From positions 1 through 54,455 of the forward strand of contig JAHIFE010000222.1 of assembly GCA_018901125.1 (NCBI GenBank): a DNA stretch of 54,455 bases, written 5' to 3'. Numbering within the stretch: position 1 is the first letter of the stretch; every line of letters starts with the position of its first letter. Source of the stretch: Pseudomonadota bacterium. Lineage in GTDB: Bacteria > Desulfobacterota > Desulfobacteria > Desulfobacterales > RPRI01. Both the position numbers and the translations under genes were made by a program. The notes below the pieces were generated by a model, which was not told where the DNA came from, made no database searches, and saw only the letters and a list, made by a program, of their open reading frames with translations. Below, piece after piece: positions 1 to 54,455 of the stretch.

Positions 1-1
1 C

Positions 2-109
2 AAAGACCAACTAAAGGATAAGGCAATCTCCCATTTGAGGAAACTGCAAAAGATGCCTGATCGAGTAAGCAAGTACTTCAGGCATCCGAAAATAGCATAT
101 GCTGCTTAA
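2..109 (+). CDS. C-terminal fragment of an unidentified protein (5' end outside window)
   Basis: An open frame runs from the window edge to a TAA stop at 107-109, giving 35 residues that are basic and end in RHPKIAYAA. The gene begins upstream of the window, so neither its start nor most of its domain content can be seen. The short basic tail resembles the ends of some transposases, and the region is accessory in character, but that is only an impression. It could also be a chance open frame. Confidence 0.3.
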   Translation, partial: KDQLKDKAISHLRKLQKMPDRVSKYFRHPKIAYAA

Positions 110-231
110 CCATCGTATATTAAATTGCCGGGTTAATATTACAATAAAAATCTGGGTTTTTGATAATCCTGATATTTTATTTGTCTTGGCAGAGGGCTTT
201 GATGACCCTTCTCTTCCTTATTATATGACTA

Positions 232-486
232 TTGAGAGAATATATGAAAGAATTGAAGCGCTATTCATGCCATATGGTTGAGGCTTTTGGACTCGACAGA
301 CGAGTTGAAAATTATCAAGGCAAACGACCAATTGGTCATTATAGCTGGGATTTTGACTGTATACTAACAGTAATCGAAGATGCATTGAATGACCAAACAG
401 AATACCCAAATCATGAAGATCAAGGGTATAAAGCTTTAAAAAGCCTTTTTGATCGGCTAAAAACAGAAAACCGTAAATTTGATTAA
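232..486 (+). CDS. Small hypothetical protein, possibly the 3' part of a frameshifted gene
   Basis: The frame opens at a TTG (232), with an ATG at 244, and encodes up to 84 residues rich in charged and aromatic residues. I do not recognise a domain. A different frame just upstream (99-281) ends in ERIEALFMPYG, and this frame picks up around 275 with VEAFGLDRRVENYQ. Joined, they would read as one continuous hydrophilic helical protein, so a single-base indel near 275-282 may have split one gene. No convincing ribosome binding site precedes 232 or 244. A 5-bp hairpin with a 3-base loop (486-498) overlaps the last base of the stop codon. Confidence 0.35.
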   Translation: MREYMKELKRYSCHMVEAFGLDRRVENYQGKRPIGHYSWDFDCILTVIEDALNDQTEYPNHEDQGYKALKSLFDRLKTENRKFD

Positions 487-652
487 CGCCTTCGGCGTAC
501 ACCCAGTGCAGGCGACCGCCGGGGCCGGGCGCGTTTGAAAAATTGTTCCAAGGCTGTAAATCATCAATTGCTTAAACAGTCAGTGGAAGCCCTGACGGCC
601 CCTGACCGGTGCGTTCGAATCCGCACTCATTTTTTCATGTAGGTTGATAAAT

Positions 653-669
653 TATACCAAATTGGTATA
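653..669. promoter_or_regulatory. Perfect palindrome upstream of brnT, likely BrnA operator
   Basis: TATACCAA-A-TTGGTATA is a perfect 17-bp palindrome ending 11 bases before the brnT ATG. Type II antitoxins such as BrnA, which carry a ribbon-helix-helix-like DNA-binding domain, generally autorepress their operon by binding such palindromes. The position over the expected promoter fits this. The role is inferred; the symmetry is seen directly. Confidence 0.6.
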
Positions 670-680
670 TTGTATATACT

Positions 681-941
681 ATGAATTTTGAATTTGATCC
701 TAAAAAATCAGATAGCAACAAAAATGAGCATGGGATTGATTTTATTGAAGCCCAAGAGCTTTGGAATGATATTGATCTATTAGAAATTCCAGCTAAAACA
801 ACCGATGAATTGAGACTCCTGGTTATTGGAAAAATAAATAAAAAACACTGGACTGGGATTATCACATACCGCAATGATAATATACGAATTATCTCAGTTC
901 GGGGTGCCAGGAATGAGGAGATTGAGCTTTATGAAAGCTAA
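681..941 (+). CDS. brnT: BrnT family ribonuclease toxin
   Basis: The 86-residue product has the BrnT (DUF497) layout: an N-terminal FEFDPKKSDSNKNEHGIDF segment, a central strand region, TYRNDNIRIISVRGAR near residues 66-81 and a terminal EE..LYES. BrnT toxins are RelE-fold ribonucleases that cleave RNA and arrest growth until neutralised by BrnA. Length is normal for the family and no frame damage is visible. The stop overlaps the start of the downstream antitoxin gene by 11 bases, the usual toxin-first BrnTA arrangement. The two genes are presumably one transcript under the palindrome at 653-669. Confidence 0.88.
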   Translation: MNFEFDPKKSDSNKNEHGIDFIEAQELWNDIDLLEIPAKTTDELRLLVIGKINKKHWTGIITYRNDNIRIISVRGARNEEIELYES

Positions 942-1161
942 AGAATTAGATAAAATATTCGATGATGGGAAAAGCATTTTAGAACGTTTAGACCTCTCAA
1001 AGACCAGGCGGCCGAACCAGGAACAGAAAAGGGTTAATGTCGATTTTCCTCTCTGGATGATTCAGTCGCTTGATAGAGAAGCTAAACGTCTTGGTGTGCC
1101 TCGGCAATCGATTATTAAGATTTGGCTTGCTGAAAGATTACACAAATCCGCTACCACATAA
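931..1161 (+). CDS. brnA: BrnA family antitoxin
   Basis: Starting at ATG 931, inside the end of brnT, the product is 76 residues: an N-terminal charged helix starting MKAKELDKIFDDG, then RRPNQEQKRVNVDFPLWM and a C-terminal helical part containing RLGVPRQSIIKIWLAERL. This matches BrnA/CopG-like antitoxins, where the C-terminal half is the dimeric DNA-binding domain and the N-terminal part holds the toxin. A longer reading from 874 would lie almost entirely within brnT and is less likely. It should repress its own operon through the palindrome upstream of brnT. Confidence 0.85.
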   Translation: MKAKELDKIFDDGKSILERLDLSKTRRPNQEQKRVNVDFPLWMIQSLDREAKRLGVPRQSIIKIWLAERLHKSATT

Positions 1162-1509
1162 TATTCGAACCTGTCGTTCCACACTCGACCGGGAACCCGT
1201 GTCTTTTTTCCTAACAGCCTCGGTTGAGTTAAACGTGGCTAAAACTCTGCCGGTTTGGGTTCCCGGCCGGTGAACTTGTTGTTACTTTCTTTCCAACAGT
1301 AATCCTCAATTCTGGCAATTACCCATCACCTAACAGTAGTAAGTGTTATCTCTTAAAATAGAATTTATTTTTGAACGGAAAAAATTGTAACACATCAGCT
1401 GTTTCGCGTTTTGTGATATTTTTTACGTATCACAGCCTGATTTAATTAGGAGGAAAAACCTTCATCCCAACTTGGGTATTAAGCCTGTACCTGCAAGAGC
1501 CTGCCCCTG
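1162..1509. other. Intergenic stretch with a distant 10-bp inverted repeat
   Basis: No gene is visible. CCGGGAACCC at 1189-1198 and GGGTTCCCGG at 1257-1266 are perfectly complementary across a 58-base loop, and a run of six T follows the left arm (1204-1209). The stretch separates brnTA from the convergent molybdenum hydroxylase operon, so a termination role for one arm or a mobile-element remnant are both possible. Nothing else stands out. Confidence 0.4.
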
Positions 1510-1971
1510 TCACGGTTGCTTTACGGAAAGAATCGCCTCGACAATCTTTTTATAACCGGTGCAGCGGCAAAGATTTCCCGATATGGCCTCTTTAACCTCG
1601 TCCTTTGTCGGATCAGGGTTACGGTCAAGAAAAGACTTGGCCGTCATGATCATACCCGGCGTGCAATAACCGCATTGGACTGCCCCCTTCTCATGAAAAG
1701 CCTGTTGCAAAGGATGCAGCCCCTCTCCTTTGGATAAACCTTCAATCGTTGTTATCTCCTTACCCTTGGCTGTAACCGCTAAAATAAGGCAGGAAAGCGC
1801 AGGCTTGCCATCTATCAGAACCGTGCAGGCGCAGCAGGAACCCATTCCGCAGCCTTCTTTTGTTCCGGTAAGATGAAGTTCATCCCGTAAGACTTCCAGA
1901 AGAGTCTGCTTCGGCGCTGCTGCCACCTCATAGGCTTCTCCATTCACCTTCAGTTCCACCAGTCTTTTCAT
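1510..1971 (-). CDS. Molybdenum hydroxylase small subunit, two [2Fe-2S] clusters
   Basis: Read from ATG at 1971 the protein is 153 residues, the normal size. The plant-type ferredoxin cluster ligands are C41, C46, C49 and C61. The second cluster motif is C100-x2-C103 with C135-R-C137. This is the electron-relay subunit of the xanthine dehydrogenase/CO dehydrogenase/4-hydroxybenzoyl-CoA reductase family, passing electrons between molybdenum and flavin subunits in the cytoplasm. An upstream ATG at 2001 exists but lies within the previous gene. The chosen start overlaps the preceding TAA by one base (TAATG), indicating translational coupling. It is the last gene of the three-gene operon. Confidence 0.92.
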   Translation of the reverse strand: MKRLVELKVNGEAYEVAAAPKQTLLEVLRDELHLTGTKEGCGMGSCCACTVLIDGKPALSCLILAVTAKGKEITTIEGLSKGEGLHPLQQAFHEKGAVQCGYCTPGMIMTAKSFLDRNPDPTKDEVKEAISGNLCRCTGYKKIVEAILSVKQP

Positions 1972-2972
1972 TATGCCTGCCCCCCTTTCATATCTTCCCA
2001 TGCCTTCATGCAGGCGCGCTTTACAAATACTGTTACCATCTCCTTCAAATACCAGGCCGAATAACCATGATTCGGATAAGGTGTGATTTCCTGATGCGCC
2101 TGCAGGGATGCTTCTTCTATCAGATCAGCGCTAAAATTCGCCTCCCGCAACACCGCTTCTGCCTTAATAGCCTCTACCGGAGCTGAGCCTACAGAGGTAA
2201 GCCAAATATTTGCGTCATTAATCCTTTCACCATCAACCTTCAGGTAGGCTGCAACACCCACAATTGGAAAATCGATAGACCCGCGCTCCCGGTATTTCAC
2301 GTAAGCCCCATAGCTTAAAGGCGAAGGTTTTGGCACATGTATTTCTGCTATCAGATCTTCAGAAGAAAGCGCATAAGCCTGCTCACCTTTACCGGAATAG
2401 ATTTGTGAAAGATCAAGCATTCGTTCTCCCGCAGAACCTATAACGAGCACCCGGGCTCCCAGAGCCAGTAAAACCGGCGCAACATCGCCTGAATAAACGG
2501 CAAAACACTTCTTACCCTTTTTGATCAGGTGGCAGACTGCACCGCCCCTTTTAAAGCATTTTTCCCATACAGACTGGCCAAAAAGATGGGAATGATCATA
2601 GTAAAGACATCGCGTATCCTGGCAGAGATTTCCTCCAAGGGTTGCCATATTGCGGAGCTGGACAGTTCCTACCGCATGCGCAGCCTGGGCAAGAGGAGAC
2701 AAATTACCTTTCAGAAAAGACGATTCTTCCATCTCCCCAAGAGTGACAAGAGCACCTATCTTAAGAATGTCTTTCTCCTCACTGATCGAGCGCAAACCGG
2801 AAATTCCCTGAAGATTGACAAGAGCATCAGCTACTGTCACCCTTCTTTTTAGTTTAGGCAATAAATCGGTTCCCCCGGCAAGACCCTTTGCCTTTCCTTT
2901 ATGTTTAGAGAGCAGACTAACCGCGTCCTGTAAAGTTTCCGGCTCAAAGTATTCAAAATCAGGAAGTCTCAT
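1971..2972 (-). CDS. Molybdenum hydroxylase FAD subunit with extra [4Fe-4S] loop (HcrB-like)
   Basis: The 333-residue protein has the FAD-binding CoxM/XdhB fold: AGGTDLLP at 32-39 and ATLGGNLCQDTRC at 110-122. Between about residues 122 and 156 it carries an insert with C122, C139, C147 and C156. A four-cysteine insert of this sort coordinates the additional [4Fe-4S] cluster of the beta subunit of 4-hydroxybenzoyl-CoA reductase, an enzyme that runs in the reductive direction. This favours an aromatic-CoA or similar low-potential substrate over plain xanthine oxidation, though the substrate is not proven. It overlaps the large-subunit gene by 14 bases and the small-subunit gene by one. Confidence 0.9.
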   Translation of the reverse strand: MRLPDFEYFEPETLQDAVSLLSKHKGKAKGLAGGTDLLPKLKRRVTVADALVNLQGISGLRSISEEKDILKIGALVTLGEMEESSFLKGNLSPLAQAAHAVGTVQLRNMATLGGNLCQDTRCLYYDHSHLFGQSVWEKCFKRGGAVCHLIKKGKKCFAVYSGDVAPVLLALGARVLVIGSAGERMLDLSQIYSGKGEQAYALSSEDLIAEIHVPKPSPLSYGAYVKYRERGSIDFPIVGVAAYLKVDGERINDANIWLTSVGSAPVEAIKAEAVLREANFSADLIEEASLQAHQEITPYPNHGYSAWYLKEMVTVFVKRACMKAWEDMKGGQA

Positions 2973-5292
2973 TTTGTTCTTCTCCTTTTTTCTTCTTTAG
3001 CTCTCTAAGAACTTTCTCGGGTGTTAAAGGAAGTTCTTTAAACCTTATCCCCGTAGCATTATAGATTGCGTTTAATATGGCCGGACCTATCGGTCCCACA
3101 AGCCCTTCTGCCCCCTCTTTGGCTCCATATGGCCCCCCCGGATCATTCGATTCAATAAATAAACCTGACATCTCCGGCATATCCACGGCTGTGGGAAACT
3201 TGTAATCCAAAAAGTCGGGATTTAAGGTTTTCCCGCCCTCTACAATAATGTTTTCAAACAAGGCATATCCTAAGCCCATCTGACAGGCCCCCTCCAATTG
3301 ACCTTCCACACCCAAAAGATTGATTACCCGACCACAGTCATGACTATGACATAAGTTTGTGACTACTACCCGGCCGGTATCTTTATCCACCTCTACTTCC
3401 GCTACAACCGCTCCGAATGTATAGGCGGGTGAAAAACTGCCGTATCCCGTAACCATATTAAGTTCAGCCTGTTGTTTCGGATCAGGATTCCAGACTCCTT
3501 CTCCCATAATAGTTATACCTTTATGGGCAAGCTGGCACAGCGAAACCGCTTCGATAAAAGATACCCCCTTTTCCTGAGAACCTTTGACATATATCCGCCG
3601 GTCCCGGGCTTCAAGGTCTTCAATATTTGCTTCTAACTTCTCTGCAACCGCCTTAAAAAGTTTCTGCTTAAGATCAATTGCAGCACTTTTGACGGCATTG
3701 CCGGCCTGGAAAGTACACCGGGCCGAAACCGTAATTAAATCCGGTGGACTGTGATCGGTATCAACAGATGTGATCCTGATATCTTCAACGCCTAATCCTA
3801 ATTCTTCTGCCGCAATTTGACAAAGTACTGTATCAGATCCCTGACCGATATCCGAAACACCGGATATGATGCCTGCTGTTCCATCCGGATTCGCTTTGAT
3901 GAAAATGGTGGAGGATGCGGTTTGAGGCCCCAGCAATGGAAGCTGGTTGCCGCTGAAAAGGCCCGTACTTGACATTCCAATACCTTTTAACGGCGGCAGT
4001 TTCTTATACTTCTTTTTCCATTCGGACCTTTCCTCAACTTTTTGGAGGCATTCATGCAGTCCGCCACTTGATATATAAAAACCATTAACCGTTGTGTCAC
4101 CTGTCTTTAAGCCGTTTTTCATTCTTAACTCTATTGGGTCCATGCCCAATTCTTCGGCTACCATATCCATTTGAATTTCAGAGGCAAGGTATGATTGTGG
4201 AGAAGTATATCCCCTCATGGCTGTGCAAGGGGCCTTGTTTGTATAAAATCGCTGAGATTCAAACCTGATGTTGGGCTGCCTGTAAACATGGCTTAACCAC
4301 AGAGCAGCAAGAAATGTAACTACCGGTCCGTGGGTATTATAAGCACCGCCGTCTAACATAATATTTGCTTTGCGGGCCACAATAGCGCCATCATTTTTTA
4401 CACCTATCTTAATTGCTATCTCCATGGGATGTCTTCTGCAGCTTGCAGAAAACTCCTCTTCCCGTGTGTAACAAATCCTGACAGGTTTACCGGTTATTTT
4501 CGATAACAGGGCGCAATGAAGATCCAGTGGATAAAGACCGGCTTTTCCTCCAAATCCGCCCCCCACATGGGGTTTAATCACCCTTATATTTCCCTCCGGC
4601 ATTTTCAGGACAAACGAAAGAAGTCGCTTTACAAGAAATGGAGATTGCGTCGAAGTCCATAGCGTCACTCTCCCTGAGGAATCAAAATTGGCAACGGAAT
4701 TGTGGGGCTCTAAAAAGCAATGTTGAACCAGATGGGTTGAAAACCTGTCTTCCCTGATATAATCTGATTCCCGGAAGCCTTGTTCAACATCCCCAAAATC
4801 CATTAATATGCTTGTATGTAAATTTCCCGGAAAATTATCATGAATCAGGGGAGCATCCGCCTTAATGGCCTCAGCGATATTAAAGACTGCCGGAAGTGGT
4901 TCATATTCCACATGGATATGTTTAAGGGCTTCTTCGGCAATATCTTCACTGATAGCCGCAACAGCTGCAACCTCGTCTCCCACAAACCGTACTTTATCCC
5001 GTGCCAGAAAATACCGGTCGGCACTCTCAGGAACCATTGACATCGCAAGCGCATATCTTACATCCGGAATATCACGACCGGTAATAACTGCTCTGACTCC
5101 TTTAATTCTTTCTGCTTTACTGGTATCAATGCTGATGATCCTGGCATGGGGATAAGGGCTTCTGAGAATCTTTCCGTATAACATTCCGGAAAGTACTATA
5201 TCGGTTGTATATAGAGCTTCGCCTTTGATTTTTTCTATGCCTTCAACACGGGGAATCGGCTTTCCTATAACAGAATATCCCTCTTCTTTCAT
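2959..5292 (-). CDS. Molybdenum hydroxylase large subunit, molybdopterin-binding (HcrA-like)
   Basis: At 777 residues it has the full molybdopterin-binding subunit of the xanthine dehydrogenase family. Visible are the N-terminal a/b-hammerhead domain (IGKPIPRVEGIEKIKGEALY), the cofactor motifs GGGFGGKAGLYP and AMRGYTSPQS, and the C-terminal GAKEGAEGL region with the glutamate expected to be the catalytic base. It should bind Mo-cytosine or Mo-pterin dinucleotide and carry out hydroxylation or reductive dehydroxylation. With the [4Fe-4S]-bearing flavin subunit next to it, 4-hydroxybenzoyl-CoA reductase is the nearest named relative. It is first in the operon, behind the sigma-54 promoter at 5376-5391, opposite the activator gene. 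Confidence 0.9.
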   Translation of the reverse strand: MKEEGYSVIGKPIPRVEGIEKIKGEALYTTDIVLSGMLYGKILRSPYPHARIISIDTSKAERIKGVRAVITGRDIPDVRYALAMSMVPESADRYFLARDKVRFVGDEVAAVAAISEDIAEEALKHIHVEYEPLPAVFNIAEAIKADAPLIHDNFPGNLHTSILMDFGDVEQGFRESDYIREDRFSTHLVQHCFLEPHNSVANFDSSGRVTLWTSTQSPFLVKRLLSFVLKMPEGNIRVIKPHVGGGFGGKAGLYPLDLHCALLSKITGKPVRICYTREEEFSASCRRHPMEIAIKIGVKNDGAIVARKANIMLDGGAYNTHGPVVTFLAALWLSHVYRQPNIRFESQRFYTNKAPCTAMRGYTSPQSYLASEIQMDMVAEELGMDPIELRMKNGLKTGDTTVNGFYISSGGLHECLQKVEERSEWKKKYKKLPPLKGIGMSSTGLFSGNQLPLLGPQTASSTIFIKANPDGTAGIISGVSDIGQGSDTVLCQIAAEELGLGVEDIRITSVDTDHSPPDLITVSARCTFQAGNAVKSAAIDLKQKLFKAVAEKLEANIEDLEARDRRIYVKGSQEKGVSFIEAVSLCQLAHKGITIMGEGVWNPDPKQQAELNMVTGYGSFSPAYTFGAVVAEVEVDKDTGRVVVTNLCHSHDCGRVINLLGVEGQLEGACQMGLGYALFENIIVEGGKTLNPDFLDYKFPTAVDMPEMSGLFIESNDPGGPYGAKEGAEGLVGPIGPAILNAIYNATGIRFKELPLTPEKVLRELKKKKGEEQNETS

Positions 5293-5375
5293 ATTCTCTC
5301 CTTTGGTGTTTTGCGGGCAATGGCCTTACCAAAATTATTTTTTAAGAACCAAATACACTATAACAAAGCTGATAA

Positions 5376-5391
5376 AGCAATGAGCGCGCCA
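5376..5391 (-). promoter_or_regulatory. Sigma-54 (-24/-12) promoter of the molybdenum hydroxylase operon
   Basis: On the minus strand the sequence reads TGGCGCGCTCATTGCT. The sigma-54 consensus is TGGCAC-R-N4-TTGCW; only the fifth base differs, and the GG-to-GC spacing is exact. Transcription would start near 5365, leaving a leader of about 70 bases before the ATG at 5292. The divergent neighbour encodes a sigma-54 activator with an intact GAFTGA loop, supporting the call. Confidence 0.82.
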
Positions 5392-5441
5392 ATATTTTAT
5401 AGACTAATAATTAAATATGTTATGCATATCATATTATTAAT

Positions 5442-5509
5442 ATGCCATATCCGGTATCTAATAGATTCCATATCCGGTATAAATATGTTAATAATACCAT
5501 ATATGGCAT
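5442..5509. promoter_or_regulatory. Three inverted-repeat operators (ATRCC-N6-GGYAT), probable enhancer
   Basis: Sites at 5442-5457 (ATGCCATATCCGGTAT), 5465-5480 (ATTCCATATCCGGTAT) and 5494-5509 (ATACCATATATGGCAT) share the same half-sites and spacer length; the middle one has one half-site mismatch. They lie about 50-120 bp upstream of the sigma-54 promoter, as activator-binding enhancers do. The third ends 28 bases before the activator start codon and may also let the activator control its own transcription. Binding by the neighbouring activator is inferred. Confidence 0.7.
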
Positions 5510-5536
5510 GTTATTACTTAAAGGAGGGTTATAATA

Positions 5537-7075
5537 TTGAATGACAAGGATTTTTTTCACCAGGCTACTTTGCGGATTTGCGGAAGCATAGAACTTGATT
5601 TAGTCATGGGCGATTGCTTTGACTTTCTAAAACAGTTTATGCCTGTAAATACTATATCATTTAATATATATGATCCGGATATGGGGGCTATTCAAAATGT
5701 CGCCCAAAAAACAGACAATGAAAGCATATCATTTAGCTCCCCAGTAGTTCTTTCAACTGAGGCCAAGGCCTTTCTTGAAGGGCCGAAACCTTCGAAGGTT
5801 ATAGTCGTCAAGCATCAGGAAGACCACATTATCGGACGGATGCTATCCAAGGCTTTTAAAACAAAAACATTTTCAGGAATGGTAATGTTTCTTGAAACTA
5901 AAGAAAAGCTTTTGGGCGGTGTGTCTTTGTTCTCCAGCGGCTATGACAATTATTCAAAAGAGCATGCAAGACTTCTTGCCTTACTGCACGATCCTTTTGC
6001 TGTGGCCATGTCCAATGCCTTAAGATATCATGAGGTCGTTAAGTTAAAAGACATGCTTGTTGACGATAACCGCTATCTCAGCCGGGAGCTTTATCGTATA
6101 AGCGGTGAAGAAATCATCGGCCAGAATCTTGGTTTAAAGGATGTCATGGAAATGGTTAGACAGGTAGCACCTCTGAACAGCAACGCACTCCTTTTGGGCG
6201 AAACCGGTGTGGGCAAGGAAATAATTGCCAATGCCATTCATTACTCTTCTCCCCGCAGCCGCGGACCATTTATCAAGGTCAATTGCGGGGCTATCCCGGA
6301 AAGCCTTTTAGACAGTGAACTGTTCGGACATGAAAAAGGGGCCTTTACAGGGGCGGTATCCCGCAAACGGGGCCGTTTTGAGCGTGCCCATACCGGATCT
6401 ATTTTCCTGGATGAAATCGGGGAGCTTCAGCCCCAGGCTCAGGTCAGACTCCTTCGAGTGATTCAAAACATGGAAATCGAACGGGTAGGCGGAGAAAGCC
6501 CGGTTCCTGTGGATATACGGATCATTGCCGCTTCTCACAGAAATCTCGAAGATATGGTGCGGGCTGGTAAATTTCGGGAAGATCTGTGGTACCGGCTGAA
6601 TGTGTTTCCTATTACGGTTCCGCCTCTCAGGCACAGACTTTCGGATATTTCTTCTCTGGTGAACTACTTTATAGAACGAAAATCAAGACAAATGAATTTT
6701 AAGAACCATCCGGTGCTTGCACCGGGTGTTATTGAGCGTTTGCAGTCTTACCACTGGCCCGGTAATGTGAGAGAGCTTGAAAATGCAGTGGAACGGGCTT
6801 TGATCCGAAACTGCACTGCATCTGCCGATGAGCCTCTGAGATTTGATGATTTTCCTCCTTCAGAAGTTCAAGCAACAAACCGGAAGATTTCACATCAAAA
6901 AGCGCTGCCTCTTAAACTTGATGAGGCCATGAGAGAACATATTCATAAAGTGCTTGATATGACAAATGGCAAAATTCAAGGAAAAGACGGGGCCGCAGCA
7001 ATTCTGGGCGTTCATTCCAGCACTCTCAGAAACCGTATGATCAAACTAAAAATTCCATTCAAGGATAAGAAATAA
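5537..7075 (+). CDS. Sigma-54-dependent transcriptional activator with GAF-like sensor domain
   Basis: The 512-residue protein starts at TTG 5537, with a strong AAGGAGGG site at 5521-5528. Residues about 15-165 look like a GAF sensor. An AAA+ domain follows with Walker A GETGVGKE (221-228), the sigma-54-contacting GAFTGA loop (268-273) and Walker B FLDEIG (290-295). The last 45 residues form a Fis-type helix-turn-helix (GAAAILGVHSSTLRNRM). It has no response-regulator receiver domain, so it probably senses a small molecule directly, perhaps the substrate of the divergent hydroxylase. It should bind the inverted repeats at 5442-5509 and activate the promoter at 5376-5391. Confidence 0.92.
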   Translation: MNDKDFFHQATLRICGSIELDLVMGDCFDFLKQFMPVNTISFNIYDPDMGAIQNVAQKTDNESISFSSPVVLSTEAKAFLEGPKPSKVIVVKHQEDHIIGRMLSKAFKTKTFSGMVMFLETKEKLLGGVSLFSSGYDNYSKEHARLLALLHDPFAVAMSNALRYHEVVKLKDMLVDDNRYLSRELYRISGEEIIGQNLGLKDVMEMVRQVAPLNSNALLLGETGVGKEIIANAIHYSSPRSRGPFIKVNCGAIPESLLDSELFGHEKGAFTGAVSRKRGRFERAHTGSIFLDEIGELQPQAQVRLLRVIQNMEIERVGGESPVPVDIRIIAASHRNLEDMVRAGKFREDLWYRLNVFPITVPPLRHRLSDISSLVNYFIERKSRQMNFKNHPVLAPGVIERLQSYHWPGNVRELENAVERALIRNCTASADEPLRFDDFPPSEVQATNRKISHQKALPLKLDEAMREHIHKVLDMTNGKIQGKDGAAAILGVHSSTLRNRMIKLKIPFKDKK

Positions 7076-7100
7076 ACTTGCGACATTTTTGCGGCAAGTT
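7075..7100 (+). terminator. Weak hairpin after the activator gene
   Basis: AACTTGC (7075-7081) pairs with GCAAGTT (7094-7100) across a 12-base loop, starting at the stop codon of the activator. No clear T-run follows, so if it terminates transcription it is not a classical rho-independent terminator. It lies between convergent genes. Confidence 0.3.
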
Positions 7101-7132
7101 CACGATTCGACTCGCGACATCTCATGCGGGGA

Positions 7133-8698
7133 CTAATTCTCTGAAGAGTATTTGGGAATTATTAATTTAACCGATGGGAATAGTGAAAGATTAGTGTGTG
7201 GAATAAATTTGGCGGCGGAAAAACGGTTCATGAAATCCTGATTTACATTTAATTCAACATAAGTGATACTGTTTCTTATTGCATCAATCTCATCCATTAA
7301 TGTGCAGTCTTTAAGAATCATGGAAGCTCCTTCAAGAGAGCTGTTTCCTATCGACTTGTAAGTACTTTCAGCAAGATCAGGCAGCATTCCGATTGTTATG
7401 GCGGAACGCGCATCGATCAGTGAGCCGAAAGTTCCTGCCACATAAAATGTAACCAGCTCGGAAAGCAAAATCCCGACATAAGATGCGATGGTTTCAAGTA
7501 TAGTATACATGGCGGCCTTGGATCTTATAAGACTGTCAAGATCAGCCTGACTTATAGTCAGATCATGTCCTTTGGCAGAATCTTTTGCAAAAATAACAAT
7601 AAAAGTCTTAAACCCGTCATTATCCAGCAATCTTGTTTTGCATGTATCCTTAACAAATTTTCCTCTGATATCGATCATACCGGAAAGAAAAAGGGCTGCT
7701 GCAAGATCAATAAGCCCGGACCCGCAAATACCTATAGGAGGAAGATCTTCTATTGTATGAACATTAAAATTCTGTGTTTTTTGATCGTAAGAAATCCTGT
7801 CGATCACTCCCGGCCCTGCTACCATACCCATCTTGGTTACACCGCCTTCAAGAGCCGGGCCGGCAGCGCCAGCACATGCAACAAGCCAGTTTTTATTGCC
7901 AAGCACTACTTCAGCATTTGTACCCACATCAACCAAAATGGATGTGTTTTCACTCCGGTTAATGCCTGAATATAAAATTCCGGCTATAAGATCTCCTCCG
8001 AAATAGCTGCCTGTGTTTGGAAATACAAATACTTTGGCGGACTCATTTGCTTTTATTCCAAGCTCTCTTGCGTTTTGACATCCGGGTCTGTTTATTACAG
8101 GAATATAAGGCTCTCTGATAAGATAGCGCGGATTAAGTCCAAGCAAAAGATGAGTCATGGCGGTATTACCAGCAACTGAAACAAGATAAATATCGGAATG
8201 CCTGATGTTACAGGATTTGCAAAGCTTTTCAACAGCGCTGTTGATGCCGTTTACAATTAAACTCTTTAGAGTTTCAAGGCCGTTTTCTTTTTCCGCAAAA
8301 TGTATCCTTGTAAGAACATCCGGCCCGACTGATATTTGGGGATTTGCAAATGAACTCTCGGCAAGGGTTTGACCGTCTGACAGGTTTAATAACCTTAACA
8401 CTACTGTGGTTGTGCCAAGATCAATTGCAAGTCCTGCAACAGTATCTGTATGATTATCGGTTATTCCGGCAAGATGCCACCTCTTGTGATCTTTGAACAG
8501 AACGCAGCGCAGATTAAAATTGTTTTTCCGGATAAGTTCAGGAAGCTTTGCCAGCAGGTAAATATCCATATCAACCGACTGGATATTTAAAGCGGTTTTA
8601 AGAGTCTTTTCAAAACGCTCCGCATCTGCCGTATTATCACTAAGAGATGGAAAAGGTACTTCTATTTCTTTTATCCAGCTATTGATAGATTCAGTCAT
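7133..8698 (-). CDS. RACo-like ASKHA ATPase lacking the N-terminal ferredoxin domain
   Basis: The 521-residue product matches the middle and C-terminal (DUF4445) parts of RACo/AcsV-type reductive activators of corrinoid proteins. Phosphate-binding motif DLGTTT is at 93-98, followed by ISVGPDVLTRI, a LVDVGTNAEVVLG strand-turn and ACAGAAGPALEGG. RACo proteins usually begin with a [2Fe-2S] ferredoxin domain that delivers the electron. Here about 85 residues of linker-like sequence precede the ASKHA core and no cysteine cluster is present. Electrons would have to come from a separate protein, or the role has changed. CooC (13897-14646), a companion in CO dehydrogenase/acetyl-CoA synthase maturation, lies a few genes upstream on the same strand. 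Confidence 0.82.
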   Translation of the reverse strand: MTESINSWIKEIEVPFPSLSDNTADAERFEKTLKTALNIQSVDMDIYLLAKLPELIRKNNFNLRCVLFKDHKRWHLAGITDNHTDTVAGLAIDLGTTTVVLRLLNLSDGQTLAESSFANPQISVGPDVLTRIHFAEKENGLETLKSLIVNGINSAVEKLCKSCNIRHSDIYLVSVAGNTAMTHLLLGLNPRYLIREPYIPVINRPGCQNARELGIKANESAKVFVFPNTGSYFGGDLIAGILYSGINRSENTSILVDVGTNAEVVLGNKNWLVACAGAAGPALEGGVTKMGMVAGPGVIDRISYDQKTQNFNVHTIEDLPPIGICGSGLIDLAAALFLSGMIDIRGKFVKDTCKTRLLDNDGFKTFIVIFAKDSAKGHDLTISQADLDSLIRSKAAMYTILETIASYVGILLSELVTFYVAGTFGSLIDARSAITIGMLPDLAESTYKSIGNSSLEGASMILKDCTLMDEIDAIRNSITYVELNVNQDFMNRFSAAKFIPHTNLSLFPSVKLIIPKYSSEN

Positions 8699-8707
8699 AG
8701 TCTTGCG

Positions 8708-9454
8708 TTACAGAAGAAGTTCCACTTCAGATACTATTTTTTTTATTACTTCTCCGGCATTGCCCCTGATAATATAATCGCTGATACTTCCGGTAAGCGG
8801 AGTGTTTTCGGGGTTAATCTCAATTATCTTTGCACCCGAATTTTTTGCATCTATAGGTATGTTGGATGCCGGATAAACAACTGCTGATGTTCCGACAACC
8901 AGCATGATATCGCATTCTTGGGAAATTTTTTTTGAACGAAACAGGTGTTTTTGCGGTATCATTTCCCCGAAAAATACACAGTCCGGTCTTAAAATTCCTC
9001 CGCATTCACATTTGGGTGGAATCTCCTTCAGAGAAACTTTTGATGTTTCGATCTTTTTTTCACATTTTAGGCATCTTTGCAATGCAAAGGTACCATGGAA
9101 CTCAATAACATCGGTATTTCCGGCAAGCTGATGAAGCCCGTCAACATTCTGGGTTATAATTGAATTCAGAATTCCAAGTTCTTCGAGTCTTGCAAGGCCT
9201 TTATGTGCACTGTTCGGTTTTGCATTTTCTATAACGTCTTTCATCTCCCTTATAAGAATATTCCATACTTTGGCAGGATCTCTCATGAATGAGTCAATAT
9301 GCGCAAATTCCATGGGATCAATTTTTTCCCATATACCGCCTTTGCCCCTGAAAGGAGGAATTCCGCTTTCTACTGAAACACCGGCTCCGGTTAAAGCAAC
9401 AACTTTGTTTGACTTTGCAAGATCTTTAGCTGCTTTTTTAATCAGATTTTCCAT
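8708..9454 (-). CDS. Sir2-family NAD-dependent protein deacylase (sirtuin)
   Basis: The 248-residue protein is a compact bacterial sirtuin. NAD-binding motif GAGVSVESGIPPFRG is at 23-37, TQNVDGLH at 101-108, catalytic H120 in EFHG, the zinc ligands C128-x2-C131 and C149-x-C151, and GTSAVVYPAS further on. It removes acetyl or longer acyl groups from lysines using NAD+, in the cytoplasm. The alanine-tyrosine-arginine pattern typical of desuccinylases is not evident, so deacetylation is the default expectation. It ends 9 bases before the next gene's start, so both are probably co-transcribed with the phosphatase and kinase genes upstream. Confidence 0.93.
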   Translation of the reverse strand: MENLIKKAAKDLAKSNKVVALTGAGVSVESGIPPFRGKGGIWEKIDPMEFAHIDSFMRDPAKVWNILIREMKDVIENAKPNSAHKGLARLEELGILNSIITQNVDGLHQLAGNTDVIEFHGTFALQRCLKCEKKIETSKVSLKEIPPKCECGGILRPDCVFFGEMIPQKHLFRSKKISQECDIMLVVGTSAVVYPASNIPIDAKNSGAKIIEINPENTPLTGSISDYIIRGNAGEVIKKIVSEVELLL

Positions 9455-9500
9455 GCGTTTCTTACCATCTCATCAGCTTATGAACTTATAAGCTATTTTT

Positions 9501-10583
9501 TTATTTGCCTATTAAAGATTCAATATTATTCTTTTGATCCGGTGTAAGCTTTTCAAACTTAAGCTCAACACCAAAAGGTTTTCTCGCTGCAACCTTTGCA
9601 TTTACCATTACGGACTTCTCTTCTTTTTCATCCGAAATGGTAAGAATAACATTTTGACCCATTGAAAACATTTCGCCTGTTTCAAGAAATAGCCCCTCTT
9701 GGTTAATATCTTCAACTAAAGCCCTGTTTGAAATATCATCCGTATCATATTCAACTATAAAATGTGCGGGAATATCTTGACTGTTATCGGCCTGTATTGT
9801 TGCAACATCGAGCGATGTTTCAGTTTGCGAATCGTCTGTAATCTTTAAGGCAATTAATGTAATATTGTCGTCGCCTCCCCGCTCATTGGCTAGATCAACC
9901 AATTTCCGGCTCGTATTTGATGGAGAATCGTTTTGCATGATATCCATTATTTCTTCCGGTTTCACTTTATCGCTAAGACCATCAGAACACAAAAGAACCA
10001 GATCACCGTTATATATTTTTATTTCGCAGAAGTCGGGCTCTACTTCCTCTTTAATCCCTATAGCCCGTGTGATAGTGTGCCTGAATCTTTCCGAAAGAGG
10101 CGGGGCATCGGGTGGAGCAAAAGCCGCATATTCGGCCATCGCCGTATGCGGCACTGACAGCAGATTAATTTCATTATTATGAATAAGATAAATAGGGCTG
10201 TCTCCCACATTTAATGCAACCAGGGTATCAGAAACCACGAAAACAGCGGAAACGGTTGAACCCATTCCTTTATACTCTGATTCTTTCCTTGAAAGCTCGT
10301 AAACTTCCCTGTTGGCTTTTAAGATACATGATATAAGCCATGATGCCTGCATTGAAGCATTTTGACCCGGTTTGATTATATCAGTATCACCGCCGGCATA
10401 ATTGTCCATCATCTTTTTGACTGTATCTACAACAAGTCTGCTGGCTACTTCTCCGGCATTGTGTCCACCCATTCCATCTGCTACTATATAAAGGCAATTG
10501 CTTTCATCAATAAAATAAGAATCTTCATTTCCTGTTCTCTTTCTGCCGGTATCAGTAATTCCTGCCGATTCAACTTTAATCAT
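9501..10583 (-). CDS. PP2C-type Ser/Thr phosphatase fused to a PilZ-like domain
   Basis: Residues 1-245 form a bacterial PP2C phosphatase: GNEDS (18-22), VADGMGGHNAGE, LCSDGLSD and GGDDNITLI supply the metal-binding aspartates. Residues about 270-358 form a PilZ-like domain with DINQEGLFLET and a closing VELKFEKLTP segment. The classical RxxxR c-di-GMP motif is not apparent, so this PilZ domain may not bind the nucleotide and may instead be a protein-interaction module. The gene lies 159 bases downstream of a Ser/Thr kinase gene on the same strand; the phosphatase likely reverses that kinase's phosphorylations. Confidence 0.9.
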   Translation of the reverse strand: MIKVESAGITDTGRKRTGNEDSYFIDESNCLYIVADGMGGHNAGEVASRLVVDTVKKMMDNYAGGDTDIIKPGQNASMQASWLISCILKANREVYELSRKESEYKGMGSTVSAVFVVSDTLVALNVGDSPIYLIHNNEINLLSVPHTAMAEYAAFAPPDAPPLSERFRHTITRAIGIKEEVEPDFCEIKIYNGDLVLLCSDGLSDKVKPEEIMDIMQNDSPSNTSRKLVDLANERGGDDNITLIALKITDDSQTETSLDVATIQADNSQDIPAHFIVEYDTDDISNRALVEDINQEGLFLETGEMFSMGQNVILTISDEKEEKSVMVNAKVAARKPFGVELKFEKLTPDQKNNIESLIGK

Positions 10584-10742
10584 TTTGCCTTAAACTTTCT
10601 CCTTTATTACTTACTTCATCTATGTCCTTGGCATAACATCCGCATAGAGCCACATTATTCTAAATCGAACACCATACAAACCAACAAATATTTCAGATAG
10701 TTGCTATTTGCTTTAATAAAGTAAATTTGCGGACTATAATTA

Positions 10743-12017
10743 TCAGGGTTCTACGGTAAAACGGTTTACAAGGGTTAAAGCAAAATTTTTAAAAAAAAGC
10801 AGTTGAATTGATTCTGAAGAATTATCAAGAAGCGGAGCGCTGATTACTAGAAGTATGCAATCAGTTTCTGCAACAACAGTTGCTGTTCTGGCTCGCCCGC
10901 TTATGTATGCCATTTCTCCGAAACATTCTCCCTGGCCAATAGATGCAATATTTATATTATCTTTTAATATTGATACCTTCCCGCTCATGATTATGTAAAA
11001 AGTATCATCTATTTCACCCTCGCTGACTATTATTTTGCCTTTGCGTATTTTTGATATTTTACTGACCGAAAGCAGCTCTTTTATATGTTTTTTTGTAAAA
11101 TTTTTAAAAAAGGGAAGATGGTTCATAAATCCGATAATATCATTCACTCTTTCATTACCTGGTGCTCCAGTAAACCCCCTTTGCGCCACTCTTAAGTCAT
11201 AAGCAAGCTCCATGCAACTCTGGTAACGATCATCCGGATTTTTAGCAAGGGTTTTTTGTATTATCTCTTCAAGAATTCTTGGAATCCCGGGTCTGATATT
11301 CAACACAGACTCAGGATTTTCATTGCTGATTTTATACATTATAGCAAAGTGATTATCTCCTGGAAATGCCTTAGCTCCTGCAAGAATTTCGTAGAGAACA
11401 CATCCTAAAGAAAATATGTCACTTATTGCAGAAATTCCTGAATCTTTCAATTGCTCGGGGGACATATATCTGGGTGTGCCCATCAGCCCCATATCTTGTG
11501 TTGACTCTGAAATATGGGCAATACTGAAATCGGTAATTTTGGGAACAAATGAAGAATCCATCATTATATTTGTCGGTTTTATATCTCTGTGTATGACTTT
11601 CTGTTTATGGGCATAATCAAGAGCATTACAGACATTTATTATGATTTTGATGGCTGTGTTTACAGGAAGCAGATTCTCTTTTTTGCAGTATTTTTGAAGA
11701 GTATCACCTTTAACATATTCCATAGCCATATAGCAATAGTCCCTGTAAACACCAGCATCAAATATTGAAACAATGTTGGGGTGACTAAGCCGTCCGGCAG
11801 ATTGCGCTTCAACGAAAAAATGACTTCTTTCTTTATCCGTATTGAGCTTGGAAAGTTTTATAGCTACAATTCTTTTTATATAAGGATCAAGCCCCATATA
11901 CACAACGCCGGAACCTCCCTGTCCCAGCTTGCGTATAATTTTATATCTTCCAACGGTATCAATGTTATCAAGATCTTTCCCTGGTACAGGTTTATCATCT
12001 ATTGTATCATCTTGCAT
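10743..12017 (-). CDS. Ser/Thr protein kinase with C-terminal cyclic-nucleotide-binding domain
   Basis: Taken from ATG 12017 (424 residues), which sits six bases after AAAAAGGG; ATGs at 12023 and 12068 are less well placed. A Hanks-type kinase domain fills about residues 20-275: LGQGGSGVVYMG, VAIKLSKL, catalytic HRDIKPTN, then TDFSIAHI where most kinases have DFG. Residues about 300-415 form a CRP-like cyclic-nucleotide-binding fold with GECFGEMAY followed by RARTATVVA. No transmembrane segment is seen, so it is a soluble kinase probably gated by cAMP, cGMP or a similar ligand. The DFS motif is unusual but keeps the metal-binding aspartate. Confidence 0.9.
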   Translation of the reverse strand: MQDDTIDDKPVPGKDLDNIDTVGRYKIIRKLGQGGSGVVYMGLDPYIKRIVAIKLSKLNTDKERSHFFVEAQSAGRLSHPNIVSIFDAGVYRDYCYMAMEYVKGDTLQKYCKKENLLPVNTAIKIIINVCNALDYAHKQKVIHRDIKPTNIMMDSSFVPKITDFSIAHISESTQDMGLMGTPRYMSPEQLKDSGISAISDIFSLGCVLYEILAGAKAFPGDNHFAIMYKISNENPESVLNIRPGIPRILEEIIQKTLAKNPDDRYQSCMELAYDLRVAQRGFTGAPGNERVNDIIGFMNHLPFFKNFTKKHIKELLSVSKISKIRKGKIIVSEGEIDDTFYIIMSGKVSILKDNINIASIGQGECFGEMAYISGRARTATVVAETDCILLVISAPLLDNSSESIQLLFFKNFALTLVNRFTVEP

Positions 12018-12104
12018 CAACATCCCTTTTTCTTTGATACTTTCCTGAAAAGTCCAAATTATACACAAAACAGCCGGTGTTTATTATAAGCATAATCAGC
12101 AAGT

Positions 12105-12944
12105 TTACAGAACAAAAGTTGTATCACATGTGACACCTATATATTCTGTGTTGTATCCTTTTTCAGCAGCTGTCTGATTGCATATTTTAACAATTTTATT
12201 CATTTCCCGGTCAGTTCGTTCCTGATTTAGATGAAAAAGGCCGAGTTTCTTAACTCCTGCCTCAAAAGACATGGTAAGTACATCCGTATATACTGAGTGC
12301 CCCCATTCTATTCTTCTTTCATATTCTTCAGGAGTAAATTCTGCATCATGGATAAGAAGATCAGCATCCCTGGAAAATTCGATATATGATTTCATGGGGA
12401 GCCCCCCATTATGAATAAAACCAAGCTCATTATCCGTTAAAAAAACAAACGTTTTATCGTCTTCTATAAACTTGTAACCACTTCCATTATTAGGGTGGCT
12501 TAACGGAATAGGAATTATTTTTACCGAGCCTATTTCAAACTCAGTCGGACATGCATCAATATATACAAGTTTTGCTTTTAAATCTGAATATTTCACAGGA
12601 AAATTCGGTGGAGCCATTACTTTTGAAAGTATAGTTTCAATAAATTTGCTATGAAACGGACATCTATGCATATAAAATTCAGCACGCTTTGAATAAAGAG
12701 GTTTGAAGAAGGGGAAACCCATAAGATGGTCCCAGTGTGCGTGGGTAAATATGAAATTATATTTATACAATTCATTTTCAATAAGATAATTGCCTAGCCG
12801 CCTGATACCTGTGCCTGCATCAATTATAATAATATCATTACTTTTAGTAAGTATCTCTACGCACGTTGTATCTCCGCCATATACAAGATACTCCTTACCG
12901 GAGACAGGAATTGAACCTCTTGACCCCCAGCATTTAATCTTCAT
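12105..12944 (-). CDS. Metallo-beta-lactamase-fold hydrolase
   Basis: The 279-residue protein begins with CWGSRGSIPVSG, a start typical of the RNase Z/PhnP/phosphodiesterase branch. The metal-binding H68-x-H70-x-D72-H73 sits in THAHWDHLMGF; other likely ligands are in IPLSHPNNG and LIHDAEFTPEE. The fold is clear but the substrate is not: this branch includes cyclic-nucleotide phosphodiesterases, phosphonate-pathway enzymes and nucleases. Because the next gene is a kinase with a cyclic-nucleotide-binding domain, a cyclic-nucleotide phosphodiesterase role is an attractive guess, no more. It belongs to the minus-strand gene run from prmA downwards. Confidence 0.85.
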   Translation of the reverse strand: MKIKCWGSRGSIPVSGKEYLVYGGDTTCVEILTKSNDIIIIDAGTGIRRLGNYLIENELYKYNFIFTHAHWDHLMGFPFFKPLYSKRAEFYMHRCPFHSKFIETILSKVMAPPNFPVKYSDLKAKLVYIDACPTEFEIGSVKIIPIPLSHPNNGSGYKFIEDDKTFVFLTDNELGFIHNGGLPMKSYIEFSRDADLLIHDAEFTPEEYERRIEWGHSVYTDVLTMSFEAGVKKLGLFHLNQERTDREMNKIVKICNQTAAEKGYNTEYIGVTCDTTFVL

Positions 12945-12977
12945 GTTTCAACCTTCCCTTTTGAAGAAGTCTTATTA

Positions 12978-13814
12978 TTATAGTGTTATTCCTAAAATGG
13001 TTTTCCAGATGCCGGCATGTTCCCATTTATTTATTATTTTAACCGGGAGTTGTGATAAATAAACCTCTATTTCTTCTGCCTCATTATTCAGTAAACCTGA
13101 TAAAATAAAATATTTTTTAGTTAAAAACCCTTCTGCTTGAACAAGCTGCTTCATGATATCATAATGAATATTCGCAATAAGGAGATCTGCCGGCAAGTTA
13201 ATAAAATCCTGGGCTAAACCCTGAACCGGAATTATTCTATCTTCCATAGTATTCAGCAATATATTGTTTCTTGCTGTGGCGACGGAAAGATAGTTGATAT
13301 CAACAGCTAAAACTTTGTTGCTGCCAAGGTATGCGGCAACAATTGATAACAGCCCTGTTCCGGTTCCCAAATCAATAACAGTATCAATTTGTTCTCCGGA
13401 AAAAGCCGATTCAAGCGCTTCAATACAGTCATGCGTTGTTGGATGAGCTCCTGTACCAAAAACTACACCTGGGTCTATAATGATATTGATTTTGCTCTCA
13501 AGGCTACAATATGTCTCCCATGGTGTGGTTATGCTGAACTGTCCTATATTAAGAGGGGAAGACATTTTACCCTGCCACTCCTCATATGTCATTTCAAATT
13601 TATCTATTAATGCCAGACCAGGCTGGGTATCCAAAAGCATTTCAATTTTTGCATAAGATGAGTGTTTGAAGAAAAGAAATGAAAAATTATCCTCCTCCCA
13701 GTTACCTATAAAGTCTGAATCAAATATTTCAGAATCGTGTTTAACCCGCCCTTCAATAGAATAAATATAAAGGTATTTATAAGGATTATCAGCTGTTATA
13801 TTATTTAATCGCAC
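12978..13814 (-). CDS. prmA: Ribosomal protein L11 methyltransferase
   Basis: The 278-residue protein has the PrmA arrangement: a divergent N-terminal substrate-recognition domain, then a class I S-adenosylmethionine methyltransferase with GTGAHPTTHDCIEALE, the SAM-binding VIDLGTGTGLLSIVAA, acidic AVDIN, and NIHYDIM replacing the usual NI(L) post-motif. PrmA trimethylates lysines and the N-terminus of ribosomal protein L11. The N-terminal domain is poorly conserved compared with enterobacterial PrmA, so a related protein-lysine methyltransferase is possible, but the GTGxHPTT signature is strongly PrmA-like. Confidence 0.87.
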   Translation of the reverse strand: MRLNNITADNPYKYLYIYSIEGRVKHDSEIFDSDFIGNWEEDNFSFLFFKHSSYAKIEMLLDTQPGLALIDKFEMTYEEWQGKMSSPLNIGQFSITTPWETYCSLESKINIIIDPGVVFGTGAHPTTHDCIEALESAFSGEQIDTVIDLGTGTGLLSIVAAYLGSNKVLAVDINYLSVATARNNILLNTMEDRIIPVQGLAQDFINLPADLLIANIHYDIMKQLVQAEGFLTKKYFILSGLLNNEAEEIEVYLSQLPVKIINKWEHAGIWKTILGITL

Positions 13815-13896
13815 TTGCGGCTCACTTGTTATATACCATTACAGTATGACGATATCATAAATACCATGATTTGATGGGTTTTTAACCAGACCATCT

Positions 13897-14646
13897 TTAT
13901 TTGATTATTCTGTCAAATATTTCAAATGCTGCCTTTACCATACTGTTATCCGCCGGCATATCTATTGTTGGCAAACCTTTCAGGTCGTATTCATAAAGGA
14001 TTTTATCCTCCGGAATTGTTCCTGCAAACTCTATCCTGGCATCTTTAATCATATTCAATATATCGGCAGAAGGATCTTCTTTACAGCGGTTTATTATAAT
14101 ATAGCTTTGTCCGACACCAATATTAAGTTTTTTTGCAAGCTCACCAATCCTAAGCGCTGCTTGAAGTCCGCGCCTTGAGGTATCTGAAATTATAAGAAGA
14201 ATATCAACATTCTTTGTGGTAAGGCGGCTTATATGTTCCATGCCAGCCTCATTATCTATAATAATATATGGATAATTATCAATAAGTCGTTCCAAAAAAC
14301 CTGTCAATAGTGTATTAGCTGCACAGTAGCAACCAGAGCCTTCGGGCTGACCCATTACAATAAGATCATATCCTGAAGCTTCGATAATAGCCTGCTCGAG
14401 TTTCATTGACATGAATACATCCTTAGTCATACTACCCGGCACAACTCCCTTCTTCATCTCTTCTCTGGCATTTCCAAGAGTTTCTACTATTTTTTGGCCA
14501 AGAACTTCATTTAGATTGGCATTGGAATCGGCATCAACAGCTAAAACAGGCGTTTTACCTTTTGAAGTTAAATATTTAACAAGCAGGCCGCTTATTGTTG
14601 TTTTACCAGTCCCACCCTTTCCGGCAAGTGCTATAGAAAAAGACAT
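13897..14646 (-). CDS. cooC: CooC-type CO dehydrogenase nickel-insertion ATPase
   Basis: This 249-residue MinD-like ATPase has the deviant P-loop AGKGGTGKTTISG (8-20), AVDADSNANL (36-45) and the CooC signature GSGCYCAAN with C106 and C108, the pair that binds metal at the dimer interface. CooC uses ATP to help insert nickel into the C-cluster of carbon monoxide dehydrogenase. No CODH structural gene lies in the window, but the RACo-like gene on the same strand supports a Wood-Ljungdahl setting elsewhere in the genome. It is divergent from the phasin-like gene, and 82 bases separate it from prmA. Confidence 0.9.
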   Translation of the reverse strand: MSFSIALAGKGGTGKTTISGLLVKYLTSKGKTPVLAVDADSNANLNEVLGQKIVETLGNAREEMKKGVVPGSMTKDVFMSMKLEQAIIEASGYDLIVMGQPEGSGCYCAANTLLTGFLERLIDNYPYIIIDNEAGMEHISRLTTKNVDILLIISDTSRRGLQAALRIGELAKKLNIGVGQSYIIINRCKEDPSADILNMIKDARIEFAGTIPEDKILYEYDLKGLPTIDMPADNSMVKAAFEIFDRIIK

Positions 14647-14753
14647 TTATCAGCATATCCTCATAAAGTATTTTTTGGTTTTAAAACCTTATTATTATAT
14701 TTCTCCGTTAATATCAGTAAGTAGGATAGATATAATAAACAGTCAAGTAACTT

Positions 14754-14782
14754 TTGACGACTTGGTAATAAGTCGCAATATT
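14754..14782 (+). promoter_or_regulatory. Candidate promoter of the phasin-like gene, with palindrome in the spacer
   Basis: TTGACG (14754-14759), a 17-base spacer and AATATT (14777-14782) form a plausible sigma-70 promoter for the gene at 14839. The spacer holds CGACTT-N6-AAGTCG (14758-14775), a perfect inverted repeat and a natural repressor site. Both are read from sequence; function is inferred. Confidence 0.38.
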
Positions 14783-14838
14783 TTTAATTTACAGGCTTAG
14801 TATAAAACAAGCGAATCTTCAACAAAGGAGAATATTTT

Positions 14839-15009
14839 ATGCTTTGTTTGATTAGAAAAACAATGTTTACCGGAATTGGATTTGCCTTAAAGACATGGGA
14901 TGAGGTTGAAAATAAGGCAAACGAAATTGCACAAAAAAGTAAAATGTCAGAAAAAGAAGGGCAAGAATCCATAAGGGACATTCGTAAATGGTTTCACCAA
15001 AAAGATTAA
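14839..15009 (+). CDS. Short phasin-family-like helical protein
   Basis: This 56-residue gene starts at ATG 14839, eight bases after AAAGGAG (14824-14830), and stops at 15007-15009. The product (MLCLIRKTMFTGIGFALKTW..., then KSKMSEKEGQESIRDI) has the shape of short phasin-superfamily proteins: an amphipathic N-terminal helix, a TxDEVE-like turn and a charged helix with SEKEG. Such genes commonly precede an ABC1/UbiB-family kinase gene, and here the decayed end of exactly such a gene follows at 15049. Function, perhaps granule or membrane association or a partner of UbiB, is inferred. The C-terminus appears short for the family. Confidence 0.7.
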   Translation: MLCLIRKTMFTGIGFALKTWDEVENKANEIAQKSKMSEKEGQESIRDIRKWFHQKD

Positions 15010-15010
15010 C

Positions 15011-15042
15011 CTCGGAAGAAGCAATAGATTTTTTCTTCCGAG
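15011..15042 (+). terminator. Hairpin after the phasin-like gene
   Basis: CTCGGAAGAA (15011-15020) pairs perfectly with TTCTTCCGAG (15033-15042) across a 12-base loop, one base after the stop codon of the phasin-like gene. No long T-run follows the right arm, so termination is likely but not textbook. Confidence 0.55.
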
Positions 15043-15048
15043 TCATTC

Positions 15049-15353
15049 GAATTTATGCGCCGGTTCCACCATGATTTGCTTGAGATCACAAAATTTACGA
15101 AAAATAACAAGCTTGTAATAAAGCTTGAACGCACTGGCATATAAACAACGCTTTCGACCCATAACAGAATAAGCAACAGAATATCTTTTGCAATAATAAT
15201 TGCAGCTCTGATAATCGGATCCGCTCTTATTCTTGCTTCTTCAATACCTCCAAAGTATTACGGTGTATCTCTTTGGGGATAATTGGATTTGTCACCGCCG
15301 CTATTATGGGTCTATGGCTTCTTATATCCATGCTTAGAAAAGGTAAATTATAG
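15049..15353 (+). pseudogene. Remnant of UbiB/ABC1 (AarF) kinase C-terminus
   Basis: Read with one in-frame stop and one frameshift, the strand encodes the tail of a UbiB-family protein. It opens EFMRRFHHDLLEITKF and runs KLVIKLERTGI to a TAA. It continues as NRISFAIIIAALIIGSALI, shifts frame near 15274, and ends GFVTAAIMGLWLLISMLRKG. The two hydrophobic helices followed by a basic end are the diagnostic UbiB C-terminus. The kinase-like domain, about 450 residues, is entirely missing. The remnant begins just past the hairpin at 15011-15042, so a deletion has brought the phasin-like gene next to the end of ubiB. Confidence 0.75.
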
Positions 15354-15363
15354 TAGTAATTTA

Positions 15364-17037
15364 TTATACAACGGTGTAACCCGGTCCTTCTCCACCCTCA
15401 GGGCATGTCCATTTAACATTTCTGTAAGGATCTTTAATATCACAGGTTTTGCAATGCAGGCAATTTGAAAAATTCAGTTTAAGCTTCGGTTTTCCTGTTT
15501 TTTCATCCTCCTCCATTTCATACACGTTACCGGGACAAAATCTTGTGCAGGGAGATTTATATTTTTGATAGCATTCGTTTACGCATATGTCCATGTCATG
15601 AACAATAATATGACATGGCTGATCTTCCCTGTGTGCAGCCTTTGAGAGAAAAACACCTGTCAGTTTATCAACAAACAGTGTGCCATCATAGGCAATTTTT
15701 TTAGTACCGGCCTTAACGTTTGCACCCACCGGTTTAAGTGTGGTACAATCCTCTTCCGTGCTCAAATTATCAATAATGCCGCGTCCTTTGGTAATGTACT
15801 GGGACCCGAGATGAATAAGCTTGGTTATACCTTTTTTAGCAAGACCCGCCGCAAAATTTCTTCCCTCATACATTTCCTCTTTAAGCCAGCTTTTATCATA
15901 CAGAGCCTGATAAGCGCTTAAGGCCTCAGCATTGAAACTGTTTTCCTGAAAGGCTTTTATGATTGCTTCTGCTGCCAGCATACCCGATTTCATTGAAACA
16001 TGAATTCCTTTCAATGCAGGAGGACTCTGGATAGCTGCACATCCACCAACAAAAAGGGCGCCGTTGACAAAAAGCTTGGGCATTGTATTATAACCGCCGT
16101 TTGAAACGGTCCGTGCACCCTGCTCGATCACTTTTCCATCTTTTATTACATCCGCCACGAATGGATGAGTTTTAAATTTCATAAACTCATCATATATATC
16201 CAACATAGCATCTTCGTATGCAAGTGCGATAAGAAAACCTATTGCCACTTTATTATCACTCATTTGATATATAAAGCCACCACCCGGCGTATTCATGCCA
16301 AGCGGATAGCCGAGTGTATGGATATCGTTGCTCGCGCTATTAGTAAAATAATTGTTTTCAGGAAGCTGAATTACTTCCTTTATACCGGTTTCATATACCT
16401 GGGGCATTTTGCCTGAAAAAATATCTAGTTTTTTAGAGATTTCCTGAACCAAGCTTCCTCTGGCTCCCTCTCCAAAAACCGTCACCTTAGCCATAAGGTC
16501 GATACCCTGTTCGAAATTACCTTTTGGTTTTCCGTCCTTGTCAAGGCCTTTGTCCCCGGTACGCACTCCTACAATAGTTTTTCCATTATTGTCATATAAT
16601 ACTTCCTTTCCTGCAAAACCCGGAAAGATATTAACACCAAGTTCCATGGCAATATCACCAAGCCACCTCGTAAATCTTGACAGGCTTATTACAGAAAAGC
16701 CTGTATTATGCATTTGTTTTGGCACCATAGGAACACGTTTAAAAGAATTTTCAGTGAGAAAAACAAATTCATCTCCCCTTACCACTGTCTCAATCGGGCA
16801 TCCCTTCTCCTTAAAATCGGGAATAAGCTCATTTAAAGCAATCGGGTTTAACACCGCTCCGCTTAATGCATGAGATCCGATTTCAGCTCCCTTTTCCAAA
16901 AGAGCCACTTCAAGGTTGATATTGTTCTTTTGAGCAAGCTGCATCAGCCTGATTGCCCCTGCCAATGATGCTGGACCACCTCCTACAAACAGCACGTCAA
17001 ATTCTATTTTTTCTCTTGTATCATCCATCTTTTCCAC
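15364..17037 (-). CDS. Electron transfer flavoprotein-quinone oxidoreductase (ETF-QO)
   Basis: The 557-residue protein follows ETF-QO throughout. An FAD-binding VGGGPASLAGAIRL is near residues 18-31, a substrate/quinone domain includes LSGAVLNPIAL, a second flavin motif reads VGGCAAIQSPPALKG, and the C-terminus is ferredoxin-like with cysteines in CTRFCPG and SNCLHCKTCDIKDP binding a [4Fe-4S] cluster. It moves electrons from ETF to the membrane quinone pool, in this kind of organism likely linked to acyl-CoA oxidation. It is monotopic, with no transmembrane helix expected. Genes for ETF are not adjacent. It faces the ubiB remnant, ending 10 bases from it. Confidence 0.93.
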   Translation of the reverse strand: MEKMDDTREKIEFDVLFVGGGPASLAGAIRLMQLAQKNNINLEVALLEKGAEIGSHALSGAVLNPIALNELIPDFKEKGCPIETVVRGDEFVFLTENSFKRVPMVPKQMHNTGFSVISLSRFTRWLGDIAMELGVNIFPGFAGKEVLYDNNGKTIVGVRTGDKGLDKDGKPKGNFEQGIDLMAKVTVFGEGARGSLVQEISKKLDIFSGKMPQVYETGIKEVIQLPENNYFTNSASNDIHTLGYPLGMNTPGGGFIYQMSDNKVAIGFLIALAYEDAMLDIYDEFMKFKTHPFVADVIKDGKVIEQGARTVSNGGYNTMPKLFVNGALFVGGCAAIQSPPALKGIHVSMKSGMLAAEAIIKAFQENSFNAEALSAYQALYDKSWLKEEMYEGRNFAAGLAKKGITKLIHLGSQYITKGRGIIDNLSTEEDCTTLKPVGANVKAGTKKIAYDGTLFVDKLTGVFLSKAAHREDQPCHIIVHDMDICVNECYQKYKSPCTRFCPGNVYEMEEDEKTGKPKLKLNFSNCLHCKTCDIKDPYRNVKWTCPEGGEGPGYTVV

Positions 17038-17418
17038 CTTTTTATATTTGTGAATATTTCATATAAACATATAAAAGAATTATATGAGCTATTACAGTAC
17101 AGACTAAAAATATGCAACCTATTATATAGTTTCATTTTAATATGGGCTCATCAATAACTGTCATTCAGGACCAAGTAAAACTCATCTATCCGATAGATAC
17201 TGGGCAAGGTCACAAAACACGAAATTGATATAATGAAATATCTTGCCAATATCAAAATAATACAAGTGTTACAACAGCTTTTTAAAATAAACTCGTTAAA
17301 ACTATATATCTTTAATGTATGATTGCATTTTTTTGTTGGCCATTGTAACTTAAGCAAATCAATGACAAATATCATCGGCAAATCAGGATATTAGGAGGAA
17401 TAATCTGTCTATAAAACC
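17038..17418. other. Intergenic region between divergent genes, nothing recognised
   Basis: This 381-bp AT-rich gap separates ETF-QO (minus) from the glycosyltransferase (plus). I see no gene, no hairpin and no repeat I can support. AGGAGGA at 17395-17401 is a strong ribosome-binding sequence, but it lies about 17 bases from the glycosyltransferase ATG, farther than usual. Confidence 0.4.
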
Positions 17419-18246
17419 ATGTTTAATGATAATATTTTAATAAGTATAATTATTCCTGCATACAACAGGGGATGGATAATAAAAGAAGCTATAGATTCCG
17501 TGCTTGCTCAGAAATTCGATAATTTCGAGCTTATCGTGGTAGATGACGGGTCAACTGATAATACACTGGAAGTACTTTCCACTTATCGGGACAAAATAAA
17601 AGTAATCAAACAAAATAACCGCGGGGTAAGCGCTGCAAGAAACAAAGGGATAATTTCATCTGCCGGAAATTATATAGCTTTTCTTGATTCTGATGACTTG
17701 TGGCTTCCCGGAAAACTTAAAAAACAATTTGAATTTTTAAATGATAATCCTGAAGCACTTATATGCCAGACAGAGGAAATATGGTTAAGAAATGGGAAAC
17801 GGGTTAATCAAGGCAAAAGGCATAAAAAGGAATCAGGAATGTTTTTTGAAAAGTCACTGGAACTTTGTATGGTAAGCCCGTCTGCGGTTATGATGAAAAA
17901 AAATCTTTTTAATATTGTCGGCCTTTTTGATGAAACGCTATTGTCATGCGAAGACTATGATATGTGGCTCAGGATAAACTGCCAATATCCAATATTTCTT
18001 ATTGACACTCCACTTATCGTAAAAAGGGGGGGGCATTTTGACCAGCTTTCCAGTATGCATTCTTTAGATAAATACCGGATTAAGTCAATTATCAAACTTG
18101 TTAACAGCAATCTGTTATCGGAAAATCAGCAAAAAGCCGCAGTAAAAACATTAAAGAAAAAATGCCATGTTTATGCACAGGGCTGCCAGAAAAGAGGGCG
18201 TATTGATGAGGCAGAAGAATATATAAGACTATCTGAAAACTTTTAA
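17419..18246 (+). CDS. Family 2 glycosyltransferase
   Basis: The 275-residue protein has an N-terminal GT-A domain: ISIIIPAYNRGWIIKEAIDS, the UDP-sugar-binding VVDDGSTDNT, NRGVSAARNKGI and the metal-binding FLDSDDLW. ED(Y)DMWLR in the C-terminal half is typical of GT2 enzymes that add sugars to polysaccharide or lipid carriers. No transmembrane segment is seen. It stands alone, so the acceptor is unknown. No in-frame start lies nearer to the upstream AGGAGGA than the ATG at 17419. Confidence 0.88.
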   Translation: MFNDNILISIIIPAYNRGWIIKEAIDSVLAQKFDNFELIVVDDGSTDNTLEVLSTYRDKIKVIKQNNRGVSAARNKGIISSAGNYIAFLDSDDLWLPGKLKKQFEFLNDNPEALICQTEEIWLRNGKRVNQGKRHKKESGMFFEKSLELCMVSPSAVMMKKNLFNIVGLFDETLLSCEDYDMWLRINCQYPIFLIDTPLIVKRGGHFDQLSSMHSLDKYRIKSIIKLVNSNLLSENQQKAAVKTLKKKCHVYAQGCQKRGRIDEAEEYIRLSENF

Positions 18247-18661
18247 TTTATTTGTCCTATTTATTTCTATATTTACAATAAAACTAATATGTTATATTTT
18301 CCATTCGCCATGGCTGCAAAGCAAGACCTTTAAATCAGGAATACATGGAGTATTTCGAGGATAGCGCTAAAGCTTTACTAAAGTGCAAAATTTTCGCCCA
18401 ACTCAGAGATCGGCCAAAAATGGGACGCTTTGAAGCTGGCTCCCCTATATAATGATTTAATAACACAACGTATATTTGGTAATGATTTTTTTGTACTTAT
18501 ATAAATATTGTATATTGGCAACGCAACAATGTTTGTGCTAATCTTTCAATTAATTCGATTTTATTCTCTATTATTTGTAACAATTTGAATACCGGATATC
18601 GAACAAGTAATAATTATATTATTTTTAACCAAACCCTTATTTATAAAAGAGTAAACGAAAT
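18247..18661. other. Intergenic region holding a repeat copy
   Basis: This 415-bp gap contains the degenerate repeat copy listed at 18336-18443. Downstream of it, TTGAAT followed 17 bases later by TAATAA (about 18591-18619) could be a promoter for the large fusion gene at 18662. No further gene is seen. Confidence 0.4.
18336..18443 (+). repeat. Degenerate copy of a MITE-like repeat
   Basis: The first 27 bases (18336-18362) are identical to 54376-54402 at the window's right end. After about 24 unmatched bases (18363-18386) the similarity resumes through AGAGATCGGCC, TGGGACG and the GCTGG end, with a few substitutions. The right terminal sequence is recognisable but the left terminal inverted repeat present in the other copy cannot be found here, so this copy is decayed or truncated. 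Confidence 0.75.
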
Positions 18662-21600
18662 ATGTCACAGGATAAAAAATTCGGAACTTTCGGAGGAGTG
18701 TTCACTCCATCTATTTTAACAATTCTTGGTGTAATTATGTATATGCGCCTGCCCTGGATTGTTGGACAGGCCGGATTTGTTCTTACTCTCGGCATTATAC
18801 TGGTTGCACACATTGTTTCTGTATGTACCGGTCTTAGTGTTTCATCCATAGCAACTGATAAAAAAGTAAAAGCCGGCGGAACCTATTATATAATTTCCCG
18901 CAGCATGGGTCTGTCTATTGGCGGAACACTTGGTATTGCATTGTTTTTCGGCATGTCATTAAGTATTAGTTTATATTTGATAGGTTTTTCCGAAAGTTTT
19001 TTAGGGTTCTGGGGACTGCCTATTACTAAAGATACAATCCGGCTTACCGGAACTATAGCTGTTATTGCTGTAGGCTCTTTGGTTATTATCAGCACATCGC
19101 TTGCAATTAAAACACAATATTTTATCATGACTACAATTGCCTTGTCTCTTGTAACTGTTCTTTTCGGAAAAGGCGAGTTTGCACCGGCAAAACCTCTTCT
19201 CAATCCCGTGACAACAACTGTTCCTCTTATCATGCTGTTTGCCATTTACTTCCCGGCTGTTACAGGATTTGAGGCGGGCGTATCAATGTCAGGAGATCTG
19301 AAAGATCCTAAAAAATCCATTCCAGTTGGAACCATAAGCGCCATTGCATTAGGCTTGCTTGTTTACATAGGTCTTGCTGCATTTTTTGCTTTTAGAGTCA
19401 GTTCCGATCAGCTGATGAACAACCCGAATATTTTACTTGAAATTTCATTCTTTCCGCCTTTGCTTGTTGCTGGCATATGGGGAGCAACATTGTCTTCGGC
19501 CATTGGCAGTATCTTAGGAGCACCCCGCATATTACAGGCAACTTCATCTGATGGAATTACACCCCGTATTTTTGCTAAAGGTTATGGTAAAACAAATGAA
19601 CCGCGAAATGCGCTTATACTGACTTTTATAATAGCTGAAGCAGGTATTCTTATCGGTGAATTAAACCTGATAGCAAGAGTAGTATCAATGTTTTTTATCA
19701 CTACATATGGCTTCTTAAACTTGAGCTGTGCCGTGGAAAAATGGGCAAGCACTGATTTTTTACCTTCCTTTAAAATTCCGGCTTGGGTGAGTATTATAGG
19801 AGCAGCGGTATGCTTTATTTTAATGCTCGAACTGGATTTTATAGCTCTTATCGGCGCAGTAATTATTATGAGTTCCATATTTCTTTTTCTTAAGAAAAAA
19901 GAGCTGACACTGGAATCAGGAGATACCTGGGAAGGCATATGGTCTTCCATTTTAAGATACGGGCTCAACCATCTTGATCGCACTGTCAAGCAGCAGCGAA
20001 ACTGGCGTCCAAATATTATACTTTTCAGCGGCGGTACAACAGCTCGTCCCCATTTGATGGAATTTGGCCGCTGGCTGGTTCACAAACGGGGAATTATTTC
20101 CAACTTTAATTTAATCGAAAACAAGAATGCCAGACATATCATACCCAAGGTTCAGCAAGAACTTGAAGAAAAGGAATCAGATTTTTCAGGAATATTTACA
20201 AGGCACATGGAAGTAAACGATATCTATGAAGGAATGGAAACCGTAACAAAAGTGTATGGCTTTGCCGGTATTGAGCCTAATTCAGTCATGCTCGGATGGG
20301 CAAGAACAAGCAAGCAACCTGAAAAGTTCGCCCAATTAATCGAAAACTTTAAAAAGCTTGATTATAATATATTACTTCTGGATTACCATTATGAAAGAGG
20401 GTTTGGATCGCATAAAATAATAGATATATGGTGGGGCGGCGGCAGCAATTCGTTATCTTTGGGGCTTACATTGATCAAGTTTTTGAAAATGTCTGAAGAC
20501 TGGGAAGAATCGCATGCCAGGATCTTTATTGTAACTGATGGCAGCTCGTTGAACAACATAATATATAAAACCGTAAATAATGCAATTGAAGAATATAGAA
20601 TTGAAGCCAGTGTAAAAATAATTAACAACAATATCGACCAAAGTTCAGTCAATGAAATCATAATTAAAGAATCTCAGGATTCGGATCTTGTAATACTTGG
20701 ATTGAGGGAAGTCGAAAAGAAAAATGTTGCACAATATATATCGGAAACTGACAGCATAATTAAAACATTAGGAACCGTGGTACTGATTCAAGCTTCTTCG
20801 TTTTTTAAACCTATTAATACCGGGCTTGAAAGAGCTGAGAAAATTAAACAAACTAAAATTATTCCTGATAGTAAGATCGGGTATGAAAATCTTTTGTCCG
20901 CACTGATTTTACCAAAACATGAATTACTTGCAGATAGCATGAAGGTTATCAACAAAAAACTGGAAGAAGCTTTTGCCTGTTATCAACAGGGTTCACTCAA
21001 GATAATTCATGCTGAAAATCTGTTGTTATTAAAAGAAATTGAAAAACTTATAGAAAGAAATTTTAATGATATAAAAGAAGTTTTTCCGGATAATGGATCT
21101 TTGGAAGTACAACTCATCAGAAAAACTTTGGCACATGCAAACAGCAACTATCTTTTCAACTCAAATCGGATTATTCAAACTTTTCAAAAAACAACGCTTT
21201 CAGAGCAAAAAGACAATTTATCAGCAGATCTTCAGTCACTTCTTTTAGAACTTCAAAAAATGCATACCGATAGTTTATCAGAATTGATTATATTTGTTAA
21301 ACCTGAACAAACAGATGATATTTCGAACCGGACTTCAATATGGGAGAAAATTAAATTAAAAAGCGGCAATAAAGCAATCCGGCGTAAAATCAGGATGCAG
21401 TTATTTACCCATACTTTGATAAAGCAAATTGAACAGGATGTTGTTTATAAGCATCTGCAGGATTTTGGATTACAAAACTACCGTCTGACATCAGATTTAC
21501 AAAAATTGTTTACATCGGTATCAGACAGTTTCCAAGCTATAGGAACGGATATAGAAAAGGATAGTATAGATGAAACAATATTTGATCAGGAAAGAATAAA

Positions 21601-23782
21601 AATAAAAGAGAGGATTTTCTCGGTTTTTGATAAGTGTCAAAAAGATTATCAACGCTCATCGGATGAGCTGCAGAAAAACCTTTACCAGCTTATACAATCG
21701 ATGTCCAATGATCTGGAAAGCGCAAATATCAATCGCCTTGTAAAAAAGAAGAATAAAATAATTAACAAAACATGGCCGGCTAATACACAAATAACGCAAA
21801 TCCCTGATGCCTGGTTTAATAATCAACGATTAATGGTAAATTTATTAATTGAGGATTTAATACTTAAAAATTTTCAAAACCGCATTAAAACTATTCTGGA
21901 GCGATTTATTAGCGGAATACAACTAAGCATAGAAAACAACTATTCAGATCGGCTCGACAAACTATCGTCAAACCTGGAATCCGTTAATTCAAATGGAAAA
22001 AAGAATATAAGCTGGCCTGCTTTTTATCAGGAGGCAGTTAACACTGAGGCACTGTTTCATGAGCTTTTAAAAGATATAAAAGTGGCAGAAGAGGAATTGC
22101 CCGAAACAATAGAGCTTATGGCTGAAGAGTCGTTTCAGAATATTGAGCAGGATCAGTTTGCCGATGTTTTAATTCTAAATATCAATTTACTTCGCTATGC
22201 CGGTTTTCTTATCGAAACAGAACTTATCGATCCGCTTCAAAGACATGTATCTGAGCTTTCTGTCAGTCTTCAGAAAACAAATGATGTGGTACTGGATATA
22301 GTGAGATTTACAAATCATAATCTGTCGCTTTCCTCCGATGAAAACATGAAGGAAGATAAGGGTTCACTATCTGTTATCATAAAAAGCGGCCTTAACAGGA
22401 TAAGCGCTGAAAAAACCAATATATCAAAACTTCAGCAAAATCTTCAGATTGAGTTTAAACGCCTGATGTGCGCTACATTTGAAAAAATGAATCCTTATTT
22501 AATTTCAAAGTCTGCCGGAGAATTAAAACAAACTATCCGCACCAGAGAAAGCCGCAAGATATTTACACAAGCAGTAAAAATTTCCGATTGGTTGAAAACA
22601 AAGGGTAAAAATCTTATAGTCAGGCTTATATATCAAAAAAGCGAGAGTATTTTATTTGCTAAAAAATTAAGCAGGGTTTCCGGGGCTTATCAGACTGAAA
22701 CAGGGTATCTGCTTGAAATGGTAAAACTACTATCTCCAGATAGTGAAATAAACCGCATGCTGCCTTTCTATTACAAACAATTATTTATTGGCAACCAGAT
22801 AATCTGCAAGGAATTTCTTATCGAACGGGAATATGAAATAGGCCTTGCTTACAAAGCTGTTGATATGTATCGTCAGGGATATAAGGGAGCACTGCTTGTT
22901 CTTGGAGATCGCCACTCCGGCAAATCCACCCTTTCCCGCTGCATAACAAACAAATATTTCGACCGCAACAAAACTTTCCAGGTATTTCCACCTGAAGGTG
23001 GAAGTATCGATCCGGATGAATTCAAGAATCGCTTAACAGGCACACTAAAGCAAAACGGGGATTATGATAATATATTTAATAACCTTCCACAAAACAGCGT
23101 AATTATCTTTCATGATATGGAGCTGTGGTGGGAGCGCAGCAGTAAAGGATTTGCCGTTATAGAAGATATGATCGACCTGATATGCAATTATAGCGATAAA
23201 TGCTTTTTTATTGTAAATGCAGGAACACACAGCTTCAAATTTATTAACCGGCTAAAACCCATTGAGAATACATTTATCAGCGCCATAGAGTGCCAGCCCT
23301 TTGACTCTGAAGAACTACAACAGGCAACACTGCTCAGGCACCGTTCAACAGGTTTAAAGTTTCAATTTGGCAAGCAAAATGAAGATTCCATCTCGAATTT
23401 TCGCCTTGCCAGATTATTTAATAATTATTTCGATATTTCAAATGGCAATATAGGCCAGGCCATACATTATTGGATCAGTAATATTGTGAAGGTAAATCCT
23501 CTTCTCATAGACATCAGAACTCCGATTATCGCAAATAATCAGGCCCTGAAAAAATTGAACACTGACTGGCTGATTATTCTTCAACAATTCATGTTGCACA
23601 AACACCTTACCTCTAAACGGATGGAGCAGCTTCTTGGTATCGAAAAAAACGAAACGGGGCTTATGATTCAATCACTTATGCGCAGCGGACTTATTCAGGA
23701 AATTCAACCTGAAATAATGCAAATCAGCCCTTATATTCAACCTTTGATTACTAAATATTTAGACGAAATGGATCTGCTATGA
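18662..23782 (+). CDS. Cation-chloride-cotransporter-like permease fused to a P-loop NTPase
   Basis: A single 1706-residue frame. Residues 1-420 are a twelve-helix APC-superfamily transporter closest in style to SLC12 cotransporters: FGTFGGVFTPSILTILGV, GGTYYIISRSMG, ATSSDGITPR. Residues about 470-700 resemble the soluble SLC12 C-terminal/Usp-like domain (DSDLVILGLREV). Residues 750-1390 are long, mostly helical and likely coiled coil. A P-loop NTPase follows, with Walker A GDRHSGKST (1415-1423), Walker B VIIFHDME (about 1480), an Orc/TniB-like GNIGQAIHYW and a winged-helix-like end. Ordinary SLC12 proteins are far shorter and lack the ATPase. The next gene, an MscS-like channel, overlaps by 4 bases, pointing to a joint osmotic or ion-homeostasis role. 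Confidence 0.85.
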   Translation: MSQDKKFGTFGGVFTPSILTILGVIMYMRLPWIVGQAGFVLTLGIILVAHIVSVCTGLSVSSIATDKKVKAGGTYYIISRSMGLSIGGTLGIALFFGMSLSISLYLIGFSESFLGFWGLPITKDTIRLTGTIAVIAVGSLVIISTSLAIKTQYFIMTTIALSLVTVLFGKGEFAPAKPLLNPVTTTVPLIMLFAIYFPAVTGFEAGVSMSGDLKDPKKSIPVGTISAIALGLLVYIGLAAFFAFRVSSDQLMNNPNILLEISFFPPLLVAGIWGATLSSAIGSILGAPRILQATSSDGITPRIFAKGYGKTNEPRNALILTFIIAEAGILIGELNLIARVVSMFFITTYGFLNLSCAVEKWASTDFLPSFKIPAWVSIIGAAVCFILMLELDFIALIGAVIIMSSIFLFLKKKELTLESGDTWEGIWSSILRYGLNHLDRTVKQQRNWRPNIILFSGGTTARPHLMEFGRWLVHKRGIISNFNLIENKNARHIIPKVQQELEEKESDFSGIFTRHMEVNDIYEGMETVTKVYGFAGIEPNSVMLGWARTSKQPEKFAQLIENFKKLDYNILLLDYHYERGFGSHKIIDIWWGGGSNSLSLGLTLIKFLKMSEDWEESHARIFIVTDGSSLNNIIYKTVNNAIEEYRIEASVKIINNNIDQSSVNEIIIKESQDSDLVILGLREVEKKNVAQYISETDSIIKTLGTVVLIQASSFFKPINTGLERAEKIKQTKIIPDSKIGYENLLSALILPKHELLADSMKVINKKLEEAFACYQQGSLKIIHAENLLLLKEIEKLIERNFNDIKEVFPDNGSLEVQLIRKTLAHANSNYLFNSNRIIQTFQKTTLSEQKDNLSADLQSLLLELQKMHTDSLSELIIFVKPEQTDDISNRTSIWEKIKLKSGNKAIRRKIRMQLFTHTLIKQIEQDVVYKHLQDFGLQNYRLTSDLQKLFTSVSDSFQAIGTDIEKDSIDETIFDQERIKIKERIFSVFDKCQKDYQRSSDELQKNLYQLIQSMSNDLESANINRLVKKKNKIINKTWPANTQITQIPDAWFNNQRLMVNLLIEDLILKNFQNRIKTILERFISGIQLSIENNYSDRLDKLSSNLESVNSNGKKNISWPAFYQEAVNTEALFHELLKDIKVAEEELPETIELMAEESFQNIEQDQFADVLILNINLLRYAGFLIETELIDPLQRHVSELSVSLQKTNDVVLDIVRFTNHNLSLSSDENMKEDKGSLSVIIKSGLNRISAEKTNISKLQQNLQIEFKRLMCATFEKMNPYLISKSAGELKQTIRTRESRKIFTQAVKISDWLKTKGKNLIVRLIYQKSESILFAKKLSRVSGAYQTETGYLLEMVKLLSPDSEINRMLPFYYKQLFIGNQIICKEFLIEREYEIGLAYKAVDMYRQGYKGALLVLGDRHSGKSTLSRCITNKYFDRNKTFQVFPPEGGSIDPDEFKNRLTGTLKQNGDYDNIFNNLPQNSVIIFHDMELWWERSSKGFAVIEDMIDLICNYSDKCFFIVNAGTHSFKFINRLKPIENTFISAIECQPFDSEELQQATLLRHRSTGLKFQFGKQNEDSISNFRLARLFNNYFDISNGNIGQAIHYWISNIVKVNPLLIDIRTPIIANNQALKKLNTDWLIILQQFMLHKHLTSKRMEQLLGIEKNETGLMIQSLMRSGLIQEIQPEIMQISPYIQPLITKYLDEMDLL

Positions 23783-24501
23783 ATCAGCTATTAAATTTTG
23801 AATTTTCAGGATTTTCATTTCTTATGGTTCTTATGCTCGGGATATTAATATTCTTTATATTAAGGATCATAAACCAAACAGTTGTCCCAAAGATTGAAAA
23901 GAACCGGATAAAACAACTTTTTCAGGTTCTTGAAATACTAATATGGGTGGTTTACGGATTCTGGGGTCTTCATGTGACTTTAAAAGACAGCAACTATTAC
24001 ATGTTGGCCATATTAACCGTATCCGCAGTTATAGTAATCTGTCTTGGCTGGTTTATGGCCAGAGATCTTATCGCAGGCCTTGTACTCAGATTCGGCGATA
24101 ATTATCAACCTGGCCAGAATATCATATTAAATGAAATTAAAGGTTCAATTGTTAAAGCTGGTTATCTGGATTTATTTATATCCGTAGAAAATGGTGATAT
24201 TGTTAAAATTCCCTACAGCAAAATCAGTTCTGCCATCCATTATAAAGTAAAACACCGGGATAAAACAACTCAACACCGCTTTGAAATTGAAACAAAAAAG
24301 AACCCATTTTTGGAAGAAACCCGGAACCGTATAAAAAATGCGATTATGCTCTCAACAGGCGCAAGCATTAAAATGGAACCACAGATAAGCCTGATGGATC
24401 ATCCGGACGAAAATATATGGAAATTCGAAGTGGTAGCATATGCATTAAGCCCTGAATATTTCCAGTTAATTGAGCGTAATGCAAAAAATGCGGTCAGCTG
24501 A
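23779..24501 (+). CDS. MscS-like small mechanosensitive channel protein
   Basis: The 240-residue protein has three or four N-terminal membrane segments (about residues 12-32, 48-66, 72-93) and then an MscS-type beta domain: RDLIAGLVLRFGDNYQPGQNI followed by GSIVKAGYLDLFISVENGDIVKIPYSKI. The pore-lining TM3 is less glycine- and alanine-rich than in E. coli MscS, so gating may differ. Its ATG overlaps the stop of the large transporter-NTPase gene (ATGA), so the two are almost certainly translationally coupled and may act together in ion or osmotic control. Confidence 0.85.
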   Translation: MNQLLNFEFSGFSFLMVLMLGILIFFILRIINQTVVPKIEKNRIKQLFQVLEILIWVVYGFWGLHVTLKDSNYYMLAILTVSAVIVICLGWFMARDLIAGLVLRFGDNYQPGQNIILNEIKGSIVKAGYLDLFISVENGDIVKIPYSKISSAIHYKVKHRDKTTQHRFEIETKKNPFLEETRNRIKNAIMLSTGASIKMEPQISLMDHPDENIWKFEVVAYALSPEYFQLIERNAKNAVS

Positions 24502-24545
24502 ATTAACTTTGCAAAATTATGGCCGCTTAGAATTAGGCATGGATT

Positions 24546-24914
24546 ATGGCTATGAATACTTATAATAAAGATGTCGGTTTGGTTTACTCCACCGAGTTTG
24601 GCAAAATGTGCCCAGCTTGCAATAAACCAGCGATGAAATGCATTTGCCGGAAACAACAATCGATTCCTAAATGCGATGGCATTGTCAGGTTAATGAGAGA
24701 AACTAAGGGGCGCAAAGGAAAAGGCGTAACCTTGATAACCGGCTTATCATTAGATGATGATGCCCTGAAAAATATTACAAAAGCCCTCAAACAAAAGTGC
24801 GGAAGCGGGGGCAGTGTAAAAAATGGAGTAATTGAAATTCAGGGTGACCACAGGGATGTGCTGGAACAAGAATTAAGCATGCTTGGCTACAAAGTTAAAC
24901 TTGCTGGAGGATGA
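24546..24914 (+). CDS. yciH: YciH/SUI1-family translation factor
   Basis: The 122-residue protein carries an N-terminal cysteine set (CPACNKPAMKCICR, residues 21-34), possibly a small metal-binding knuckle, and a C-terminal SUI1/eIF1 domain with RETKGRKGKGVTLITGL and the closing GDHRDVLEQELSMLGYKVK. YciH is the bacterial eIF1 homologue, implicated in start-site fidelity on the 30S ribosome. ATGs at 24546 and 24552 are both possible starts. It lies just before a pseudouridine synthase gene on the same strand. Confidence 0.9.
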   Translation: MAMNTYNKDVGLVYSTEFGKMCPACNKPAMKCICRKQQSIPKCDGIVRLMRETKGRKGKGVTLITGLSLDDDALKNITKALKQKCGSGGSVKNGVIEIQGDHRDVLEQELSMLGYKVKLAGG

Positions 24915-24927
24915 TTAGGAAATAACT

Positions 24928-25653
24928 ATGATTAAATCAAAAATAAAAATAAGAACTAAACATGTGCCTGCTGGCATACAGATTCTTTATGAGGATCGAG
25001 ACATAATCGTGATTGATAAAAGCTCAGGGCTTTTGAGTGTTAAAGCTAATTATGAAGCAGAAAACACTGCTCACCATTTGCTTACAAATTATGTTAGAAA
25101 AGGTAATCCAAAGGCAAAGATCAATCTATTTGTTGTGCATAGGTTAGATCGTGATACCTCCGGAGTGTTGATCTTTGCTAAAAGTTTAGAGATTCGCGAG
25201 AAATTTGCAGCACAGTGGAAAAATGTAGAAAAAAAATACATAGCCCTAGTCTATGGTAATTTAACAGAAAAAAGCGGCATTATAGAGTCTTATCTTGCTG
25301 AAGGACTTGATTATAAAGTGCAATCTGTTAAAAATCCACAAGACGGAAAGCTTGCTATAACTAAATATAAGGTAATAAAAGAATCTAAGAATTATAGTCT
25401 ATTAGAAATTGATCTTTTGACTGGTAAAAAAAATCAAATCCGTGCTCACTTGTCCGAAAAAGGACATCCGGTTGTCGGTGATGTAAAATATAGAAAAAAT
25501 GCTACTAAGGGGCGTTTAGCTTTACATGCATTTTCGATTAGATTTAAGCACCCATTTAATAATGAAGAAATGATGTTTGAAACGAAGATACCGGAATATT
25601 TTTTGACTTATTTTGATCTGCGTGGAAAGTCTCCGTTTGAGAGCGCCGATTAA
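24928..25653 (+). CDS. RluA-family pseudouridine synthase
   Basis: At 241 residues it is a RluA-type synthase without an N-terminal S4 domain: ILYEDRDIIVIDKSSGLLSV at 18-37, catalytic aspartate in VHRLDRDTSGVLIFAKS, LTGKKNQIRAHLSEKGHPVVGD and the GRLALHA segment. It converts uridine to pseudouridine in rRNA or tRNA; the exact site cannot be told from sequence. AGGAAATAACT precedes the ATG at good spacing. The 13-base gap to yciH suggests one transcript. Confidence 0.92.
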   Translation: MIKSKIKIRTKHVPAGIQILYEDRDIIVIDKSSGLLSVKANYEAENTAHHLLTNYVRKGNPKAKINLFVVHRLDRDTSGVLIFAKSLEIREKFAAQWKNVEKKYIALVYGNLTEKSGIIESYLAEGLDYKVQSVKNPQDGKLAITKYKVIKESKNYSLLEIDLLTGKKNQIRAHLSEKGHPVVGDVKYRKNATKGRLALHAFSIRFKHPFNNEEMMFETKIPEYFLTYFDLRGKSPFESAD

Positions 25654-25838
25654 AACCGGCAAGAAGCAGGGCCTGAAGTTCAAGAATTATCGCAACTGAT
25701 CCTGCAACAATTTTGTGGAGTTAAAGGTAATCCGTTTTTTTTGTTATTCTATCCTTCCAGCTCACAATATGCCGGAGAGAATGGAAACTGCCGGGTTCGT
25801 TGTTTATACTCCGGATTGCACCCAGCTTTAAAAACAAT

Positions 25839-25867
25839 AAAAAAGGGCTACGAGAAATTCGTAACCC
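25839..25867 (-). terminator. Rho-independent terminator of tRNA-Pro
   Basis: On the minus strand GGGTTACGA pairs with TCGTAGCCC (one mismatch) across a five-base loop and is followed by six T. It begins 13 bases past the 3' end of the tRNA, the classical arrangement. Confidence 0.85.
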
Positions 25868-25879
25868 ATTGTTTTTTAC

Positions 25880-25956
<77 letters not shown>

Positions 25957-26144
25957 ACTTGGCATACTCATCTAACACTTTGAATATTACATGTCAATAG
26001 ATGAATATTACAGATACAACAAAGTCGGAAATTATAAAATATTTTTAAAAAATAACCGGTATGGGAAAAGAAAATATAAGATATTAAAAACCAATATATC
26101 TGATAACGAAAAATTATTATTGAATAAATGTTAAAAGGAGCCGG

Positions 26145-26999
26145 ATGGTTTCACTGGAAGTTATGGATAAAATAGCACCTGGCGGTGTTTATCTCTGCCA
26201 GGTAAATGAAAATGTATCCTGTGGCGCATGCTGTGGCTTATATAATATAACCGACCTGTCCCGCGAAAAATTACACAGAATGCTTTCGGAAAGATCGGCA
26301 GCGTTTTTAAAAATTGCACGGGAAATTGATGCTATTATTGAATTTGGAGAAAATACACTGGCTGCGGAAAACGAAACAAGACCGTATCCTGAATTTTATC
26401 ATTGCCCTTATATCGGATTTATTGGAAACAACGGAAAGCGCGTCGGATGCCTTCTGCACCCTGCGGCAGAAGGAAACAACAGCGTTGATTACAGAGGACT
26501 TAGCTACTATGGGAGCATGACCTGCAATATTTATTTTTGCCCGTCTTATACTGTACTTTCTGATAATTTCAAAAGAGTGATACGAACTGCTTCACAGGAC
26601 TGGTATTCCTACGGCCTGATCATAACTGAAAACGCTCTGATAAACGCCTTCCTATCAGAAACCGAAAAAATTATCCAAAGAAAACCAGATGAAAAAGATG
26701 TCAGGGATAACCCGGACTTTGCCGATATAATAAGAGATTTTATAGGACTAAAACCATCCTGGCCATTCAGGCCGGTTTCCGATACTCCTGCTAATTACTT
26801 TTTCAATGATAAACTTTATGACAAAAAGGATGCCGATTATACTAAAATAAGATCTGCTTCTTTTACTTCCCTGTATAATACAATTTTTAAGGAGCTTGGT
26901 TCATCTTTTCAAGCTGACAAAGATATCCGAAAAGCTGAAAATATGATAGAATTCCTTTTGAAAAGATTAAAAAAGTATAACAAAGAAACTATAGTATAA
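26145..26999 (+). CDS. Cysteine-cluster protein, YkgJ-like N-terminus, function unknown
   Basis: The 284-residue protein starts at an ATG preceded by AAAAGGAG. Near the N-terminus is SCGACCGLYNI (about residues 25-35), a CxxCC-type cluster, followed by HCPYIGFIG, RVGCLLHP and later SMTCNIYFCP. Conserved cysteines of this kind bind zinc or iron in YkgJ-like proteins. The C-terminal half is charged and helical with no further motif. No signal peptide or membrane segment is visible. It is 18 bases upstream of a deacetylase gene on the same strand. I cannot assign a role. Confidence 0.75.
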   Translation: MVSLEVMDKIAPGGVYLCQVNENVSCGACCGLYNITDLSREKLHRMLSERSAAFLKIAREIDAIIEFGENTLAAENETRPYPEFYHCPYIGFIGNNGKRVGCLLHPAAEGNNSVDYRGLSYYGSMTCNIYFCPSYTVLSDNFKRVIRTASQDWYSYGLIITENALINAFLSETEKIIQRKPDEKDVRDNPDFADIIRDFIGLKPSWPFRPVSDTPANYFFNDKLYDKKDADYTKIRSASFTSLYNTIFKELGSSFQADKDIRKAENMIEFLLKRLKKYNKETIV

Positions 27000-27017
27000 T
27001 TATTTTGAGAATATAAA

Positions 27018-28019
27018 ATGTGTCCCGGATTTTTAAACACAGTGATAAATAAAAAAAAGCTATTCAGTTCATTAACAACTATTATCCTGATAACTGTTTC
27101 TGCACTTTTTTCACTCTCATCATGCTGCAACAGCACAAATGATATAAAATTCTTACAAACAAATAAGTTAGTACCACTTTTTACTTTTGTCTTTGATGAC
27201 GGTAATGAAACTGATTATATTGTTGCAAAAGATATTTTCAAGGAAGAAGGTGAGGTAGCCTGCTCTGCAATTGTAACTGATTGGATCAATACGAATGATC
27301 ACTTAACCGTTTCACAACTACATGAACTCCAAAATGACGGATGGGAAATTCTAAGCCACACAAAGACTCACCCGAAGCTTACAACAATTTCGGAAAACCG
27401 GATCAATACCGAACTGTATCAATCGAAAGTAGTTCTTGAACACCTTGGATTAAAGGTGAATAATCTGGTATACCCCTACAATAAATACAATGATACTACT
27501 ATAAAGATTGCCGAAAAATATTACAGGTCCGTAAGAGGCGGACGTAAAATCAGGTATGTATCTATTTCTGAACAATACCAATTGGTATCTTATGCAAATA
27601 AACACACCTTCAACAAAATAAAAGATATTATTGATAATGCATATTCTGAAAAACAGTGGCTGATCTTATTTCACCACAGAATAGATGCACGAATAAAATT
27701 GGTTAATAAAAATGGTAAATATTCACCAGGAGAGAATTTAAGCTTTGAACCTTCAGGAGCTATAGGGAAATTTATCAAGGGTAATAGTACTGCAATGCTT
27801 TTTGTTCCTCTTTCCGGCACTCCACTTGCAAATGATACTGTGACAGGACAGCTAAGCGGCGCTGTAGCTCATTTAGATAAAGTGGATTACAACGACAGGG
27901 AAACTATTATCGAACTGATAGAATACATTCATAATAATTACCCTGATATGCGTTTTGTGACAATTAACGAGGCCTTGGATACTGCAATTGCCAGTTTAAG
28001 GCTGCCTTTTCAAAGATAA
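27018..28019 (+). CDS. Polysaccharide-deacetylase-family lipoprotein
   Basis: The 333-residue precursor has a hydrophobic N-terminal segment ending LSSCCNS, a plausible lipobox with the first cysteine near residue 36. A NodB-homology domain follows: FTFVFDDGNE holds the first metal-binding aspartates, SHTKTHPKL the two histidines and LVYPYNKYND a later motif. Such enzymes remove N- or O-acetyl groups from cell-wall or exopolysaccharides at the envelope. The reported catalytic C-terminal histidine may be in LILFHHRID. It ends 9 bases from the last gene of the opposing lipid-pathway cluster. Confidence 0.85.
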   Translation: MCPGFLNTVINKKKLFSSLTTIILITVSALFSLSSCCNSTNDIKFLQTNKLVPLFTFVFDDGNETDYIVAKDIFKEEGEVACSAIVTDWINTNDHLTVSQLHELQNDGWEILSHTKTHPKLTTISENRINTELYQSKVVLEHLGLKVNNLVYPYNKYNDTTIKIAEKYYRSVRGGRKIRYVSISEQYQLVSYANKHTFNKIKDIIDNAYSEKQWLILFHHRIDARIKLVNKNGKYSPGENLSFEPSGAIGKFIKGNSTAMLFVPLSGTPLANDTVTGQLSGAVAHLDKVDYNDRETIIELIEYIHNNYPDMRFVTINEALDTAIASLRLPFQR

Positions 28020-28028
28020 ATGCAGACT

Positions 28029-29462
28029 CTATCTTTTCAGTTTCCCGCTTGCAGTTTTTTCAAGAGTTTTTACCGAAACAACCTCTTTTGGTACTTTATA
28101 GGAAGGAAGCAGACCATAACAAAACCTACGTATCTCGTTAGTATCATAATCAGAATTTATATCATCTCTTAATATAATTTTTGCACAAGGAAGTTCGCCA
28201 TATCGGGTATGATAAACCCCATAAACAAGGGATTCCTTAACAGCAGGATGCCGGTTTAAAATTGATTCCACTTCTTCAGGAAATATTTTCATACCGGTAA
28301 AATTAATAACGTTTTTATCTCTTCCGGAAATATGAAGAAAGCCGTCATTATCTATACTTCCCAGATCTCCTGTCTTAAACCACCCGTTCAGCAAAACTTC
28401 TTTTCTGTTTTTCCAGGGTGAAAAATAGGCATCAAACATACCTTTGCCTCTGATAATAAGTTCTCCTACGCCATTTTCATCCGAGTTCTCAATTTTTATA
28501 TCATAATCCGGAAGAACTTTTCCTGCACAACCTCTTTTTGATTTAATGCCGGAAAGGTTGACAAAAGGAAGACCCACTTCAATTATGCCGTATGCTTCAC
28601 AAAGCTCAAACCCGAACTTGTGATAAAATTCAGTTGCTATTGATTGCGGCAATTTCATAGCAGTCGATACGGCAATGCGAACAGTTGATAATAAATCAGA
28701 TGATAAATCATCCGAATTTGCAAGTACGTGGTAATGAAAAGGAGAAGCATAAATAAATGTAGGCTTGCTGTTTTTTATACTCTCAATAAATGACACGGGA
28801 AAGGAGGAGCCGCAAAGAACTATTGTTGACGCCCGCCTTAGAAAAAGAAGAATAGTTACTACAAAATGGTAGCTCATGGAAAGCACCCATATGACGATAT
28901 CTTCAGAAGTCATGCATAGTGCTTTGTCGGCAGCATCCGTTCTTTCAATTATGGATTCATGTGAAAGTACAACTCCTTTGCTTTCGCCGGTTGTGCCGGA
29001 TGAAAATCTTATGAAAGCAGGCTTTATCGCATAGTAATCAACAGAAATATTATCTTCAGCATTTCTGTTGTGCATAAAAAACTCTTTATTATTTTTGAAT
29101 CCTGAAAAAATGATCTTCGAATCTTCCTTTAAATAAAATGAGTTGTCAAAAATAAGATGATTAACATCGATTCTTTTTAAAACAGCATCTGCTTCATCCC
29201 ATGAAAGAGATGGCGATATCGGAACCACAACCGCTCTGACAGAAAGTATTGCAAGACTGATAATAATATAATCGATGCAGTCATTGCAAAGCACTGCAAC
29301 CCTGTCCAAAGGTTTTATGCTGCAATCTTTGAGACTTAAAGCCAGATTATCTGCACTACCCATAAGATCTTCATAAGATATGCTCTGATCCTCTTCGATT
29401 ACTGCAATTTTTTTACGATAATCACTCGTCTCTTTCTTTATTGTTTCAAAGATATTTACCAT
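28029..29462 (-). CDS. AMP-dependent acyl ligase
   Basis: The 477-residue ANL-superfamily enzyme has the ATP-binding FSSGTTGESKGVVLSHE (near residues 152-168), AYGIIEVGLP, the hinge GWFKTGDLG and the C-terminal catalytic lysine in KTASGKLKR, where the protein ends. It activates a carboxylic acid as acyl-AMP and passes it to CoA or an ACP. In aryl polyene clusters a comparable ligase loads the aryl starter; here the substrate could equally be a fatty acid. It is the last gene of the 26-kb operon-like run, overlapping the upstream radical SAM gene by 7 bases. Confidence 0.9.
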   Translation of the reverse strand: MVNIFETIKKETSDYRKKIAVIEEDQSISYEDLMGSADNLALSLKDCSIKPLDRVAVLCNDCIDYIIISLAILSVRAVVVPISPSLSWDEADAVLKRIDVNHLIFDNSFYLKEDSKIIFSGFKNNKEFFMHNRNAEDNISVDYYAIKPAFIRFSSGTTGESKGVVLSHESIIERTDAADKALCMTSEDIVIWVLSMSYHFVVTILLFLRRASTIVLCGSSFPVSFIESIKNSKPTFIYASPFHYHVLANSDDLSSDLLSTVRIAVSTAMKLPQSIATEFYHKFGFELCEAYGIIEVGLPFVNLSGIKSKRGCAGKVLPDYDIKIENSDENGVGELIIRGKGMFDAYFSPWKNRKEVLLNGWFKTGDLGSIDNDGFLHISGRDKNVINFTGMKIFPEEVESILNRHPAVKESLVYGVYHTRYGELPCAKIILRDDINSDYDTNEIRRFCYGLLPSYKVPKEVVSVKTLEKTASGKLKR

Positions 29463-30889
29463 CTCTTATCCGTCAAATAATCTTTATAAATATTATATAA
29501 GGAGAAAATGTATTTTGTTCCCCCTGTAATGGCTCTGTAGAGATCCTTCAAGGGAATTTTTACTTTGTTAACCCGTATAGGGTTAGCCCGTAATGCAAGA
29601 CTGTATAATCTTCCAAAATGCTTATAAAAACGTTTTAATGGAAGTCGTGTCGGAAGCACAGAATGCATGCAATCATAAAAACGGTACGGGTCGCAAATAA
29701 ATCTGTCTTTATTGTCATACCAGGATTTTGTGCCTGGAGAAGGCGAAAGGACAGTAAATGTAACTTCTGCCGGGCATAAGTTTTTCACTTCTTTTTCAAG
29801 CCGCCTGAAGTCATCACGTGTAAAGTCAGGATGGACTATGAATGCCGCATGAAGTGTTATTCCCAATTGCTTTAAAATCTCGATTGCTTTCCTGTTTGTT
29901 TCAACGTCTGTCCTTTTTGAATATTCATCCAGGCGACTTTTGTCCATGGATTCAAGGCCCACATATACCAATTCCAGACCGGCTTTTTTCCAGATCTTAA
30001 AAACCTCAGGATATTTATCTATAGTATCGCTTCGTGCCCAGCTTATATATTTCTTTTTAATGCCCCGCTCTATAAGAAGCTCGGCAATCTTAGTAACCCT
30101 TGCAGGGTTTAAAAACATTTCATCATCTACAAAATATATATGATCTTCCAAAATAGCTGCTATCTCATCCACAACATCTATTGGACTTCGCTGCAGGTAT
30201 TTGCCATGCATAAGAAAAGGAATAACGCAAAAAGAACAGGAAAAAGCACACCCGATGGAAGATCTCAGACTCGCAACGCTTGGAAACATGGTATCGAGTT
30301 TTCCCGACTGGCTTGATGTCCAAACACAAAAGTACTTTGATCTTTGGACAAGATCTCTTCTCGGACGGGGTATTTCATCAACTAAAGGATACTCAGGTGG
30401 CGGAAGATTTGTTTTTGCTACAAAATCAGGATCTTTCGGGGAAAGAGCACGGTTATCATAATGCAGTGTTTCACCTTTTTTAAAACGGCGAAGCATCTCT
30501 CTAATAACTGTCCCGCCCTCCCCTCTTACTATAATATCTATATGTTCAACAGCATAATCTTGCGGAAGAAGTGTAGCATGCACTCCACCGACAAAAGTTA
30601 TAATATACAAATCATAATTTCTAACAATTTTTGCAAGGTTCTTAATAACACGGACATTAGTGCTGTAACCTGAGAACCCAACCATATCTGGAGAAATATT
30701 AACAAGCTCGTTCATAAAAACTTCAACGGGTTTGCTCTCTAAGCTCAAATCCAGAATAAATACTTCATCTTCTTCCGGAACGCCTCCTGCTACTATCTCA
30801 AGCTCAAGAGGTTCAAGATGCAAAAAACCTTCCTGAAGACGCTTTGCCACCAAAAGTTCAGGATAAGGTTTTACAAGCAGTATTTTCAT
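29456..30889 (-). CDS. B12-binding radical SAM enzyme (first of three)
   Basis: The 477-residue protein has a cobalamin-binding-type N-terminal domain (about 1-135: DMVGFSGYSTNVRVI, FVGGVHATLLP) and a radical SAM barrel with the cluster cysteines C214-x3-C218-x2-C221 in GCAFSCSFC. Family members methylate unreactive carbons, rearrange rings or form C-C bonds. The domain lacks the DxHxxG of base-off methionine-synthase-type binders, as usual for this class. It overlaps both neighbours by a few bases, so it belongs to the lipid-pathway operon. The reaction cannot be predicted. Confidence 0.88.
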   Translation of the reverse strand: MKILLVKPYPELLVAKRLQEGFLHLEPLELEIVAGGVPEEDEVFILDLSLESKPVEVFMNELVNISPDMVGFSGYSTNVRVIKNLAKIVRNYDLYIITFVGGVHATLLPQDYAVEHIDIIVRGEGGTVIREMLRRFKKGETLHYDNRALSPKDPDFVAKTNLPPPEYPLVDEIPRPRRDLVQRSKYFCVWTSSQSGKLDTMFPSVASLRSSIGCAFSCSFCVIPFLMHGKYLQRSPIDVVDEIAAILEDHIYFVDDEMFLNPARVTKIAELLIERGIKKKYISWARSDTIDKYPEVFKIWKKAGLELVYVGLESMDKSRLDEYSKRTDVETNRKAIEILKQLGITLHAAFIVHPDFTRDDFRRLEKEVKNLCPAEVTFTVLSPSPGTKSWYDNKDRFICDPYRFYDCMHSVLPTRLPLKRFYKHFGRLYSLALRANPIRVNKVKIPLKDLYRAITGGTKYIFSLYNIYKDYLTDKRW

Positions 30890-32073
30890 AAACCAATACC
30901 TGACAGACTTTTTACCGCTGCAAGCCCGGCTTGTTCGCCAAGTGATATGCAGGTTCCCATAACCCTTGTTGATCCGAGAGCCTCATGTGATACCGAAACA
31001 CAACGTCCGGCTCCGTATAGATTCTTAATGTTTATAGACTTCAAACATCTCAAGGGAATTTCGTAAAAGTCTCCGGCTTCAACATACTGGTATACTGGGC
31101 CTTTATCCTGATTCCACAATTCTATCGGCCAGGCATTTTTTACTACACCATCATAAAATTTACGGGCTGAAAGCACATCTTCTCTTGTAAGCATATATTG
31201 ACCGACCATACGCAATCCTTCCCGTTCAGCAATTACAGAAGACAGCTTATCTATATATGAGTCCTTAAAAGAAACAAGTGAGTCGACAAGAATATCATGA
31301 ATCTTCACAGCAAGCTTTTTGGCCTCTTCAGCTTTTTCAAAATTGTTTTCGAATGGAAGATTTATAAGGCAGAAACCTTCGTCGTCAATATCCCCCGGAT
31401 AAAATTTGATGTACTTTAAGTAAGGCGGAAGCTTCTTTTCGATAACGGCATGTAATACGTAATAAGGAACGCTTATAAATACCATATCGGGTGGATTTTT
31501 TATCCCCTTTATTTTGATGCAAAAACCTGCAAGCTGACGCACATTTGCAGGTGAAAGTTCGTAAGCTGCTCCGCTAAGACGGATTGCTGCTCCATCTCCA
31601 CTGCAATCTATAACAGCACGCGGATAAATTATTAACTCCCCTTTAAGCCCTTTTGTAATTACTTTTTTTATGTTGTCTTGTTTTGTTTGTATGGAATTTA
31701 GTTCTGTTTCATAGAATATTTCAAGACCTGTCTGTTTATCAATCAAGTTCTTTAATACTTTTAATAGATCTTTAGTTGCAAAAGGGTAAACGTAAACATT
31801 TCCCATCTGAATTGCTTCTATTCCCGGAGAAAGATTTTTAAGTTCATGACATATTTCTTCGGCAATTCCTCCATTCAGGGTATTTATCGGTGCACGCAAA
31901 TCCGAAGAATACAGACCGCAAATATAACGGTGCATGGCATGGATAGCAATTCCGCCTGGAAAGCTGTTTTTTTCGATAAGAAGTGTATTTGCTCCTTCAC
32001 GCGCAGCTTTTACTGCCGCTGCAATACCGGCTATTCCTCCGCCTACAACAAGAATATCACAGGATATTTCCAT
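30886..32073 (-). CDS. FAD-dependent oxidoreductase
   Basis: The 395-residue flavoprotein begins with a dinucleotide-binding VVGGGIAGIAAAVKAAREG (8-26) and an acidic LLIEKNSFPGG. It closes with GAGRCVSVSHEALGSTRVMG and SLGEQAGLAAV, the FAD_oxidored family end. It likely dehydrogenates or reduces a lipid-linked intermediate; no NAD-binding or heme motif is seen. It overlaps the downstream radical SAM gene by 4 bases and lies 3 bases after the condensation-like gene. Confidence 0.88.
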   Translation of the reverse strand: MEISCDILVVGGGIAGIAAAVKAAREGANTLLIEKNSFPGGIAIHAMHRYICGLYSSDLRAPINTLNGGIAEEICHELKNLSPGIEAIQMGNVYVYPFATKDLLKVLKNLIDKQTGLEIFYETELNSIQTKQDNIKKVITKGLKGELIIYPRAVIDCSGDGAAIRLSGAAYELSPANVRQLAGFCIKIKGIKNPPDMVFISVPYYVLHAVIEKKLPPYLKYIKFYPGDIDDEGFCLINLPFENNFEKAEEAKKLAVKIHDILVDSLVSFKDSYIDKLSSVIAEREGLRMVGQYMLTREDVLSARKFYDGVVKNAWPIELWNQDKGPVYQYVEAGDFYEIPLRCLKSINIKNLYGAGRCVSVSHEALGSTRVMGTCISLGEQAGLAAVKSLSGIGL

Positions 32074-32076
32074 TTC

Positions 32077-33393
32077 TTACTTTACACCAAGCCTGAATTT
32101 TAGCAGGCTTAATATCTCTTCGGCTTCTTCATTTTTCAACATACCGTCTAAGTATGAAAGAATTACGTTCATTCTTTCATTGGACCGCTGGAAGAATATG
32201 CCGATACCGGGTGGAACCGGAACTCTGGGCATATGAAACAGGTTAAGTATATTGTTTCCCATAAAATCATAAGATGTATAAACAGCTTCTCCAAGATAAG
32301 AAAAACTAAAAGATGCCACCTGCCCTTTTAAATATATTTTCATAAGTCTGCCAAGTACTGACAGGGGCGCTATTCTCATCAACATGCTTGCTTTACATAA
32401 ATCACCGGGAAAATCCGCTTTAACCTGATCATACATCTGTTTTTTAATTGAGTTAATTATAGCGGAAAAATTTCCGGCAATATCAGCTTCAATCTTGAAA
32501 ATAAAAAAAGAAACATTATTAAAAAACTGCTTATTTTCTTTTTCCTGCTTTTTCATATTAATTGAAACCGGAATTACATAATCACCTGACGATATTAAGC
32601 GGTCTGTAAACATCTTATGCAGGCAATAAACCGACGCTGCCAGGGCATAAGGCATCAGCATCAGATAGCCTGCTTCATTAAATGCATTCTCAAAAATTGT
32701 ATCGGCATCTTTTTTGTCAAAAGAAAGAATTTTGAATCTGAAACCGTTTTTCACTGCAGGAAGAGGTAGTACTCGTGGAGCAACATTGTCTGCTATTTTA
32801 AGAAATGCCCTGTTTACACGTTGTCCGGCCATAAATTTTTCCATCCACAAACTAAGATGGGCAGGCTCGGGAGCGAACTTATAATCGAAAGGTGTCTCTT
32901 CTTTCCATTGTTTTTGAAACAAATCAAGAAAAGCCTCGGCATTTGCCGCATCAAAGATAAGATGATCGAATCTCATCGCGATAAAGCTCTTGTCTCCTGC
33001 ATTGATCAGGTGGAAGGCTAAATGATACCTTTTGTTTTTAAACGCAGTATTTATCTTCTTTTCAAGATGTTTTATAATAGTTTCAAAAGAAGTGTCATTT
33101 TCTACATTTGAGGAATCAAGCAGAACATCTATCTTATTTGCGGGTGGTATTTTCCAGTAAGGTGCAAGATTAATATCCCTTGAAGCATAACCGCACAATA
33201 CAGGATAATTTTTTATAAAAGCATTAAGCCGATTAAAAAGCTCTCCAACATTTACTGCGCCTGAAACCTCTATAACTATCTGAGACATAAAGTCTGCACC
33301 GGTTTCTTTTTTTGTCATGTAATTTAATACATGAATAATCCAGTCGATTCCGGTTAAATATCGCTTCGTTTTGGAAAATGGCAAAGAAAGCAT
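32077..33393 (-). CDS. Condensation-domain-like (WS/DGAT or NRPS C-domain fold) acyltransferase
   Basis: The 438-residue protein has the layout of CoA-dependent acyltransferase/condensation-fold enzymes. The active-site motif is FDHLIFDA, with H144 and D148 matching the HxxxD of the HHxxxDG signature, though the first histidine is Asp. The second half has VPVSINMK and SYLGEAVYTS-type segments seen in such proteins. It would transfer an acyl chain from a carrier to an alcohol or amine, perhaps joining the product to a lipid head. The ACP gene four bases upstream is a natural donor. Assignment to one subfamily is not possible by eye. Confidence 0.72.
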   Translation of the reverse strand: MLSLPFSKTKRYLTGIDWIIHVLNYMTKKETGADFMSQIVIEVSGAVNVGELFNRLNAFIKNYPVLCGYASRDINLAPYWKIPPANKIDVLLDSSNVENDTSFETIIKHLEKKINTAFKNKRYHLAFHLINAGDKSFIAMRFDHLIFDAANAEAFLDLFQKQWKEETPFDYKFAPEPAHLSLWMEKFMAGQRVNRAFLKIADNVAPRVLPLPAVKNGFRFKILSFDKKDADTIFENAFNEAGYLMLMPYALAASVYCLHKMFTDRLISSGDYVIPVSINMKKQEKENKQFFNNVSFFIFKIEADIAGNFSAIINSIKKQMYDQVKADFPGDLCKASMLMRIAPLSVLGRLMKIYLKGQVASFSFSYLGEAVYTSYDFMGNNILNLFHMPRVPVPPGIGIFFQRSNERMNVILSYLDGMLKNEEAEEILSLLKFRLGVK

Positions 33394-33397
33394 TTAG

Positions 33398-33649
33398 TTA
33401 AATCAAATCTTTTATTTTTACAGAAAGGGATCTGATCGTTTTAAAATCATTTTTAGTTAATCCGGATTCCATCAGCTTAATATTATATTTCTTTTCCATA
33501 ATAACAAGAAGTTCGACAAAACCAAGAGAATCAATGCCCATCTCATGCAAAGGGATTTCAGGATCAATTGCACCGACATCTCTTGATAAAATTGCGGCAA
33601 CTTCTTGTATTAAAGATTCTTCTACAGCTTTATTGCTATCTTTTTCCAT
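33398..33649 (-). CDS. Acyl carrier protein (first of three)
   Basis: The 83-residue acidic helical protein carries the phosphopantetheine site at S41 in MGIDSLGFVELL. It would tether the growing or starter acyl chain. It sits directly before the condensation-like acyltransferase gene (4-base gap), suggesting the pair hand an acyl group on. A 145-base gap without recognised features separates it from the BamE-like gene upstream. Confidence 0.92.
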   Translation of the reverse strand: MEKDSNKAVEESLIQEVAAILSRDVGAIDPEIPLHEMGIDSLGFVELLVIMEKKYNIKLMESGLTKNDFKTIRSLSVKIKDLI

Positions 33650-33794
33650 ATCAATGATTCTTTCTTATACGACAGCCTTATGAGCCAGTTTCAATACGGT
33701 CTGGTTACGGGTTTTGCCGGTATGTCGGTTTGTGTACATTTTAAGGTTTCATCAAAAAGTTGATACCTTCGTAACAAGATAAAATACAAGTTAT

Positions 33795-34481
33795 TTACTC
33801 ATCTTCATATTCTTCATCTTCTTCTTCCAATTTGTTTTCTTTTATTTTGTTTTTTTTCGTGCCGCCTGTCGCCTCAACATCAGATTTAATAATTCCAGGG
33901 TATGGGGCAAGTCCTATAGTCTCAATTTTAAAGACCTTATCGTTTTTGAAATATACATTAACCTTGTTCACACGTGCATACCAGTATTGCCATACATCGC
34001 TTGTTAAATGAGGAGTTTTATGAGTAGGAGGATAACCATATGCCATTATAACAGCCTTCTTGCTCATTCCTATAGCAACAATGCCTTTTTTGATATTATT
34101 CAGGTCATCTTCAGTTGCCTGATAGTAATCCCCGACGCCGGGTTTAACTTCTTCAGTAGAGAAATATCGGTTAAAAAGTTTATCAGTGCTAATTGTGCTA
34201 GTTTTTTTATGGTTTTTAAGCGTAAAAAGTTCCCCGCTTCCTGCAGGAGTAAACTGAATATTACGATCTTTAATACTATGAATCTTTACTTTTGTTCCTA
34301 TCGGCAAAATCTTGCCTCTATGATAATTTGTAGATAAAATATTATTAGGATTTTCATACCAGATATTTACCTTCGTATAATATGTTTTTCCTGGAAATCC
34401 TGATGCATAAAGGGAGGAAAAAGTAAAAATTAAAATGATCGTTAGAATAAAGCCTGTTAGAATTTTGTTTTTTACTTTCAT
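33795..34481 (-). CDS. Exported protein with BamE/SmpA-like segment and acidic tail
   Basis: The 228-residue precursor has a signal peptide ending at SLYASG (about residue 28). The middle contains IGMSKKAVIMAYGYP followed by DVWQYWYARVNKVNVYF and KVFKIE, the IxxGMskxeVxxxxGxP pattern of BamE/SmpA-like outer-membrane lipoproteins, although no lipobox cysteine is seen. The tail is lysine-rich and then strongly acidic (EEEDEEYEDE). It may help place the cluster's product or exporter in the envelope. It lies 9 bases after the chain-length-factor-like gene. Confidence 0.65.
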   Translation of the reverse strand: MKVKNKILTGFILTIILIFTFSSLYASGFPGKTYYTKVNIWYENPNNILSTNYHRGKILPIGTKVKIHSIKDRNIQFTPAGSGELFTLKNHKKTSTISTDKLFNRYFSTEEVKPGVGDYYQATEDDLNNIKKGIVAIGMSKKAVIMAYGYPPTHKTPHLTSDVWQYWYARVNKVNVYFKNDKVFKIETIGLAPYPGIIKSDVEATGGTKKNKIKENKLEEEDEEYEDE

Positions 34482-34490
34482 GGCAACTCC

Positions 34491-35534
34491 TTATTTTTTT
34501 ATGTTGATAATGGATATTTGATCAGACCGGCAAATTCTGACACAATTTATTCCGGTTATATTTGTTTCTGATGTTGAGGAGCATAAATTCATCTGTGAAT
34601 GATTATCCAAAACAGGGCACCTGTACACATGTTGTTTTTTCAACATCAGTGAAGCTGCCGCAAAATTAAATGCGCTTCCTATCTTCATGCTTCCGAAAAC
34701 AGGCGAGTACCCGGCTAGCGGCAAACCGGTATTTGAGATTTTTTCATAATCCGATTCATCTCCCGTCATTCCGTCTGCATCAATAATTATAATATCAGGA
34801 TTGTTTTTTGATTCACCGAATAATTTTATTTCACTAACTTCACCGTAATTATTTTTGCATTTTTCTTCAGATAACATGAAGAATGCTGCACCTTCGCCCA
34901 AAACGGAAACAGGACAATCCGAAAATAAGAAAGGTCTTATTTTTCCATCCTCAGCAGTCTTCATTTTCATCTTGCACGCATATTCCATTACAACGCTTAA
35001 TTCGTCAACACATCCGCATAAAACATGTTTGCATCGTTCTTCTTTAAGCCATGATTCGGCAAGAAGCAACGCATTTTGAAACGGATATGAAAAGTCAGTA
35101 AGAGTTACTGTAGGGCCACAGCTGCCAAGAACAGTTGATATATATGATGCAGCAGCATTGTGAACGGAGTTTGAAAATTTCGTTGGCGATACACCGGCAT
35201 CTCCATAATCGAGAATATCATCAATAAAACTAAAAGTTGTTGTGTGCGGACCAAAAGCTGTAGCAAGTATTATTCCGATGGTTTCATTACTATTTAATGT
35301 TATGCCGCTGTCTTTGAAAGCATCAAGAGCAGAAAAAACAGCCATTTTGCTGAACTTGTCCGCTCTTCTTATTTTTTTTGACAAAGCTGCATCAGACAAT
35401 ACTTCTTTAGCTACCCGGTATGCCGGAAATGAATCTGTCCACGAAGGATCAGTCCAACCCTGCATTAAGGCATTTTCAAAAGAATCAATGCCCCGTCCGC
35501 GTGTAAAAATTATTCCAATTCCGGAAATAAACAT
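34491..35534 (-). CDS. Ketosynthase-like chain-length factor (no active cysteine)
   Basis: The 347-residue thiolase-fold protein aligns with ketosynthases around GPTVTLTDFSYPF, where Ser149 takes the place of the nucleophilic cysteine. Further on, the GHTLGAAG motif is reduced to IGSAFNFAA, removing a catalytic histidine. It is therefore probably a catalytically silent partner of the intact ketosynthase just upstream (35552-36715), like chain-length factors in type II polyketide and aryl polyene systems. Adjacent genes 17 bases apart support a heterodimer. It is somewhat shorter than a normal KS. Confidence 0.8.
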   Translation of the reverse strand: MFISGIGIIFTRGRGIDSFENALMQGWTDPSWTDSFPAYRVAKEVLSDAALSKKIRRADKFSKMAVFSALDAFKDSGITLNSNETIGIILATAFGPHTTTFSFIDDILDYGDAGVSPTKFSNSVHNAAASYISTVLGSCGPTVTLTDFSYPFQNALLLAESWLKEERCKHVLCGCVDELSVVMEYACKMKMKTAEDGKIRPFLFSDCPVSVLGEGAAFFMLSEEKCKNNYGEVSEIKLFGESKNNPDIIIIDADGMTGDESDYEKISNTGLPLAGYSPVFGSMKIGSAFNFAAASLMLKKQHVYRCPVLDNHSQMNLCSSTSETNITGINCVRICRSDQISIINIKK

Positions 35535-35551
35535 AATAATATCAGTTCTAT

Positions 35552-36715
35552 CTAAACTTTTTCTATAACAATCGCAGCATTATTTCCCCCAAAAGCAAGG
35601 GAAGTTGATACTGCAAAAGAACCGCTTATTGTTGTATTGACCGCAACAGGGCTTACAGGAATTTCATCTCCTTTGGAAAGAAACCCAGCACTTGCAGGTA
35701 TCCATCCATGTTTAAGCGCTGCCGCAGAAAAAACAGCCTCAATACCTCCAGCACCACCAAGAGTATGACCTGTATATCCTTTTGTTGAAAAATATCTTAC
35801 ATTTTCTCCAAAAACTCTTGATAAAACAGTACTCTCCACTTTATCATTATCAATAGTTCCTGTACCGTGAGCATTTACAAAACATACATCCATTTTAGAT
35901 ATTCCTGAATCGGACAAAGCCTTTTTTATGGCTGATTCAAGGCCTTTGCCTTCCGGATGCGGCGCAGTGAGATGATAGGAATCCGCAGCAGATCCATATC
36001 CTGAAAGGTATAAAAGCGGGGTTTTCCCTCTTTTAATATAAAAATCTTCCCTTTCAAGAATAAGTATTCCGGCTCCTTCTCCTAAGTTAAGACCCGTCCT
36101 GTCTCTGTCGAAGGGTGCGCACAGGGAATTGCTCAATATCCCCAGTGATCCGAATCCGCAAAGAGGAACACGATTTAGTTCATCTGCTCCTCCGGCAATA
36201 ACAATATCACAATTTCCGGATCTTAACCATGAAAGAGCTATCCCGATTGCATCTGTGCCCGAAGAACAGGCGTTGACAACTGTAACAGATGGTCCGGTTG
36301 CTTTTATAAGATATGCAAGTGCTTCTGAAATATTTCCGCGCAAATAACGATCAACCGGCTTTAAATCAACATTTCCGTATTTTTTAAAAGCGCTGTAAAA
36401 TTCAATATCATTAAGTTGGCTTGCCACTGTTGTACCTAAACAAATGCCTGCTTTTACTCCGGAAAGCGGCAGTGAAAAGCCTGCATCCTTAAAAGCTTCT
36501 TTGGCAGCAGTAACAGCAAGAAAGAAAGTGCGTATGCTTTTCGTTTCCACTGTTTCAGCAAGGTCTTTTACTTCAAATACAGGATAAGGCAATACGTTTG
36601 GAAAAAGAGAAACCGGTCCTGCATTTCTTTTACCGTTTTTCATGGAACAGAGGCTTTCTTCCAGATTAAAACCAGCAGCTGAAATTGTTCCTATGCCGGA
36701 TATTACTACTTTCAT
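35552..36715 (-). CDS. Beta-ketoacyl-ACP synthase, intact (KS A)
   Basis: The 387-residue enzyme has the full triad: C150 in VVNACSSG, H283 in VNAHGTGT and H317 in GYTGHTLGGAGG. It elongates acyl-ACP with malonyl-ACP. The chain-length-factor-like gene follows directly, so this is probably the catalytic half of a KS/CLF pair like ApeO/ApeC of aryl polyene synthases. The ACP gene at 36746 precedes it by 30 bases and may be its dedicated carrier. Confidence 0.92.
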   Translation of the reverse strand: MKVVISGIGTISAAGFNLEESLCSMKNGKRNAGPVSLFPNVLPYPVFEVKDLAETVETKSIRTFFLAVTAAKEAFKDAGFSLPLSGVKAGICLGTTVASQLNDIEFYSAFKKYGNVDLKPVDRYLRGNISEALAYLIKATGPSVTVVNACSSGTDAIGIALSWLRSGNCDIVIAGGADELNRVPLCGFGSLGILSNSLCAPFDRDRTGLNLGEGAGILILEREDFYIKRGKTPLLYLSGYGSAADSYHLTAPHPEGKGLESAIKKALSDSGISKMDVCFVNAHGTGTIDNDKVESTVLSRVFGENVRYFSTKGYTGHTLGGAGGIEAVFSAAALKHGWIPASAGFLSKGDEIPVSPVAVNTTISGSFAVSTSLAFGGNNAAIVIEKV

Positions 36716-36745
36716 AAATGATAATAAATATTTTATTGTAAAGGA

Positions 36746-37033
36746 TTATTTTATTCTGGTGTTGTTATATACATATCGGGCAAGAGTATCTATGGAATAA
36801 AATATCTCTTTCCCCTGCTTCATATCTTTTACTTCAAGACCGAAGTTTCTCTGGAGCAACACTACAATTTCCACCGCATCCAGCGAATCAAGACCAAGCC
36901 CTTCTCCGAAAAGGATTTCATCGTCTGCAATCTCATCCGGCTGTATGTCTTCCAGTGACAGACTTTCAATCAGCAACTCTTTTAGCAGCTTTCTGATATC
37001 AGCCAGATTCATTTCTTTAACTTCTTCCATCAA
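36746..37033 (-). CDS. Acyl carrier protein (second of three)
   Basis: The 95-residue acidic protein has the 4'-phosphopantetheine serine S50 in GLGLDSLDAVE. An inner ATG (residue 8, MNLADIRKL) could be the true start. It lies immediately upstream of the KS A/CLF pair, marking it as the likely extension-cycle carrier. Confidence 0.92.
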   Translation of the reverse strand: MMEEVKEMNLADIRKLLKELLIESLSLEDIQPDEIADDEILFGEGLGLDSLDAVEIVVLLQRNFGLEVKDMKQGKEIFYSIDTLARYVYNNTRIK

Positions 37034-37118
37034 CTATTCTCCTTCATTACCTTTCACAACTTCCACATGTTTCTTCTAACCGAATGCCAAGTCAACTACC
37101 ATCGAATAAAAATCCGAT

Positions 37119-38063
37119 CTATTTATCATCTTTCCATATATCATGAAAAAGAAAACACTGATACGGGTTCATATTTACAAAATCTTCCAGTATGCTTGCG
37201 TATTTCTGTATCCATGGGATAAGCTCTATATCTTTTTTCCTGCCGCTGCATTCAGGATAAAGAATGTTGGTTACATCAACCACATATTCATAAGCTGAAA
37301 CCTTTGCAGAAAGCAGAAGCACAATCGGGCATTGTGCCGACGCCGCTATTGCAAAAGCACTGAATGGGAAATATGCATAATCGCCTAAAAATTTTACTTT
37401 AGAAGCTTTGGCTCCATATCTCCTGTCACCCATTATCGAAACAATATGTCCTTTCCCAAGGGCATTCATAATTTCTATGACTCCGCCGAATGCCTGCTCG
37501 GGGGATATGATATTTATATCTCCTTCTTCATATCCAACATTCAAAAAATCCCGTACCGCTTCATTATCTTCCTTTCGCATAAGAAGAAATACTTTTTTGC
37601 CAAGTTTATTAAGAGCAGTAAGCGCTATCTGCCAGTTTCCTAAATGAGATGTAAGTAAAATCGCACCACGATCCGAATTGTTCAAAACATTCGCAAGCCC
37701 ATCATAGCCATTAACTCTTATATCAAAAGCACCCTTCTTCGAGCAGACAACAGAAAAACGGTCTATAAGTTGTCTTCCCTGACTTACAAAAAGTTTGTAA
37801 ATATGAAAATATTTTTTAAAATACCCACTTTCAGGAAATCTCTTTTCTATATATGATCGGGCAGAAGATACTGCATCTTTGTCAAAAACAAGATAATAAA
37901 GAGATACAAAATACAGCAGCCCGTATGCTCCATAAAGTCCTGAAACACGGATAAACATCTTAAAAAACCAGAAACCAAGCCTGTTTCCTCTTTTACGCGA
38001 AACTGTCTTTTTATCGGCATCATCTTTTTGCTGATCCGGTTTTTCATCATCCGCCAAAAGCAA
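37119..38063 (-). CDS. LpxL/HtrB-like lipid acyltransferase
   Basis: The 314-residue protein has a membrane-anchoring N-terminal region (about residues 32-60) and a LABLAT-type acyltransferase domain with SHLGNWQIAL, where H140 matches the catalytic histidine, followed by LMRKED and GDRRYGAKASKVKFLG. The usual glutamate five residues after the histidine is Gln145, which may reduce or alter activity. Aryl polyene clusters carry similar acyltransferases that attach the polyene to a lipid carrier. It is one base from the glycosyltransferase gene upstream. Confidence 0.85.
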   Translation of the reverse strand: MLLADDEKPDQQKDDADKKTVSRKRGNRLGFWFFKMFIRVSGLYGAYGLLYFVSLYYLVFDKDAVSSARSYIEKRFPESGYFKKYFHIYKLFVSQGRQLIDRFSVVCSKKGAFDIRVNGYDGLANVLNNSDRGAILLTSHLGNWQIALTALNKLGKKVFLLMRKEDNEAVRDFLNVGYEEGDINIISPEQAFGGVIEIMNALGKGHIVSIMGDRRYGAKASKVKFLGDYAYFPFSAFAIAASAQCPIVLLLSAKVSAYEYVVDVTNILYPECSGRKKDIELIPWIQKYASILEDFVNMNPYQCFLFHDIWKDDK

Positions 38064-38798
38064 TCACATCTCCTTTTTAAATAAAATCAGTTGTAAAAGA
38101 CGTCTGCCTACAAGCCTTGTATGCATGAGAGAAATACGGACATTATCTGTTATCGGTTTAAAAGCCGAAATCCTTTCCTGAGACTTTGGATACCAAACTT
38201 CTATATCTACAGTCTTTAATTTAAGCCCTGCCCATACGGCTCTTGCAAGTATTTCAGCTTCGAAATCATAATGGGAGCCATAAAACTTCATCCTTGAAAT
38301 ATATTTTAGCGGATACGCTCTGAATCCGCTTTGGCAGTCATTGAGAGTAATGCCGGTTTCTACGCGCAACCAGAACGAAGCGAATTTTCTTCCAAACCGG
38401 CTTGAACCGGGTACATTCTTAATATTAAAATTTCTGCAACCAACAACAATACTGGTTTCATCATCTTGCAAAAGGGGTATAAATTTTTTCAGGTCTTTTG
38501 GATAATGCTGACCGTCCGCATCTATAGTTATCATAAAAAGACCATCTTTTTCTGCTATATATTTTGCAGCAGAAATTATGGCCTCTCCTTTTCCTCTGTT
38601 TTTTTCATGGCTTATTACTTTAATATCTGAACCTGCAAACATTTGAGCAATATTTGCATCAGTGCTTCCATCATCAACAACAAGAATATTTTTTAAGTAC
38701 AAACTGCATTTATCGGCGACACTTTTTACCGTAGCACAATTGTTATAAACCGGAATAACACACCAGATCCGGTCTGTTTTAACATCACTTTCCGGCAT
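38064..38798 (-). CDS. Family 2 glycosyltransferase (dolichol-phosphate-mannose-synthase-like)
   Basis: Taken from ATG 38798 (244 residues) because the GT-A domain begins right after it: CVIPVYNNCATVKS, VVDDGSTDANI, KNRGKGEAIISAAKYI and the metal-binding TIDADGQHYPKD. A longer reading from 38918 would lie mostly within the upstream gene. RSRFGRKFASFWLRVETG and DCQSGFRAYPL resemble polyprenyl-phosphate or lipid glycosyltransferases, and APE clusters include such a gene. It probably glycosylates the lipid anchor or the product. It overlaps the radical SAM gene end by 14 bases. Confidence 0.86.
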   Translation of the reverse strand: MPESDVKTDRIWCVIPVYNNCATVKSVADKCSLYLKNILVVDDGSTDANIAQMFAGSDIKVISHEKNRGKGEAIISAAKYIAEKDGLFMITIDADGQHYPKDLKKFIPLLQDDETSIVVGCRNFNIKNVPGSSRFGRKFASFWLRVETGITLNDCQSGFRAYPLKYISRMKFYGSHYDFEAEILARAVWAGLKLKTVDIEVWYPKSQERISAFKPITDNVRISLMHTRLVGRRLLQLILFKKEM

Positions 38799-40158
38799 TT
38801 GCTCTATGCTTTCTTGTTTTTTTCCCGCCAGGAACAAGCATATCCCACAGTGATCCTGAATAACCAAGTTTGTGCAAAAACTGCAAACTCCCATCCATGG
38901 CATCCGGAGGAAAAACACAATTTCTTATACCCGAGAATCCGTCCGTCAGAGTCTTTTCAAGCCATTGTCTTTCAATTCCCGGAGCAATATAATAAACTGA
39001 TTCAAGAAGAGAATCTTTATTTGAAACAAGCCCTTCATCAAGTGCAATCCTGTGAAGGATCGTATTCGGAAGTATTCGAATACCCATGAAAATAAACGAT
39101 ACCGTATTTTTAAGACTTTTTATGTTTTCAAGTCCCTCCATAACCGTATCTTTGGTTTCGCCGGGACAGCCAAACATATAAAAATGTGCAGTTGCCACCT
39201 GGTGTCTGGCAAAAAGATCATTACACTCAGCAATATCTTTGAATCTGAATGGCTTTCCAAGCCTTTTTAAAGTAGTATCAGTTGATGCATCCGCACCTAT
39301 TTCAACAGCTTTAAGCCCGGTCTCTTTCATAAGAGCAATATGCTCGTCTTTTAATCCTTCGGGTTTAAAAAAAGCCGTCCATGGTATATTAATCTTTCTG
39401 CTTTTCATTTCCCGAATAACTTCAATGTAGGCTTCCTCATCGTCATTAAACACCGAATCTGTAAAAAAGATATAGCCTACCTTGTGATCGTTTATTAAAA
39501 TCTCTATATCGTTTACCACTGATGCCGGATCACGCAAACGAACAGCCGACCCTTCCAGAAGCGGATAAGAACAGTAAATACATTTATGATTACAACCGCG
39601 TTTTGTCTGTAGTGAGGCTATGTTTCCGCTTTTTTGATAAAACTGCATGATGTCCAAATCATAGCTGGCAGATGGTATTTCTTTTCCTTGCAGAAAATTT
39701 GAAGACCGGATGCAACGGTTTTCCGGATATATTCCTTTTTGCGCATTATCGGCGAATTGAACCATCAGAGATTCGCCCTCTCCTACAATCCCGTAATCTG
39801 CTCCGATTTTGTCTAAGACAGCTTCAGGCATAATCGAAAATCCTGATCCACCCATAACAACAGGCACGCTGCTTACCTGGCGGACTCTTTTAACAATCTC
39901 TTCGACGGCATCTATATAACGCTGTTCGTTTAAAAGGTTAACATTATCGATGTTTCTCATCGATATGCCGATAATGCCGGGGGAAAAAGATCTGATTTCA
40001 TTTTCAATCGATTCTAAGGACATATTGTTTTGAAGAAAATCGATTTGGCGCACCGCATGACCTGCATTGTTTAATGCACTGGAAACCATTGCTATTCCCA
40101 GCGGATAAACATAATATGGTGTGCTGGCTACATTTGCGCCAATCAGTAATATCTTCAT
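38785..40158 (-). CDS. B12-binding radical SAM enzyme (second of three)
   Basis: The 457-residue protein has a cobalamin-type N-terminal domain (GIIGISMRNIDNV, VVMGGSGFSIMPE) and radical SAM cysteines C189-x3-C193-x2-C196 in RGCNHKCIYC, followed by IFFTDSVFND, a GxIxGxxxE-like region and FMGIRILPNT in the C-terminal part. Its start overlaps the stop of the third radical SAM gene by 4 bases, so the two are made together and may act in sequence. Possible jobs are methylation, cyclisation or double-bond chemistry on an ACP-bound chain. Confidence 0.88.
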   Translation of the reverse strand: MKILLIGANVASTPYYVYPLGIAMVSSALNNAGHAVRQIDFLQNNMSLESIENEIRSFSPGIIGISMRNIDNVNLLNEQRYIDAVEEIVKRVRQVSSVPVVMGGSGFSIMPEAVLDKIGADYGIVGEGESLMVQFADNAQKGIYPENRCIRSSNFLQGKEIPSASYDLDIMQFYQKSGNIASLQTKRGCNHKCIYCSYPLLEGSAVRLRDPASVVNDIEILINDHKVGYIFFTDSVFNDDEEAYIEVIREMKSRKINIPWTAFFKPEGLKDEHIALMKETGLKAVEIGADASTDTTLKRLGKPFRFKDIAECNDLFARHQVATAHFYMFGCPGETKDTVMEGLENIKSLKNTVSFIFMGIRILPNTILHRIALDEGLVSNKDSLLESVYYIAPGIERQWLEKTLTDGFSGIRNCVFPPDAMDGSLQFLHKLGYSGSLWDMLVPGGKKTRKHRANAGK

Positions 40159-41429
40159 ATTTTTCCGGCCCCGCTTTTTGACAGTTTTCTTTTTCGTCCG
40201 CCTGCAACAGAATATTTTTTATGTGTTCCGTCGAGTTTTTCTTTTTCAATTACTTTGATAAACAGCTTGGCCATCTGGATTTCCTTACACATCTTCGAAT
40301 AAAAGGTATCCCAGGCGTATTCATACATTTTCTGAAGTGAATCAACGCTCATCTTTGCGGGTTTGAAGACAACCTCATCAGCGGAATAACGTATCCAGTC
40401 GTTATGAAGAATCCTGTTTTCTTTTTCAAGCTTTGCTCTTATCGGTGTGTGAGGAAACGGGGTAAGAATTGTAAATTCGGCAAGATCAAGATCAATGTCC
40501 AGTAAAAAATCAACAAGTCTTTTTATATAATCTTCATCATGATCATCTGTTCCAAGGATTATAGTGCCTTCAACGCCGATGCCTCTTTCTTTTAAACGCT
40601 TTACTCTGTTTCTGATATGATCGGAAGTGTCGACAATCGCCTGATAAACATACCAGCAGCCGGCTTTAGCAGCAAGATCGAGAATTTCATCATCATCTTT
40701 TATAGGATGTGATATCCATTTCTTTTTTAACGGAGCTATTGCTTTAAACAAAGCTTTTTCCCACTCATCATCCTGGGCCAAAGAATTATCCACAATAAAC
40801 AAACGATTGTTTTTTATGCTTTCCATTTCAGCAACAACTGCATCAATAGGCCGCGGCCGAAATTTTCTTCCCCCAAGATATGGCGTACAGCAGGGAAAGC
40901 AGTTAAAACGGCAGCCGCGGGATGCATGCATAAGATCAACCATCTGAACCCCGCGAAAATTATATTTTTCCCGGTTTAGTATACTTCTTCTTGCAGTTCC
41001 TATAAGAGATGTTTCAGGAAAATCATGATAAAAATCATATAATTTTTTAAGTTTTCCGTTTTCAAAATCACTTATAACATTATCAAAATGACCTTCGGCT
41101 TCTCCCACAAACACAGAATCTGCATGCAGCATAGTCTCATCAACATGCAGCATTGTTGCTATGCCGCCAAATATCACTTTTTTACCTCGTGCCCTGTATT
41201 CATCAGCTATTTCCCAGGCACGGGGTATCTGGCATGTAAGCATAACGGAAAGCGCAATCAAGTCTGCATTTTCATTAAAATCAAGTTGATCAATATTTTC
41301 ATCGCAGAATGAAATTTCTATATCATCTCTTACGGCAGCGGCAAAAACTACTGGTCCATGAGGAGGAAGGTTAAATTCCGGCTGGTTTTTTAATTTGGGC
41401 CATCTTGGATAAATCAGTTTTATCTTCAC
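40155..41429 (-). CDS. B12-binding radical SAM enzyme (third of three)
   Basis: The 424-residue protein has the N-terminal B12-binding-like fold (DLIALSVMLTCQIPRAWEI, KKVIFGGIATML) and cluster cysteines C173-x3-C177-x2-C180 in RGCRFNCFPC. The C-terminal part is unusually basic (GGRKRKLSKSGAGK). It lies 34 bases downstream of the half-size KS-like gene and overlaps the next radical SAM gene. The substrate cannot be read from sequence; operon position suggests the acyl chain or its lipid anchor. Confidence 0.88.
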   Translation of the reverse strand: MKIKLIYPRWPKLKNQPEFNLPPHGPVVFAAAVRDDIEISFCDENIDQLDFNENADLIALSVMLTCQIPRAWEIADEYRARGKKVIFGGIATMLHVDETMLHADSVFVGEAEGHFDNVISDFENGKLKKLYDFYHDFPETSLIGTARRSILNREKYNFRGVQMVDLMHASRGCRFNCFPCCTPYLGGRKFRPRPIDAVVAEMESIKNNRLFIVDNSLAQDDEWEKALFKAIAPLKKKWISHPIKDDDEILDLAAKAGCWYVYQAIVDTSDHIRNRVKRLKERGIGVEGTIILGTDDHDEDYIKRLVDFLLDIDLDLAEFTILTPFPHTPIRAKLEKENRILHNDWIRYSADEVVFKPAKMSVDSLQKMYEYAWDTFYSKMCKEIQMAKLFIKVIEKEKLDGTHKKYSVAGGRKRKLSKSGAGKI

Positions 41430-41463
41430 AAAATTCCTCTTATTAATATGCAGATACTAATAT

Positions 41464-42135
41464 CTATTTCAAATCTGACAGAGCTGATATCATTTCATCA
41501 AATGATGATTTTTCTGCTGCAAAAATCACATTTTCAAGTGTTAAACTCCTTTTGTTTGAAATATCATCTTTATTTTCCAGAACAAAAGATATGGCATCGG
41601 ATTCTTCGGCATTAACCGCAAGCATAGCTGTGGCTTCTTTCTCAATAATGCTTCTTTTGGCAAAACCAAGAAGAGAAGATAATTTATTTTCCTTAAAAGA
41701 CATATGAAGCAATGGACCGCTTAAACCAAAATGAATCGCAGCTTCTGCCAGAGGTGTTGATGGCAGCGTATATACAAAAAGATTTCCCCTTGCAAGTATT
41801 CTCCCGCTGTCAATATAATCCTTATAATAATTAATATTTGATTCCAGACATCCTTCTTCGTTGGTGCCCATAATCCCCATATCCCTTTTATGGGCATGTT
41901 TATGATCATTGGAATAGGATATGCCGGCGTCTTTTAGGGCAAGGGCTGCGCAAAAGCAGGTCGTTCTTGATATCATATCGAATCTTCCAAAGTTTTTTAC
42001 AGGGTATAAAAAAATTGATTCATTTTTAAAACAAGAATGCAAAGAATTAAATCCTTCATGAGATTTTTTATCTTTTTCTATTATACATCCATATTCTTTA
42101 TGGTTAACCCAGCCTATACCGGTTACAACAATCAT
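41464..42135 (-). CDS. Half-size ketosynthase-like protein (degenerate)
   Basis: Read from ATG 42135, eight bases past the stop of the intact KS upstream, the product is 223 residues. Its start MIVVTGIGWVN is the typical ketosynthase opening, and TTCFCAALALKDAGI matches the helix before the active site. The nucleophile region has become GLSGPLLHMSFKEN without a cysteine, and the whole second half with both histidines is missing. It could act as a truncated chain-length-factor or structural partner of KS B (42143-43267). The frame is intact, arguing against simple decay. Confidence 0.68.
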   Translation of the reverse strand: MIVVTGIGWVNHKEYGCIIEKDKKSHEGFNSLHSCFKNESIFLYPVKNFGRFDMISRTTCFCAALALKDAGISYSNDHKHAHKRDMGIMGTNEEGCLESNINYYKDYIDSGRILARGNLFVYTLPSTPLAEAAIHFGLSGPLLHMSFKENKLSSLLGFAKRSIIEKEATAMLAVNAEESDAISFVLENKDDISNKRSLTLENVIFAAEKSSFDEMISALSDLK

Positions 42136-42142
42136 GATATCC

Positions 42143-43267
42143 CTATATCTTAAGTATAAGGGCAGAATTAACTCCCCCAAAACCTGAGTTGGTTGATAGC
42201 GTATAAGAGCTTTCAAAAGTTTGCGGATATGGAAAAACCCAGCCTTCGGCTTCTTCATCAATATCAAATAAATTTACAGTAGGCGGAGTAATTTTTTTAT
42301 CCAGAGACTTAAATGAAATTATTATTTCGAGAAGGCCGGCAGCACCCAACGTATGACCTATCCCGCCTTTAACTGAATATACCGGTAATGTGTTTTCAGC
42401 AAAAACTGACCTGATCGCTTTCATTTCCATCGAGTCATTATATACAGTCCCTGTTCCATGGGCGGATATAGATCCGATCTTGTTTTCTGCGATACCAGCA
42501 GATTTCAATGCAGTATAAATCGCCTGGTAAAGGCCACTTCCATCTCTTGAAGGACCGGTTATGTGGTTTGCATCGTTAGTCAAACCCCAGCCTGCAACCT
42601 CTCCCATTACTGCCGTGTTGCCTTTTGCAGCCCTTTCTTCGCTCATAAGAAGCATGTAGCCTGCTGCTTCACCAAGGCTTAAACCCTGTCTGTTTTTATC
42701 AAAAGGTTTCGCAACATCAGGATCAAGAGCCATAAGAGAAGAAAAACCGGCTGTTACAAATTCCGAAACACAATCGCAACCGATAACAAGAATACAATCA
42801 TAAACCTTGTTTCGTATCAGTGATGCAGCTCTTGAAACTGCTATGCTTGATGAGGCACATGCCGAGGAAACAACCATTCCCTTACCAAAGGTTCCGGTAA
42901 GAAGCATTATCTTATCAAGCAGACAGTCCGGCAGACTTTTTTCCGGATTGTTTTCTTCATCTAAAACAAACCGTTGCACAAATTCTATATCACCATTTGT
43001 TGTGGCAAGAATTATAAAAGTGTCATACGGTATTTCAATTGAACTCTTATCAAGAAGCGGCCTTAACATCTGCATGACAAGCGACTCGTCCGGTTTCATT
43101 GTCAAACCGGGAACAGTTGCAGCATTGCCGGTTTGCAGGTTATGTGTTGGAAAACGTTCGATAGGACGTATGGCCGTTTTTCCTGAGAAAAGCCCTTCCC
43201 AGCACACATCTGTTCCCCAGCCATAAGAAGTAACCATATCAGCTGCTACTGAAACTACTTTTATCAT
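42143..43267 (-). CDS. Beta-ketoacyl-ACP synthase, intact (KS B)
   Basis: The 374-residue enzyme keeps C137 in VSSACASSS, H270 in ISAHGTGT and H305 in GGIGHTLGAAG. It resembles the extension or starter ketosynthases of aryl polyene clusters. The downstream half-size KS-like gene follows after 7 bases, and the thioesterase gene upstream overlaps it by 4. Its acyl-chain preference cannot be told. Confidence 0.9.
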   Translation of the reverse strand: MIKVVSVAADMVTSYGWGTDVCWEGLFSGKTAIRPIERFPTHNLQTGNAATVPGLTMKPDESLVMQMLRPLLDKSSIEIPYDTFIILATTNGDIEFVQRFVLDEENNPEKSLPDCLLDKIMLLTGTFGKGMVVSSACASSSIAVSRAASLIRNKVYDCILVIGCDCVSEFVTAGFSSLMALDPDVAKPFDKNRQGLSLGEAAGYMLLMSEERAAKGNTAVMGEVAGWGLTNDANHITGPSRDGSGLYQAIYTALKSAGIAENKIGSISAHGTGTVYNDSMEMKAIRSVFAENTLPVYSVKGGIGHTLGAAGLLEIIISFKSLDKKITPPTVNLFDIDEEAEGWVFPYPQTFESSYTLSTNSGFGGVNSALILKI

Positions 43268-43764
43268 TTAAAGTCTCCGGCCATCCATTTATTACGGCAT
43301 CTTTCAAGAAGTTCCGGTGATGCTATAATAGCCTCCCCGCTTAAGGCATCCGTAAACATCTGTATGGTATAACCTGCGGCTGAAATTCTCTGATCCTGCT
43401 TTGTAATTAAAAACTCGGTATTAAGCCTTGCGCCTTCATCCCAAATGAGAGATGCCGTAACAGTAAATTCTTCATCTAACATCAGCGGAAGATAATAATC
43501 TATATGAAATTGTACTATGGGAGCCCTTAGATTCGATTCATAAAAAGCTTTATATGTAAGACCGCATTTTTTTCCAAGCATGGAAGATGCTTCTTCAAAA
43601 AATTCGGGGTATCTCCCATACCATGAAATTCCCATAACATCTGCTTCGCTGAATCTGACACGTCGTGTTATAACAGCTGAAACAGGCTCCGGAACTCCTT
43701 TCACACGTTCAAAATAACCGTTTTTCCGTCTCCGTAATAATTGAAATTTTTTATTGCTGTTCAT
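43264..43764 (-). CDS. Hotdog-fold acyl-CoA/ACP thioesterase
   Basis: The 166-residue protein matches the 4-hydroxybenzoyl-CoA thioesterase (YbgC-like) family: RVRFSEADVMGISWYGRYPEFFEEA contains the active-site aspartate and tyrosine region, and FHIDYYLPLMLDE follows. It would release or edit acyl chains from ACP or CoA. APE clusters contain a comparable thioesterase. The 4-base overlap with the KS gene ties it to the pathway. Confidence 0.85.
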   Translation of the reverse strand: MNSNKKFQLLRRRKNGYFERVKGVPEPVSAVITRRVRFSEADVMGISWYGRYPEFFEEASSMLGKKCGLTYKAFYESNLRAPIVQFHIDYYLPLMLDEEFTVTASLIWDEGARLNTEFLITKQDQRISAAGYTIQMFTDALSGEAIIASPELLERCRNKWMAGDFK

Positions 43765-43765
43765 G

Positions 43766-44137
43766 TCAAATTACCATCAGCTTTAATTGCATTTCGGCAA
43801 TCTTTTTATCACCGCTTGTTACTGATGCCTTTACTTTTATTTCGTTTGATATTTCACCCGGTTTTGTAGAAGTAATAATAATTTCCTGATTGGCAGATAC
43901 GGGAGCAATAAACTTTGCCAGCAAAATCTGTGTTAAGCAAATTTTATTTCCATAAAAATTTTCAAGCATTGCAATTACCGCCTGAATTTTACATACACCG
44001 GGCAAAATAGGTTTGTCTGGAAAATGGCCTTTAAAACCTGCAAATTCAGGAGAAAATATAAATCTTGCTTTTATACCTTCTTCACTTTCCATAAGCTCTT
44101 GCATAGATTCATTTATCTGTTGCATCAGCATGCTCAC
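43766..44137 (-). CDS. FabZ-like 3-hydroxyacyl-ACP dehydratase
   Basis: The 123-residue hotdog protein contains GHFPDKPILPGVCKIQAVIAM, with the catalytic histidine of FabZ/FabA-type dehydratases in GHFP and a downstream helix that usually holds the acidic partner; here it reads KIQAVIAM, so the typical Glu/Asp is not obvious. It would dehydrate 3-hydroxyacyl-ACP to the enoyl form, extending the conjugated chain. It overlaps the upstream lipoprotein gene (ATGA). Confidence 0.82.
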   Translation of the reverse strand: MSMLMQQINESMQELMESEEGIKARFIFSPEFAGFKGHFPDKPILPGVCKIQAVIAMLENFYGNKICLTQILLAKFIAPVSANQEIIITSTKPGEISNEIKVKASVTSGDKKIAEMQLKLMVI

Positions 44138-44805
44138 GATCTGACCTCTTTTAATCTCAATATTAACCTATATCCATATTTAAAATTATTCAGTATTATT
44201 CCCAAAGGATGTAATTTACCATTTTTATTGGTGTATTCATAATAGTTGACGCTCCAGACAGTTTTATTATCAACCAGGCAGCGTTTTTCAACAAGGAGAT
44301 TGTCTTGTCCTGCAAAAACATACTCAATAATTGAATCACCTTCATTTTGAGTAAAAACTATTTCATTTTTCTTCTTATACACCTTTGCGCCGGTTTCCGG
44401 AAGACGGTCAAAAAAGATTTTTCTTATATCACCTCCAACAGCTTCTGTAAAATTTCCTTTTTTTGTAAAATCCTCGATTGCAAATTTTAAAACTGTTTTA
44501 TCCTTTTCTCCCATAAGCTCAAAGAGTTTGACTCCAACAGGATTTATGCCTGCTACAGTAAATATTTTTTCTTTGGTATCAACATCCGAATATCCTATAA
44601 ATGAAAGGGTTTGACCCTTATATTCAAAAACAATCGTATTTATTATCTGAAACTTATCAGCCATCTTAAGTGCAAATTGTTCTTTTACAATTTCAGGATC
44701 AACATTTTCCACTGAAACAGGAATAGCTTTCTTAAAAGGAATAGCAGAACAGCCGTTAAGGCATAAAAGAATAATTCCTGTAATAGCAAAAAAATATTTT
44801 AACAT
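44134..44805 (-). CDS. Small outer-membrane-type lipoprotein of the APE export set (DUF3261-like)
   Basis: The 223-residue precursor has a lipoprotein signal peptide with LNGC (cysteine 19). The mature protein is beta-rich (FEYKGQTLSFIGYSD, VGVKLFELMG, NGKLHPLGIILNN), matching the DUF3261-type lipoproteins found beside MMPL exporters in aryl polyene clusters. It probably helps deliver the product to the outer membrane. The gene touches the MMPL gene with no gap and overlaps the dehydratase gene. Confidence 0.78.
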   Translation of the reverse strand: MLKYFFAITGIILLCLNGCSAIPFKKAIPVSVENVDPEIVKEQFALKMADKFQIINTIVFEYKGQTLSFIGYSDVDTKEKIFTVAGINPVGVKLFELMGEKDKTVLKFAIEDFTKKGNFTEAVGGDIRKIFFDRLPETGAKVYKKKNEIVFTQNEGDSIIEYVFAGQDNLLVEKRCLVDNKTVWSVNYYEYTNKNGKLHPLGIILNNFKYGYRLILRLKEVRS

Positions 44806-47241
44806 TTAATATCCTTTATTGCCTTTGATCCAAAGCCTGTAAATAGATGGAACGGCAATAACAGATGATAGAAATCCAGCCAGCAATCCGGTAAAAAGTG
44901 TTATACCAATTGAAAATAACAGGGGGTGTTTTGCAAAAAGAAGGACGCCTGTTCCTATCAATGTTGTTAAGGCTGCTAAAAAAACCGCTGTTACAGTTCC
45001 TGTATTATGCCCATAACGGCATTTATAAACCATGAATATTCCATAGTCACTGCAAAGGCCTACAAGAATCATGACAGCAAGAATACCGGGAGCATTAAGA
45101 GCCAGGCCTGCAACCGGAAGAACTCCCAATGCTGCCGCCACTCCGATGAAAACGGGTATAAGCGCAAGAATGGTCAGCCTGATATCTTTAAGCAATATCA
45201 TGGTTAAAATAGGAAGTAACAGTGCTGCAATTATTGAAAGATATATAATTTCATGTGAAATTGCTTTTGAAAGAGCTTTTGAAATGCTTTTCCGGGATAC
45301 CAAAAATGTTTCGGGATGGGCTTTGCTTATTTTAGCAAACTCTGTAATATAGGATTCTTCATCCGGAAAAAAAGTTATAACCTGCCAGCCTTTTTCATTT
45401 TTTAACACAAACCTTTCTTTAATTCTTTTTAAGAATTCATTCTTGATTACATCAACTGAAACATCAGTGCCTTCATAAAGGTGCTCAAAAAATGGTTCAA
45501 AAGCATTCTCTGCAAAATTATAAGCCTTACCTTCCTTAGAAAGCAGCTTTCTTAATTTCAACACTTTTTCTTTAGTCCAGAAATTATTCCATCTAAGGGC
45601 ATTTTCCGTTCTTGTTTTTTCCGAAGGCCATAACGACGCAAAACTTGAAATATTTTCATTTCCAAGTTTTTTAACTGCCTCATTGTATATAAGTTCGTTT
45701 ACATAGATCGCTTTTTCAAGATCTTTTTCCGAAACAACCAAAATGGCAGGATTCTCTTTTCCTCCCCATGCCTTCTGAAACGACTCTTCTGCTTTAAATA
45801 TCTGAGGATTACTTCCGTCAAATTGTTTTATATCACTGTCAAATACAGTTTTGGATGAGAAAAAAAGCGCCGTAATCATCAAAATTGCCCAAAAGAAAAT
45901 CCATATTTTATCCTGTGTCTTTTCAGAAACAGATTTTGGAAAAATTGAAAAGCTTTCAAAAAGGCCTTTTATCTTATACTCATCTTTTCTTTCAATAAAA
46001 ACCGGCAAAAAATATAATGAACAAAGAAGCGAAAAAATAATACTGATGATTGAAAAAAGCGCAAGCTGCCGGTATCCTGAAACATCCGAAAAGAAAAATG
46101 CTGCAAAAATACCTATTGTTGTTAAAGATCCTGCTATTACCGGTTTTGCAACCTGTTTAACAGCATCGGTCTTATTGCTGCAGCATCTTATGGCTGTATA
46201 TACGTGTATTCCATAATCAATTGAAATTCCGGCTATCGTTGCTCCCATGCCAATTATAAAATATGAGAGTTTATCTAAAAAAACAGAAGACAGGCTTATA
46301 GCAACAGCAATCGAGGCAAGGGGAATCATAAAAACCAGGATTGCCTTTATGTCACGGAAAAAAAACAAAAACACAAGAAAAAAAGCAATTGAAGCAATAG
46401 TCGTTGTAAGTTTTATATCACTTTTTATAACATCTTCATTGCTTAAAGTATGAAGATGGGCGGAAATCATATCTACACTAATATAAGGCGGTAGGGATTC
46501 AAGTTTTTTATCAAGATATGCTATAAGCTTACGCGAGCCGAAACCATCGCTTACAGGAACGGAAGTTTTGAGTATCATCAGGGCATGCTTTCCGTCCCGA
46601 CTCAGAAAGTGGCCGTTATTTATTATAACATCATAACCTGTGGAAGAAGAAAACTTTTGCAATTTTCCAAGCAAACCGGTTTTTAAGCCAAGAGGATCAG
46701 TTCTTATAAGCGGTGTAGAAAACATGCCGGAAGGAGAAAGAATCTGCCTGTAATTTTTTTGCAGTATTGATTTTATTCCTTCAGTATTTATTAATGAATC
46801 TATCTTTTCTAAAGTGCCCTTACCGGTTAACTGGGGTAAATATTTCAAAAAATCAAACAAATCTTTTGCTGATTCGTTTTCTGAAACACTGTAAAATACA
46901 TCTGTGATAAAAGATGGTTTTAATATTGATGAAAGCCGGTCAACTTCTTTGATAAGATCAATTTCGGAATAAGCGGAATCATTGAGTTTTACTGAGAGTA
47001 TTATCTTGTCTGAAAAATCCGATTCCCTTAAAAAACGCATGCTTCTTATAATTTCACCATTTTCAGGAAGCATCGTCTCCATATTGTTGTCAAAGGAAAC
47101 AAAAAACATACCGGCTATGGAAATTGTAATAATAATGAAAAAAATACAGACGGTAAGCAATTTTTTCGTTTTATTAATATTCTCAGATTTTAAAGATAAG
47201 TTATCTGACAATTGGAGCAACTCTCCATACAGCAGGATCAA
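44806..47241 (-). CDS. MMPL-family lipid exporter
   Basis: The 811-residue protein has the RND/MMPL duplicated layout: an N-terminal membrane helix (about 27-48), a large periplasmic loop, helices around 285-420 with a conserved ISIDYGIHVY, a second loop and a second helix bundle with CSDYGIFMVY. It exports lipids across the inner membrane using the proton gradient. The frame opens at ATG 47241, but a TTG at 47211 follows GGAGAG at good distance and may be the true start, since the LolA-like gene ends at 47201. The LolA-like carrier upstream and lipoprotein downstream complete the export module. Confidence 0.92.
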   Translation of the reverse strand: MILLYGELLQLSDNLSLKSENINKTKKLLTVCIFFIIITISIAGMFFVSFDNNMETMLPENGEIIRSMRFLRESDFSDKIILSVKLNDSAYSEIDLIKEVDRLSSILKPSFITDVFYSVSENESAKDLFDFLKYLPQLTGKGTLEKIDSLINTEGIKSILQKNYRQILSPSGMFSTPLIRTDPLGLKTGLLGKLQKFSSSTGYDVIINNGHFLSRDGKHALMILKTSVPVSDGFGSRKLIAYLDKKLESLPPYISVDMISAHLHTLSNEDVIKSDIKLTTTIASIAFFLVFLFFFRDIKAILVFMIPLASIAVAISLSSVFLDKLSYFIIGMGATIAGISIDYGIHVYTAIRCCSNKTDAVKQVAKPVIAGSLTTIGIFAAFFFSDVSGYRQLALFSIISIIFSLLCSLYFLPVFIERKDEYKIKGLFESFSIFPKSVSEKTQDKIWIFFWAILMITALFFSSKTVFDSDIKQFDGSNPQIFKAEESFQKAWGGKENPAILVVSEKDLEKAIYVNELIYNEAVKKLGNENISSFASLWPSEKTRTENALRWNNFWTKEKVLKLRKLLSKEGKAYNFAENAFEPFFEHLYEGTDVSVDVIKNEFLKRIKERFVLKNEKGWQVITFFPDEESYITEFAKISKAHPETFLVSRKSISKALSKAISHEIIYLSIIAALLLPILTMILLKDIRLTILALIPVFIGVAAALGVLPVAGLALNAPGILAVMILVGLCSDYGIFMVYKCRYGHNTGTVTAVFLAALTTLIGTGVLLFAKHPLLFSIGITLFTGLLAGFLSSVIAVPSIYRLWIKGNKGY

Positions 47242-47872
47242 TAGGAATATTTAAATGTGTGTCCACAAACAGCAGAGAGGTTGTGTCCCCGCTTTTTTCT
47301 TCGATTAATATTTTGTTAATATATTGCTCATCTTTTCTGAAATCAACCGTTACGCTTTTAATAACATTAGCTGCAAAGCTTGCAGGTTTGGGAACAAACT
47401 TGAGAGATACCGGTTTATCACTAAGCAGGATAACATTATATTCTTTCATAAGTTGGGTATATGTGCCTGAAAACCATTCCCGCATCTGACCGATTACAGC
47501 TTCAAAAGCCGGATTTTTTGACAGAGAAATCTTTTGAACCTTGTTTGTATCTTCATCCCACTGGCTGATTGTATCTTCCGACATAACCATGCTATATTTT
47601 AATGGCTTATTCACAAGCCAGGCCAGACGATATGGCTTTTCTATATAAACCGTTCCCTTTAATACAATCTTATTGTTAAACACAGCCAGCTCTTTTTCCT
47701 GAACAAAACCGGTTTTTAAGGTTTTTATCCCTGACATTTTATTTTCAAGTCTGCTTAAAACTTTATCTAAACCAATCTTGTTTTTGGCCTCAGTATCTGT
47801 TTCCTGTGCAATTGCAGATATCGACATCAGGATAATCAGCAAAACAATAAATATTTGTGACAACTTAATCAT
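47201..47872 (-). CDS. LolA-like periplasmic lipid carrier
   Basis: Taken from ATG 47872 (223 residues), right after GGAAAGGAAAAC; the longer reading from 47914 begins in low-complexity sequence. A signal peptide ends near AIAQE. The mature part has the LolA-type half-barrel segments FVQEKELAVFNNKIVLKGTV, YRLAWLVNKPLKY and FVDTHLNIPID. In aryl polyene clusters a LolA-like protein works with the MMPL pump, probably ferrying the lipid across the periplasm. It is followed by the pump gene, overlapping if the pump starts at 47241. Confidence 0.88.
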   Translation of the reverse strand: MIKLSQIFIVLLIILMSISAIAQETDTEAKNKIGLDKVLSRLENKMSGIKTLKTGFVQEKELAVFNNKIVLKGTVYIEKPYRLAWLVNKPLKYSMVMSEDTISQWDEDTNKVQKISLSKNPAFEAVIGQMREWFSGTYTQLMKEYNVILLSDKPVSLKFVPKPASFAANVIKSVTVDFRKDEQYINKILIEEKSGDTTSLLFVDTHLNIPIDPAVWRVAPIVR

Positions 47873-47932
47873 TAGTTTTCCTTTCCCTGTTCCCCATCCC
47901 CCGAATCCCAACACCTGATCCCCGATCCCTGT

Positions 47933-49057
47933 TCATTGATCACCAACCTTCGGCTCCTGGTCGATGTTATGCCAGATCTTAATCTCTCCTAAAGCAAGCA
48001 CTTCGTTATCTCTTTTTACAATTCCTTTTACTATGCCGAAACCACCAAACTTGGCATACTTGAAAACGAAGACGGAAAGCCTGTCTCCTATTCTTGCTTT
48101 TGATTTTATTATGAGCTTTTTTGCGCCCAGAAGATATCCTTCAGGAGCAGTATCCGATGTTTCCATATTCCTGAAACCATTAAGTGCTGCAATAGCTTGA
48201 GCCATCATTTCAAGGTAGGCAACATTATCGATACTGCCGTCTTTTTCCGCAAAAGGCATCCCTTCTCTGATCAATACCGAACATCCGGCACTGCGTTCTC
48301 CTAATATTTCTATTGTATCAATAAGTTTCATAGGAGGTATCTGTGGTATTATTCCGTCAAGTGGCAGTGGAAGAGAAATTATATCCTTTTTGTGTTTTTC
48401 ATTTCTTTCACATATTGGATCTGAAGCAAGATAGTCTCCTGTAATAAGATATGATCTGCCGCGGCATCCATAACAAATCTCAGCTTTTTCACATATGCCA
48501 CATGGCCCTTTAATCTTATTTTTATAGTTTCTCAAATCGCTGTAAATTTCACTGTCTTTTATAATATCGGATATCTTCTGAAATCGAATGTTTCCCAAAG
48601 GAATTTGAAGTCCGGGACAGGGCAAAACATAACCATACGATGTAATGACACAGGAAAATCCATGGCGCATGCAAAACACCGGATTATTTTCTTCTGAATA
48701 AGCATCACAAGAATATTCTTTATTTAAGATAGTTGTATCTATATCAAGACTTTTTGCAAACAACAGAATTTTTTGCATATCAGCAAAATATGCAACCTCA
48801 CTTCCGGAAAAAACAATCTTTTGTACGCCAAGAGCTTTTGCCTGTTTAATTATATCGCAGATCTCTTCGTCTGAAAGTTTGTTTTCATGCAAATTCTCAG
48901 GATTAATAAAAGCAGTTGAAAACCCGAAATCAACAGGATAACCTGTATATATTTCAAGAGCATAAAGGCTATCTGATCTGTGCTGATTCATATATTTATC
49001 ATGATATTTATCATGGAAAAATTCAGAACCGAATATTTGGCTGCAAGACTCAGGCAT
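47933..49057 (-). CDS. Degenerate radical SAM/SPASM region fused to an ApeP-like dehydratase domain
   Basis: The 374-residue protein joins two unrelated parts. Residues about 30-225 look like a radical SAM barrel with a SPASM extension: SPASM cysteines C129, C136, C147, C186, C189, C195, C198 and C216 are present. The CxxxCxxC motif expected near TGYPVDFGFSTA is gone, with Pro, Gly and Thr at the three positions, and the GGEP-like motif is FSGSE. Residues 230-365 form a hotdog domain (IPPMKLIDTIEI, AYLEMMAQAIAALNGF) like the dehydratase ApeP. A 12-base tandem duplication gives HDKYHDKY near residue 15. It overlaps the acyltransferase gene by 8 bases. Confidence 0.78.
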   Translation of the reverse strand: MPESCSQIFGSEFFHDKYHDKYMNQHRSDSLYALEIYTGYPVDFGFSTAFINPENLHENKLSDEEICDIIKQAKALGVQKIVFSGSEVAYFADMQKILLFAKSLDIDTTILNKEYSCDAYSEENNPVFCMRHGFSCVITSYGYVLPCPGLQIPLGNIRFQKISDIIKDSEIYSDLRNYKNKIKGPCGICEKAEICYGCRGRSYLITGDYLASDPICERNEKHKKDIISLPLPLDGIIPQIPPMKLIDTIEILGERSAGCSVLIREGMPFAEKDGSIDNVAYLEMMAQAIAALNGFRNMETSDTAPEGYLLGAKKLIIKSKARIGDRLSVFVFKYAKFGGFGIVKGIVKRDNEVLALGEIKIWHNIDQEPKVGDQ

Positions 49058-49817
49058 CTCTTTTATTTTCCATTATTTTAATATGATCCATCATTATTGA
49101 GCGAATTTGGTTCTTTAACTTATAAGGGCTAAAGTCCTTATATTTATCATATGTTATAGAATTAAGCTTATGTATTTTAATAACTCCTGGCTTAAGAAGA
49201 AGCGTTCCTCTCGCAGGGATATTCTCATTTCCGGTAATACATATAGGCACAATCGGGTATCCCGATTTAAGAGCCACTCTGAAAATTGAACTATGAAACT
49301 GCCCCACAGAACCATCTGCGGAGCGGGTTCCTTCAGGAAAAGCGGCAATTGAAATACCATCGTTTAAATGCCCGATAGTTTTTTTAACAAAATCTTCAAA
49401 CGCCATTTCCCTTACACTCAGATATCCGGCACACTTTGCCGCAAAACCAAGTACCGGAATTTTAAAAGGCCAGATATTTACAACCTGTATAACCTCTTCA
49501 TAAGGAAGATAAGCCATCAGAAAAGGATCCGAAGCGGATCTGTGATTACAGATAAAAATAAAAGGCCCCGGATGATTAATTGATGTTTCAAAGTCCTTAT
49601 AAGATATCCGCACGAAAGGAAAAGGGAGTATCCTGCATACACCAATACCATACCAGGCAATCGCCCTTCGAAATTTTTTCATTGCTTTCCGGTGGGATAT
49701 AAAAGGCGCCTGAAAAGCTATAATAAGAGCAAGAAAAGGAATCCCAAAAGCTGAAAAAGTAATAAAGAATGAATAAAATATTAAATTAAATATAAATAGT
49801 TTAAAAAAATCTTTCAT
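49050..49817 (-). CDS. PlsC-type 1-acylglycerol-phosphate acyltransferase
   Basis: The 255-residue membrane protein has N-terminal hydrophobic segments and the H(x)4D motif in NHRSASDPF (H92, D97), later FPEGTRS and VPICITGNENIP. It acylates a hydroxyl group, classically lysophosphatidic acid. In this operon it may attach the pathway's acyl chain to a glycerolipid or lipid carrier. A 159-base gap with no recognised feature lies before the ACP gene upstream. Confidence 0.9.
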   Translation of the reverse strand: MKDFFKLFIFNLIFYSFFITFSAFGIPFLALIIAFQAPFISHRKAMKKFRRAIAWYGIGVCRILPFPFVRISYKDFETSINHPGPFIFICNHRSASDPFLMAYLPYEEVIQVVNIWPFKIPVLGFAAKCAGYLSVREMAFEDFVKKTIGHLNDGISIAAFPEGTRSADGSVGQFHSSIFRVALKSGYPIVPICITGNENIPARGTLLLKPGVIKIHKLNSITYDKYKDFSPYKLKNQIRSIMMDHIKIMENKRDA

Positions 49818-49976
49818 TATCAGTTAAGTTGCTTATCAAGATCAGACAGAAGAAAGAGTTTATGGAATCAATCGAACAAAGGATATTTAATATTGCAGGA
49901 GCAAATCCGTAAGACTGCAATAAATCGCAAAAAATGTTAAATTCGTATTTATATGTTTTATAAATATGTTATACTA

Positions 49977-50228
49977 TTAATGCTCCTCTTTTAGTTTAAA
50001 GATAAAATTATATATATCCCCAAGAGAGCGTATATTTTTGATTCTCTCGTCGTTTCGTATCTTTACACCAAATTTTTCCTGCAAAGCCACAACAAGATCT
50101 ACCACATCCAGGCTGTCAAGTCCCAAATCCTCAAATATATTAGTTTCCGGTTTCAATAATTCTTTTTCTATTTCAAACGATTCTTCGAAAACCTGATTTG
50201 TCAGTTGTATTATCTCTTGTTCAGTCAT
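49977..50228 (-). CDS. Acyl carrier protein (third of three)
   Basis: The 83-residue acidic helical protein carries the phosphopantetheine serine S39 in LGLDSLDVVDLV. It is 21 bases downstream of KS C and probably its partner carrier. Confidence 0.93.
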   Translation of the reverse strand: MTEQEIIQLTNQVFEESFEIEKELLKPETNIFEDLGLDSLDVVDLVVALQEKFGVKIRNDERIKNIRSLGDIYNFIFKLKEEH

Positions 50229-50249
50229 CTAATATCCTGTTTTATAACA

Positions 50250-51473
50250 TTATACAATTTTTTTACATACTATCGAGGCATTGATCCCACCAAAAGCAAA
50301 GCAGTTTTTAACTATTATATCAATTTTTTTTGTTAATTTTTCAGTTACATGAAAAATACCTTCGCATTCAGGACTAACCGTTTCAAGATTCAAAGTTGGA
50401 TATATACATTCTTTTTGCATCATTATAAGGGATGCTATCAACTCAATAGATCCGGATGCTCCCAAAGTGTGGCCCATATATCCTTTAAGGCTGCTTACTG
50501 GCACCTGATCTCCGAATACCTCCTTTATGGCTTCGGCTTCCTCCTTGTCTCCATGTATGGTGGCTGTGGCATGGGCATTAATATAATCTACCTGATTTGC
50601 CTGTATATTTGCATCAGACAGAGCCTGCCGGAAACATGCCACCATCGAATCCTTGTTGGACTGACTTACATGAACTCCGCTTCCGCATGTATGATAGCCG
50701 ATAATTTCAGCATAAATTTTGGCATTTCTTTTTAATGCATGCTCATATTCTTCAATAAGAAGAATACCACTTCCTTCCCCACAAACAAGACCGTCTCTTT
50801 TTGCATCAAAGGGACGGGGTGTTTTTTCGGGTTCATTATTGTAACCTGCTGATGTAGCAAAAAGTATATCAAAAGAACCGGTGACGGTCGGGTGAAGATC
50901 CTCAGCTCCTCCACACAGCACTGCATCCTGTTTTCCAAGTCTTATAAGATCATAACCCGCGCCAATAGCCTGAAGCCCCGAAGCGCATGCAGCCGATGTT
51001 GCAAGAACATAGCCTGTAATACCCAGATGCTGGGCTGTATTCATCACAGCAGTATGGGATATACACTGAAAGAACTTCATAGAGGAAAGCCTTGTCAGAT
51101 CTTTATGAGGAATCATAATTTCAAAAGTATCATTAATGCTTTTCGCACTTCCCATGGTAGAGCCAATTATGCATCCTAAGCGTCCCGATGTTAGCAATCC
51201 GCGATCTATGCCCGAATCCAGAATGGCCTGCTCGGCAGCCTGTACTGAAAATATGCTCATTCTTCCCATTGATCTTCTGCTGGAACGCGGAATAGCCTTT
51301 TCATTTACAATCTCTGCAGGCGCTCCCACAAGGCTTCGCAAACCTATATACTGATCCCATCCATCCATATACCTAACAGCGCTTTTTCCTGCCTCAATAC
51401 CACAAATCATGGCTGGCACATCAACACCAAGGGGAGAAACAGCTCCTGCACCGGTAATAACAACTCTTTTCAA
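50250..51473 (-). CDS. Beta-ketoacyl-ACP synthase, intact, FabF-type (KS C)
   Basis: The 407-residue enzyme has FabF length and the full triad: C163 in TSAACASGLQ, H301 in NAHATATIHGD and H335 in GYMGHTLGASG. It condenses malonyl-ACP with the growing chain. Its ATG overlaps the stop of the phytoene-desaturase-like gene by 4 bases. It could start the chain or perform early extensions before the KS A/CLF pair takes over. Confidence 0.93.
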   Translation of the reverse strand: MKRVVITGAGAVSPLGVDVPAMICGIEAGKSAVRYMDGWDQYIGLRSLVGAPAEIVNEKAIPRSSRRSMGRMSIFSVQAAEQAILDSGIDRGLLTSGRLGCIIGSTMGSAKSINDTFEIMIPHKDLTRLSSMKFFQCISHTAVMNTAQHLGITGYVLATSAACASGLQAIGAGYDLIRLGKQDAVLCGGAEDLHPTVTGSFDILFATSAGYNNEPEKTPRPFDAKRDGLVCGEGSGILLIEEYEHALKRNAKIYAEIIGYHTCGSGVHVSQSNKDSMVACFRQALSDANIQANQVDYINAHATATIHGDKEEAEAIKEVFGDQVPVSSLKGYMGHTLGASGSIELIASLIMMQKECIYPTLNLETVSPECEGIFHVTEKLTKKIDIIVKNCFAFGGINASIVCKKIV

Positions 51474-52975
51474 CTTCCAAGCCTCTTTTTAATAAAATCA
51501 ATATACAAATCTTTTCCGACAACAACACGTCCTGTTATAAATGACGAAAGCATGGCTCCGACAATTCCGGGAAGTACCGAGCTTTGTCCTGCCGCATAAA
51601 CATTTCTTATCGGAAGCTTTCCGAAAAGATTAAACTGCCCGATTTTCTGTTTTATTCCGTATGCAGAACCATCGGGAGAATTAAGATAACCCTTAAAAGT
51701 CAGCATCGATGCAGCATCTATCAATTTAAAAGAATCTTTATATTCGGGGTAAGCCGTAAAGATTCTTTCCATTATATTTTCAATGCGCTCTTTCTTGTAT
51801 TTCTGATATGATTCTGGACGTTTGCCAGGTTCGGAATCTATCCATTGGCTGACATGCTCCAAAAAAGAAACCTCAAGAGCAGTAATAACCATATGCTTTT
51901 CCCCGTTCGCTAAATCCTGATTCTTTAAAATAACAAGAGCGGGTTTGCCGGTATAAGAGGGGTCCATAGCCCGGTTCATATCAGTGTTAGGAAAAAGCGA
52001 TAATATGGTAGGTTCTAAGTCTTCATCTTTAGGGATATAATTTCGGACTACTCCGAAAAGAGCAAAAAAACCGACAGATGGCTCAAAGGCGCTCACCCTG
52101 TTTACAAATGCTTTCGTAAGATATTTTGCGGGAAGAACATCTAAGATTGCCTTTGGATGTATTGTAAAAACACATCGGTCTGCCAGAATCTCTTCCCCGG
52201 TGTTTAACACAAATTTTCCAACAATATTGTTATTTATATCCGCGCATTCTGAAAGAAAGCTTTCAGTACGGATATCAATATCAAAATCGATAAACCGCTT
52301 TTTAAAAGCCCTGATAAAAGCATCTCCCCCGTCTTTTACCCTTGCTACAGATTCATAAAGTCCAAAACTTACCCTGCTGTGATTTGCAAAAGAAATCTCC
52401 GAAGGTTTTACTCCATAGCACATGCTGTATTTTGAAAGTAATCCTTTAAGCCTGCTGTTGTCCGTAAGCTTATTTAATACCTCATCAAGGCTGATATAAT
52501 CTTCATCGATCCAGTGATGGGAAAGTGAAATATTTCGCAAGTCAAGCGACACCGTTTTTTTGCAGACATTTAAAATCATGTCAAAATATTGATCAATAGC
52601 CTTTTTTTCTTCCGGAAAGTATTCTATTATTTTTGCTTTCTTCTCTTCATATCCAAAGGGAAAATCATAAACCGAGTTGTCTTCTTCAAATATTAATCTG
52701 ATTCCATCTTTTCTAGTTATGAATATAGGCTGAATCTGATCACTTATTCCAAGAACAGCAAGCATGTCAGCCAGAATTCCGTTTTTATAAAATCCTCCCG
52801 TAAAATGAAAGCCCGTGTCAAGTGGTATTCCCTGCTTGTAAAACCTGGCCATTGAACCGCCGACATTTTTGCTTTTCTCAAGAAGCAGTACGCGATGGCC
52901 GTTCATCCCAAGCAAAAGCGCAAGGGTCATTCCGCTTATTCCGCTTCCAACAACAATATCGTCATATTTTTTCAT
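51470..52975 (-). CDS. Phytoene-desaturase/carotenoid-isomerase-like flavoenzyme
   Basis: The 501-residue protein follows the CrtI/CrtISO family: VVGSGISGMTLALLLGMNGH (6-25), LLLEKSKNVGGSM with the FAD-ribose acid, DTGFHFTGGF, and a C-terminal YAAGQSSVLPGIVGAM flavin loop. These enzymes desaturate, saturate or isomerise polyene chains. In a carrier-protein pathway it could set double-bond number or geometry of the chain. Such a gene is not part of a minimal aryl polyene cluster but is found in the putative ladderane clusters. Confidence 0.88.
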   Translation of the reverse strand: MKKYDDIVVGSGISGMTLALLLGMNGHRVLLLEKSKNVGGSMARFYKQGIPLDTGFHFTGGFYKNGILADMLAVLGISDQIQPIFITRKDGIRLIFEEDNSVYDFPFGYEEKKAKIIEYFPEEKKAIDQYFDMILNVCKKTVSLDLRNISLSHHWIDEDYISLDEVLNKLTDNSRLKGLLSKYSMCYGVKPSEISFANHSRVSFGLYESVARVKDGGDAFIRAFKKRFIDFDIDIRTESFLSECADINNNIVGKFVLNTGEEILADRCVFTIHPKAILDVLPAKYLTKAFVNRVSAFEPSVGFFALFGVVRNYIPKDEDLEPTILSLFPNTDMNRAMDPSYTGKPALVILKNQDLANGEKHMVITALEVSFLEHVSQWIDSEPGKRPESYQKYKKERIENIMERIFTAYPEYKDSFKLIDAASMLTFKGYLNSPDGSAYGIKQKIGQFNLFGKLPIRNVYAAGQSSVLPGIVGAMLSSFITGRVVVGKDLYIDFIKKRLGS

Positions 52976-53020
52976 TAAATATGTTTCCGTTGTTCACTAT
53001 AATTCTTCAAAGGGCTCGCT

Positions 53021-53755
53021 TCATATCGCAAGTCCGCCATTAACACCTATAACCTGGCCGTGTATATACATATTTTCTTCCGTACATAGAAAATTTACGA
53101 CAGATGCTACATCCTCCGGTTTTCCAAACCTGTTAATCGGAATAAGGGGCAACAATTTATTTTTATCCAGAGATTCAATCATATCCGTTAAAATAAGTCC
53201 CGGAGCCACAGCATTGACAAAAATATTTCTTTTCCCGATTTCCCTCGCAAGCGCTTTAACGGCTCCTATTAACCCTGCTTTTGATGCCGAGTAATTAACC
53301 TGGCCGGCCTGTCCGATTTGTCCTGAAGTTGATGACACAGCAATAATGTGGCCCCTTTTTTCCCGCAGCATGGGAAAAAGCACAGTGTTTATCACATTAT
53401 AAAATCCATCGAGATTTACCGAAAGTACGGAATCCCATTCTTCTTTTGTCATCCAGACCATCAGATTGTCTTTTGCAATTCCCGAGTTGAATACAACTAC
53501 ATGGGGAGGATGTTCATCCGATATTTTTTCAAGAGCAGCTCTTGTTGCATCATTGTCTGAGATATCAAATGCCATTGTTTCACATTTTTTGCCAATCTCT
53601 TCTATCTCAGACTTTACCTTATTGGCTGCTTCATGATTGCTCTGATAAGTTAACCAGATATCAAAACCCGACCGCGCCAGACGAAGAGCAATCGCACGCC
53701 CTATTCCCCTGCTTCCGCCAACAACAAGAGCTATTTTTTCAGTACATTCTTTCAT
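53021..53755 (-). CDS. FabG-type 3-oxoacyl-ACP reductase
   Basis: The 244-residue SDR enzyme has GGSRGIGR (13-20) for NADP binding and the catalytic S142, Y155 and K159 in SSTSGQIGQ...NYSASKAG. It reduces the keto group formed by the ketosynthases. It is the first gene of the 26-kb run, so the operon promoter should lie in the 347-bp gap upstream. Chromosomal fatty-acid FabG is normally elsewhere; position implies a pathway-specific role as ApeQ-like reductase. Confidence 0.92.
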   Translation of the reverse strand: MKECTEKIALVVGGSRGIGRAIALRLARSGFDIWLTYQSNHEAANKVKSEIEEIGKKCETMAFDISDNDATRAALEKISDEHPPHVVVFNSGIAKDNLMVWMTKEEWDSVLSVNLDGFYNVINTVLFPMLREKRGHIIAVSSTSGQIGQAGQVNYSASKAGLIGAVKALAREIGKRNIFVNAVAPGLILTDMIESLDKNKLLPLIPINRFGKPEDVASVVNFLCTEENMYIHGQVIGVNGGLAI

Positions 53756-54102
53756 ATACCAACTCAGTCCCTAAATATGCCAACTCTGCTAACCTTTGAA
53801 ATATGCAATGAAAGCAATCGGTTCCAATTTAAAGAAGTAAATATTCTTTATATTCTGTCAAGCAGATTCACATTACAATCGAAAGCCTTTTTTAATATAA
53901 GTTATTACATAAAGCGTCAATAAAATAGTTCCGCCGCAATAGCTGAAATACCGGGCAAAAAGTGTATTATACTCTATAATATATAAATGTTACAGCTATG
54001 ACACCGGCTTAATAATACCCAAAATGCGCTATTGGTTTTACATTGCAACAAACAGTTTATCTTTATCCGTTGGCAAACTGCCAGCTTTTCAATATATTGT
54101 CA
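53756..54102. other. Upstream region of the lipid-pathway operon
   Basis: This AT-rich 347-bp gap contains the candidate promoter at 53892-53920 and a second TTGACA-like element on the minus strand at 53856-53861 without a clear -10. No gene is visible. Confidence 0.45.
53892..53920 (-). promoter_or_regulatory. Candidate sigma-70 promoter of the lipid-pathway operon
   Basis: On the minus strand TTGACG is followed after 17 bases by TATTAA, five and four matches to consensus; an overlapping TATATT at 15-base spacing is a better hexamer but poorly spaced. The leader to the fabG-like ATG would be about 130 bases. Confidence 0.35.
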
Positions 54103-54309
54103 TCAAATCATATAAGCCACTTTTCCATCTAAAGCTTTTAGGGGGCCGCAATTACCGTGCGCATGGCCTAAGTCCTGATTGTTAATTGTGCTAATCGTTT
54201 TTGTATCTGTATCAAAAGCGATAAAGTTTGGAGCTGTTCCAAAATGACCGAACACTTCACTATATAGTCCTTTATCTGATTCAATCGGAAAACATCTTTT
54301 GATCTTCAA
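54103..54309 (-). pseudogene. Truncated NifX/NifB-like (dinitrogenase Fe-Mo cofactor) domain
   Basis: From a TTG at 54309 the 68 residues read as the front of a small Fe-Mo-cofactor-binding-type domain: CFPIESDKGLYSEVFGHFG, then FIAFDTD and HAHGNCGPLKAL. Intact members run about 110-120 residues and continue with a VVGGIG-type strand; here two stops end the frame right after KVAYMI. There is no ATG or ribosome binding site at the natural start, and longer readings continue into the repeat immediately upstream. It looks like a gene broken at both ends. Confidence 0.55.
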
Positions 54310-54316
54310 ACTACTT

Positions 54317-54455
54317 GAGCCACTTTCAAAACGTTTCAGTTTGGTCAAGGTCAAGGCGGATGAAAATTTTAACCGCAGGAATACATGGAGTATTTCGAGG
54401 ATTAAAATTTTCACCCAACGCAGAGATCGGCCAAAATGGGACGTTTTGAAACTGG
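54317..54455. repeat. MITE-like repeat with terminal inverted repeats (cut by window end)
   Basis: CCACTTTCAAAACGT (54320-54334) and ACGTTTTGAAACTGG (54441-54455) are inverted copies matching at 14 of 15 positions; similarity resumes inward at TTTGG/CCAAA. The interior core 54376-54402 is identical to 18336-18362. At roughly 140 bp with terminal inverted repeats and no gene of its own, it fits a non-autonomous element. Copy 1 predicts the right end continues with CTC beyond the window. Confidence 0.7.

Follow-up and report, generated by a model that had tools for sequence, protein, structure and literature searches.

A recurrent SLC12-AAA+ fusion gene with a constant MscS-like neighbour: a candidate bacterial ion-homeostasis machine

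The window, by which is meant the whole stretch of DNA that was analysed (54,455 nucleotides), holds a pair of genes that raises a simple question: what would an NTPase and a relative of the MscS channel do beside an SLC12-like transporter? An earlier note had read the pair as an ATP-dependent switch controlling ion flux and osmotic release. The features of the locus are as follows.

18662..23782, + strand: whole SLC12-linker-AAA+-winged-helix fusion gene, a single ORF of 1706 aa with homologues of the same order
18662..19900, + strand: SLC12-like transporter membrane domain, residues 1-413 (Pfam, TIGR00930 and PDB alignments; 10 hydropathy peaks)
19922..20806, + strand: SLC12 C-terminal cytosolic domain, approximately residues 421-715 (KCC/NKCC PDB alignments to residue ~705)
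20810..22681, + strand: linker, approximately residues 717-1340, with approximate boundaries (poor conservation in the profile)
22724..23536, + strand: AAA+ NTPase domain with lid, approximately residues 1355-1625 (structure model; ORC/Cdc6/RuvB/TnsC matches)
22904..22927, + strand: Walker A GDRHSGKS, residues 1415-1422 (alignment of fusions)
23096..23122, + strand: degenerate Walker B region SVIIFHDME, residues 1479-1487, followed by LWW (alignment of fusions)
23549..23779, + strand: C-terminal winged helix, approximately residues 1630-1706 (structure model, fold alignment)
23779..24501, + strand: MscS-like membrane protein, 240 aa (ORF, PF00924, model)
23992..24096, + strand: predicted third helix (TM3 equivalent), residues 72-106 of the MscS-like protein (model, 92-protein alignment)
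24061..24231, + strand: MscS beta-domain (PF00924), residues 95-151 of the MscS-like protein (Pfam)

The 1706-residue chain of transporter, linker, NTPase and winged helix is real: Pfam, PDB and model evidence bear out its parts, and the same order is met in many lineages. The MscS-like gene does overlap the fusion stop by four bases, as had been claimed, the stop and the start having the ATGA at 23779-23782 in common.

The transporter part is matched by the Pfam family AA_permease over residues 13-413 (E=1.4e-44) and by TIGR00930, the K-Cl cotransporter model, over residues 3-557 (E=1.3e-107), with 361 bits against a model cut-off of 953. Solved KCC and NKCC structures in the PDB align with residues 5 to ~705, so the transporter is complete, including its C-terminal domain, and about 1000 residues come after it. 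Residues Y105, P198 and T201 of the fusion align with what we take to be the K+-site residues of NKCC1 (Y, P, T), and A275, S278 and S279 with the presumed Na+-site residues (A, S, S); the NKCC1 residue that is presumably N298 is T20 in the fusion. As these site residues are mostly kept but N298 has given way to T20, the fused permease, which is cation-chloride-cotransporter-like, is only probably of the Na+/K+/Cl- type.

The linker that follows (717-1340), where the earlier note saw about 600 helical residues, is the least conserved stretch of the fusion in the conservation profile, and its HMM finds weak matches in some of the free NTPase proteins described below. The NTPase itself gives sub-threshold matches only in Pfam (AAA_16, E=0.007; AAA_22, E=0.018). 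No STAND family model of Pfam matches the window fusion, with weak nSTAND1 and nSTAND3 matches in related proteins only. Structure prediction of the C-terminal part, proposed in the earlier note as a check, gave a confident AAA+ core, lid and winged helix for residues 1347-1706 (18 homologues; pLDDT 92.1, pTM 0.90). In Foldseek and VIA-align comparisons of this model, ORC/Cdc6-type AAA+ proteins rank first; the best VIA-align match is 1w5t (Z 15.3, rmsd 5.4, 321 aligned, winged helix included). The matches, at 9-17% sequence identity, are nearly tied: TnsC, NSF (Z 14.7) and clamp loaders follow at a short distance, and Foldseek also lists RuvB.

The Walker motifs that had been read from the window fare differently. 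The G, G and K of Walker A are invariant in 18 of 18 aligned fusions. Walker B, VIIFHDMELWW in the window fusion, is degenerate: 13 of the 18 have H or N just before the D and the other 5 have D or E there, and in three the conserved D has become N. To judge from the alignment, the NTPase part likely binds nucleotide; ATP hydrolysis is uncertain because of the degenerate Walker B.

The second gene encodes a protein that passes the PF00924 cut-off narrowly (22.7 bits against 20.2); five of the six other SLC12 partners tested also pass it. Its single-chain model (pLDDT 79.6, pTM 0.39) is composed of three helices, a beta-domain and an alpha/beta domain. The best PDB matches of this model are MscS, YnaI, YbiO, MscK and MSL1, with E down to 3e-13 and single-chain TM-scores of 0.3-0.4.

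How far the arrangement recurs was followed from the fusion outwards. Among 59 relatives, the extension is fused to SLC12 in G005, a genome of the same genus (74% identity), and in G021, one of the same order (30%), with an MscS-like ORF directly after the fusion in both. A scan of a species-genome collection with two peptide patterns gave 17 fusion loci, from Bacteroidales, other Bacteroidetes, Flavobacteriales, Cytophagales, Flammeovirgaceae, Rhodothermia, Ignavibacterium and a 'Proteobacteria' MAG, the last being G021 again. Such patterns favour close relatives, so the count is a lower bound. Two further fusion loci, L107 and L108, came from the sample of 395 genomes introduced below. The same domain order in so many genomes and lineages rules out an assembly or sequencing fusion, which the earlier note had named as a way in which its proposal could fail.

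The other question put there, whether the MscS-like gene always follows, has a clear answer. An MscS-like ORF lies directly downstream of the fusion in all 20 distinct loci readable beyond the stop, the window and G005 included. These ORFs measure 214-252 aa, and the gap between the two genes runs from -4 to +15 nt, being exactly -4 in half of the loci (10/20). Left out of the counts were L033, a duplicate of L013, and L042, which ends at residue ~1226 near a contig end; L046 and L047 begin within the linker, with the SLC12 part outside view, and L041 is split by a frameshift. The window genome has 6 PF00924 matches in 4.45 Mb, which puts chance adjacency at an estimated ~0.1-0.2%, at about one gene per kb. 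Gene adjacency does not equal a physical complex, a point to be set against the reading of the pair as a coupled machine.

Two unfused bacterial SLC12 homologues, 710 and 732 aa by annotation, were examined as controls. At these genes, from Picosynechococcus and Peptoclostridium, there is no MscS or AAA neighbour, and the SLC12 part as the cause of the MscS adjacency is unsupported by them. A scan of the phylum around the window gave 14 matching genomes besides the window, of which only G341 was strong; the weaker matches (E 1e-8 to 1e-6) are partial and look like unrelated AAA proteins. Plasmid searches gave, among the matches listed, only relatives of the SLC12 part (10 of 53 records listed) and two Novosphingobium NTPases.

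The NTPase is also found without SLC12, as a separate gene mostly of ~1000 aa that adjoins an MscS gene. Such pairs occur in G017, as a second copy in G021 (MscS upstream), on Novosphingobium pLA3 and in strain PP1Y; the pLA3 annotation gives an AAA family ATPase and then a mechanosensitive ion channel family protein. By its own terms, the earlier note would have been refuted by a separate C-terminal gene in an unrelated context. Separate genes do exist, and their context is again MscS.

In the phylum to which G462 belongs, 395 genomes were sampled and 75 are matched by a profile of the fusion NTPase; the wider NTPase-MscS module is therefore common. Regions were taken from all 75 genomes and a few others in two batches (L099-L166 and L169-L182), one region being examined per genome and more for G462, G448 and G533; G707, one of the 75, gave no NTPase with our own HMM. 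In the first batch, a same-strand MscS-like ORF, detected by our own HMM, adjoins the NTPase in 66 of 68 loci, two of the 66 being SLC12 fusions also counted within the 20 fusion loci. The second batch, made up mostly of the weakest matches, had the NTPase by the same kind of search in 13 of 14 regions and an MscS-like neighbour in 9 of those 13. Together this amounts to 75 of 81 loci. Four of the six misses (L104, L105, L175, L178) have a contig end on a side where the gene could lie. The other two (L169, L174) have a membrane ORF of 185-187 aa in the MscS slot, with no detectable beta-domain.

The MscS gene lies upstream of the NTPase in L160, L161, L163, L166, L172, L173, L176, L177, L179, L180 and L181. 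L163 was counted as adjacent, its over-extended NTPase ORF overlapping the MscS ORF in another frame, and L103 and L104, from one genome, may be pieces of one gene. By eye, most of the ~1000-aa free NTPase-MscS pairs have no obvious transporter gene alongside.

Some loci join the same module to other transporters. A Na+/H+ exchanger domain (PF00999) stands at the N-terminus of the NTPase protein in L131, L136 and L146 (E 1e-18 to 4e-21). These three share with L148, L164 and L170 one gene order: a membrane protein of ~414 aa, the long fusion, the MscS-like ORF and a downstream ORF, which is TrkH in all four loci tested (L131, L136, L164, L170). The N-termini of L164 and L170 have no Pfam match, and the one in L164 shares 34% identity with L131 across 391 residues. 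In L165, TrkA and TrkH are followed by a 10-TM NTPase protein and then MscS. A further form is met in L141, L169, L171 and L174, where the NTPase is followed by a small membrane protein, which the HMM classes as MscS-like in L141 and L171, and then by a separate PF00999 gene.

The NTPase trees place the SLC12 fusions in one group (SH-aLRT 84 and 94), which the rows with a separate antiporter gene join at SH-aLRT 99. The antiporter fusions form a second group (SH-aLRT 98 and 97), which falls, with the Trk type, among the free NTPases. Five fragmentary rows were excluded from the first tree; from the second, L173 (over-extended NTPase ORF) was excluded, as were ten rows of the older set that were fragmentary or nearly identical to others. 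A tree constrained to keep every transporter-coupled row in one group is worse by 6.5 log units (AU p=0.18). Two origins of the coupling are thus preferred on these trees, and a single origin is not rejected at this p value; the link between coupling and the pore change described next may therefore go back to one event. SLC12 and the antiporters are different families, so the fusions themselves would be separate events. A tree of the MscS partners was set aside for its poor support and long branches.

The partners of these NTPases differ in their pore helix. For a score, G, A and S were counted in the third helix at five packing columns of an alignment of 92 MscS proteins; the columns are those that we take to be E. 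coli MscS positions 101, 102, 104, 106 and 108. Partners of free NTPases average 4.85 of 5, with 60 of 61 at 4 or 5, and the lone low scorer, with 1, is L141, the locus with a separate antiporter gene. The SLC12-fusion partners average 1.25 (range 0-3, n=20), the window protein having 1 of 5. Each of the antiporter-fusion partners scores 1 (n=5) and the Trk-type partner scores 2. The conserved N of this helix, presumably E. coli N117, is D in 19 of the 20 SLC12 partners, the window protein among them, and E in the other. A three-residue deletion in the helix, an impression from six sequences, is ruled out by the 92-sequence alignment, which is gapless there.

The score cannot serve as a strict pore test, since five further MscS proteins from the window genome come out at 2-5, with a mean of 3.2. 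At L099, which has a PF00999 gene on either side, the MscS is canonical (4 of 5), an observation that speaks against a strict rule of pore loss. Plant MSL10 is reported to conduct despite bulky pore-helix residues and also to have a nonconducting function (PMC6261518), a precedent for such a role in an MscS relative. With MSL10 conducting and the window-genome proteins at 2-5, the loss of packing residues is no proof of a closed pore. The osmotic release that the earlier note assigned to the MscS-like protein is nonetheless doubtful, because the transporter-coupled partners have lost the canonical packing residues.

The best account of the locus, offered tentatively and at somewhat less than an even chance, is that the two genes make one ion-homeostasis machine, in which a monovalent-ion transporter is linked to a membrane sensor of MscS type by way of an AAA+ switch. 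The sequences establish the architecture and its recurrence with a constant MscS-like partner, and also that the module is met elsewhere with antiporter, TrkH and TrkA-TrkH genes. The shared coupling part would be the ORC/Cdc6-type AAA+ NTPase with its winged helix, and the constant partner the MscS-family membrane protein. Where a transporter is coupled, this partner may have lost conduction and act mainly as a sensor of membrane tension or osmotic state, or as a scaffold, and not as a release valve. Control would run from this sensor, in physical contact with the fusion, to the NTPase. The nucleotide state of the NTPase would then reach the transporter by way of the linker and the SLC12 C-terminal domain, and so switch the transport of ions on or off. 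In the free pairs, the NTPase may control a canonical MscS pore instead. The idea of an ATP-dependent switch on ion flux is thus the best reading and gains strength from the loci in which this NTPase is fused to a Na+/H+ antiporter and TrkH lies close by; with a degenerate Walker B, an ATPase cycle is the part of it that stays unestablished. A more general form, in which bacteria have a widespread and so far undescribed class of ion-homeostasis machines with one AAA+/MscS module repeatedly joined to SLC12, CPA antiporter and Trk systems, the joined MscS serving as a tension sensor, not a pore, that drives the transporter via the NTPase, is conceivable and should be taken with reserve.

The same parts could be put together otherwise. 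If the MscS-like protein were a working channel gated by the NTPase, SLC12 uptake and MscS release would be reciprocally controlled by one switch. This agrees with the canonical pore helix in 60 of 61 free-NTPase partners, with a beta-domain above the PF00924 cut-off in the window protein and five of six other SLC12 partners tested, and with the conduction of MSL10 despite bulky pore residues (PMC6261518). At most 3 of the 5 small packing residues are kept in any of the 20 SLC12-type and 5 antiporter-type partners, the SLC12-type partners have also exchanged N for D or E, and the slot protein of L169 and L174 is without a detectable beta-domain, all of which make such a channel rather unlikely. 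The MscS pore type covaries with the presence of a transporter. This covariation, the transporter-NTPase fusion and the near-invariant adjacency across lineages leave little room for a mere co-transcription of genes serving a common stress response, free of physical or allosteric coupling, even though contact between the two proteins is something that we infer and do not observe.

The AAA+ part might also be an assembly or quality-control factor for a membrane complex and not a signalling switch. The near tie of its fold with NSF (Z 14.7) and the constant pairing, which would suit a dedicated factor, are compatible with this. ORC/Cdc6-type initiators, its best fold matches, act as switches, a covalent fusion to a transporter would be odd for a catalytic chaperone, and Walker B is degenerate; an assembly factor is accordingly improbable, to about the same degree as co-transcription. 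Some defence systems combine an NTPase sensor with a membrane effector, and the weak nSTAND1 and nSTAND3 matches in related proteins could hint at a cell-suicide device in which the NTPase senses infection and sets off membrane leakage. The PADLOC library, which would miss systems outside it, has no defence protein match for the window pair or for one MscS partner, and two free NTPases draw nothing better than chance-level matches (best E 0.015). PADLOC thus gives a defence role no support, coupling to SLC12, antiporter and Trk fits ion homeostasis better, and this is the least credible of the accounts.

The reading of the pair as an ion-homeostasis machine can be set beside systems already described. 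An archaeal maCCC is mentioned among the cation-chloride cotransporters (PMC4301019). The window fusion is like the SLC12/CCC proteins (KCC, NKCC, NCC) in that its membrane and C-terminal domains align with theirs and most of the NKCC1 K+ and Na+ site residues, at the positions we assume, are kept; it differs in the ~1000 further residues with an AAA+ NTPase and in the constant MscS-like neighbour. With the MscS family (E. coli MscS, YnaI, MscK, plant MSLs), the partner has in common three predicted helices, a beta-domain and an alpha/beta domain, but window-type partners are without the small-residue pore packing, have D or E for the conserved N in 20 of 20, and stand constantly beside an NTPase. 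The AAA+ core, lid and winged helix recall ORC/Cdc6-type initiators, TnsC, RuvB and the archaeal ATPase 2QEN; unlike these, the window NTPase is borne on a membrane transporter, has 9-17% identity to such matches and a degenerate Walker B. The occurrence of the NTPase module with PF00999, TrkH and TrkA genes is a likeness to Kef-type CPA antiporters and Trk K+ uptake, and K+ and osmotic balance is served by CPA antiporters, by TrkH/TrkA and by MscS proteins alike. We know of no described Kef or Trk system that has an AAA+ NTPase of the ORC type or an MscS-like partner dedicated to it.

What seems new is the arrangement, as every part belongs to a known family. In the open-access literature (subscription papers and preprints lying outside this scope), nothing was found that describes an NTPase of this kind with an SLC12, antiporter or MscS protein, and to our knowledge no known system matches an NTPase-MscS module joined to several ion transporters. 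The finding suggests a machine, so far uncharacterised, that controls the salt content or the volume of the cell. Animal SLC12 transporters receive their volume-sensing control from separate kinases; if the more general reading above holds, such machines would be a bacterial counterpart of that control, contained largely in one chain.

The gene order of the antiporter-type NTPase proteins, with a Na+/H+ exchanger domain (PF00999) in L131, L136 and L146 and a homologous N-terminus in L164, is kept in loci L131, L136, L146, L148, L164 and L170. A membrane protein of ~414 aa is followed by the NTPase fusion, an MscS-like gene and a TrkH-type gene. The last gene was identified as TrkH by Pfam in all four loci tested (L131, L136, L164 and L170), and the ~414-aa protein gave no Pfam match in either of the two tested. 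At L170, TrkA follows the TrkH-type gene.

In the window's genus (genome G005), an ordinary MscS gene lies directly beyond the fusion's own MscS-like gene and is convergent to it:

L012:11396-12316, (-) strand, ordinary MscS gene (PF00924, E=1.7e-14)

Genome G021, of the same order, encodes both types: an SLC12 fusion, which MscS follows, and a free NTPase, which a canonical MscS precedes (L013, L014).

Within the window, two further genes were recorded:

24546-24914, (+) strand, as the MscS-like gene: SUI1-family translation factor gene
10743-12068, (-) strand: protein kinase-like ORF

The former starts 44 nt past the MscS-like gene; the C-terminus of the latter resembles, as judged by eye, a cyclic-nucleotide-binding domain.

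In a Cyclobacteriaceae MAG (L041:8001-13084), the fusion is divided by an apparent frameshift, which may be an assembly error or genuine.

At L169 and L174 (about 1870-7075), the antiporter is a separate gene. The order is an AI-2E family transporter (assigned by Pfam on L169), the NTPase, a membrane protein of 185-187 aa and a PF00999 antiporter. The MscS beta-domain was not detected in the 185-187-aa protein of either locus, and this protein may represent the final stage in the degeneration of an MscS.

Follow-up and report, generated by a model that had tools for sequence, protein, structure and literature searches.

An apparently decayed radical-SAM/SPASM enzyme retained on an ApeP-like dehydratase half in Desulfobacterales

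The window analysed here (54,455 nucleotides of DNA from a bacterium of the Desulfobacterales) encodes a 374-residue protein whose relatives mark it as the decayed product of a radical-SAM/SPASM/ApeP-like protein of three domains: this fusion is also present in eight other Desulfobacterales genomes, there with the radical-SAM domain intact. The explanation that we favour, with a probability of roughly 0.6, is that the ancestor would have been a bifunctional enzyme (radical-SAM barrel, SPASM domain and ApeP-like hotdog), that the hotdog would form one half of a heterodimeric dehydratase, that the radical-SAM part of the intact relatives would supply a starter acid, and that the SPASM domain would have been retained as a structural module. 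Of this, the homology, the synteny, the pattern of losses and the constraint are shown by the data, and the binding of Fe-S clusters, the heterodimer, the starter chemistry and the scaffold role are inferred.

Results and Discussion

Domain composition of the window protein

The frame of 374 residues at 47933-49057 (reverse strand) is open, without stops. The gene, its parts and its neighbours are the following:

47933..49057, reverse strand: whole gene, dead radical-SAM remnant, SPASM domain and ApeP-like hotdog, 374 residues (ORF, Pfam, orthologues)
48722..48973, reverse strand: radical-SAM barrel remnant, residues 29-112 (BLASTP to the intact fusion L103, alignment, model secondary structure)
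48911..48934, reverse strand: site of the lost CX3CX2C, residues 42-49, VDFGFSTA against CNFHCPYC (alignment and residue table of the fusions)
48410..48673, reverse strand: SPASM domain, residues 129-216, eight cysteines (PF13186 and TIGR04085 above cut-off; seven of eight cysteines invariant in the genus)
47966..48376, reverse strand: ApeP-like hotdog, residues 228-364 (phmmer to 6qsr_B; Foldseek and VIA-align to FabZ and ApeP)
48209..48211, reverse strand: Glu283 (YLEMMAQ), catalytic-type and conserved (invariant in 22 of 22 fusions)
43766..44137, reverse strand: ApeI-like hotdog, putative partner half, with the GHFP histidine and Gln at the Glu position (PF22818; best PDB match 6qsr_A)
49050..49817, reverse strand: acyltransferase gene, directly upstream of the fusion gene, with an 8-base overlap
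47201..47914, reverse strand: LolA-like carrier gene, directly downstream of the fusion gene, a conserved neighbour
44806..47241, reverse strand: MMPL-family exporter, member of the conserved operon

The SPASM domain scores above cut-off in two libraries, at residues 129-189 in Pfam (PF13186, 29.7 bits against 21.5) and at residues 129-216 in NCBIfam (TIGR04085, 30.2 against 27), which rules out a chance pattern for its eight cysteines (C129, C136, C147, C186, C189, C195, C198 and C216). From general knowledge of SPASM enzymes, we take these to sort into Aux I-type and Aux II-type sets. The Pfam matches on either side are weak, both for Radical_SAM at residues 57-112 (17.4 bits, below the cut-off of 29.5), where several radical-SAM family models of NCBIfam also match, and for the ApeP-like PF22817 at residues 237-314 (17.7 bits, below 27).

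In a BLASTP comparison with L103 (described below), the window protein is 59% identical over the SPASM domain and the hotdog and 30% identical over residues 4-112, and residues 112-256 of L103 have no counterpart, so that the barrel is incomplete relative to the intact relatives. About 128 barrel residues are missing, and the remnant is predicted by the model to comprise β1-α1-β2-α2-β3, the remaining barrel being absent. The lost SAM-cluster cysteines correspond to V42, F46 and A49, in register with CNFHCPYC of the intact fusion, and GSEV stands at the site of the GGEP motif. A preliminary description, made from the letters of the window, had already called the radical-SAM half dead, and the loss of CX3CX2C in all seven members of the genus, the missing GGEP and the cut barrel bear this out; it had, however, placed Pro, Gly and Thr (P41, G45 and T48) at the CxxxCxxC positions, which is one residue off, and had overlooked the truncation that BLASTP to an intact relative revealed.

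Structural models were of low confidence, with 6-7 usable sequences, both for the window protein (mean pLDDT 52.6, residues 170-256 below 50) and for the intact fusion (pLDDT 43.9), and offer no support on structural grounds for the N-terminal half; fold searches with them matched mainly the hotdog (residues 248-368) and barely probed the N-terminal fold.

Conservation and operon context

A full-length fusion gene is present in seven of ten genomes of the window genus (including the window itself), the six others being 60-73% identical. All seven lack CX3CX2C and retain the SPASM cysteines, seven of which are invariant across the genus while C136 is replaced once, by Val in G396; the eight retained cysteines and the shared loss of the three others, which the preliminary description had proposed to check, are found in the orthologues with this one substitution. 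An assembly error or a unique fusion is ruled out by the seven genomes, which are syntenic wherever the neighbourhood was read, and an ordinary pseudogene by the absence of internal stops at 60% identity and by dN/dS values well below 1.

In the four neighbourhoods read (G232, G396, G400 and G395) the fusion gene occupies the same slot of a common operon, whose order is FabG, FAD oxidoreductase, KS, ACP, acyltransferase, fusion gene, LolA, MMPL exporter, lipoprotein, ApeI-like protein, thioesterase, KS and B12-radical-SAM enzymes. In G395 the exporter does not stand at this position, which a 76-residue ORF occupies instead (L065 10656-10883). The window cluster holds three B12-binding radical-SAM enzymes (38785-41429 and 29456-30889), two of them in the operon of the fusion gene (40155-41429 and 38785-40158) and the third nearby (29456-30889). 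A short, cluster-conserved ORF at 41464-42267, with no Pfam match, has a low-identity likeness to the KS-like ORF at 34494-35534 and is possibly a chain-length-factor-like protein.

Intact fusions and patterns of decay

L103, from a Desulfobacterales MAG found in a scan of genome contigs, encodes a 496-residue protein with intact radical-SAM and SPASM domains and a hotdog, in the same operon slot. In the GTDB contig scan, run with two peptide patterns that distant cases could escape, full-length fusions came up in six Desulfobacterales-type MAG records and nowhere else. Scanning 389 genomes of the order enlarged the set by seven further intact fusions and by seven altered ones from other genera than that of the window. 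The eight intact fusions (489-502 residues, from other Desulfobacterales genomes) have CX3CX2C, GGEP, the eight SPASM cysteines and the hotdog, and share with the window gene the slot between the acyltransferase and LolA. Intact radical-SAM/SPASM relatives without a hotdog also occur in the phylum. The combination of SPASM and dehydratase pointed out in the preliminary description is a conserved fusion, but it is better read as the decayed state of a radical-SAM/SPASM/hotdog protein, intact in eight other genomes, than as a SPASM domain newly joined to a dehydratase.

The residue table comprises 22 fusions (eight intact, seven of the window genus and seven altered elsewhere). The seven of the window genus have a cut barrel and a lost motif; G465 has a cut barrel with CX3CX2C deleted; G743 has lost both barrel and CX3CX2C; G433 and G751 have a long barrel, but have lost the motif and most Aux I-type cysteines while keeping the hotdog; and three (G741, G622 and G745) keep CX3CX2C though most of the barrel is cut:

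L137 8651-9736: barrel-cut fusion keeping CX3CX2C
L139 8840-9889: barrel-cut fusion keeping CX3CX2C
L140 9315-10403: barrel-cut fusion keeping CX3CX2C

These three truncated forms favour a catalytic Fe-S activity of the protein's own, unlike radical-SAM chemistry, but the motif is lost in all seven genomes of the window genus and the residues after β3 that complete the barrel are absent, and we regard such an activity as very improbable.

All 22 fusions have the hotdog glutamate and the four cysteines of Aux II type. In the tree, G433/G751 and the G741 group stand apart from each other and from a clade that unites the intact forms with G465 and the window genus. Since AU tests reject none of three groupings (all eight intact forms, p-AU 0.38; window genus with G465, 0.25; all truncated forms, 0.07), the number of decay events is not fixed, and a single ancestral truncation is compatible with the data. 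The fusions document a range that runs from the intact bifunctional enzyme to variously decayed forms, and show which Fe-S ligands persist once radical-SAM catalysis is lost.

The SPASM clusters might instead act as a redox or oxygen-sensing module, or as an electron conduit to the B12-radical-SAM enzymes, regulating or serving chain modification. The strong constraint on all eight cysteines and the two B12-binding radical-SAM enzymes in the operon (with a third nearby) fit such a role, but G433 and G751 keep the hotdog largely without Aux I-type cysteines, so that a two-cluster relay is not general, and no redox partner was identified; we consider this role distinctly unlikely.

Selection on the three parts

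Median pairwise dN/dS values (Nei-Gojobori, pairs with dS below 2.5) are rough, many pairs being near saturation; in the window genus they are 0.33 for the barrel remnant, 0.13 for the SPASM domain and 0.13 for the hotdog, and in the intact relatives 0.19 for the radical-SAM part, 0.08 for the SPASM domain and 0.17 for the hotdog. In the window genus the barrel remnant is thus relaxed and the SPASM domain is constrained about as much as the hotdog.

These values bear on whether the N-terminal half is a slowly decaying passenger without present function, the hotdog alone being of importance. A dN/dS of 0.33 in the barrel remnant, about 2.5-fold the hotdog value of 0.13, decay repeated across lineages and the existence of ApeP as a stand-alone protein all speak for a passenger, but the SPASM value (0.13) equals that of the hotdog, and none of the 22 fusions, not even the most decayed, has lost the Aux II-type cysteines. 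We therefore judge a mere passenger to be unlikely, though less so than a redox module. Selection maintains the SPASM domain, most likely for a structural role, and the domain would persist as an Fe-S-stabilised module needed to fold or place the dehydratase.

The dehydratase half and its partner

The C-terminal half had been described as an ApeP-like hotdog, and both a phmmer match to 6qsr_B (1.4e-06) and a fold match to the same chain agree, the latter (Foldseek 4.3e-07; VIA Z 13.4, rmsd 5.2 over 124 residues) having been obtained with the low-confidence model. At the active-site position this hotdog has Glu283 and lacks the histidine. The ApeI-like protein of the same cluster (PF22818, 28.6 bits against a cut-off of 28.5; best PDB match 6qsr_A) is complementary to it, with the GHFP histidine present and Gln in place of Glu. 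According to one study, ApeI and ApeP pair as a heterodimer that has a single active site (PMC8041823). By this analogy, the fusion hotdog (Glu) and the separate ApeI-like protein (His) would build one composite active site that dehydrates β-hydroxyacyl-ACP in polyene chain extension, and the pair is probably a heterodimeric dehydratase that is likely still working. The “chain-modifying dehydratase” of the preliminary description is in this way refined to one half of a probable heterodimer whose other half lies in the same cluster. In a related cluster (G043, L152 2411-3346) ApeP-like and ApeI-like hotdogs are found in one chain of 312 residues.

Stand-alone ApeP genes of other clusters are without SPASM, and SPASM is thus not generally needed for the dehydratase. 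In a literature search, no publication joining “SPASM domain” and “aryl polyene” was found, and nothing that directly links SPASM to hotdog domains, aryl polyenes to radical SAM, or flexirubin to sulfate reducers.

Source of the starter acid

Flexirubin synthesis starts with FlxA (a tyrosine ammonia-lyase) and FlxY (a 4-coumarate CoA ligase), as shown biochemically (PMC3992019). A FlxY-like ligase is present in 21 Desulfobacterota genomes (344-494 bits, none reaching the NCBIfam equivalog cut-off of 520). An intact radical-SAM/SPASM relative is found in 16 of these 21 (in G363 cut by the contig end), adjoining FlxY in 14 and lying on a separate contig in G644 and G668. A FlxA-like lyase lies nearby in three, together with a stand-alone ApeP in G325 and with degenerate fusions in G741 and G433, and none of the 21 has both an intact radical-SAM relative and a FlxA-like lyase. 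The clusters with both lyase and ligase, where ApeP is stand-alone or on a decayed radical-SAM part, are:

L137 1716-4684: FlxA-like lyase and FlxY-like ligase
L155 3850-8667: FlxA-like lyase and FlxY-like ligase
L081 6338-9303: FlxA-like lyase and FlxY-like ligase

In G043 and G203 neither enzyme is on the sampled contig, and a PF00221 match is absent genome-wide. The sole PF00221 match among the sixteen (G446, 670 bits) falls in the higher range of other lyases, and such higher-scoring lyases are probably histidine lyases.

Because the FlxY genomes split into 16 with the radical-SAM relative, three with the FlxA-like lyase and none with both (a 16:3:0 pattern from related lineages, and so fewer than 19 independent observations), the intact radical-SAM/SPASM domain probably supplies the starter acid. 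Most likely, this part would provide an aromatic starter acid that the FlxY-like ligase activates, taking the role that FlxA has in flexirubin clusters. In the window genus there is neither a match to PF00221 nor a strong one to FlxY, and by these comparisons the genus has lost both the intact radical-SAM domain and FlxY: the ligase would have gone, the site for radical-SAM chemistry would have decayed, and a deletion would have removed most of the barrel. A broader proposal, which we put forward tentatively and at somewhat less than even odds, is that anaerobic Desulfobacterota obtain the aromatic starter for aryl-polyene-type synthesis from a radical-SAM/SPASM enzyme in place of tyrosine ammonia-lyase, that this enzyme was fused to the ApeP half in one lineage, and that the window protein descends from the fusion, with its radical enzyme dead but its SPASM domain still serving in the dehydratase. 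This leads to a testable prediction, namely that anaerobic polyene pathways receive their starter acid from the uncharacterised radical-SAM/SPASM enzyme encoded beside FlxY-like ligases.

A stand-alone intact radical-SAM/SPASM gene also lies beside AMP ligases, a condensation-like protein and a B12-radical-SAM enzyme in G513 (L146 810-9320), a region which, with its FAD oxidoreductase, resembles 28-33 kb of the window.

Comparison with known systems

The pseudo-radical-SAM/SPASM families of NCBIfam (TIGR04347, TIGR04150 and GeoRSP_SPASM, TIGR04304) have, judged by their model names, a SPASM domain without a functional radical-SAM site as in the window protein, but its matches to all of them are far below the cut-offs (32 against 525 for TIGR04347 and 13 against 250 for TIGR04150). 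The intact fusions (L103 and its seven relatives) agree with the window protein in the order of their domains, in the operon slot, in the SPASM cysteines and in the hotdog; CX3CX2C, GGEP and most of the barrel are missing from the window protein, and the FlxY-like ligase gene adjoining the intact fusions is absent beside the window gene.

ApeI:ApeP of aryl polyene synthesis (6QSR; PMC8041823) resembles the window system in the match of the hotdog to 6qsr_B, in a Glu without His and in an ApeI-like His protein encoded in the cluster; it differs in that the window protein carries the N-terminal dead radical-SAM/SPASM extension and scores below the Pfam ApeP-like cut-off. APE clusters (gene list in PMC8253772) likewise have LolA, an MMPL exporter, an acyltransferase and several KS genes, unlike the window cluster in its B12-radical-SAM enzymes. 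FASII-like clusters of Kuenenia and Desulfotalea psychrophila, described earlier (PMC2649909), are comparable to the window cluster in gene content. Flexirubin clusters (FlxA, FlxY; PMC3992019) differ in that an intact radical-SAM/SPASM gene replaces FlxA in most of the Desulfobacterota FlxY clusters examined, and in that the window genus is without FlxA and without a strong FlxY. Flexirubin and FASII-like clusters share KS paralogues, CrtI/phytoene-dehydrogenase-like oxidoreductases, LolA and a glycosyltransferase with the window cluster, and the relatives of the window protein resemble them in their PaaK/FlxY-type ligase and SAM radical genes.
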